Source of the DNA: Candidatus Woesearchaeota archaeon | Lineage (GTDB): Archaea; Nanobdellota; Nanobdellia; Woesearchaeales; JAGWAF01 | Length of the DNA stretch: 34,410 nt | Assembly (NCBI GenBank): GCA_018302085.1 | Contig: JAGWAF010000026.1 | Location: 1-34,410, forward strand | Reading direction: 5' to 3' | Part shown: piece after piece, positions 1-34,410 of the stretch | How positions within the stretch are numbered: position 1 is the first letter of the stretch | How the letters are laid out: every line of letters begins with the position of its first letter | The notes under the pieces: model-generated | The model's input: the letters and a program-made list of their open reading frames with translations, nothing else | Databases searched by the model: none | Told to the model about the DNA's origin: nothing | Translations under genes and position numbers: made by a program

Positions 1-544
1 GACAGAAAAAACCCGAAAGAATAGACACCGCCGACCTGCTCACGATGCTATGGCACAATCTATCCTGGCAAGAATAACCTAATTCTGTCCCACACCCGCG
101 GGGAGGGAGTATGCTACCCATTTCCAGTTTTATTAACATTCTTCTGATACAACCTACGCTATACCGTGTCGATCCATAATTTATTGATGATTGGCAAACA
201 CGTTTGGCTAGTTCTTCTTTTGGCTGCCAGGTTTGATGACGGTACCATTTTAGCGCTTCAGGACAAAATCGAACCGCACCTTCTGCGATGCCATTTCCAG
301 AAGCTTTTTCAAAATTGATAGAAATACCTTCTTTATATGTCAAACCGTACAATAACACAAGCAAGCGATGTGAGGGCTCTTGACGACCTTGCTCTATCGC
401 TGTTAACGTACCTTCTAGTTGAGTACTATCAACGTCATTCATACCAAGGTTGCTGCTAAGCCGAACTAACGCATCTGATAAATCTGCATAACCTTTGCCT
501 CTTTTTTCTCGATACTCAGCAAGAGACTCTTTACGAAACACCAT
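1..544 (-). CDS. Partial ORF running off the left edge, hypothetical (possible HTH region LAKRVCQSSINYGSTRYSVGCIRRMLIKLEMGS)
   Basis: Manual minus-strand translation from ATG at 544 is open to base 1 (MVFRKESLAEYREKRGKGYADLSDALVRLSSNLGMNDVDSTQ...). Absent from the ORF track because it has no stop in the window. Confidence 0.5.
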   Translation of the reverse strand, partial: MVFRKESLAEYREKRGKGYADLSDALVRLSSNLGMNDVDSTQLEGTLTAIEQGRQEPSHRLLVLLYGLTYKEGISINFEKASGNGIAEGAVRFCPEALKWYRHQTWQPKEELAKRVCQSSINYGSTRYSVGCIRRMLIKLEMGSILPPRGCGTELGYSCQDRLCHSIVSRSAVSILSGFFC

Positions 545-841
545 TACTGAGGAGAATCTCTTATGTTTTATAAAGATGTATTCTCTTAGACGTTCAAATG
601 CGCTTCTTTCAGCGTATTTAAAATAAGCATCGTTTCTGTTTTTTTTATCTTTTCAATTTTCTTTTAATCATTTTTCTTAAAACATTTTTAACTTTCTTTT
701 TTATTCTTTTTTTTACGATTTTTTATTATCTTTCCAATTCGCTTTTCTTTCAGAACTTTTTTTTAGAAGACATAAAACGAATTTTCCTGAAAAATAGAAC
801 GGTGAAAATTACACAATAAAAAAATCAAAATATTGCATTCA

Positions 842-875
842 GAAAAAAATAAAAAAAAGGGCCGATAACCGGCCC
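842..875 (-). terminator. Intrinsic-terminator-like GC hairpin plus T-run downstream of ftsZ
   Basis: Minus strand GGGCCG-GTTAT-CGGCCC (plus 859-875) followed by TTTTTTTTATTTTTTT. Confidence 0.5.
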
Positions 876-969
876 CAACGATTCTGCCTTCATCCAACAT
901 ACGTCTTGGGGGTGGTATAAAGAATGAAGGCGAGAAAACACACCTCAAAGACCAAGGGGGTGAGCGCGC

Positions 970-2028
970 CTATTGAATGATCTCGATGCCGAGTTCATCA
1001 CTGAATTCTTTATCCATTTGCATTTGTTTTCTGCTATTGGACTTGCCAAGCATCCATGGAGAGCTAACTCCTGTGATGATGGTCATCACGCTGATTCTGC
1101 CTTTCATGCCTTCAGCAACCCTTGCTCCCCAGATCACGTTGGCACTTTCGTCCAAGTGTTCCGTGACAAGTTCTCCCACTTTGCTGATTTCTTCCAAGGT
1201 CATATCGGGGCCTCCTGTAACATGGATTAATGCTCCGGTTGCACCATTGTAGTCAATCTGCAATAGCGGATTATCTAAAGCTCCTTTCACCGCTTCAGGA
1301 ACTCTGTTATTCGTATCGGATGATCCTACGCCGATTGCTGCAACTCCGCCATTCTTCATGATCGCGCGTACGTCTGCATAGTCAAGGTTGACTAAGCTCG
1401 GGATTGCGATCGTTTCCACAATTCCTTTGATCATCGTCGCAATCAATTCGTTAGCAACTGCAAAGGCTTGTTGTATGGGAAGATTTCCTGCAATTTGAAC
1501 TAGCCTGTTGTTATCAATCACAATGACCGTATCAGAGTGTTCGCGTAATTGTTGCAAGCCAAATTCTGCTTTGTCAACCCTCGCGCGCTCAATTTTGAAA
1601 GGCATTGTAACCGTTCCAATAACAATAGCTCCCGTTTCTTTAGCAACTTGCGCAATGATGGGAGCGGAACCAGTACCTGTACCTCCACCCATTCCCGCAC
1701 AGACGAAAACCATGTCTGCGTTTTTCAAACTGGCTTTGATCTCGTTAATACTTTCTTGTGCGGCTTCCATTCCTTTTTCTGGAAAACCACCACAGCCTAA
1801 ACCTCGTGTGAGGTCTTTACCAATTAAGAATTTTTTGTCAGCATTAGTTACTTCCAATTGTTGCTGGTCGGTGTTGCAGGCGATAATTTCAGCGCCTTGG
1901 ATGCCCTTGTTATAGAGCCATCCGACCATGTTGTTACCAGCGCCACCTGCTCCGATAACTTTGATGTTGGCTTGTCCGACTTGCAGCTTTGACTCCTGTT
2001 TTTGCGCATTTTGTACTAAAAAATCCAT
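970..2028 (-). CDS. ftsZ: Cell division protein FtsZ
   Basis: GAGGAGNN, GMGGGTGTGSAP tubulin signature, NLDYADVRAIMKNGG, C-terminal tail DELGIEIIQ. Confidence 0.97.
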   Translation of the reverse strand: MDFLVQNAQKQESKLQVGQANIKVIGAGGAGNNMVGWLYNKGIQGAEIIACNTDQQQLEVTNADKKFLIGKDLTRGLGCGGFPEKGMEAAQESINEIKASLKNADMVFVCAGMGGGTGTGSAPIIAQVAKETGAIVIGTVTMPFKIERARVDKAEFGLQQLREHSDTVIVIDNNRLVQIAGNLPIQQAFAVANELIATMIKGIVETIAIPSLVNLDYADVRAIMKNGGVAAIGVGSSDTNNRVPEAVKGALDNPLLQIDYNGATGALIHVTGGPDMTLEEISKVGELVTEHLDESANVIWGARVAEGMKGRISVMTIITGVSSPWMLGKSNSRKQMQMDKEFSDELGIEIIQ

Positions 2029-2071
2029 GTTGTATCCCCCTCGTTTTTTGTATAAAATTCCCCCTATTATT

Positions 2072-2095
2072 TACTGTGGAATATACTTCACAGTA
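2072..2095 (-). promoter_or_regulatory. Operator-like inverted repeat upstream of ftsZ
   Basis: TACTGTG-10 nt-CACAGTA, about 45 bp upstream of the ftsZ ATG and just downstream of a TATATATA box at about 2104-2111. Confidence 0.45.
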
Positions 2096-2143
2096 TCACA
2101 AAGTATATATAGGAGTTAAACCTACACCTACCCTAAGAACAAG

Positions 2144-2216
2144 TCGCCAACGTTATGTGTCTGTTGAACTCGCCAAAGTTTAACAAACGCTGTTACCTTT
2201 TTTTGAGTTTCGCCAA
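2144..2216. promoter_or_regulatory. Three TCGCCAA heptamers upstream of ftsZ
   Basis: TCGCCAA at 2144, 2170 and 2210. The second and third sit in hairpin loops (GTTGAAC-TCGCCAAA-GTTTAAC; TTTGAGTTT-CGCCAA-AAACTCAAA). Confidence 0.4.
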
Positions 2217-2351
2217 AAACTCAAACTCGTTATTTTTTCTACTGTTCTTATATTTAAACATTTTTACGCTTGAATATGTATATCTTAGTAGTTAGATCAT
2301 TTTTCTCGTCGAGAAAAATTTTTCAGAAGATTTTTTTCTGAGAAAGGGATC

Positions 2352-2999
2352 TTATCGCGAAGGTTTTTTCGCACGTTCAGTTGCCTTTTTAAACAGCTCC
2401 TTGCCTTTTTCAAGAAATTTTTTCGTCAATTCACCAGTGTAGCCAAGGTACCGTTTTTCATCTCTAAAGTGCCCCTCCCATTTATGCAGGTACACTTGAT
2501 CGTTAAAACGATAATGCATAGGAACAGGAACAACTTCGTCGGCGTATCCTATAGTAACTACGGCCTGGGGTCTTGCCTTTTCAGGAAATTTCGGAATACA
2601 CAGCTTTAACATATCTTCCTCAAATGCAGAAACCCAACAGGATCCCAAACTGAGGGACGTTGCAGTGATGAGCATGTTCTGCACTGCGGCTGCGCAACTT
2701 TGAATGGAATACAAACGCTCCCCTCTTAGGCCGTAAAATTGTTCACTTTTCCAAGGTTCACCTACCACTACGATATGCACGGGAGCTTGAGCCATCCAGT
2801 GTTGTTGTAAGCATGCTTCAGCAATTTTTTTCCGCTGAGCTTCTTCTGTAATAATAATAAACTTCACACCCTGCAAATTTCCAGCTGTGGGCGCATTTCT
2901 GCCAGCTTCGCAGATCATCCCTAGCTTTTCAACTTCTATAGGAATGTTTTTGTATTTGCGAATACTTCTCCTAGTTACAATTGCTTCGAATGCGTCCAT
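2352..2999 (-). CDS. Nitroreductase-family FMN oxidoreductase
   Basis: MDAFEAIVTRRSIRKYKN...EAGRNAPTAGNLQ, SCWVSAFEED, VVTIGYAD motifs. Confidence 0.88.
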   Translation of the reverse strand: MDAFEAIVTRRSIRKYKNIPIEVEKLGMICEAGRNAPTAGNLQGVKFIIITEEAQRKKIAEACLQQHWMAQAPVHIVVVGEPWKSEQFYGLRGERLYSIQSCAAAVQNMLITATSLSLGSCWVSAFEEDMLKLCIPKFPEKARPQAVVTIGYADEVVPVPMHYRFNDQVYLHKWEGHFRDEKRYLGYTGELTKKFLEKGKELFKKATERAKKPSR

Positions 3000-3032
3000 G
3001 GTTTCTCTTCAGAAAATGGTGTATATAAATGT

Positions 3033-4031
3033 TTATTTTCCCCTCAACACTTTCTCACATACCTCAATGGCGGATGCAACGTACACTTCAATGGGATCGT
3101 CGTCATTATTTTTCAGAACTTCGATGATTTTGCTATTTCCTGATGGAAGCCTGTTGAGTTTTTTCAATTTAGTATAATCATGACCAAAAACATCTTTTTC
3201 TGTCTGGCGCAGAAGGTTGAGGCGATTAACAACTTTCACAATAATCGGACGTAAACTTTCTTCTTTTTCAGGAAATGCGCCTTCCTTAATCTGGGTAAAT
3301 GTGTTATACCATTCCCTCGGAATTCTTATTTTTTCCCGCATGATTTTTATGCCGCCATTTTTTTGCTTGTACACTCTGCCGATAACATGATTAATCGCTT
3401 TGCATTTGTCTTCCAAAGCTTGCACAACTTCTCTCAATTCTGGCATGACAGGAACTTCTTTGATGACTTCCTTAATCACTTCTCTGGGGACTTCCTTCAC
3501 AACTATCTTCGGCACTTCTTTGATAACTGGAACGTAAACAACTTGGTGTAATTTCGGAGGAGCAATGAATTGAATGATCATAATAAAAATATAACTCACA
3601 ATAACGTTCATGACAGTAATTTGAGGAATATCCAAGGCCATGGCCAGCAAAGTTTCTTGACTCCAAAAGTAGAATATCGCAATAAAAACGAGGGGGACTA
3701 TCCAGATGTACGCGGAACTTTCCCGATACATTTCCAACACTATAACTGCAATCGTGATGCTCAATACGGTAGGGAGAAATCCAAGGAAAATATTAAACAA
3801 ACTCTGATCGGATATTGCGGAAAGGAAAAACATCAACAAGACAATCAAAACAAACGTGGCGCCGACAAGCATCTTATCAAAATGATTATTCTTGCTCTTT
3901 GTATCACCCAAAGCCAGGACAATCTCGGAATCGCTATGCCCTGCTTTTCTTAACTCGCGCTGCAAATGCTCAAAAGAATAGCCATGCTGCAATCCCTTGT
4001 CTACATACTCGCGGATGGGATTTTTCTTCAT
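3033..4031 (-). CDS. Multi-pass membrane protein with VKEVP-repeat linker and C-terminal soluble domain, unknown function
   Basis: Hydrophobic segments, then VIKEVPKIVVKEVPREVIKEVIKEVP, then a charged C-terminus. Confidence 0.7.
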   Translation of the reverse strand: MKKNPIREYVDKGLQHGYSFEHLQRELRKAGHSDSEIVLALGDTKSKNNHFDKMLVGATFVLIVLLMFFLSAISDQSLFNIFLGFLPTVLSITIAVIVLEMYRESSAYIWIVPLVFIAIFYFWSQETLLAMALDIPQITVMNVIVSYIFIMIIQFIAPPKLHQVVYVPVIKEVPKIVVKEVPREVIKEVIKEVPVMPELREVVQALEDKCKAINHVIGRVYKQKNGGIKIMREKIRIPREWYNTFTQIKEGAFPEKEESLRPIIVKVVNRLNLLRQTEKDVFGHDYTKLKKLNRLPSGNSKIIEVLKNNDDDPIEVYVASAIEVCEKVLRGK

Positions 4032-4103
4032 ATCGTTTTATCTCGATTTTTAGTATATAAATGTATTTGTCATGCATCTCTCAATTTTGTTTTTGGGTGA
4101 GAA

Positions 4104-4124
4104 TTACTGAAATTATTTCAGTAA
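4104..4124. repeat. Near-perfect palindrome TTACTGAAATTATTTCAGTAA
   Basis: 10-bp arms around a single central base, in the divergent intergenic region before lig. Confidence 0.7.
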
Positions 4125-4177
4125 AATAAAAAAATGAGGGAACGGAAAAAGAATCTCTTGTGTTCTATGTTATACTC

Positions 4178-4263
4178 AAAGCATTAAATTATCGAACATT
4201 ACAATGCTTTTCGTAATAGTGAAGATGCACTATTCATGTTCGAATATTTGGTGCCTTCACTAT
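4178..4263. repeat. Tandem double hairpin with complementary loops (element K1)
   Basis: HP1 AAAGCATT(4178-4185)/AATGCTTT(4203-4210), 17-nt loop. HP2 ATAGTGAAG..GCAC/GTGC-CTTCACTAT (4216-4263), 20-nt loop. Loop 8-mers TCGAACAT (4192-4199) and ATGTTCGA (4236-4243) are exact complements. Confidence 0.75.
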
Positions 4264-4302
4264 AACAAAACATTTTTATAATTGATAAACCTTCCAAACA
4301 GA

Positions 4303-6069
4303 ATGAAATACGCTGAGCTTGCAGAGCTCTATCATGTTCTGGAGAGCACGTCAAAGAGGTTAGTGAAAACTAGAGCGATTGCTGAGATGTTGGCAAAGGC
4401 TCCTTCTTTAGAATTACCCTGCCTTATGCTCCTCCTCCAAGGAAGAATTTTTCCGGCGTGGAGCGAAGAGAAAATTGGGGTAGCCGCAAAGCTTGTGATG
4501 AAGGCCATTGCATTGGCCGTGGGGAGAAGCCCTGAAGACATAGAAAAAGACTGGAAAAAAACAGGCGACTTGGGGGTTACTGTGCAACAACTCATGGGAA
4601 AGAAGAGGCAATCCACGCTATTTTCAGAATCTCTCAGCATTGAAAAAGTGTTCAACAATATTCAAAAACTCGCAACAGCAACAGGGGAAGGAAGCGTCGA
4701 TCGCAAAGTTAAACTCATTGCAGAACTTTTAACGAGTGCAACTCCCCTCGAAGCAAAATATATTGTGCGTTCTGTTTTAGAAGACCTGCGCGTTGGTGTT
4801 GGCGAGGCTGCATTAAGGGATGCTATCGTGTGGGCATTCTTTGGAAAACAATTACACTTAAAATTAAATGAAGAAAAATTACAGTTGGACTTCGGAGAAT
4901 CCAGTCGGGAAAAATATAATGAAATTGTCGATATTGTCCAGCACGCTTATGATTTGAACACAGATTTTGCAGAGGTTGCGAAAGTCGCCAAGGAAGAAGG
5001 CCTTGAAGGACTGAAAAAAATCGGTTTAAGAGTGGGAACACCAATTCAAGTCATGCTTTTCACAAAGGCAGCGGACATCAAAGATGCCTTTGAAATGGTA
5101 GGTTCACCAGCGGCCATTGAGTATAAATATGATGGCTTCAGAGTGCAAATTCACAAAGATCATGATAAAGTTACTGTTTACACTCGAAGGTTGGAAAACG
5201 TTACCGCGCAATTCAACGAGTTGAAAGATATTGTTCTGAAACATGTCAAGGCGGATGAGGCCATCCTAGATGCGGAAGCAGTGGGAATGGATGCAGAACA
5301 TAAAAAATATCTTCCCTTCCAAACAGTTTCTCAACGTATTAAAAGAAAATATGACATTGAAAAAATGGCTGAGAAATTCCCAGTAGAAATCAATGTCTTT
5401 GATGTTCTCCAATACAATGGTAAAAATTTACTTGCTGAGCCTTTTGGAGACAGAAGAGCCGTGCTCATTAAAATTATTAAACCTCTTGGAGGTAAAATTG
5501 TTTCTGCACAACAATTTGTGACATCGGATTTGAAACAGGCAGAGAAATTCTACAAAGAAGCTCTAGGTGTTGGGATTGAAGGAGTAATGGTAAAAAGTTT
5601 AACAGCCCCATACCAACCAGGAAAACGTGTCGGGTATGGAGCGAAAGTAAAACCCACAATGGAAAATCTTGATCTTGTTATTGTTGGGGCAGAATGGGGA
5701 ACAGGAAAAAGAGCAGGATGGTTTTCTTCATTTAGCTTAGCATGCCAAGATGAAGATGGAAATTTTTTGCCGATAGGAAAAGTAGGAACGGGATTTAATG
5801 AAAAGGAAGATGAATCTGAAGAGGGAGTAACCTTTGATGAGATGACACGGCTTTTGAAACCTTTAATTCTTGAGGAGAAAGGAAGGGAAGTAGGTGTAAA
5901 GCCCAAAATTGTGATTGAAGTTTCTTACGAGGAAATTCAAAAAAGCCCAAGCTATTCAAGTGGATACGCTTTACGCTTTCCCCGTATTGTGCGCTTACGG
6001 GATGACAAGCCAGTTTCTGAAATCGCGTCGTTGAAAGATGTTGAATTGTTGTTTAAGCAGCAGAAATAA
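4303..6069 (+). CDS. lig: ATP-dependent DNA ligase (archaeal LigB/Lig1 type)
   Basis: Adenylation motif EYKYDGFRVQIH, DAEAV, EGVMVKSL, KVKP. The ATG at 4303 is preferred over the TTG at 4282. Confidence 0.95.
   Translation: MKYAELAELYHVLESTSKRLVKTRAIAEMLAKAPSLELPCLMLLLQGRIFPAWSEEKIGVAAKLVMKAIALAVGRSPEDIEKDWKKTGDLGVTVQQLMGKKRQSTLFSESLSIEKVFNNIQKLATATGEGSVDRKVKLIAELLTSATPLEAKYIVRSVLEDLRVGVGEAALRDAIVWAFFGKQLHLKLNEEKLQLDFGESSREKYNEIVDIVQHAYDLNTDFAEVAKVAKEEGLEGLKKIGLRVGTPIQVMLFTKAADIKDAFEMVGSPAAIEYKYDGFRVQIHKDHDKVTVYTRRLENVTAQFNELKDIVLKHVKADEAILDAEAVGMDAEHKKYLPFQTVSQRIKRKYDIEKMAEKFPVEINVFDVLQYNGKNLLAEPFGDRRAVLIKIIKPLGGKIVSAQQFVTSDLKQAEKFYKEALGVGIEGVMVKSLTAPYQPGKRVGYGAKVKPTMENLDLVIVGAEWGTGKRAGWFSSFSLACQDEDGNFLPIGKVGTGFNEKEDESEEGVTFDEMTRLLKPLILEEKGREVGVKPKIVIEVSYEEIQKSPSYSSGYALRFPRIVRLRDDKPVSEIASLKDVELLFKQQK
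6029..6069 (+). repeat. Direct repeat copy A: 3' end of lig coding sequence
   Basis: cgttgaaagatgttgaattgttgtttaagcagcagaaataa. Confidence 0.75.
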
Positions 6070-6164
6070 GATATCTTCATGTATACATCTAAAACGTTCA
6101 AAAATGGCTAAAAGTGAACGTTTCGATCGCAACCTTTATAAATAACATATGCTTTATAAGTCAT

Positions 6165-7433
6165 ATGAACATAGAAGACCTGAATAACTGGAATCCTTGG
6201 TGGTTGGAAAAAGAAGTGAACAAAGCCCTCAAGGGGGTGGAAAGAAAAGTTAATCCGTTGATTTTTAAGGCCCTCCAGGAGAGGGAGATCATTGCGCTTA
6301 CAGGGATAAGACGATGCGGAAAAACAACGATCATGTACCAGATGATTGCGTTGCTTCTTCAGACATATAAACCTGAACAGGTATTGTACATCAATCTAGA
6401 TGATGAAGCTCTTAATAAGGAGTCTCTTGAATCCATTTATTTGTTTTACCGTCAGAATAAAAATCCAGATCAAAAGGCATTCCTCTTTCTCGATGAAATA
6501 CAAAATGTCCAAGGATGGGAAAAATTCCTTAAAAAAACCTATGATCTTATGGAAAATGTCAAGTTTGTCATATCCGGCTCTTCAGCGAATCTTCTCCGAG
6601 GAGAATACGCTACGCTCCTTACGGGAAGAAATATCACGTTTAACATCTTCCCACTTTCCTTTAAGGAATTTCTTGAATTTTCTCATATTAAATACGAAAA
6701 AATTACTACAATTACAAAAAGCAGAATTATTTATGAACTGAACAATTACTTAGAATACGGGGGTTTCCCTGAAGTTTTTTTCAAAGAGAAAGAGATTAAA
6801 AGAATTCTTCTGAAACAATATTTTGAAGATATCGTCTATAAAGATATCGTTAAAAGGCACAACATTAATGCAAAAAAAGTAACTGATTTGGGGGTGTATC
6901 TCCTCACCAATATAGCAAATTCATTCACTATAAGAAAAATAAGAAATTTTACCGGGCTATCGATAGACTCCATTAAGGACTATCTTTCTTATTTAGAAGA
7001 TGCATTCCTTGCCCTTCCCCTGGAACACTTTTCGTATTCACTCAAAGAAAGATCGCAACGGCCAAAAAAAAGTTATTCCATCGACTGCGGATTGCGCAAC
7101 GTAGTGAGTTTTCGTTTCTCACAAGATATTGGAAGACTAGCAGAAAATTGCGTCCGTGCCGAATTACTACGCAAGGGAAAAGAAACGTATTACTGGAAAG
7201 AAAAAGGAGAAGTAGACTTTGTTGTAAAAAATCAAGATAACACTCTTACGGTCATCAATGTTTCTTTTGCTGATGATATCCAAGAGAGAGAAATAAACTC
7301 ATTAAAAGAGTTCAAAACAAAATTCAAAAAAGTCGATACTTTAATACTCCTCACGAGGAATATTGAAGAAAAGACAGAAGGCGTTCTTAAGATTCCCTTA
7401 TGGAAATGGCTTTTGTCAGAAGCGCAACGTTGA
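6165..7433 (+). CDS. AAA-family ATPase with DUF4143-like C-terminus
   Basis: Walker A LTGIRRCGKTTIMYQ, Walker B FLFLDEIQNVQGWEKFLK, SGSSANLL, LLTGRNITFNIFPLSFKEFL, C-terminal nuclease-like EVDFVVKN. ATG at 6165 follows a TATA-like ctttataaata. Confidence 0.88.
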   Translation: MNIEDLNNWNPWWLEKEVNKALKGVERKVNPLIFKALQEREIIALTGIRRCGKTTIMYQMIALLLQTYKPEQVLYINLDDEALNKESLESIYLFYRQNKNPDQKAFLFLDEIQNVQGWEKFLKKTYDLMENVKFVISGSSANLLRGEYATLLTGRNITFNIFPLSFKEFLEFSHIKYEKITTITKSRIIYELNNYLEYGGFPEVFFKEKEIKRILLKQYFEDIVYKDIVKRHNINAKKVTDLGVYLLTNIANSFTIRKIRNFTGLSIDSIKDYLSYLEDAFLALPLEHFSYSLKERSQRPKKSYSIDCGLRNVVSFRFSQDIGRLAENCVRAELLRKGKETYYWKEKGEVDFVVKNQDNTLTVINVSFADDIQEREINSLKEFKTKFKKVDTLILLTRNIEEKTEGVLKIPLWKWLLSEAQR

Positions 7434-7460
7434 AAGATGTTGTTTAAATGGCAGAAATAA
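7428..7460 (+). repeat. Direct repeat copy B: decayed duplicate of the lig 3' end
   Basis: cgttgaaagatg[8-nt deletion]ttgtttaaatggcagaaataa; about 30/33 aligned bases match 6029-6069. Confidence 0.7.
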
Positions 7461-7488
7461 CATTTTTTTTATTGTATTTCTTGTGTAC

Positions 7489-7560
7489 TGAAAATCTTCT
7501 GATTTTCATGGTTACGAAAAGCGAACAGATGTTAGAAAACTATTTGCTTTGAGTATGAAT
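7489..7560 (-). repeat. Degenerate inverted relative of element K1
   Basis: TTACGAAAAGC..17-nt loop..GCTTTGAGTAT matches the reverse complement of 4170-4215 at both stem flanks. The 17-nt loop matches at about 10/17. Preceded by a collapsed hairpin TGAAAATC-TTCT-GATTTTCA. Confidence 0.5.
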
Positions 7561-7595
7561 AACAAAAGAATTATCGCTTTGCTTCGTACATAGTT

Positions 7596-8843
7596 ATGGC
7601 TTTACGAGCAGCTTCAGGAGCAAAAAGTCAGTTCTACAAGGCAGATGCGGGGCAAATGATTGATGGCGGTATCCTGATCTTTGACGAGTCACAAAATAGT
7701 CAGGAGGGGCAAGCGTTAGAAAGAGTTTACACGGACGGAACCAACGAAAACCCGAGTCACGAAACACTTGATAAAAATAATCAATATAAAAGAATTGAGA
7801 TCAAGGAGATAAACGCATGTTGGCGCAACAGCATAAACACCCCTGAAGATGATGGTGGGCAATTATGCAACCGTTACACTATGTTCAATGTCGATGAGAG
7901 CCTGGTACAAGACGAGCTTGTTTATCTTCACCAAATTGAAAAACTTGCCTTTGGTGGAGATGATTCACAAAATAATGAAGATTTTCTTGTGGGTAAAGCG
8001 TTAACAGATATTATCAAAAAAGATCCTATAAACGTGTTTGTCCCGTACGCTCATCTTTTACAACTATCTGACAAAAGTAACCGTCGAAGTTTTCCAAAAT
8101 TCTTGAACTTTATCAAATGTGTTACTTATGTCCATCGCTTTCAAAGAAAAAAAATAATGGGCTACCACATATCAACTTATGATGACCTCGAAATTGCCAA
8201 GCTAGTATGGGACAAAGTCAATAAAATGGAATCTCTGCATATTCGATCTAAAGATCAGTTAGTACTCGCTGTTTTGGGAAGTGATGAATGGATGAGTATA
8301 GACGATATTCATCAAAACCCTGATGTGAACAAAACCATGAGCAGAAATGCTGTCAACCATGCACTATTCAAAATGAAAGAACAGGGTTACGTGGACAGAA
8401 GAAAATCTGATATTGCTCCCAACAAGTACGAGTGGCAGGCTTTCCGCAACTTATCGCAACTTTCCATCAACTTTTCAAAAGAGAAATTCACAAGAGAAAG
8501 CTTAAAACATGCAACATCAAGCCTCTTGTCAAATGTTACATTTTTAACTTCTCAAATTCCTGTGAACACAGAGGATGAACAGTTCGAACAACTTTTTCAA
8601 GAAATAACTTCTCCTTCTGTGAATTTTGAAAAATTGAAAAGTTTAATTCAGAAAGATGAGGAAAAGACGCAGCATTATGAAAAACAAGTGGAAGAAGGAA
8701 AATTAGCGGCTGATAAGTTAATGATAAGTTCTGAAAAGAAGGGCAAAATTGATCTTCGAGCACGTTCCGACTTGTTAGCTAAGGGCTTACCCCTTGAAAA
8801 AATAAAGGAATTAGAATCAGGAAAGCAAAAACAACTCGCGTAA
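7596..8843 (+). CDS. N-terminally truncated P-loop ATPase (primase/helicase-like, mobile-element type) with C-terminal winged-helix-like region
   Basis: Starts almost at Walker B (AASGAKSQFYKADAGQMIDGGILIFDESQN); no Walker A in the ORF. HRFQRKK and a helix-rich C-terminus. Confidence 0.5.
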   Translation: MALRAASGAKSQFYKADAGQMIDGGILIFDESQNSQEGQALERVYTDGTNENPSHETLDKNNQYKRIEIKEINACWRNSINTPEDDGGQLCNRYTMFNVDESLVQDELVYLHQIEKLAFGGDDSQNNEDFLVGKALTDIIKKDPINVFVPYAHLLQLSDKSNRRSFPKFLNFIKCVTYVHRFQRKKIMGYHISTYDDLEIAKLVWDKVNKMESLHIRSKDQLVLAVLGSDEWMSIDDIHQNPDVNKTMSRNAVNHALFKMKEQGYVDRRKSDIAPNKYEWQAFRNLSQLSINFSKEKFTRESLKHATSSLLSNVTFLTSQIPVNTEDEQFEQLFQEITSPSVNFEKLKSLIQKDEEKTQHYEKQVEEGKLAADKLMISSEKKGKIDLRARSDLLAKGLPLEKIKELESGKQKQLA

Positions 8844-8919
8844 CTTTTAAATAGTTGTAAGGATACAATACTGTTGGCAAGTTCGTTGATCACAGGTAGG
8901 CAGTGTGCTTGTGGCTACT

Positions 8920-8939
8920 GCTGAGCAGCGCTGCTCAGC
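8920..8939. repeat. Perfect 20-bp GC-rich palindrome
   Basis: GCTGAGCAGC|GCTGCTCAGC, followed by further CTCAG repeats. Confidence 0.9.
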
Positions 8940-8975
8940 GCTCAGTACTCAGCACTCGAACTGGAGGGTGAAGTT

Positions 8976-9419
8976 ATGGTTTTAGAATGTCCAATCTGTA
9001 AGAAAAAAGTTAAAAATTCTCAAGGTTTAGCGGGACATACGAACTTCGCGCACAAAACAACTAATGGCATCGCAGGGGATGTTGTTCTAAAACAAAAGCG
9101 GCAGGCTGTTGAATATCCTTTTGCAAACCATGACTGTGATGAGCACAGAGACCCGTTTCTCAAGCTTGGCTTAATTCTGGGTTTTGCGAAGACTGTTGAG
9201 GAGCTCCGCGAAAAGCAGATGCGTTTATTTCAGCTAATGTTATTGGAGGATCCCGAGTTTCTTAGGCAATCGATGGAAGAAGAAAATCCAATCCGAACCG
9301 TTGAGGATTTAAGAAAAATATTCTGGTTCTGGAGAGAGGCAGGACTGGTAGAAACTTTTCGTGATTTTGAAAAGAAAGCTAGAGCATTGTCGTACCTTGA
9401 CCAGACCGTGTATCAATAG
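8976..9419 (+). CDS. Small C2H2 zinc-finger protein
   Basis: MVLECPICKKKVKNSQGLAGHTNFAHK (CxxC...HxxxxH); RBS-like ggagggtga upstream. Confidence 0.7.
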   Translation: MVLECPICKKKVKNSQGLAGHTNFAHKTTNGIAGDVVLKQKRQAVEYPFANHDCDEHRDPFLKLGLILGFAKTVEELREKQMRLFQLMLLEDPEFLRQSMEEENPIRTVEDLRKIFWFWREAGLVETFRDFEKKARALSYLDQTVYQ

Positions 9420-9593
9420 CGATAACCCTCATTTGTTATCCTAGGAGTGCATGGCTGTATTCGGTACCGATCCTATAATTGTTGGGAGATCTTTCTTTAG
9501 CTGGGTTAATGGTAGGCTTTTATACTAACAGTGAGTCTTTTGGGGTATGTTCTGTTAACCTTTAAATATTCTAGTCTTTACTCATTAAATAAG

Positions 9594-11210
9594 ATGAAGT
9601 TGGACTTTGGTACTACTATAACTGGTATTAGGTATACTTTGAGAGCATTTATTTTAGTTACCAATCCGATTAACGTCCTAGACCTAATGTTTGAAGGTCT
9701 AGATATTCTTAGAGAAATTGATGCCTCACAAGATAAGAGAACATTAGAGCGAGATTTTGCAAGAGTTAAAGAATTTTATTCTGATTTAAAGCAGCGTGTA
9801 AATCCTTTTTTAAGTATCGTTGAAGGCTACCTTGCTAGAGAATATGCTAATGCTGAGCAACTTAAAACGGCGCAAAAAGAACTTCTGAGACGATTAGATG
9901 GGTTACGTTATACGGCTCCTTCTGGAAGTGTTATAGAGAAGACCCTAAGAATTCTGTCAGGAGTTAGTCGTGGGGACCAAGGCAGTATCGACGAGCTAGT
10001 GCATTTACAAACGGGGCATAACCAAGAAAATTGGCTTTTACCAAAAATGTTCGGTGATGATATCCTGAGAGTTTTACGGCAACGAGCTATACGACTCACA
10101 AGACTACCTATGCGGCCATATGAATTTGATCCATCTAAGTTGAATATTCTTGCTTTGCATGAAGGCCGAATCGAGGCGTATCATCTTCCTACGGAAAGAA
10201 TAGGTGATATTATTCAGCATTCGGGTGCACAAAGAGGTATTGAACCGATAGTGCTTGGTGGGCATAACGAAGAAGGAATTATTTTTTTAGATAAAGAAAC
10301 CTCACTAGAGTTGGTGATAACAAAGACCGTCAAAATCAAAGGTCATGCGAATAGTATGAACCCTATCGAAGTTAACGGAAGAATTATAGATTTTGATGCG
10401 GCTGATACCAGAATAGCCTATGACATCGAGAGGGGAAAAAGGGCGTTTAAACTACCTAAGGAGATATTTCCTTATACTGTTTCTCGTGTCGATGGAAAAA
10501 TTTTAGTGAATACAAGGCCTGGTAATAGTGTTTTTTATAATTTAAAGTCTAGAAGAAACGCTTTTGTTTTAGAAACAACTAATTTAAGCTATGTGAACGA
10601 GTTTGAAGGAGACCTTCTAGTTCTGGCAGGAGATTTTAGGACGTTCTATAGCCTAAGAAGTGGGAGAGCTGTAGCAAGATCTTCTAGAGAGGTACTCTGG
10701 AAAATAATAAACAATGGCCGTCAAAACTTAGTTATGGATATTAAGGATCGTAGAACGTTTTACGAATTTCCAAGTGGAAACGTAGCTTTCCAATTACCTA
10801 AGAGGGTACATCTGGTTCAGGGGGAGAGGGAATTTGACGATACCCTATTAGTGTTAGCAGATGATACAAGAACAATTTATGATTTGCGTACAGGAGAAAA
10901 AGTATCTGAACTTCCTTATCGCATGGACAATGTTAAGATCGCCCATCAGGGAAGAACTTTTATTTTATGTAATTACCCTTTGGAAAATGGTTTTTGTGTG
11001 AATCACCCCTCTTTCTTTGATGTTGTATCAGGTAAAAAGGTATTCAGCTTTCCTCCGGGCGTCTCTGTTGGTTTGCACCACAGTCTTATTCCAGCATTCA
11101 AGGGGGACTTTGTTACATGTCACCAGACATATCCATCGATGTGGGCAAACGATCCTGGCTTCGTAAACACTTATATCTTCTTTAGATTAGAATACAAAAA
11201 AAGTAATTAA
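9594..11210 (+). CDS. Hypothetical protein with repeated beta-propeller-like units
   Basis: Recurrent D.RT.Y...SG...F.LP units (FRTFYSLRSGRAV, RRTFYEFPSGNVAFQLP, TRTIYDLRTGEKVSELP). TATA-like sequence upstream of the ATG at 9594. Confidence 0.55.
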   Translation: MKLDFGTTITGIRYTLRAFILVTNPINVLDLMFEGLDILREIDASQDKRTLERDFARVKEFYSDLKQRVNPFLSIVEGYLAREYANAEQLKTAQKELLRRLDGLRYTAPSGSVIEKTLRILSGVSRGDQGSIDELVHLQTGHNQENWLLPKMFGDDILRVLRQRAIRLTRLPMRPYEFDPSKLNILALHEGRIEAYHLPTERIGDIIQHSGAQRGIEPIVLGGHNEEGIIFLDKETSLELVITKTVKIKGHANSMNPIEVNGRIIDFDAADTRIAYDIERGKRAFKLPKEIFPYTVSRVDGKILVNTRPGNSVFYNLKSRRNAFVLETTNLSYVNEFEGDLLVLAGDFRTFYSLRSGRAVARSSREVLWKIINNGRQNLVMDIKDRRTFYEFPSGNVAFQLPKRVHLVQGEREFDDTLLVLADDTRTIYDLRTGEKVSELPYRMDNVKIAHQGRTFILCNYPLENGFCVNHPSFFDVVSGKKVFSFPPGVSVGLHHSLIPAFKGDFVTCHQTYPSMWANDPGFVNTYIFFRLEYKKSN

Positions 11211-11398
11211 AAAGCGATCTAACTCCCACTAGCTGTTCCGAATTTAATCAAAAACACATATAGCCTATCGACCAAATGAGCGGAGATTACCTAAATATTT
11301 TTTTACACTTAATTTTGAAAAGGTTTTAAAGATCCAACCACACCCATCATTTATCGACCGTTATTTGATACTGTATTTTTTGTGGATTTTATAGTGCT

Positions 11399-11608
11399 CT
11401 AAGTGCATGACCCTTTTTTGATAATAGTGTAACAACTACCATAACTCAGATTCATTCTCTTTGATACAGCATGTACAGATTTGAGTTCATTGTAAAGCTC
11501 CAGAGCTCGTTTTCTTTGAAATTCGCTTACTGAAGGTCTTCCAAGTTTCTTACCTTCTGAAACTGCTCTGCGGAGCCCTGATTTAGTTCTCTCACTGATT
11601 TTTTCTCT
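11399..11608 (-). pseudogene. Remnant of serine recombinase/resolvase C-terminus
   Basis: Minus-strand translation REKISERTKSGLRRAVSEGKKLGRPSVSEFQRKRALELYNELKSVHAVSKRMNLSYGSCYTIIKKGSCT*, bounded by an upstream TGA. No catalytic domain is present. Confidence 0.7.
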
Positions 11609-11676
11609 TCACATTGACTTTCAGAGTCGTCGTTTCTATCAACCACAAACCCCAAACCACGAACCAAAGAAAAACA

Positions 11677-11750
11677 CGCCCTCGCTGGGATTCGAACCCA
11701 GGTTACAAGCTCCGCAAGCTCGTGTACTATCCAAGCTATACTACAAGGGC
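11677..11750 (-). tRNA. tRNA-Arg (GCG anticodon)
   Basis: GCCCTTG acceptor / CGAGGGC + G; D-stem GTAT/GTAC; anticodon stem CGAGC-TTGCGGA-GCTTG; T-arm CTGGG-TTCGAAT-CCCAG. Confidence 0.93.
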
Positions 11751-11895
11751 AGTTCTCAAAAAAAGAAAGGCAATGCATTATTAAAGCTTTTCATAATTAT
11801 TTTCTATACTGTAAATTAATAAAGGTGATCTCAATCCCCGTCGCTATACTAACCTTTATAAAACCGTGCCATGTTTTTTTGAGTGAGTGAAGAAC

Positions 11896-12918
11896 ATGAG
11901 TGAAGAAAATGACATTGGTACACTTTTGCAGCGTCTCCAAGACGAATCTAATTTTGAAGCGCCAGAGTTTACTCCAGAGGCTCAGCGAGAAAAACGTGCG
12001 GCTGCAAAAAAATTTGTAAAAGAAGCAAGTGATCACCCAGATGGCGGTATCTACCTTGACGCTGTTCAAGCAATTGACGGAATTATCCGTATAGCAATAG
12101 ATAATCCTCTTGCAGAAGGTCTCGTAGAAGCAACGTCGCAGGCGGGACGTAGCATAATTAGACTGGCTCAAAATAGCTGCCGATTAAGTGAACAACTCGA
12201 TGCTGAGCGTAAACAAGCTGATTATTTACGAAAACAAATCGAAGCTCAAGGTAAACAACTTGAAGCCGTTAAGTACGCAGCCGAACGAGATCGTTTAATG
12301 AAAGGATTCTATAATCAGAACAGTTCGGAAGTTAAAAGTTTGGAGCTCATTGCTGAGGCTGTTAAATTAGAGCAACCTGTTGCTCTTGCATATGCGGACA
12401 TTGATGATTTTGGTGAGTTTAACGATACCTATGGTCACGATCATGGAGACGTTGCCTTACGGCATGTTGCAAAAGTTGCCGCGGCATGTTTTGGAGAAGG
12501 ACCTGAATTGCTCCGCTTTCGCTCTCAGGGTGAGGAACTTACTTTTCTTGTACGAGGTTTGACACAAGACAAACTTGCTCAACGTATGGACGCATTCAGA
12601 ATAAGACTTGCAGAGAGTCAAATCGGTGTTGATGAGGCAGATGATAACAACTGGATGGAACCTTATGGGAGGGACATTCATAACGTACTTGTTGAACCTT
12701 ACAAATATGCTAACGAGATCAATATCACCATAGGAGTGTGCGATAATGCTGCTATTGGTATGCAAGTGGTTGGTATGCAAGTGGAATCAATGCCAGGCTT
12801 CCTCGCCAAACTCAGACGACTTTCTGACGCTAATATGCGTATTGCAAAAGCGGCAGGAAAAAATCGTGTTTACTTAGGTAACGATGCTCAGCCTTATTCT
12901 TCCCAACCTAATCTTTAA
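11896..12918 (+). CDS. GGDEF-like domain protein with degenerate signature (SQGEEL)
   Basis: ALAYADIDDFGEFNDTYGHDHGDVALRHVAKVAA...RFRSQGEELTFLV. TATA-like aacctttataaaa at about 11852. Confidence 0.8.
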   Translation: MSEENDIGTLLQRLQDESNFEAPEFTPEAQREKRAAAKKFVKEASDHPDGGIYLDAVQAIDGIIRIAIDNPLAEGLVEATSQAGRSIIRLAQNSCRLSEQLDAERKQADYLRKQIEAQGKQLEAVKYAAERDRLMKGFYNQNSSEVKSLELIAEAVKLEQPVALAYADIDDFGEFNDTYGHDHGDVALRHVAKVAAACFGEGPELLRFRSQGEELTFLVRGLTQDKLAQRMDAFRIRLAESQIGVDEADDNNWMEPYGRDIHNVLVEPYKYANEINITIGVCDNAAIGMQVVGMQVESMPGFLAKLRRLSDANMRIAKAAGKNRVYLGNDAQPYSSQPNL

Positions 12919-12954
12919 AAAGAATCGTCCATTCTTGTTTTCGGGAGGAAGAAT

Positions 12955-13548
12955 ATGGGTCTTATTGTAGTTCCGAATGAAGAAGAATTGTCTTTTCCTA
13001 CAAAGGAAGCATATCTATCGGAGATGGAAACGATTCTCAGAAATGAAAATGGTCTTCATGCTTTAGCAATCTTTGATATTGATCAATTCAAGGCTTGGTA
13101 CCACAAGTTCGGGCGTAGACAACGGGAGGTTGTCGTGAATGGAATCCTTGACCATCTTAGAGAGGGAAATCCTCTTTACCATGCACGTATTTATTGGGAT
13201 TGCTTTGTGACTTTGGTTGAAGGCGAAGAAGGGAGCGTAACGAATCGCGTTGCTGAGATTATTAACCAAGTAAAAGAAACCACGTTTCCTCTCTGTAGCG
13301 AAGCTCTGGAAAAACCTGGAAAGTATATGCGACAGACAAATGTAACCTTTAAGGGTCAGGTCATCGGTGTGTTAGACCCACAAAAAGTAACAATGCACGC
13401 AGGCATTTGTATTTTTGAACCGGGGGCTCCCTTAGAGGGAATTTTAGCGATGAGCTCGGCAGCTCTTGAAGATGCCAGAGAAATGCCGATTACTGAGCAA
13501 CCTCGGTATAAAGTTCATCACTGGGATGCACGATGGGATAACCTATAG
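12955..13548 (+). CDS. Second GGDEF-fold-like protein, signature lost (YWDCF)
   Basis: LHALAIFDIDQFKAWYHKFGRRQREVVVNGILDHL...ARIYWDCFVTLVEG aligns in register with the GGDEF N-half. RBS-like gggagga upstream. Confidence 0.55.
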   Translation: MGLIVVPNEEELSFPTKEAYLSEMETILRNENGLHALAIFDIDQFKAWYHKFGRRQREVVVNGILDHLREGNPLYHARIYWDCFVTLVEGEEGSVTNRVAEIINQVKETTFPLCSEALEKPGKYMRQTNVTFKGQVIGVLDPQKVTMHAGICIFEPGAPLEGILAMSSAALEDAREMPITEQPRYKVHHWDARWDNL

Positions 13549-14194
13549 TACTCGGCGCTCTCCTTCCCACACAAGGGCCATCTTCTGTTCTGAAGCCTGC
13601 CGCTTTCAAATTATCTCGGACAACTCTGGCACAGGAGTATGTTGCTAGGATTGCGTTGTCTTTCATGGCTTTTCTTATGTCTTCAAAAAATGCTTGTGAC
13701 CACAATTCAGGGCAAACTTTAGGAGAGAAAGGATCGAGAAACACTGCGTCGACAGTATTCTTTTCTATTTTTTTTATGCTATCTAGTGCATCTTCGAGAA
13801 AGAGATGAAATGTAACATTTTCTTTTTTCACAGTTTTTTTAGTCTCTAAAAATTCGCTTACCATTTTTTTAATTAGGGGAAATGATTCAATCTTTGGCGA
13901 CAACAAAAGCAAATTCTTCAGAACTTCTTCATCGTTTTCCAAGGCAAAAATTTCAACCTCGCAGTTCGGATTATTTTTTTTAATCACATCAAGCGCGACG
14001 GCCGTGTTATACCCCAAACCAAAACAAATGTCAAGCAAAACAGCTTTTTGATTTTTTGCCTTTTCAGCTATCTTACATGGCACTACAAATTTTTCCATGG
14101 CTTCTTCTATGGCGCCGCTCTTGGAATGGTAGGTTTCCTGAAATTTAAGCGAAAAAAGGGTCTCGGAGCCATCCCCTGTAGTAATCTTTTCCAT
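13490..14194 (-). CDS. MnmC-like SAM-dependent methyltransferase (tRNA wobble U modification family)
   Basis: TGDGSETLFS..., LDICFGLGYNTAVAL, VDAVFLDPFSPKVCPELWS, ATYSCARVVRDNLKAAGF. Start at 14194 preferred. Confidence 0.85.
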   Translation of the reverse strand: MEKITTGDGSETLFSLKFQETYHSKSGAIEEAMEKFVVPCKIAEKAKNQKAVLLDICFGLGYNTAVALDVIKKNNPNCEVEIFALENDEEVLKNLLLLSPKIESFPLIKKMVSEFLETKKTVKKENVTFHLFLEDALDSIKKIEKNTVDAVFLDPFSPKVCPELWSQAFFEDIRKAMKDNAILATYSCARVVRDNLKAAGFRTEDGPCVGRRAPSTIGYPIVHPSDELYTEVAQ

Positions 14195-14266
14195 ATTGAT
14201 GTAAATGTATACTTCTTTTTTAAAGCCTGCGAAATGTATATAAATACGGCCCAGGTCGATAATGTC

Positions 14267-15796
14267 ATGGACATCCACCTTATTCTCAAAGCAGTGGAAG
14301 ACTACCAGTTAGCTATGGCCAATGAGACATATCCCTACCTTGTTGGGCAGAAAAAGGCTGTCGCTACTGCCAAAATTACGAAAAAATATGCAAAAATCTT
14401 TACCCCTGCAGCAATCAAGCTTGTGCAAAAATCGTACGAAGAAGCTACTGGGGATGTAAAGCGTCAAAGAAAACTTCTCTTACACTATCTCGTACAACTT
14501 TGCCTGGAACAAAAAGTTGCAAAACTTAATGATGCGATGGACAACTATGGAGCCAAGGCAAGCATTGTCGTTGATAAAAAGAAAGTGCCATACCTGAATG
14601 TGCATGGACTGTTACAGAATACCACTTCCCATGGCAAAAGAAGTTTTATCGTAGAGCGAACGATGCCTATCAAGAAAAAACTTGCACTCCTTGCAAAGAA
14701 AAGACACGACTTAATTAATACAACGATCAAACACCTCGGACTTGGAAGTTATTATTCTTTTTTTTCAGAATACAAAGATCATGATCTTCTTTCTTTGTGT
14801 GAAGAATTACGTGGATTCTTACTTGCAACGGAAAAGGCTTATTTACCATTACTTGAAGAACATTTACATCAAATACATGTTGAACTGAAAGATGCTGAGC
14901 AGCACGACATCGCTTACATCATGCGAGCAACAGCATTTGACAAATTTTTCCATAAAGATAAACTTGTTTCAACCTTGAAAAAAACCTTGCTTGCCATGGG
15001 CTATGATTTAGGTAAACAAGACAACATTCTCTTAGATGCCGAAGACAGGCCAACAAAACAGCCACGAGCATTTTGCTTTCCATTCGTGATTCCCGACGAT
15101 ATTCGTTTTGTTGTAAAACCAGCAGGAGGCCCGGGGGATTATGACACGATCCTCCACGAAGCAGGGCACGCAGAACAAATGGTGCACATTGACAAAAATC
15201 TTCCGTACGTTTACAAAATGCTTGGAGATTATACTCTCTCTGAGGGATTCGCTTATTTGTTTGAATATCTTATCATGGACGAAGATTGGTTACACTATTA
15301 CGTTCATATGGACAAGAAAACCTTCTACAAGTTTGAAAGGTTTCAACTCTTCCAAAAAATGATGTTCATTCGAAGGTATGCGGCCAAATTACTTTATGAA
15401 ATCAAATTACATTCAGGTGATTACCGCAAACTTGGCAGGAATTTCAAGTCATGTAATGGAACATACAAAAATATCTCGGAAATGTACGCAACCATTCTTG
15501 GAAATGCAACCCATGTAAAGTACGAGGAAGTCAATGCACTACTCGATTTAGATGATGGCTTTTACACCGCAGATTATTGCACGGCTTGGCTCATCCAGGC
15601 TCAATTAGAGGAGCATCTTTGCAAAAACTATGGCATGACTTGGTTTTTGAATCCGAAAGTAAAATCATTTTTGAATGCAATGTACGCCTGCGGAAATCAG
15701 TATGACGCCGGCACGTTAATCAAACGTTTTCTTGGAGAAGGGTTGGATAGCGCAGCGCTGAAGAAGGAATTTGAACATCTTTTACGAAATGCTTAA
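14267..15796 (+). CDS. M3-like (oligoendopeptidase-type) zinc metallopeptidase
   Basis: DTILHEAGHAEQMVH (HExxH-type) and EGFAYLFEYL. ATG at 14267 preferred. Confidence 0.8.
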   Translation: MDIHLILKAVEDYQLAMANETYPYLVGQKKAVATAKITKKYAKIFTPAAIKLVQKSYEEATGDVKRQRKLLLHYLVQLCLEQKVAKLNDAMDNYGAKASIVVDKKKVPYLNVHGLLQNTTSHGKRSFIVERTMPIKKKLALLAKKRHDLINTTIKHLGLGSYYSFFSEYKDHDLLSLCEELRGFLLATEKAYLPLLEEHLHQIHVELKDAEQHDIAYIMRATAFDKFFHKDKLVSTLKKTLLAMGYDLGKQDNILLDAEDRPTKQPRAFCFPFVIPDDIRFVVKPAGGPGDYDTILHEAGHAEQMVHIDKNLPYVYKMLGDYTLSEGFAYLFEYLIMDEDWLHYYVHMDKKTFYKFERFQLFQKMMFIRRYAAKLLYEIKLHSGDYRKLGRNFKSCNGTYKNISEMYATILGNATHVKYEEVNALLDLDDGFYTADYCTAWLIQAQLEEHLCKNYGMTWFLNPKVKSFLNAMYACGNQYDAGTLIKRFLGEGLDSAALKKEFEHLLRNA

Positions 15797-16271
15797 AAAA
15801 GCAAGGTATTCTTTTTGCCGTATGGCAGATATTCCCGAACTGAAAAGTCTTGAGAAAGCGTTCCAGTACAATAAGGCTATCCCACTCATGGGTTTTAAGG
15901 GGCAGCTCGATCAACTGATTACTATTATCACCTCACTCTTCGAGAAAATTGGGATTGGAAATGATATGCCAAGCTACACTGCATTTCTCAAATTGCAAGA
16001 GATCAGAGAGGAATTGATGGTGTACCATGACGTGCATAAAATTTCCTTGCTCTCTTTAACTCATAAAGATCCAAAGCTTGTTGAATTTTGGGATGTGTTT
16101 CAGCATATCGATCAGCACATGAGGGGCATCATTGGAGGTATTGAGAAAGAAAGTGTTAATCTTGCGATGACGTATGGAAAAGAAAACTATCATCACGCTC
16201 AAAAAACGTTAAAATACTGTGCAAACCAACTCAATAGAGTTAAACAACAACTCCAGGTTCTTTACTCATGA
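15789..16271 (+). CDS. Hypothetical protein
   Basis: ORF tightly packed (overlapping) with neighbours on the same strand. Confidence 0.6.
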   Translation: MLKKARYSFCRMADIPELKSLEKAFQYNKAIPLMGFKGQLDQLITIITSLFEKIGIGNDMPSYTAFLKLQEIREELMVYHDVHKISLLSLTHKDPKLVEFWDVFQHIDQHMRGIIGGIEKESVNLAMTYGKENYHHAQKTLKYCANQLNRVKQQLQVLYS

Positions 16272-17455
16272 AATGGCCACTCATCTTTAATGATTTGATC
16301 CTGCTTGGAAACCCCAACTCTCAAGTTTGTGTTCTAACGTTATGGACGAAAAAGGAAGAAGTTGCCAAATATCTGAATCCGCTAAAATATGCGCTCATTG
16401 GACAGCTGTACTCGAAAGATGAAGGGGTGAGTGCTTTACTCCGTAACTGTTTGGCCAACAAAAATATCCGCCATCTTATTGTAACGGGAAATGATGTGAG
16501 CGGGTCCGGAAAAGCTCTTGTTGATTTTTTCAAGAAGGGAATTGATAACAGAAACAAAATTGTCGATCATGATGTTGTTATCGATAAAGAAATTCCTAAA
16601 AAATCCTTGGAGCTACTTAGAAAAAATGTACAATGCCATGACTATCGAACACTGAGGGAATATGCAAAACTGAACAGTGTCATTGACCATTTTCAAAAAC
16701 TTTCCTCGTATGGAAAACCAGAACTATTTCCATCAGCCCAATTAAAAACCCCAGAAATCTATCCTCATGAACAGGTTGGATTTTGTATTCACGAAAAAAA
16801 TATTCATCATGCATGGGCAAGGGTCTTACAGTTTCTCCTTCGCTTTGGAGTTTTGGAAAAACAACGAGCATTGTTCGATCTTATGATTGTCGTTGCCGAA
16901 GAAAATCCTGAGTGGCAATCCATATATCCTTTTTCTGAAAAAATGTTGGAATCATACTTTGTTAACATAAAAAATAAGATCACATTTATCCTTAAAAAAG
17001 TAAAGAAAAATAGATGTGACACTTTCGATCAATTGCCCAGACAAATGCTTATTTTAAGAGCTTTACAAAAAAATATTGCTCAGGAACTCAAGCTACAACT
17101 TGGAAACTTGTGTCTCTTTATCCAAAAAGCAATTCTGCAGAAAAAAGACGTAGGAAAAACAAGAAATGTTCTGAGTTCAACACAACTTCCATTTAAACGA
17201 ATTGGGGATTTACGCGGAAATATTGCAATTTGTCTCGACAGGGGACATATCAGGGTTACCCACCTAGATCCTGCAGGGAAAAGACTTGAAGTCTTCTATG
17301 GCATGACTGCTTTTGAATTGTATAAAAAAATCATTCTTGAAGAGAGGATTTCAGAACTTGGGCATGCTGCTTATTTGGGGGCAGAACTTACAAAGGCTGA
17401 AATCGCTTTGAAGAAAGGATTGAAATATGTGCAGGATGAGCAGGTTGATTGGTAA
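16268..17455 (+). CDS. DUF4346 / archaeal thymidylate-synthase-like protein with MtrA-like N-terminus
   Basis: AIGQLYSKDEGV...NIRHLIVTGNDVSGSGKALVDF, and C-terminal IAICLDRGHIRVTHLDPAGKRLEVFYGMTAFELYKKIILEERISELGHAAYLGAELTKAEIALKKGLKYVQD. Confidence 0.65.
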   Translation: MKWPLIFNDLILLGNPNSQVCVLTLWTKKEEVAKYLNPLKYALIGQLYSKDEGVSALLRNCLANKNIRHLIVTGNDVSGSGKALVDFFKKGIDNRNKIVDHDVVIDKEIPKKSLELLRKNVQCHDYRTLREYAKLNSVIDHFQKLSSYGKPELFPSAQLKTPEIYPHEQVGFCIHEKNIHHAWARVLQFLLRFGVLEKQRALFDLMIVVAEENPEWQSIYPFSEKMLESYFVNIKNKITFILKKVKKNRCDTFDQLPRQMLILRALQKNIAQELKLQLGNLCLFIQKAILQKKDVGKTRNVLSSTQLPFKRIGDLRGNIAICLDRGHIRVTHLDPAGKRLEVFYGMTAFELYKKIILEERISELGHAAYLGAELTKAEIALKKGLKYVQDEQVDW

Positions 17456-17487
17456 ATCTTTATAAAGATTCAGTTATCCATCTTCCT

Positions 17488-17634
17488 ATGCATTCAGAAA
17501 CAAAACCACCACAAAAATGGCAAGTATTTCTTGATTATGTTGTTACTCGTGCTCGGGAAGAAGGTGGTGATGGTCCTCTAAGCCTCACTCTTGCTGACAG
17601 GATTATTCCCCTGTTCAGTCATCATCTTCTGTAA
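17488..17634 (+). CDS. Possible small protein (48 aa)
   Basis: ATG preceded by a TATA-like tctttataaagat at about 17457; no homology claimed. Confidence 0.3.
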   Translation: MHSETKPPQKWQVFLDYVVTRAREEGGDGPLSLTLADRIIPLFSHHLL

Positions 17635-17670
17635 GTACAGCATGAATTTACTTTTAAGATAGGCTGCTTT

Positions 17671-19251
17671 TTACTCTTCTTCATCGTATTTCTTCAAACT
17701 CATTTGCCCAATTCTTTTATGTTCAGAAATTTGAATTTTTTCTTCATCAACTTCTTCCCCGATTTGTTTTTTTATGTTGAGAGCAATTTTTTTACCAATT
17801 AATTGTGCAAGGATTATAACGTCCGCATTTTTCACGTCCGAAATGGTTTTAACTTTGTTATTGTAGAGTTTTCTTGCTCTGATTCTTCCGATGCCTTCTA
17901 ATTTTAGTAAAGCGAGAAGTTCTTCCTTCACACCATATTTGATGCGCATTCTCAATTTTGCGATTTCTTTCAAAATTTCCTGATATTTAATCATTCTGGC
18001 AAGTTCACTTGTTGTATACAGCAGCCAATCTACAATGCCTACCTTAGAACGTGTTTCTCCAGGTCTGCAATCGTACGTTTCGAGTAAGTACTCATCTTCC
18101 TTTTCTTCAACCCAATCGTAGAGCATAAGAGCCGTTTTCAAGGAGTCCAGAAAGTCATCATATTCCGGCTCGTAAATACTTGGCTCATTTTGTAGGAGAT
18201 GACTTTCATACTTTAGAATTTCCTGCTGAATTCTTTCGATCTCTTTTGTCTTCACTCGTAATAAAGGACGCATTTCAAGAGTGTTACAAACCATTTGCAG
18301 TATCCCAAAAGCATGCGTGCATTGTGTTTTCTGCGATTTTTTTACGCATTCCAATATTTCGTGTGCAGTAAGGGGATCCAAGTAAAGTTCTGCAACTCTT
18401 TTACCCAGGTCAGTAGCGGACAATGTTTTTTCAGAGAGATCGTGCGCAGAAACGAATTCTCCCGTGTTTTCTCCAGTGTTTCCAGTTTTCTGCAAAAATT
18501 CCCACTCTTGCAAAAGAAAAATCATTTTTTCAATGATATGCTCCAGTTTTGTCATGTCCTTGTATTGCAGAGCCCAAAAAGTGCGATGAAAAAAATCTAA
18601 TAATTCCTCCTTTGTCTTTACAACATTCGTCGCTATCAGAGAAAGCACATACGTTCTCAAAACTGGCTCCACTGCCAATTTGCTATAGATCTCTTCTGGT
18701 TTTCCTTCCAGATAACGAACCCTTATTTCTTCTTTTTCATGCTCGGATTTCGCAATACAAATTGCTTGCCCCTCTTTATCAAATTTAGGACGACCTGCAC
18801 GGCCCGCCATTTGTAAATATTCCAACACAGGAATATATTGCATACCAAATTTTCCCGCATATCTTTTAAGATCTTTGATGATGACTCGAAACGCAGGCAT
18901 GTCTATACCCGCAGCTAACGTTGGAGTGCAACAAATCATTTTGATTTTTCCAGAACGAAAATTATCTTCAATCAGTTCTCTTTGCTTACTATGCAAACCT
19001 GCATGATGAAAAGCAATGCCTTTCTTTACGCATTGTGCGAGACGTTCACATTGCTGGGTGGGTTTTGGAAGAACTGTACCTATTTCTTCTGCAACTTGCT
19101 CTTCCATTAATTCAGTTTTCTTTGCAATTTCTTCAGCAGTTTTTTCCGCAGAACGCTTACTTGCAACAAAGATCAAAGCTTGCTTTTTTTGCTTTAGTGT
19201 ATCAAGGGCTACGCAAAGAAGTTCATCTTTTGAGCTTTGTTCAATATTCAT
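17671..19251 (-). CDS. Hel308/Ski2-like helicase, C-terminal portion only (lacks RecA1 domain and Walker A)
   Basis: FHHAGL, CTPTLAAGIDMPA, QMAGRAGRP, C-terminal HhH LLKLEGIGRIRARKLYNNKVKTISDV. In-frame upstream residues KPLFWNGIIFKLTEFHKG look homologous but lack a start codon. Confidence 0.85.
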   Translation of the reverse strand: MNIEQSSKDELLCVALDTLKQKKQALIFVASKRSAEKTAEEIAKKTELMEEQVAEEIGTVLPKPTQQCERLAQCVKKGIAFHHAGLHSKQRELIEDNFRSGKIKMICCTPTLAAGIDMPAFRVIIKDLKRYAGKFGMQYIPVLEYLQMAGRAGRPKFDKEGQAICIAKSEHEKEEIRVRYLEGKPEEIYSKLAVEPVLRTYVLSLIATNVVKTKEELLDFFHRTFWALQYKDMTKLEHIIEKMIFLLQEWEFLQKTGNTGENTGEFVSAHDLSEKTLSATDLGKRVAELYLDPLTAHEILECVKKSQKTQCTHAFGILQMVCNTLEMRPLLRVKTKEIERIQQEILKYESHLLQNEPSIYEPEYDDFLDSLKTALMLYDWVEEKEDEYLLETYDCRPGETRSKVGIVDWLLYTTSELARMIKYQEILKEIAKLRMRIKYGVKEELLALLKLEGIGRIRARKLYNNKVKTISDVKNADVIILAQLIGKKIALNIKKQIGEEVDEEKIQISEHKRIGQMSLKKYDEEE

Positions 19252-19333
19252 ACCTTTGTGAAATTCTGTCAGTTTAAAAATTATGCCGTTCCAAAAGAGG
19301 GGTTTTATAAATGATATCTTTCTCTTTTTGTCT

Positions 19334-20098
19334 ATGAAAATATATTTACATCAGTTTCTCAGCAGAACAGGGGTATTTTCAAGCAAAAAAGTTTTGATCG
19401 AGGCTCTTCGTCGGGGCGAAGTTACTATCGATGGGAAGGTTGTTGCTGATTCCATGTTTCAATTCAATCCGAATACGAAGAACGTATTTTGGAAGGGGAA
19501 AGAGTTGATTATGCTAAATAAAAAAATATATTTTATTATGCATAAACCTGCGGGGTATGTTTGTGCAAAATTAAGCGCGAGGGATCATGCTCTCGGAAAA
19601 AGAAGTGTGTTTGAGATTATTGAAAAAGATCCGAAACTTGATTCAGTTACAAAGAACAGCCTTTTTACTGTCGGAAGGCTCGATGAGGATACGAGCGGAT
19701 TACTTATCGTTACCAATGACGGTGATCTTGGCTCAAGGGTAACTCATCCGCAGCATTGCGTTAGGAAAGTATATGAGGTGCAGCTAAAAAAACCTCTGAA
19801 AGAACAATCAAAAAAACGTATTGAAGAAGGAATTATAATTGATCTGGAAGAGAATGGAAAAATTGAGCATTACAAAACAAAACCTTGTGTGATTACTCAA
19901 AAAACACCAACGCGATTGACAATTACCCTCATTGAAGGAAAGAAAAGGGAGATACGCAGAATGTTTGAAAAAGTCAACAATCCAGTTTTTGCACTGAAAA
20001 GAATTGCCATCGGAAATCTTTTCTTAGATTCTTTGAAACTTGCCGAAGGAGAATACTGTTTTGTAGAAAGAGAATTGCTTGAGAAGAAAATATTTTGA
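19334..20098 (+). CDS. RsuA/RluB/E/F-type pseudouridine synthase with S4 domain
   Basis: S4-like YLHQFLSRTGVFSSKKVLIEALRRGEV; catalytic GRLDEDTSGLLIVTNDGDL; KKREIRRMFE. Confidence 0.92.
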   Translation: MKIYLHQFLSRTGVFSSKKVLIEALRRGEVTIDGKVVADSMFQFNPNTKNVFWKGKELIMLNKKIYFIMHKPAGYVCAKLSARDHALGKRSVFEIIEKDPKLDSVTKNSLFTVGRLDEDTSGLLIVTNDGDLGSRVTHPQHCVRKVYEVQLKKPLKEQSKKRIEEGIIIDLEENGKIEHYKTKPCVITQKTPTRLTITLIEGKKREIRRMFEKVNNPVFALKRIAIGNLFLDSLKLAEGEYCFVERELLEKKIF

Positions 20099-20134
20099 TT
20101 CTTCTTCTCTTTTTTTAAGTTGATAATGCAACTG

Positions 20135-20230
20135 TATAGCAAATGACTTTAATAATCGTAGCTTTGGCAAAGTCATTTGCTTATTAGGAAAAGACGTGAA
20201 ATCTACGAAAATTAATGTCTTTTCCTATAG
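20135..20230 (+). repeat. Tandem double hairpin with complementary loops (element K2, copy 1)
   Basis: HP1 AGCAAATGACTTT/AAAGTCATTTGCT (20138-20181, 18-nt loop). HP2 TAGGAAAAGAC/GTCTTTTCCTA (20185-20227, 21-nt loop). Loop complement TCGTAG (20156-20161) / CTACGA (20203-20208). Confidence 0.9.
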
Positions 20231-20373
20231 TTCATCCTTTGCTATTTTTTTCCATATTAAGGAGTCGTAGTTTTGCGTTAAGCTTTTCATACTCCTTTTT
20301 TGTTCTGGTTTTTATAAATATTTTCTCTTCCCTCTTGGCCAAGCTTTATTAAGAACTCTATTTTTCTCATTTG

Positions 20374-21084
20374 ATGCCAAATCCACTAGCAAATTTTTCG
20401 GATAAAGGTTTGCACTTAGGCGATATCGAAAGTTTTTTTCCATCGGTTGCGGAAGGTCTGGAGAAAAGAATTATTCATCTTCGTGTGAAGGCCCGGACAA
20501 GGACTGACAGTAGAGTTGTAAGGGATTTAAAATCAATCCTTGAATCTCGTTTGCCACCATCTCATGATGGAATTTCAGACGAGAAGATTTCTTATGCCGT
20601 TGCCAAATACTTCCTTGATAAATTTTTGGAAAGCGCAGGTCAAGATCCAAAAAACAGTTTAGAATCGATATCTGGATATAACCCTTTTGATGTCTATCAT
20701 GTTGTAACTAAAAAGTGGAATTATTATCTCGCTTGTGATTTTAACCTTGACAGGGAAGGAAGAGTTGGTCCTCAGCCATGCTCAAATGTTGTTGCGCGGG
20801 CGCAAAGGAATCGCTTTCCTGTTTATTTCTTAACAGTGCTTCCGAGCGATATTTTTTCAAGGATGGTGTCGCATGTTCGTCCTGATGCTATTGGCAATCC
20901 TAAAGAACGTGCCAGGCGAAATCGTTTTGCAGGGTGCCCCGACATACATCTTTTACTTCAAACAAATCGAATAAAATTTTTAAGAGATCCTTATCAGTTG
21001 TTTTTAGTGTACTCCGCACCCTGTTACGCGTTGTTAGAAACTGGTCTGGCAGCACTTGGTTATCCTCAATCTCAAGTTCGATAA
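20374..21084 (+). CDS. Hypothetical protein
   Basis: 237-aa ORF with coding-like composition; TATA-like tttataaatatt upstream. Confidence 0.55.
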   Translation: MPNPLANFSDKGLHLGDIESFFPSVAEGLEKRIIHLRVKARTRTDSRVVRDLKSILESRLPPSHDGISDEKISYAVAKYFLDKFLESAGQDPKNSLESISGYNPFDVYHVVTKKWNYYLACDFNLDREGRVGPQPCSNVVARAQRNRFPVYFLTVLPSDIFSRMVSHVRPDAIGNPKERARRNRFAGCPDIHLLLQTNRIKFLRDPYQLFLVYSAPCYALLETGLAALGYPQSQVR

Positions 21085-21108
21085 TTCTTTTTTTTCACAA
21101 AATAAAAG

Positions 21109-21247
21109 TGGGCCCGTCGTGATTCGAACACGAGACCTCTCGATCGTTGAACCTTTGTTCAAGGAGCAATGGTTTATCAGTCGAGCGCTCCATTGCCCTC
21201 ACTCCTAACACAGTGTCAGGGAGTGGTCCAGGCTAAGCTACGGGCCC
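21109..21247 (-). tRNA. tRNA-Ile (GAT) interrupted twice: D-loop insertion plus 30-nt intron at 37/38
   Basis: Acceptor GGGCCCG/CGGGCCC; T-arm TCGTG-TTCGAAT-CACGA; D-stem GCTT/GAGC; anticodon stem CTCGA/TCGAG, loop CTGATA|A. Intron AACCATTGCTCCTTGAACAAAGGTTCAACG fits a bulge-helix-bulge. Extra ~33-38 nt in the D-loop contain the stem CACTCC/GGAGTG. Confidence 0.85.
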
Positions 21248-21250
21248 AAG

Positions 21251-21336
21251 CGTCCCCAGCCGGGTTCGAACCGGCGACCTGTCGGTTTCTACGATAAACG
21301 TAACAGCCGACCGCTCCGCCGTTAAGCTATGGGGAC
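21251..21336 (-). tRNA. tRNA-Asn (GTT) with 14-nt intron at 37/38
   Basis: Acceptor GTCCCCA/TGGGGAC + G; anticodon arm GTCGG-CTGTTA[CGTTTATCGTAGAA]A-CCGAC; T-arm CCGG-GTTCGAA-CCGG region. TATA-like TTTATAAA on the minus strand at about 21370. Confidence 0.9.
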
Positions 21337-21446
21337 AATTCTCTCCTTTTAACAGGGGTTTTCGGCTGTTTATAAAGGTTTCGGGGTATTTTTGTCTTAT
21401 ATAGAAAATAATTACTTTTTTAAATGAGGTTCCTTGCTTTTATCTT

Positions 21447-21701
21447 ATGGATTACGATTTAGAACTTGACAACGTTGTTGAAAAAATTAGAAAAGAGCAT
21501 GCTCAAACGGTTTGCATACAGCTTCCGGAAGGCTTACGTCCTCTCGCCGCAAAAATAAGCGCTGAGTTGGAGCAAAAAACTGGCGCTACAATCATGATCT
21601 GGGCGGGTAGTTGTTACGGCGCATGCGATCTCCCTCTTGAAGTTCAGCGACTAGGAGTAGATCTTCTTGTTCAGTGGGGTCACAAGGAATGGATTTACTA
21701 A
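21447..21701 (+). pseudogene. N-terminal fragment of Dph1/Dph2-like diphthamide synthesis enzyme
   Basis: IQLPEGLRPLAAKISAELEQKTGATIMIWAGSCYGACDLPLEVQRLGVDLLVQWGHKE, then stop; the family normally continues for >200 residues. Confidence 0.75.
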
Positions 21702-21952
21702 ATGTCTGGCAGTGGATTGCCACGATACTCATTCTTGTTGGTAGTATCCCTCTTGGTTATTTGCTTGGAAAGATTGCAAAAGAAGAGTTAAAAGAGTTAA
21801 AAAAAATTTTGAACGTAGTTTGCGTACTTTTCTTTATCGGCTTCTTTGCAAGTCTTGTCTGGCTCTTTTTACATTTAACTTTTTACGCCCTCTACCTCAC
21901 GTTCACGTTTATTTTTCTTCTCGGATTACTGCGCGGAAGCTCATATAGATAA
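21689..21952 (+). CDS. Small membrane protein
   Basis: MDLLNVWQWIATILILVGSIPLGYLLGKIAKEELKELKK..., 2-3 hydrophobic helices. Confidence 0.5.
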   Translation: MDLLNVWQWIATILILVGSIPLGYLLGKIAKEELKELKKILNVVCVLFFIGFFASLVWLFLHLTFYALYLTFTFIFLLGLLRGSSYR

Positions 21953-22035
21953 CTGCGCAACTTATAGCCTATTTGGCGCAGTTATCTAATAAGTAAACTG
22001 CGTGTACAAGTAGGCTATATCCTACGCAGTTTACT
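21946..22035. repeat. Tandem double hairpin with complementary loops (element K3)
   Basis: HP1 TAGATAACTGCGC/GCGCAGTTATCTA (21946-21988, 17-nt loop). HP2 AGTAAACTGCGT/ACGCAGTTTACT (21992-22035, 20-nt loop). Loop TATAGCCTA (21963-21971) complements TAGGCTATA (22011-22019), extendable to 13 bp (21963-21975 with 22007-22019) including one G-U. Confidence 0.92.
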
Positions 22036-22063
22036 ATATCATACAAAATAAATATTATAAACA

Positions 22064-22639
22064 TTATATAATATAAGAAAGCAACACTCCTATAACGCCT
22101 GCAAACACTGGAACGTACAAATTATCTTCTAAATGGTCCATAAAAAGTTCGATGAATGAAGCTGCCAATGCCATAATTAAGATAGACAGGATACTATTTA
22201 GAAAAAATAAACCTACTACGATACACACTACAAAATTTGCTACAATGCCTTGCATTGTTTTTTCCTTCCAAACCTTTTTTGTTCCCCACCTTTTTCCTAC
22301 AATCGCTGCAGCAGGGTCACCAAAATAACTCATGCCCAACGCAGCCAGCGCAATTTCTAAAGGGTAAAAATATAGGACGAGCAAAATACCTAATGTTGCA
22401 TACGTGATGGCAATCATCCTCTTTTGTTCTTTCTCCTTCTGCAGATCAGAAAAAATCGGAATTCTGACATTTAATTCAATTCTCAAAAAATCAATTATCA
22501 AAAACAAAAGCAATGCGATAAAGGCAAGCCAGAGCACAGTTGCGTGATCGTATGCATTTTCAACAACAAAAATGAGGTACAGGGTGAGTGCACCTAGGCC
22601 CACGTGAGCTATTTTTCTTAAAAAATAAGTGTCTACCAT
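22064..22639 (-). CDS. Dolichol/phytol-kinase-like (CTP-dependent polyprenol kinase family) membrane protein
   Basis: Multi-TM; YFGDPAAAIVGKRWGTKK ... KTMQG. Confidence 0.7.
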   Translation of the reverse strand: MVDTYFLRKIAHVGLGALTLYLIFVVENAYDHATVLWLAFIALLLFLIIDFLRIELNVRIPIFSDLQKEKEQKRMIAITYATLGILLVLYFYPLEIALAALGMSYFGDPAAAIVGKRWGTKKVWKEKTMQGIVANFVVCIVVGLFFLNSILSILIMALAASFIELFMDHLEDNLYVPVFAGVIGVLLSYII

Positions 22640-23175
22640 TTTTCTCCTCTGATCTTGGTGTAGTATGCGATGTGATTAATGATGACGTGAAGTATAAAAT
22701 AAATGAGCACTCCATAAATGCTTTCAAGCCAACCAACGAAATAAATCGGAGCCGCACATGCTATTGCTCCTATCGTGTAATCAATTTGATCAAACGGAAT
22801 CCACGATTTTCCAGAGGCAATGTTTACTCTCCTCTTCAAAAAGCTTTTGATAAGGTCTCCAAAAACAGCACCGAAGCCAAGCAAAAAGCCAAGGAAAATG
22901 GATGTTTCGGAATAGTTTACAAGACTGTAGGATTGGAAAAATGGGAATATATACAATTTCTGCTGTATAAAAAAAATAATCACTCCGAATAAAGAACCGA
23001 GAAGAAGGCCACGCCAGGTTTTATGCTTTCCAAAAATAGGTTTTCCATTCCAGGTTTTGTTGGCATCGATAGGAACTGCCCAACTTTTTAATAGGTTTTT
23101 ACACATCACAGGCGCCATATTGGCAAATCCTGCAGGAAGAAGGAAATAAAAAATCGAAAGTATTTCTTGGATCAT
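22633..23175 (-). CDS. carS: CDP-archaeol synthase
   Basis: PAGFANMAPV, KTWNGKPIFGKHKTWRG, FGAVFGDLIKSFLKRR, DQIDY. Confidence 0.9.
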   Translation of the reverse strand: MIQEILSIFYFLLPAGFANMAPVMCKNLLKSWAVPIDANKTWNGKPIFGKHKTWRGLLLGSLFGVIIFFIQQKLYIFPFFQSYSLVNYSETSIFLGFLLGFGAVFGDLIKSFLKRRVNIASGKSWIPFDQIDYTIGAIACAAPIYFVGWLESIYGVLIYFILHVIINHIAYYTKIRGEKW

Positions 23176-23834
23176 TGTATCTTCTTAATTTTAAACCTCG
23201 CAATCATTAGTAATGAAAGTGGCAAAAACACCCAGGGCCAAAAAGTAGGGGGAAGACCAGCAAAAAAAAGAATCGGGGTGAGGTAGCCGTTGATGGTGAT
23301 GGGCATTCCATAAAAATAAATGTGAGTTTGTTGGATATTAAATCGTGCAAGACGAATGATACCGCACCACACAAAAATCAGGTAGATAATCATTGCAACT
23401 GTTGAAGCATTCTGCATGAATGCAAACACGGCGGGCGCTACACCAAAAGAAACGATATCTGCAAGAGAGTCTAGCTCTTTGCCTAACTCGCTTGTCTTAT
23501 GTGTCCAACGTGCAATTTTACCATCCAAAGCATCGCAACATATGGCAAATATCAGCATAGTCGCAGCCAAATAAAAATGTTGGCTAATGGAGAAGAAAAT
23601 GCAGAGGATTCCGAAACCAGCGTTCAGTAAAGTGAAGATGTCGGCAGTTTTAATTTTTTTTGTACGAAATCTTTCTATTAGTTCATGACGTTTCTCTTTC
23701 AGTCGCAAAACCTTTTTTTTGACATTAATCCTTATATTTTGTCTTGTATTTTTCATTCTCGCCTTGGCAAGAGAAATCTTTTCCTTAATCTGATCTCTTT
23801 TCCTTTCAATCTTTTCTTTTGTTTCGGGTTTCAT
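23172..23834 (-). CDS. CDP-alcohol phosphatidyltransferase (archaetidylserine synthase-like)
   Basis: CDALDGKIARWTHKTSELGKELDSLADIVSFGVAP. Start at 23834 overlaps the psd stop. Confidence 0.88.
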   Translation of the reverse strand: MKPETKEKIERKRDQIKEKISLAKARMKNTRQNIRINVKKKVLRLKEKRHELIERFRTKKIKTADIFTLLNAGFGILCIFFSISQHFYLAATMLIFAICCDALDGKIARWTHKTSELGKELDSLADIVSFGVAPAVFAFMQNASTVAMIIYLIFVWCGIIRLARFNIQQTHIYFYGMPITINGYLTPILFFAGLPPTFWPWVFLPLSLLMIARFKIKKIQ

Positions 23835-24550
23835 AAATACTCTGCGAGAATTGTTGTTCCCGCTTTTACGTGTTGGCCTTCCTTTATATTTAATCTCATT
23901 TTTGGAATTATTAACGTCACTTGCGAACCAAATGTTATCTTTCCTATTCTCTCTCCTTTCTTTACACTTTCGTTTACTTTTTTCCAAGGAATAATTCTTC
24001 TTGCAAGAAATCCTGCAATTTGAATGACCTTGATTTTTCCTAAGTCCTTGTTTTCTATTATGTACTCAACCTTTTCATTCTCTAATGCTTCTAGATTTTT
24101 CGCGTTTTTAAAACCTCCTTTTTCTCGAGTTATCTTTACGATTTTTCCGTCAACAGGTGAGCGGTTGATGTGAACATCAAAAACGGTCATAAAAATAGAA
24201 ATAAGATAACGAGCATCAGGAGTGTCTTTTGTCATGGTTGAAATCTTTCCCCAAACTCCTTTATCGATTTTCATTTTTCCATCTTTTATCATCTCTTTAT
24301 TCACTTTTTCTCTTTCATCCTTTATTCCTTTTCCACTTTTTGTTAGCTCTTTTTTTTCTTTCAAATCAATAATTGCAATCACCCAACCATCAGCAGGAGA
24401 AACCATCACTTTTCCTTCAGGAATTTTTCTTTTCGGATCTCGATGAAACTGCAAGAGGAAAAGCAGTGCAAGAAGAACTATTATTATAAAAACTACCAAA
24501 AAAATGTTCATGCTCTTATCGGGAAAAAAGAGGTATATAATCCTTTTCAC
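23831..24550 (-). CDS. Phosphatidylserine (archaetidylserine) decarboxylase-like protein
   Basis: HRDPKRKIPEGKVMVSPADGWV, FMTVFDVHINRSPVDGKI, GSQVTLIIPK at the expected self-cleavage (GS) position. Confidence 0.87.
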   Translation of the reverse strand: MKRIIYLFFPDKSMNIFLVVFIIIVLLALLFLLQFHRDPKRKIPEGKVMVSPADGWVIAIIDLKEKKELTKSGKGIKDEREKVNKEMIKDGKMKIDKGVWGKISTMTKDTPDARYLISIFMTVFDVHINRSPVDGKIVKITREKGGFKNAKNLEALENEKVEYIIENKDLGKIKVIQIAGFLARRIIPWKKVNESVKKGERIGKITFGSQVTLIIPKMRLNIKEGQHVKAGTTILAEYL

Positions 24551-24593
24551 AAAAAATGTTTATTGCTTCAGACTGAGTGTTGGTTGTTTCTTC

Positions 24594-25466
24594 TCATTTA
24601 TTCTTTCTGTATACTGAATGTCCGACGTGCTCTAGTGTTGACAGTCCCATTAGTGAGATACCTTCTGTAGCACCTAAAAAAAGATAGCTTCCCACGTGCA
24701 TGCAGTTTTCTGTCAATGCCGTGAGAACTGTACGCCTGTCATCATTCGACATATAAATAAGAACATTTCTCAGAAAAACAATGTCTGGATTTTCAAACTC
24801 ATTTGGAAATTTGACATGTTTATTCGCGACGTGTCTTAAATTGAGTTTTTCAAAAGTAACTCCATCTTTTATGGAAGGATGCACCACTCTATACCATTTT
24901 CCATCCCTATTCTCTACTCTTGTATAGCACTCAAGCAATTTTATATATCCTAAACCACAATCCTCTGAAATGAAAGATGAAAGGAGGTACTCCCCCTTTC
25001 TCGCCTGTGCCAATGCCTCCTTTCTAATGTCTGTTGCAAGAATTTTAACAGGTTTTCCCACCTTTGCGGCTACCATTGCAATGCTATACGCCTCCCTCCC
25101 ATCCGAACAGCAGAGATCCAAAATAACTGAAGTTCCAGAAATGGTTGGAAGTAACCCTTCTAAATATCTGAACTGTTCGGGTTCACGGAAAAAGTAAGTT
25201 TTACCATTAAGCAAGGTATTGGCAACATCTTCTAACAATTGAGAGCCCGGCCTTAGCGCTTTGATAAAGTCCCTCCAACTTGAAAATTTGGAAGCAAGTC
25301 CTTCTAATCTACGACCAATATTCGGACGTACGGTTTTAGGCGGACCAGAAAGATACGACTCCTCGATACGCCATATTATCGTGCTAAGCTCTTCTTTGGT
25401 GGGTTCTCCAATGGACTCTCCACTGGGTTCTTTACCAGGTTCTCTGCCATGTGTTCTTATCTGCAT
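24594..25466 (-). CDS. CheR-like methyltransferase
   Basis: NGKTYFFREPEQF, ILDLCCSDGREAYSIAMV, ILATDIRKEALAQARKGEY, PDIVFLRNVLIYMSNDDRR. Confidence 0.83.
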   Translation of the reverse strand: MQIRTHGREPGKEPSGESIGEPTKEELSTIIWRIEESYLSGPPKTVRPNIGRRLEGLASKFSSWRDFIKALRPGSQLLEDVANTLLNGKTYFFREPEQFRYLEGLLPTISGTSVILDLCCSDGREAYSIAMVAAKVGKPVKILATDIRKEALAQARKGEYLLSSFISEDCGLGYIKLLECYTRVENRDGKWYRVVHPSIKDGVTFEKLNLRHVANKHVKFPNEFENPDIVFLRNVLIYMSNDDRRTVLTALTENCMHVGSYLFLGATEGISLMGLSTLEHVGHSVYRKNK

Positions 25467-25497
25467 CGACTTGGATATTCACGCTTGTTTTAAAAAG

Positions 25498-25593
25498 CTA
25501 TAGGAAAAGACATTAATTTTCGTAGATTTCACGTCTTTTCCTAATAAGCAAATGACTTTGCCAAAGCTACGATTATTAAAGTCATTTGCTATA
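25498..25593 (-). repeat. Element K2, copy 2 (exact reverse complement of 20135-20230)
   Basis: Base-by-base comparison: all 96 positions identical. Confidence 0.95.
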
Positions 25594-25631
25594 GCCCCAT
25601 CTTTTTAAACCCAACTATCTTTTTTATCGTT

Positions 25632-27104
25632 ATGACGACAGTTATACTAGACTGCTACACTGATGAACCTGCGGGGCTTGGAGTTCCACCTTACTTGGGA
25701 ACATACCCACGCTACTTGGCTGGCTGGCTGAAAAGTCAAGGTCAGGAATATATTTATTTAACAATTGATGATGTCAGACTCTGGAAAAATTATGGCGGGA
25801 AAAAAATTGTTCCTAAAAAAAGTCAGAAAACTGATATTTTTACTTATAATCTAACAAATAACGCCGACAATGTTCATAAAATTTTGGAAAACTGTTCTGA
25901 GATGTACATCATCTGTGGTGTACATGTTCCAGGAAAATATTTGAGCGCGATGCCAGGAACACTCCATGAAGTTAGTAAACTTGTGCAGAACTTGAAATGC
26001 AGGAAAATTTTAATGGGCCCTGTTGTATTTGGAACGAGCTTGCATGGAGGAAAAGAAAGTGAGATTGTTGATGAAAATAAATTTGAAATTGGAGAATATG
26101 ACTTTAATTTTGCGGAGGCGAAAAAATATTCTGTTTTAGGTGCTGACATCTTGCAGTGCATTCCGGATATTCGCGTGTTAGAAATCGAAACTGGAAAAGG
26201 ATGCCAAAGACTCAAGGGGTGCAGTTTTTGCACTGAGCCATTGAAAAATAAGTTTGTGTGCCGTCCCAACGACGATATTTTGGAAGAAATGAAAGCTCTA
26301 TATGATAACGGTGCACGTTACTTTAGGCTTGGAAAACAAGCGTGCATTTACGCCCAGCCAGACTTGCCTGCCCTGCTAAAGAATATCAGAAAAGCGATGC
26401 CGGAAATCAAAGTTTTACACATCGATAATGTCAATCCCGTAAACGTGATTGGAAAAAATGGTGAAGAATATACCAAGGCAATTGTTGAATATTGTACCGA
26501 AGCAAATGTTGCAGCAATGGGTGTAGAAAGTTTTGATCCAACTGTTGTTGCTGAAAATTTTCTGAACACTACTCCAGAGCTAACCTATCGGGCTATTGCC
26601 ATCATTAATAAATACGGTAAGGAACGCGGCCCCAACGGAATGCCAAAATTTATTCCAGGAATCAATCTGATTTACGGCTTGAAAGGAGAAACAAAAGAAA
26701 CCAATGCGCACAACTTGAAATGGCTTCACAAAATTATCGATGACGGATTTTTATTGCGAAGAATTAACATTCGCCAAGTTGCAGTTATGGACAATACACC
26801 TTTAAAAGAAATGGGCGGGTTAAAATTTTTACATAAAAACAAAAGATATTATTGGAAATGGCGCAACCAAGTACGGCAAGAAATCGACGTTCCAATGCTT
26901 GAAAAAATTACTCCAGTCGGAACTGTTTTACATGACATCTACACAGAAATATACGATGGCAATACCACGTTTTGCAGACAGTTTGGAACGTACCCACTAA
27001 TTGTTGGAGTAAAAGGGCGTCTTCCATTAAAACAATTCATTTCTATTCGTGTTACGGGACATATGAAAAGGAGTATTATTGGGGAAGCTGTCCTACAAAA
27101 TTAA
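25632..27104 (+). CDS. Archaeal radical SAM protein (COG1031-like)
   Basis: DCYTDEPAGLGVPPYLGTYPRYLAGWL N-terminus; ETGKGCQRLKGCSFCTEP cluster motif; GINLIYGLKGETKET. Confidence 0.78.
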   Translation: MTTVILDCYTDEPAGLGVPPYLGTYPRYLAGWLKSQGQEYIYLTIDDVRLWKNYGGKKIVPKKSQKTDIFTYNLTNNADNVHKILENCSEMYIICGVHVPGKYLSAMPGTLHEVSKLVQNLKCRKILMGPVVFGTSLHGGKESEIVDENKFEIGEYDFNFAEAKKYSVLGADILQCIPDIRVLEIETGKGCQRLKGCSFCTEPLKNKFVCRPNDDILEEMKALYDNGARYFRLGKQACIYAQPDLPALLKNIRKAMPEIKVLHIDNVNPVNVIGKNGEEYTKAIVEYCTEANVAAMGVESFDPTVVAENFLNTTPELTYRAIAIINKYGKERGPNGMPKFIPGINLIYGLKGETKETNAHNLKWLHKIIDDGFLLRRINIRQVAVMDNTPLKEMGGLKFLHKNKRYYWKWRNQVRQEIDVPMLEKITPVGTVLHDIYTEIYDGNTTFCRQFGTYPLIVGVKGRLPLKQFISIRVTGHMKRSIIGEAVLQN

Positions 27105-27175
27105 CTTTTCTATAATAATTAAAAAGATAATTTCGATAAAAACTATTATAAACAAGCTTTGTTGTCTTCACTTTC

Positions 27176-27724
27176 ATGGTCTATGAAAACCCTCTCATGA
27201 GCTGGTTTAGGGAGGAAGCAGCAATCTTTACTAATCCGCTTGCGAGACGGCTGCATAAACTAGGTGTAAAACCAAATCTTATTACAACACTCTCTTTTCT
27301 TTCAGGACTCGCTGCAGTGTATTTCCTATTTTACAATCACGCTATCTTTGTTTTTTTCGGTGTTCTCCATCTTTTATTCGATGGCTTGGATGGTTCCCTT
27401 GCTCGTGTTTCTCAGACTTCAAGTCTTTTTGGAAAATGGTACGACTATGCTACTGATCGAACAATTACCTTTTTACTCCTGGCAAAATGTGCCTTGGTCT
27501 ATGAGACTGTTTTCTGGATTCTTCTGGCTTATTTTTGCCATCACCTCATCTATGTGCTTTGTAAAGGAGAAATTATCGTTTTTTATGGAAGAACCATCCT
27601 TCTTGTTTCCTTGATTCTCGGCTACGATTGGTTTGGATTGTATGCAGTCGGGGTCATTGGGATGGTAGGTATCAGTGCGCAGGTGTTGAGTCTAATACAC
27701 CCTTTTTTAAAAGCAAAGATTTAA
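27176..27724 (+). CDS. CDP-alcohol phosphatidyltransferase family protein
   Basis: FDGLDGSLARVSQTSSLFGKWYDYATD (DGxxAR...G...D...D). Confidence 0.88.
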   Translation: MVYENPLMSWFREEAAIFTNPLARRLHKLGVKPNLITTLSFLSGLAAVYFLFYNHAIFVFFGVLHLLFDGLDGSLARVSQTSSLFGKWYDYATDRTITFLLLAKCALVYETVFWILLAYFCHHLIYVLCKGEIIVFYGRTILLVSLILGYDWFGLYAVGVIGMVGISAQVLSLIHPFLKAKI

Positions 27725-27749
27725 ATATCTTATTTTCGCTAGGGGGAGT

Positions 27750-28055
27750 ATGCTCGGTATCTATGATTATGCGTTGGGAACGGCTCAAATCGCTTCTGTT
27801 TTCTTAATGGTTGTGGCTGGCATTATTGCACTTTCGATGTTTAGGTCTGCGCACAGGGAAGAAGAATTGAAAGCGTGGAAGTGGCTCATCATTGCCTTGG
27901 TCCTCTTTGCCGTGGAAGAAGTTTTCGGAGCTCTCAAAAGTTTTGGAATCTTCAGTACGCCTTATCTTACTCACATCATTCCTTCATTCATCCTAATTTT
28001 TTTGATCACAGCTTTAGTCGTTCAACTACAAGTGAATAGAGGGTGGTTCAAATAG
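27750..28055 (+). CDS. Three-TM membrane protein, unknown
   Basis: Hydrophobic 101-aa ORF following a TATA-like signal. Confidence 0.6.
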   Translation: MLGIYDYALGTAQIASVFLMVVAGIIALSMFRSAHREEELKAWKWLIIALVLFAVEEVFGALKSFGIFSTPYLTHIIPSFILIFLITALVVQLQVNRGWFK

Positions 28056-28390
28056 TAAATCTTGGTGTAGCGTTTGGAATGGTGGCACCTTACTATAATC
28101 TCCTATTTGTTCTCGTTGTTGTTTTTCTTTTTATCAAACTCTTCAGGGAAAAAACTTCACGCACATTCATGATGCCCTGGGAGCTTTTGTTCATGATTAT
28201 TTGCATCTATATTTTTGAAGAGGTACTCACAGTGCTTCGAATGGCGGGAATCATTTCTATTCCAATCCATATCAACGGATTTTTTGAATTAGCCATTTCT
28301 ATCCTTGGGTTGTACATGATTTTTGTGCAAAAGAAGCATATCAAGAAAACGTATGAAGTGCATCACGAAGCTCACAAAAAGAAAAAATAG
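28043..28390 (+). CDS. Membrane protein, unknown (similar layout to the preceding gene)
   Basis: Overlaps the upstream ORF; LLFMIICIYIFEEVLTVLRMAGIISIPIHING parallels WLIIALVLFAVEEVFGALKSFGIFSTPYLTH. Confidence 0.6.
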   Translation: MVQIVNLGVAFGMVAPYYNLLFVLVVVFLFIKLFREKTSRTFMMPWELLFMIICIYIFEEVLTVLRMAGIISIPIHINGFFELAISILGLYMIFVQKKHIKKTYEVHHEAHKKKK

Positions 28391-28438
28391 AGGACTTTGA
28401 AAAACCCCTTGATAAAGATTTTTTCGAAGTAATCTGCC

Positions 28439-28518
28439 AGAAGTTTGAGCAAATTGAGATGTTACTCAAACTTCTCTATCAGAGGTTTGAACAAATATAA
28501 TAGGTTATTCGAACCTCT
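28439..28518. repeat. Tandem pair of related hairpins (K4), loops not complementary
   Basis: AGAAGTTTGAG-15 nt-CTCAAACTTCT, ctatc, AGAGGTTTGAA-16 nt-TTCGAACCTCT (one G-U). Confidence 0.7.
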
Positions 28519-28621
28519 CAATAGTTTTTATTGAATGATTATTTCTATTATTTTTTTTATTCTTGTGGTTTTTTTTATCAGGTTCCTTCGCTAGGCTCCT
28601 TCCCTACTCTCGCTCCTTTTT

Positions 28622-31036
28622 CTACTCTCTTTTATCTTTCATCCTTTTGAGCATTTCGTCTATCTTTCGGAGTTCAGGATCTTGTACTTTTGGTTTTTGT
28701 CGTTTCTGATGCGTGAATATGCGTAGCCAGTGATGTCTTCTATGTTTGAGGGCGCTATCGAGCTTTTCTAAGCTGCTCTTTGCTCTGGGGGGAAGATGTG
28801 CTTTTGGGATGGCGAATGCAAAACGTGGAATCTTGAGTGACGTTTCCCGCGTTTGTTTTTTATTTGACGAAAGAAGTTCCCGCACTTCAATAAAGATAAC
28901 GTACAATGCCCCAACAAGCAAAATAAGGTATGCGTAGGGTACTGTTTTTTTACATACCATCCTTGTCCAGACACTTGCAATTGCCAGAAGCAGGAGTAAA
29001 ACGTATGTGGTGTACTGGAGCTTTCTTCCGTGATGTTCTCTGTGATACACAATAAAATATTTTTCGATCAGGTAAGCGATGAAAACTAAAATCACGATAA
29101 TGGAGAAGAAATTAAGTGTCACGGGTGCAATCAAACAAATTCCTGGCAATCTCGTGGGCGTAGCACAATCAATCGGGCAATTCAACTCATTTTCTCCAAC
29201 ACCGCAAACTCCATTTCCACATTTACAATTCAAAGGATCGTACGTAGCTTCTTCTTCAATACGCTGGCCAACGATCATAAAATATTCATCAGCTGTGCAG
29301 CTTTGAATAAAACTCTGGAAATATTGATTATACCCCAAGACTGCATTATCTGATTTCTCCTCGGCTCTCTGCTGGTTCATGATCCGTTCTAAAACACGCA
29401 AGGCTGTCGGATTTGTTACAAGTTCTGTGTGTGTAAGGTCAATTCCAAAAAAGTCTTTACAACTATTATTAATGTAACTTTCACCAACACGCTGCGCACC
29501 TTTTATCGTAGTAATACCATCATTCTTACCCTGGATTCCAAGCAGTTCTTCGCTCTTCACCTTAAAGATTCCAAGATTGAATTCATACGTTCTCGAACCG
29601 GCAATAACATAGTACTGAATATTCGGCATCTTTTGTACTAACAGCCCTTCGCTTAATTTTTTTAGGAGAGCGCTGTTCATATTAAAGAGCTGGGTTGATG
29701 TTTTTTCATTCACAAGATTTTTGAACATATTTCGATACACTTCAACTCCAGGACTTCCTTCATGGGGGCCAGCAATGAGCACAACGTTTTTTACCCTGTC
29801 TAGGAATCCGTATTTCAGCGGATCTTTCTTCTTAGCCTCATTAGCGCGCAGCAATCCTTCTTGGATTACAAAGCTTCCCAAACTATGTCCAATAAGATAT
29901 ATGTGATCATATTCATCGAGATGTAATTCTAGAGTGTCGATAAACTCCTGCGCAATAACATCCAAATCGCGACCAGTAGAATATTCAAGGGTCCAGATCT
30001 GTGCTGGCTGCTTATTGTATTTGAAATCATTGACAATAAACTCAAACGTTCTTGGGGAGCTCATTAAACCGTGAATCAGAATAAACGCATCTTTACTCTT
30101 TCCATAATCATACACCTTTTTCAGGTGGAGTCCCGAGTAGTTATAGCCTTGCTTAAACGCTTCGATACATCCATAACAGATCACACCAAGAGGAGCCAGA
30201 ATAATTTTGTTGTTCTCTTCAAACTGAGTAAGATCGTCTGTCGTTACTTCAATTGATTTTTCATTGGGATTATTTTTTCCATCAATAAGATTCCATTCGT
30301 TGTTTTTATAATAAAATAGTTGGATCGTATCGGATTCAAATTTTCTGGTTTCGGAATAAGGAAAGATGATTCGAGCAGGTATTTTTCCTTGTATCGCCTT
30401 TTCTAACGTAATCACTTGCGGAACATTAACAATGCCCAAACTAGGATTGAGTGGCTCCGCAATACTTGTATTTAATGTACTGATCGTTACTAAAAGATAT
30501 GGGGGGATCCAGCCTGTAAATTCAAGCTTTGCCCTCCCGCTAATAAGGACTCTTTGACCTTCCGTGATCAAACCCTTGGCGGGTGGTTGCAGTTCGAAAA
30601 CTTCAGGGATACGTTCATAGCTTTCACGTTCAGAAAGTTTTCTTTCAATACTGTCGTGTATCGATTCGTTTCCACAAGTCAGGTTTTCAAGGTTGCTCAT
30701 GCCAATAATTTCGTAACATTGGCCGTCCTTGCATCTCAACAATTTAAGATTCTTGTACTCATCAGGAAGGTTGAAAGTAATATCAATGGATTGGCCACTG
30801 CAAGGCAGGGTAAATGGTCCGCTCACAACATCATAGCCTTCAGGAACTTTCAACTCTGTCGGTACTTCAATCATCTGGATAAAAAAATCCTTCAACAATG
30901 ATCCATTGCTTACAGCACAGGCTACGGGATCTTCTACCTGTACAGGTTGCTCCACTGTTGGTGGCGGAGGTGGGGGTGGAGGCGGTGGGGGCGGTGGAGG
31001 TGGCGGCGGTGGCGGTGGTGGAGGCGGCGGTGGGAC
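28622..31036 (-). CDS. Poly-proline linker plus alpha/beta-hydrolase (lipase-like) surface/membrane module; probably the 3' half of the upstream beta-helix gene in another frame
   Basis: Pro25 tract; DAFILIHGLMSSPRTFEF, IYLIGHSLGSFV; CGNGVCGVGENELNCPIDC; C-terminal TM helices. The N-terminal 47 aa of the tracked ORF (to 31177) are antisense-like or out of frame with the upstream gene. Confidence 0.75.
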   Translation of the reverse strand, partial: VPPPPPPPPPPPPPPPPPPPPPPPPPTVEQPVQVEDPVACAVSNGSLLKDFFIQMIEVPTELKVPEGYDVVSGPFTLPCSGQSIDITFNLPDEYKNLKLLRCKDGQCYEIIGMSNLENLTCGNESIHDSIERKLSERESYERIPEVFELQPPAKGLITEGQRVLISGRAKLEFTGWIPPYLLVTISTLNTSIAEPLNPSLGIVNVPQVITLEKAIQGKIPARIIFPYSETRKFESDTIQLFYYKNNEWNLIDGKNNPNEKSIEVTTDDLTQFEENNKIILAPLGVICYGCIEAFKQGYNYSGLHLKKVYDYGKSKDAFILIHGLMSSPRTFEFIVNDFKYNKQPAQIWTLEYSTGRDLDVIAQEFIDTLELHLDEYDHIYLIGHSLGSFVIQEGLLRANEAKKKDPLKYGFLDRVKNVVLIAGPHEGSPGVEVYRNMFKNLVNEKTSTQLFNMNSALLKKLSEGLLVQKMPNIQYYVIAGSRTYEFNLGIFKVKSEELLGIQGKNDGITTIKGAQRVGESYINNSCKDFFGIDLTHTELVTNPTALRVLERIMNQQRAEEKSDNAVLGYNQYFQSFIQSCTADEYFMIVGQRIEEEATYDPLNCKCGNGVCGVGENELNCPIDCATPTRLPGICLIAPVTLNFFSIIVILVFIAYLIEKYFIVYHREHHGRKLQYTTYVLLLLLAIASVWTRMVCKKTVPYAYLILLVGALYVIFIEVRELLSSNKKQTRETSLKIPRFAFAIPKAHLPPRAKSSLEKLDSALKHRRHHWLRIFTHQKRQKPKVQDPELRKIDEMLKRMKDKRE

Positions 31037-34000
31037 GCGGATCTGAAACAGAATTAAGAACACGAATGCTCGTAGCCGCACTGTAGGGTAAATCACTTCC
31101 AGTTTCTCCAAATCTATCTCCAGTGTTATCAAAAATATCAAGAGTTGGGACATCTTCCCAATCATTACCTCCGCCACTATGGCCCAAGGTTGAGTCAGAG
31201 TAAAGGTTTGGGTCAGATGACCCGTTATCGTCCGCCAAAATAGTTGAACCTCTAAAAGTGTTGAGGAAAAATATGTTTGAAGTTCCTAACGTGATATTAA
31301 CTCCAACAGATGTTGAGTTTCCACTAATAGTATTGTTACTAAAATTGTTTAATGTTACATTTGCGGCGGAGATAACAATTTGTGCTATAGTATTGTTTGC
31401 GATATTATTGAATGTGATCCTATTATTATTTGCACCAACAAGTTGTAATCCTCTTGTGTTATTTTCTATCCTATTCCTTGTAAGATTATTATTCGTGGCT
31501 GCGCCTCCTGAAGTATTTTCAAACACGCGTACACCAAAACCGTTACTAATGATGACGTTTCCGGTAATCAAAGAATGTCTCGTCCTTAAATGAAGGCCGC
31601 TTGTTGAACTTGATGTTATCGTATTATTTTCTATTGTGTTATTGTCTTGTTCGGCCAATAGGCCTACTGCACTATGATTTGAAATGTTATTATCTAAAAT
31701 ATAATTATTATTTCCATTGATGTTTATTCCGCCTCCTAGCAGGGAAACATCATTTGACCTTACTGTATTATTTTTTAGTGTTGAGTTGTCTATCTTTAGG
31801 CCAATTCCCCCATCAAAGTTGTATTCGACAGTGTTATTCTCTATCGTGTACCCTGTGCCAACGAAATTTGTGAAATTCAATGATTTAATCCCACTATCGT
31901 TTTCTCCAAAAGTTATGAGGTTATTCGTAATGAAAATTCCAGACTGAATATTATCAAAAGATATTTGTGCAAAAATAGAGGCTCGCCCATTATGACTGAT
32001 ATTATTGAAAGTCATATTCGTGCCATTGGATGCGTTGTTATAAATTCCAGTTCGCGTATTGTTAAAGATGGTATTATTGATGAGGGTAATGTTTATGCTT
32101 TGACTGATGAAAGTTCCATTGGAGTTATTATTGAGAACGTTATGGCTAACAGTGTCTCTTTCCTCGTTGATAATATCGATGCCGTTGCCCTCACTATTTT
32201 CGATGATATTATTCGTAATCAAACTATCCGTGTTGCTGTTGCTGACGCGTATACCGGCTGAGGAGCCATTCGTTACACTATTATTCCTTATCGTGGCCTG
32301 ACTTACATTGTCCATAAGAATACCTATTTGCATATTGCCTATGATACAATTTTCAACCGTTTCATTGGTTTTATTACTTGCTAGAACGGCTGTCGTGAGG
32401 GAGCTCCCGGATAAATCGATATTATTGATTATCCTTCTTCCATTACAGTTTAATGCAATATTATTTTGATTGAGATAAACACATGCTGTTGCAGTTGGTA
32501 ATCCCACAGTTACAGAGAGATTGTTTTGCATCGTTGTATTTACATTCAAGAAACTTGTACATATTAAGCGGGCATTAAAATCGTCAACAGCGCTGATAAT
32601 ATCCCCATCACTTGTTTGACAGCTTACGTTAAATGAAAAGTTACCTTCATAATCAAAGGTTCTGTTATGTTGGAAGAATAGTGTTGTTGTATTAAAGGTC
32701 ATATTCTGTGCAGTTGTGAAGGCGCCTGTGTCGTTAAATGAAATGTTACAGGCACCATCCACGGGGTTGTCTGGCTGATCAGTTGCGTCGCTCAAATTTG
32801 CGTAGAAAAAGCTTTGAGTACCTAATGTTATCGGACTATTACCTCCCTCAGGATCTGACTGATCGAAAATAGTCAAGTTTTCTCCAAGCCCCGCAGCGAA
32901 CGCGGTAAAATGATCTACTGTGAATGTTACAGTATCGCCATTGTCCACAAAAGGGATCATGGTTTGTTCCCAATCAGGGCAGGTGAAAAGCTCAGTGTCA
33001 AAGTTTTCACATTTTAAGATTACGCCAACCGGCCCAATTTTTTCCAGGGTGATAGTTGCGCTAGTGACTTCAACATTATCCAAGGCAAAGACCGCACTTC
33101 CAACTTCTTCGTCATAAGTGTAGTCGATTTTTGCTTGTAACTGCTGTTCTGTTGATCTCAAATCTTCAATCACAACTTGATTCGCATCCCCCGAAAGAAG
33201 GCCATCTGCTTTGATTTCGATGTCATACACTCCTGGAATTACTTCTTCGCTCTTAACGTTCCCTATTGCACGATCATATTTGTCAACAAGTTCAATGTCA
33301 ACATTTTCCTTGAATAGTTCAGAACTTTCCAGTGCTGTTCCAATCTTCAGAACAATTTGTTGTCTAATGGTATCCTTCCCATCGTTTGCAATCAGTGTGA
33401 GGGTAAAGATGCCTTTCATGTCTGGCTTTGTTTGTATCGCGATGCTATGATCGGTCATGACAAATTCTAAGTTTTCAGGGGCGGTGGCAAGGTATGTTAG
33501 TACATCATTGTCTGTATCTTCCCAGTAAGACGCTAGATTAATTTCAAGGCTTTCTCCTGACTTAATGGAGAGTTCACCGGGGCCTTTATAGGCTGGCTGG
33601 TGATTGACTTCATCAGATAGGGTGTATGCCAATTTACTGATTTCAAGAGCCGCATCATAAACTTCTATTTCGAGCAATGCGTACACTGAGGCGTCTGCAA
33701 GCGCACATGTTTCTTCGCAGACCTGGTAAAAGGTAGTTTTCTGCGCATCGTGGCTATCGAGAGTATTGCTATCAAACAAGAGCAGTTTTTGATCGTTCTC
33801 CTCAAGCCAAACTTTTGCGTATCCCCCCTCTTCTTTGGTAAAACTGCCACTGATTTTTATGCTGCCAGGAGGTTCAACAAATGCGAGGGCCTTTGTTGTT
33901 GAAGCGGTAAAAGTTTCGTCTATTTTTTGCGTGTATTTTTCTTCCTGAATTATTCTTCCAGTGATGGCATCATGGGGCAAGGTTACCAGGAAAATGGTTG

Positions 34001-34091
34001 TGAAAAGAATTGCAAAGAGTGAGAGCGCTAGAACTATCAGGATGACATTTCTGTTCTTTTGTTTTTCCTGCTGCTCTTTTCCGATATTCAT
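31034..34091 (-). CDS. Large exported protein with right-handed parallel beta-helix (NosD/PbH1-like) repeats
   Basis: N-terminal TM anchor; repeats such as NNSVTNGSSAGIRVSNSN.., NNIIENSEGNGIDIIN.., NNTVRSND... Reading frame becomes low-complexity (TAASTTATAATSTAPT) after 31034. Confidence 0.85.
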
Positions 34092-34405
34092 TTTGATTCC
34101 ACAATTTTTTCAAAGAGGTATTCCGCTCCCTGAAAGATTTTTATTTTATCTAACGTGAGGGTGTGATTGCTCAGTGCCGCGATGAGTTCATGGATTGTCA
34201 TGAGTTTTATTTCTCCGCCGTCGAGAACGATGCTATCGGTTTGTCGTGATTCACCAATTGCCATCAACTCGTTTTTGATATTGATTATTGAAAAAATATT
34301 TTTTGGCAGATGGGAATTGCGGTATTTTTTTTCAATTTTCCATTTTTCAGCATCCTTGTAGGCAGTGAAAGCAAGAAGAGCAATCGCCTCAGAAGTTGGA
34401 TTCAT
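34088..34405 (-). CDS. Hypothetical protein
   Basis: 105-aa ORF whose stop overlaps the next gene's start by 4 nt. Confidence 0.6.
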   Translation of the reverse strand: MNPTSEAIALLAFTAYKDAEKWKIEKKYRNSHLPKNIFSIINIKNELMAIGESRQTDSIVLDGGEIKLMTIHELIAALSNHTLTLDKIKIFQGAEYLFEKIVESK

Positions 34406-34410
34406 TGTCA

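What the first reader, a model, noticed from the sequence alone, without database searches (positions are those of the whole stretch)
20135..25593. K2: 96-bp element present as two 100% identical inverted copies 5.3 kb apart
20135-20230 is the exact reverse complement of 25498-25593, while the flanks differ completely apart from a CTATAG-like terminal hexamer. The contexts also differ: copy 1 is downstream of a pseudouridine synthase gene, copy 2 is between divergent CheR-like and radical SAM genes. Perfect identity of noncoding DNA implies recent transposition, gene conversion or strong selection. The pair flanks a segment with two tRNAs and the lipid operon that could invert by homologous recombination.
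Basis: partly seen in the sequence, partly recalled or inferred. Interest (0 to 1): 0.82.

Follow-up and report, generated by a model that had tools for sequence, protein, structure and literature searches.

The report
Archaeal double-hairpin miniature transposon family
The two identical 96-letter sequences are two copies of a tiny jumping DNA element that carries no genes and appears to be moved by IS630-type transposases; related elements with the same two-hairpin layout but different sequences are scattered by the dozen through this archaeon and occur in many of its relatives.

Summary
It is a mobile element. The unit is 91 bp (TAG...CTA) flanked by a duplicated TA, with imperfect ~26-bp inverted ends and two adjacent hairpins. 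The window holds four such elements, and the genome at least 32 in six or more subfamilies. A quarter or more of the genomes of the order carry it, and it reaches other families of the class. Insertion with TA duplication is shown by an unoccupied copy of a repeat in the same genome and by genes split at exact codon positions. IS630-family transposons of the same order carry the same ends, left and right matching separately: 21/21 bases between one IS end and the window's third copy. These elements are therefore IS630-derived MITEs. What is unusual: the autonomous ISs examined lack the inner hairpin arms, while the MITEs keep them, 40 arm sequences being 97-99% paired almost without G-T pairs. 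Element length clusters at about 88 or 109 bp, two helical turns apart. Inversion is untested, only one tRNA (not two) lies between the copies, and the target is TA, not CTATAG.

The parts
20137..20227 (+). Copy 1 of the element (91 bp, TAG...CTA); left hairpin 20138-20181, spacer 3 nt, right hairpin 20185-20227
   Evidence: CM R2 104.8 bits
20135..20136 (.). Target TA, left of copy 1 (partner 20228-20229)
   Evidence: TA rule
20228..20229 (.). Target TA, right of copy 1
25501..25591 (-). Copy 2, identical and in opposite orientation; right hairpin 25501-25543, left hairpin 25547-25590; fills most of the gap between divergent genes 24594-25466 (-) and 25632-27104 (+)
25499..25500 (.). Target TA of copy 2 (partner 25592-25593)
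25592..25593 (.). Target TA of copy 2
21946..22036 (-). Third element, other subfamily (arms AGTAAACTGC / AGATAACTGC), flanked by TA at 21944-21945 and 22037-22038; its ends match an IS630 transposon of genome G228
4173..4262 (-). Fourth element, another subfamily (left end TATAGTGAAGGCACC, right end TATACTCAAAGCATT read inward), flanked by TA
   Evidence: 46.7 bits, E 4e-6

Best explanation
[quoted passage not shown] A DDE (IS630/Tc1-mariner-like) transposase supplied in trans recognises the ~26-bp ends (TATAG + subfamily-specific arm + TTAATnnTCGnA), cuts the element out as duplex DNA and inserts it at a TA, which is duplicated. Shown: copy number, TA duplication, gene interruption, shared ends with intact IS630 elements of the same order, conserved hairpin pairing. 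Inferred: mobilisation in trans (no IS630 transposase is held in this genome), and the role of the inner hairpin arms. My best guess for the arms is that they are extra, in-phase copies of the transposase-contacted end sequence, or DNA hairpins, that help such short elements synapse; they may instead be kept perfect by template-switch repair.
For: Further copies in the genome at 98-99% with different flanks; at least 31 loci by covariance model, plus window 4169 which that scan missed. TA duplication: unoccupied palindromic repeat CTAGAGAAGTTTGAGTATTTCTCATTATTTCAAACTTCTC beside filled ones; removing element plus one TA restores YhcG_C over profile 1-157 of 157 and the aminoacyl-tRNA editing domain; a PIN gene read in two pieces has 8 residues where the profile has 8. 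Target consensus AT-TA-RWT over 85 copies. Partners: IS630 of G228 (345-aa transposase, NF033545 8e-65) with ends TATAGATAACTGCGTAGGATACAGC and TATAGATAACTGCGCAACTTA, matching the third window copy LE to LE 17/21 and RE to RE 18/21 over the bases after TATAG (shuffles: 95% at 12-13, max 14); IS630 of G081 with TTAATAATCGGA (LE) and TTTGATTTTCGGA (RE), the same inner motif, spacing and left/right asymmetry as the 96-mer type. DDE_3 presence goes with element presence, odds ratio 3.0, p 0.0015.
Against: No DDE_3 transposase in this 94.6%-complete genome, nor in G169 which has about 26 near-identical copies. No autonomous IS with exactly the arms of the 96-mer (GCAAATGAC/GGAAAAGAC) was found. The DDE_3 association is not specific: Y1 transposases also associate (odds ratio 2.4, p 0.0003).
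Confidence: 0.9

Rival explanations
1. A REPIN-like or IS200/IS605-derived element: a Y1 (HUH) transposase recognises the hairpins in single-stranded DNA and moves the unit through an ssDNA intermediate.
For: Two inverted hairpins of about 90-110 bp look like the REPIN 'clover' fold (PMC3116915); stems covary; Y1_Tnp is in 135 of 362 genomes of the order and associates with the element.
Against: TA is duplicated on insertion, whereas IS200/IS605 insertions make no duplication (own knowledge); this genome, G302, G211, G212 and G246 carry the element without Y1_Tnp; end sequences match IS630, not Y1 loci.
Confidence: 0.05
2. A functional RNA (cis-regulatory or small RNA) whose two-stem structure is selected, spread by some means as a regulatory module.
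For: Strong fold (z -6.6), covarying stems, copy 2 fills a divergent promoter region.
Against: Only 2 G-U pairs in about 640 stem cells and no stem pair with a one-sided change, unlike RNA helices; both orientations and insertions into coding genes; no Rfam match; the loop-loop pairing does not covary beyond the shared end motif (p 0.10).
Confidence: 0.04
3. Assembly artefact or a single local duplication.
For: Some copies lie at contig ends (C40, C47, C33, C62, C10), where assembly breaks at repeats.
Against: The two window copies have unique flanks inside one contig, and the element is found in 104 of 362 genomes of the order.
Confidence: 0.01

Closest known systems
Correia elements (CREE/NEMIS) of Neisseria
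   Same: Ends begin TATAG[CT], inverted repeat searched with ~26-base patterns, TA target with occasional CA, mostly 104-108 or 153-157 bp, interrupt genes (PMC2649163). Here too: TATAG, TA, some CATAG ends (L025, L083), two length classes.
   Different: Sequence beyond TATAG[C/T] unrelated; here each end also has an inner complementary arm forming two adjacent hairpins; host is an archaeon; IS630 partners identified here, whereas that paper calls the mobilising mechanism of CREE undetermined.
RUP of Streptococcus pneumoniae
   Same: ~107 bp, AT-rich, ends like those of IS630-Spn1, proposed to move in trans (PMC3049150).
   Different: No inner-arm double hairpin with dozens of covarying sequence subfamilies is described in the passages read; different host.
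REPINs (REP doublets) with RAYT transposases
   Same: Two inverted palindromic units able to fold as one long hairpin or as two; compensatory changes (PMC3116915).
   Different: No Y1 transposase required here; TA is duplicated; ends match IS630.
IS630 family insertion sequences (DDE_3) of the same archaeal order
   Same: Same ends and same left/right asymmetry.
   Different: About 1.1 kb with a transposase gene; ends have no inner arms (best inner complement 5-7 of 10, against 10 of 10 in the MITEs).

Membership tests
MITE (non-autonomous DNA transposon derivative) | Short, non-coding, multicopy | tested here: met
   91 bp, at least 32 loci in own genome
MITE (non-autonomous DNA transposon derivative) | Terminal inverted repeats | tested here: met
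   Outer arms 7.6/10 identical on average between ends; mean end identity higher than between subfamilies, p 0.0005
MITE (non-autonomous DNA transposon derivative) | Target-site duplication and empty sites | tested here: met
   TA
IS630-derived element | TA duplication | tested here: met
IS630-derived element | Ends shared with an autonomous IS630 element | tested here: met
   Third window copy vs G228 IS630; for the 96-mer itself only the inner motif and asymmetry match (G081 IS630), not the outer arm
IS630-derived element | Mobilised by that transposase | not testable with these tools
   needs an experiment; no DDE_3 gene in own genome
REPIN/RAYT | RAYT (Y1) transposase in the genome | tested here: not met
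   none in own genome or in four other element-bearing genomes
REPIN/RAYT | Conserved tetranucleotide tag at the hairpin foot | tested here: inconclusive
   TATAG is conserved but is part of the TA/IS630 end
Correia element (CREE) | CREE consensus TATAG[CT]GGATTAA... | tested here: not met
   Only TATAG[C/T] is shared, by inspection of the ends; the rest differs
Structured RNA family of Rfam | Match to a covariance model | tested here: not met

The most novel reading that the evidence does not exclude
A distinct structural class of MITE in DPANN-like archaea in which each end has gained an inner arm complementary to its outer arm, four or five helical turns away, so that the element is a four-site, helically phased DNA device (or a DNA cruciform) selected for efficient synapsis by IS630 transposases. 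The arms then co-evolve with each transposase subfamily, leaving a sequence-blind, structure-conserved family across a whole class.
Probability: 0.3. Interest if true: 0.65.

Novelty: new variant of a known kind. Interest (0 to 1): 0.48.

Why it matters
No MITE from DPANN archaea turned up in the papers searched. This one is class-wide, interrupts genes and has identified IS630 partners, so the source of many short repeats in these uncultured genomes becomes testable. The inner arms, absent from the IS ends, pose a clean question: what do paired subterminal arms and two-turn length steps do for a minimal transposon? It also gives annotators a covariance model with which to mark split genes.

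Tried and rejected
Kissing-loop pseudoknot: the loops are complementary (TCGTAG/CTACGA), but across 22 subfamily representatives this does not exceed cross-pairings (p 0.10), so it is explained by the inverted ends. RNA element: rejected on the near absence of G-U pairs. Y1/REPIN mobilisation: not required. Own-genome DDE_Tnp_1 gene at C66:29269-30072 (one stop): no matching ends. The first IS630 elements examined (G247, L132; G287) had different ends, so IS630 was nearly dropped until the order-wide search. Viral contigs: 17 chance 17-mers, no covariance-model match; no hit to the end pattern. An LE-only remnant at C37 was considered as an autonomous element and rejected: it sits between a P-type-ATPase-like gene end and a short ORF.

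Full report
Observation. The 96-bp inverted pair is exact and stands far above any other inverted repeat in the window. Trimmed by the TA rule below, the unit is 91 bp. It folds as two adjacent hairpins, GCAAATGACTTT...AAAGTCATTTGC and GGAAAAGAC...GTCTTTTCC (z-score -6.6).

Copies. A search of the window's own genome (1.29 Mb, 94.6% complete, 91 contigs) gave four full copies at 98-100% and three partial ones. A covariance model from relatives found 104 of 362 genomes and 68 of 223 genera of the order. It also found genomes of other families of the class at E up to 1e-5. Only ten candidates per genome were scored, so copy numbers there are lower bounds; a pattern search counted about 26 copies in G169. 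A wider model (34 sequences) gave 31 distinct loci at E below 0.003 in the window's genome after removing opposite-strand duplicates. A full-sensitivity scan of the window gave four: 4169-4265, 20134-20231, 21942-22039 and 25497-25594; the first of these was missed by the genome scan, hence at least 32. An independent structural scan found the same four among seven adjacent hairpin pairs, with loop complementarity of 6-9 nt; dinucleotide shuffles gave 0 to 2 weak pairs per window.

Host. CDP-archaeol synthase and an archaeal helicase domain in the window show an archaeon.

Insertion. Joining flanks with one TA kept gives the longest open reading frames at several sites. For C20:6552 the restored protein matches YhcG_C over profile positions 1-157 of 157 across the junction; for C20:5843 the aminoacyl-tRNA editing domain over 1-122. 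For the C66 copy, which splits a PIN-domain gene, the two pieces were read apart: they end and start so that 8 residues fill 8 profile positions. At DNA level, the genome holds an unoccupied palindromic repeat...GTATTTCTCATTATTTCAAACTTC, and filled ones...GTATTTCTTATTA[TAGCAAAGG...CTA]TATTTCAAACTTC. The duplication is TA. The target consensus over 85 copies is AT-TA-RWT.

Partner. IS630 transposases (DDE_3) occur in 41 of 362 genomes of the order. Several of these ISs have the MITE ends. The G228 IS (345-aa transposase, IS630 equivalog NF033545, 8e-65) has right end TATAGATAACTGCGCAACTTA, 21 of 21 bases identical to the right end of the third window copy; the left ends match each other separately. 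Over the 21 bases after TATAG the matches are 17 (LE) and 18 (RE), against a best-of-shuffles 95% level of 12-13 and maximum of 14. The G081 IS has TTAATAATCGGA on the left and TTTGATTTTCGGA on the right at the same distance from the end; AATAATCG on the left and ATTTTCG on the right is the asymmetry of the 96-mer family. No DDE_3 gene is in the window's genome, so trans supply from a lost, missing or visiting IS is inferred.

What is unusual. In 74 distinct copies with 40 different arm sequences (counted over all copies), left stems have 9.9 and right stems 9.7 of 10 pairs, while the two ends agree in only 7.6 of 10. On a MAFFT alignment not fitted to structure, 16 of 19 stem pairs show double changes; the whole structure is 96.8% paired against 38-48% when slid by one to three columns. 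G-U pairs are almost absent (2 of about 640 stem cells), so the constraint or process most likely acts on DNA, not RNA. The IS630 ends do not have the inner arms (5-7 of 10 at best, against 10 of 10 in window copies). Hairpin spans are 40-45 or 50-56 bp (one copy of 48/35 and one of 55/44 apart) and whole elements are 86-90 or 103-111 bp, with a gap between. The difference is about two helical turns, and the same arm pairs occur in both length classes. I read this as a sign that the element works as duplex DNA with ends in helical phase. Relatedness of copies was not corrected for, so this is a lead, not a proof. Template-switch repair of near-palindromes could also keep the arms perfect.

Comparison. 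By defining features this is a MITE of IS630 type. It shares TATAG[C/T] ends and the TA (sometimes CA) target with Correia elements (PMC2649163) and the proposed IS630 trans mobilisation with RUP (PMC3049150). Its two-hairpin layout recalls REPINs (PMC3116915), but a Y1 transposase is absent from this and other element-bearing genomes and TA is duplicated. Full-text searches for DPANN MITEs returned nothing relevant; most subscription papers are not in the library.

Transposition: supported. CTATAG duplication: no, TA. Two tRNAs in the segment: one. Inversion: untested.

Noticed in passing
G000:C20:5843-5940 and 6552-6649 (L211, L004): Two elements of different subfamilies 0.6 kb apart split two genes (aminoacyl-tRNA editing domain and YhcG nuclease), consistent with gene decay by these elements.
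   Followed up: yes
L222, L224, L232, L220, L227, L230, L006 (own genome): A palindromic repeat GAGAAGTTTGAGTATTTCTTATTTCAAACTTCTC is occupied at its central TA by at least three element subfamilies; L230 keeps an unoccupied copy. Either an insertion hotspot or composite repeat units.
   Followed up: partly
window 28439-28518: Two adjacent hairpins of another repeat (AGAAGTTTGA...TCAAACTTCT) without the loop complementarity; copies in L212 and L219.
   Followed up: no
G012:C37 (L038/L040) and G169:C45 (L136): A different double-hairpin element with centre GAGCATGCTC and ends TGTC..GACA, nested in the right-hand loop of a family member in G012:C37.
   Followed up: no
G045: L028, L031, L033: Three copies with the same left truncation (starting at CGGAAC), at different sites; perhaps a mobile truncated form.
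   Followed up: no
window 21251-21336 (-): A tRNA found by Rfam (53 bits) but not by ARAGORN; 86 nt, so a long variable arm or an intron.
   Followed up: no
L174 about 1194-1330 (G257:C7): A family member lies just upstream of a Y1 transposase gene, beside what looks like an IS200/IS605-type end; an assembly gap of N lies next to it.
   Followed up: partly

Follow-up and report, generated by a model that had tools for sequence, protein, structure and literature searches.

Given a stretch of DNA that can fold into two neighboring hairpins or into a single long one, and whose hairpin loops can also pair with each other, which of these structures has been kept in evolution, and what does it serve? 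This question is raised by K3, a double hairpin in the genome of a Woesearchaeota archaeon. All positions below refer to the window, that is, the whole stretch of 34,410 nucleotides that was analyzed. Counting a TA dinucleotide on each side (21944-21945 on the left and 22037-22038 on the right, taken from pairs of empty and filled sites to be the two copies of a target duplication), K3 spans the 95 bp from 21944 to 22038, and its 91-bp core, TAG...CTA, runs from 21946 to 22036. On the + strand, hairpin 1 has the 5′ arm TAGATAACTGCGC (21946-21958), a loop (21959-21975) and the 3′ arm GCGCAGTTATCTA (21976-21988), with all 13 base pairs formed (100%); hairpin 2 has the 5′ arm AGTAAACTGCGT (21992-22003), a loop (22004-22023) and the 3′ arm ACGCAGTTTACT (22024-22035), with all 12 formed (100%). 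By direct reading, positions 21963-21975 of loop 1 (TATAGCCTATTTG) are complementary to positions 22007-22019 of loop 2 (CAAGTAGGCTATA) at 13 of 13 positions, 12 of them Watson-Crick pairs and one G-T.

The two hairpins and the complementarity of their loops had been pointed out in a sequence-only reading of this DNA, and both are real. The limits given there were close to the true ones, 21944-22038 being the unit that is repeated. It was also right that K3 overlaps the stop codon of the preceding ORF (21674-21952, which terminates inside the element), and that a broken dph2 fragment lies upstream: the 84-aa ORF at 21447-21701 encodes a truncated diphthamide synthesis protein that matches only positions 1-56 of the 302 in PF01866 (diphthamide synthesis family). 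The position of K3 relative to dph2 is, however, incidental, because K3 is a multi-copy mobile element.

A search of the host genome with the K3 region, also suggested in that reading, returns 11 places, of which nine hold full copies that are 97-100% identical and two hold part of the element. The nine full copies share abrupt common boundaries, the flanks are unrelated, and the boundaries read TATAG...CTATA in nearly all. Seven of the nine lie outside any open frame of at least 100 codons spanning the empty site; as for the other two, one sits at the 3′ edge of an open frame, and one, on contig C20, interrupts a gene for aminoacyl-tRNA editing (PF04073). When that gene is rejoined with exactly one TA, it encodes an intact 156-aa protein (PF04073 match, E-value 2e-32), and the frame is not restored if zero or two TAs are kept. 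Insertion therefore duplicates the TA, and what it adds is 91 bp plus one extra TA. Elements nested in one another in other DPANN genomes support the same duplication: at one locus (L166) a single element is found in an interrupted and an uninterrupted copy, and elements of other families at three more (L106, L107 and L160) also provide empty and filled pairs. One family has the 3-bp TNA instead of the 2-bp TA. Both sides match in 11 of the 13 cases listed, and the middle base varies in step (TTA/TTA, TGA/TGA, TCA/TCA), which indicates a true staggered duplication.

K3 is multi-copy, with sharp ends, unrelated flanks, a target-site duplication and terminal inverted repeats (TATAG..AACTGCG and CGCAGTT..CTATA), all of them features of a MITE. 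It is made of two inverted versions of a single end of approximately 45 bp, each forming a hairpin of its own. The motif AACTGCG occurs in all four arms, and in relatives a motif of the type AAYTGCG is likewise common to all four. The reading that we favor, and which we consider probable, is that K3 is a recently amplified, MITE-like, non-autonomous element whose folded DNA would be recognized by an enzyme acting in trans.

The element is not private to this genome. With a covariance model derived from 27 elements, we find matches in 57 of the 371 phylum genomes that were sampled, and among the matches listed all 95 positions are covered. Searching 353 genomes of the order for the stem pattern gives relatives in 21; in named genomes, the matches listed include Woesearchaeota, Pacearchaeota and Aenigmatarchaeota. 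The viral contigs, plasmids and phages that were searched gave no match. Collecting loci resulted in 71 distinct TA-bounded double hairpins that fall into 22 sequence clusters. The length from TA to TA is exactly 95 bp in 45 of the 71, and 94-96 bp in 62; since lengths of 86-102 bp were accepted, the search did not force this peak at 95. Families with quite different stems have this length of about 95 bp in common.

One genome (G353) has 52 match segments to a single family. Among them are 23 copies that are complete or almost complete, and the fact that 16 of these are letter-identical over 95 bp implies a recent amplification. At several loci of this genome (L102, L106, L110, L162, L187) we also observe guests in the loops that have entered at identical TA positions (near 30 and 76 of the element). 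Composites with guests of different length are present at unrelated loci, and therefore either the composites move or these sites are hot spots. Two further observations are recorded here. In one copy (L202, 1967-2060) the loop of hairpin 1 is inverted relative to sibling copies, as though the hairpin had flipped. And single hairpins of the type TAGGTAATTGCG...CGCAATTACCTATA occur in Lachnospiraceae and other Clostridia (L114, L122, L123, L133, L172, L193).

The window itself contains other double hairpins. A second family has a 95-bp copy with TA at both ends at 20135-20229 (+ strand; stems AGCAAATGACTTT and TAGGAAAAGAC, loops sharing CGTAG/CTACG) and an inverted copy at 25499-25593 (− strand), with further full copies on contigs C66 and C20, and partial matches on C40, C37 and C47. 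A probable relative at 28388-28523 (+ strand, approximate limits) has three consecutive hairpins of the AGAGGACTTTG family, with stems ACTTTGAAAAA, AGAAGTTTGAG and AGAGGTTTGAA; similar triple elements adjoin the K3 copies on C50 and C10. The only Rfam matches in the window are two tRNAs, and K3 has no match in Rfam. On the − strand, visual inspection of positions 21110-21250 suggests a tRNA that carries an insertion, adjoining the Rfam tRNA at 21251-21336; ARAGORN calls neither of the two.

Which fold, then, is kept? Thermodynamic folding finds K3 far more stable than shuffled sequences (z about -8: -8.2 as single-stranded DNA, against 200 dinucleotide shuffles, and -7.5 as RNA). More informative is the alignment of 27 sequences, in which the arms of each hairpin covary: 94.6% of cells are paired in hairpin 1, with 7 of 13 pairs changed on both sides, and 92.4% in hairpin 2, with 7 of 12. 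Judged from these alignments, both hairpins are maintained by compensatory changes. The dinucleotide that follows TAG is free to vary, and there the match within a hairpin is 0.89-0.94 versus 0.35-0.61 for swapped partners, while between hairpins it is at chance or below. Since these positions match within and not between hairpins, a symmetry of the whole element is no explanation, and base pairing fits the pattern better than reading by a protein does. The simplest reading would combine a sequence motif that is read by a protein with hairpins that must form.

The sequence-only reading had also suggested that K3 could switch to one long imperfect hairpin, and here the alignment does not agree. 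Pairing between arms of different hairpins is found in 76.7% of cells versus 77.0% when shuffled. We have rejected the long foldback as the selected structure: it is without covariation support, and at the free dinucleotide it pairs no better than chance. Single-strand folding that disallows pseudoknots nevertheless gives the long form as the fold of minimum energy, both for K3 as RNA and for its 103-nt context as DNA. Across 39 elements, the double hairpin is the minimum-energy DNA fold, to within 0.5 kcal/mol, in 29.

The complementarity between loops is a weaker signal. Using 22 cluster representatives, the pairing of an element's own loops has a mean of -5.4 kcal/mol versus -4.0 kcal/mol for swapped loops (p 0.0014), with some noise added by a few hairpin pairs, joined automatically, that extend over two neighboring elements, as in cluster c2. 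Aligned loop columns are 65.4% paired, versus 29-46% when slid. The excess persists in 40-41 elements outside model building (p 0.0029 and 0.0014), and its average size is modest, with 9.2 vs. 8.5 positions matched. Among homologs, the complementarity is thus above chance in two sets, and weak or absent in several families, such as clusters c0, c17 and c20. From these sequences, it appears to be a genuine tendency that is pronounced in K3 and weak in other elements, and it could partly reflect symmetry, given that the element carries one end in two inverted versions with a common motif.

How would such an element move? In the mechanism that we propose, a putative transposase or recombinase acting in trans would insert the TAG...CTA core of 91 bp at a TA, which is duplicated. 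The enzyme would recognize the ends as folded DNA, either as a cruciform or as a single strand, and it may read the common motif (AACTGCG in K3) in all four arms. The pairing between loops could keep both ends next to each other, as a built-in synapsis. The idea that the mobilizer recognizes folded DNA has good support as far as the hairpins go, and is tentative with regard to the contact between loops. What counts against the proposal is the weak or missing loop pairing in several families, the search for a matching transposase, which found none, and the one family with a 3-bp TNA in place of the 2-bp TA.

The strongest competitor is an ordinary MITE that depends on a conventional DDE transposase, IS630/Tc1-mariner-like for TA and IS5/Harbinger-like for TNA, which would bind four alternating double-stranded sites; in this view, the inverted symmetry accounts for both the hairpins and the loop complementarity. 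A TA duplication and TAG...CTA ends suit such transposases, the AAYTGCG-type motif in all four arms co-varies between hairpins, and TA-ended elements of about 100 bp have precedents in the RUP and Correia-type repeats (PMC2229807). Symmetry of the whole element does not explain a free dinucleotide that matches within each hairpin and not between them. For an IS630/Tc1-mariner origin in particular, the TA duplication fits, but one family has TNA. The search for the enzyme does not help it either. In the host genome, neither the IS630-type DDE_3 (PF13358) nor DDE_Tnp_1_2 nor Y1_Tnp (PF01797) has a match, and DDE_Tnp_1 gave one match, an interrupted frame. Of 21 element-bearing genomes, 7 have DDE_3, in no case with matching ends, and the other 14 give no match. 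Searches of related genomes with PF13358, PF01609, PF13586 and PF01797 report no transposase gene flanked by the ends of the element, and about 1.1 Mb of collected loci, which come from incomplete drafts, showed no autonomous transposon with these ends. When we looked for element halves with a transposon between them, the short separations examined were nested small elements, and some of the longer ones were pairs of separate copies. The drafts being incomplete, a missing transposase match is not proof of absence. On balance, we regard the conventional MITE as somewhat unlikely.

A derivative of IS200/IS605-type elements (Y1, HUH) or of REP/BIME, in which the enzyme cuts single-stranded hairpin ends, would explain why the hairpins come in pairs at the ends and why structure is conserved at the DNA level. 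Like those elements, K3 has hairpins at its ends, probably as the recognized feature. Unlike them, these elements have a true target duplication of 2-3 bp, TNA in one family, and IS200/IS605 elements are not known to make a staggered target duplication. Moreover, the Y1 transposase has no match in the host or in several other element-bearing genomes (PF01797 is not matched in G000, which is the host, G001, G353, G206, G216 and G217), among them the genome where a single family has 23 full copies. We find this origin very unlikely.

More improbable still is an RNA element (a terminator, something riboswitch-like or a small RNA) acting on the flanking genes. K3 is very stable as RNA and lies downstream of an ORF, but its copies are at unrelated loci, one of them interrupting a gene, and there is no Rfam match. 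The wobbles in the stems also speak to this question. In the set oriented by similarity to K3, so that no model sets the orientation, we count 8 G-T and 13 A-C, with no excess of G-U, and this points to DNA rather than RNA as the molecule on which the stems would be maintained. A count of 24 G-U vs. 9 A-C, from a set oriented with the covariance model, was discarded because the model itself favors G-U.

Integron attC sites are recognized as folded single strands, with variable sequence and fixed geometry, and these elements share the variable sequence and fixed geometry, but we give an attC-like recombination site almost no credence, given that by direct reading the arm ends carry GTTATCT and GTTTACT in place of the GTTRRRY box, and that the insertions are scattered over TAs in many contexts and not gathered in cassette arrays.

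Returning to the MITE-like element recognized as folded DNA, its closest known counterparts are RUP, Correia/NEMIS and ERIC, bacterial MITEs of about 100-150 bp, mostly without coding capacity, that also have TA-terminated inverted ends, a target duplication and multiple copies, and that are mobilized in trans or by unknown enzymes (PMC2229807). Those elements fold end to end as one long stem-loop, whereas the ends of K3-type elements are separate hairpins with complementary loops, their length is almost constant despite very different sequences, and their hosts are DPANN archaea. The CIR repeats of Caulobacter and Brucella resemble K3 in having two inverted-repeat arms and a linker, and in being conserved across genera; they differ by a GANTC motif and by the lack of established terminal inverted repeats or target duplication, and their description mentions no loop-loop complementarity (PMC2229807). 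In the open-licence literature that we searched, there is no description of such elements in DPANN archaea, and within that literature the double-hairpin anatomy and the hosts of this MITE-like element are new as far as shown. One could go further and propose a distinct class of structure-recognized mobile DNA, geneless elements of about 91 bp with hairpin ends joined by loop pairing that insert at TA or TNA in DPANN archaea by means of a recombinase of an unrecognized type. This bolder proposal is, in our judgment, rather unlikely.

DPANN genomes are small, yet some carry dozens of these elements; with 16 of them letter-identical in one genome, something has moved them recently. The elements account for interrupted genes and for repeated hairpins in DPANN genomes, and their near-constant length, their differing sequences and the pairing kept at free positions make them a testable case for the recognition of folded DNA.
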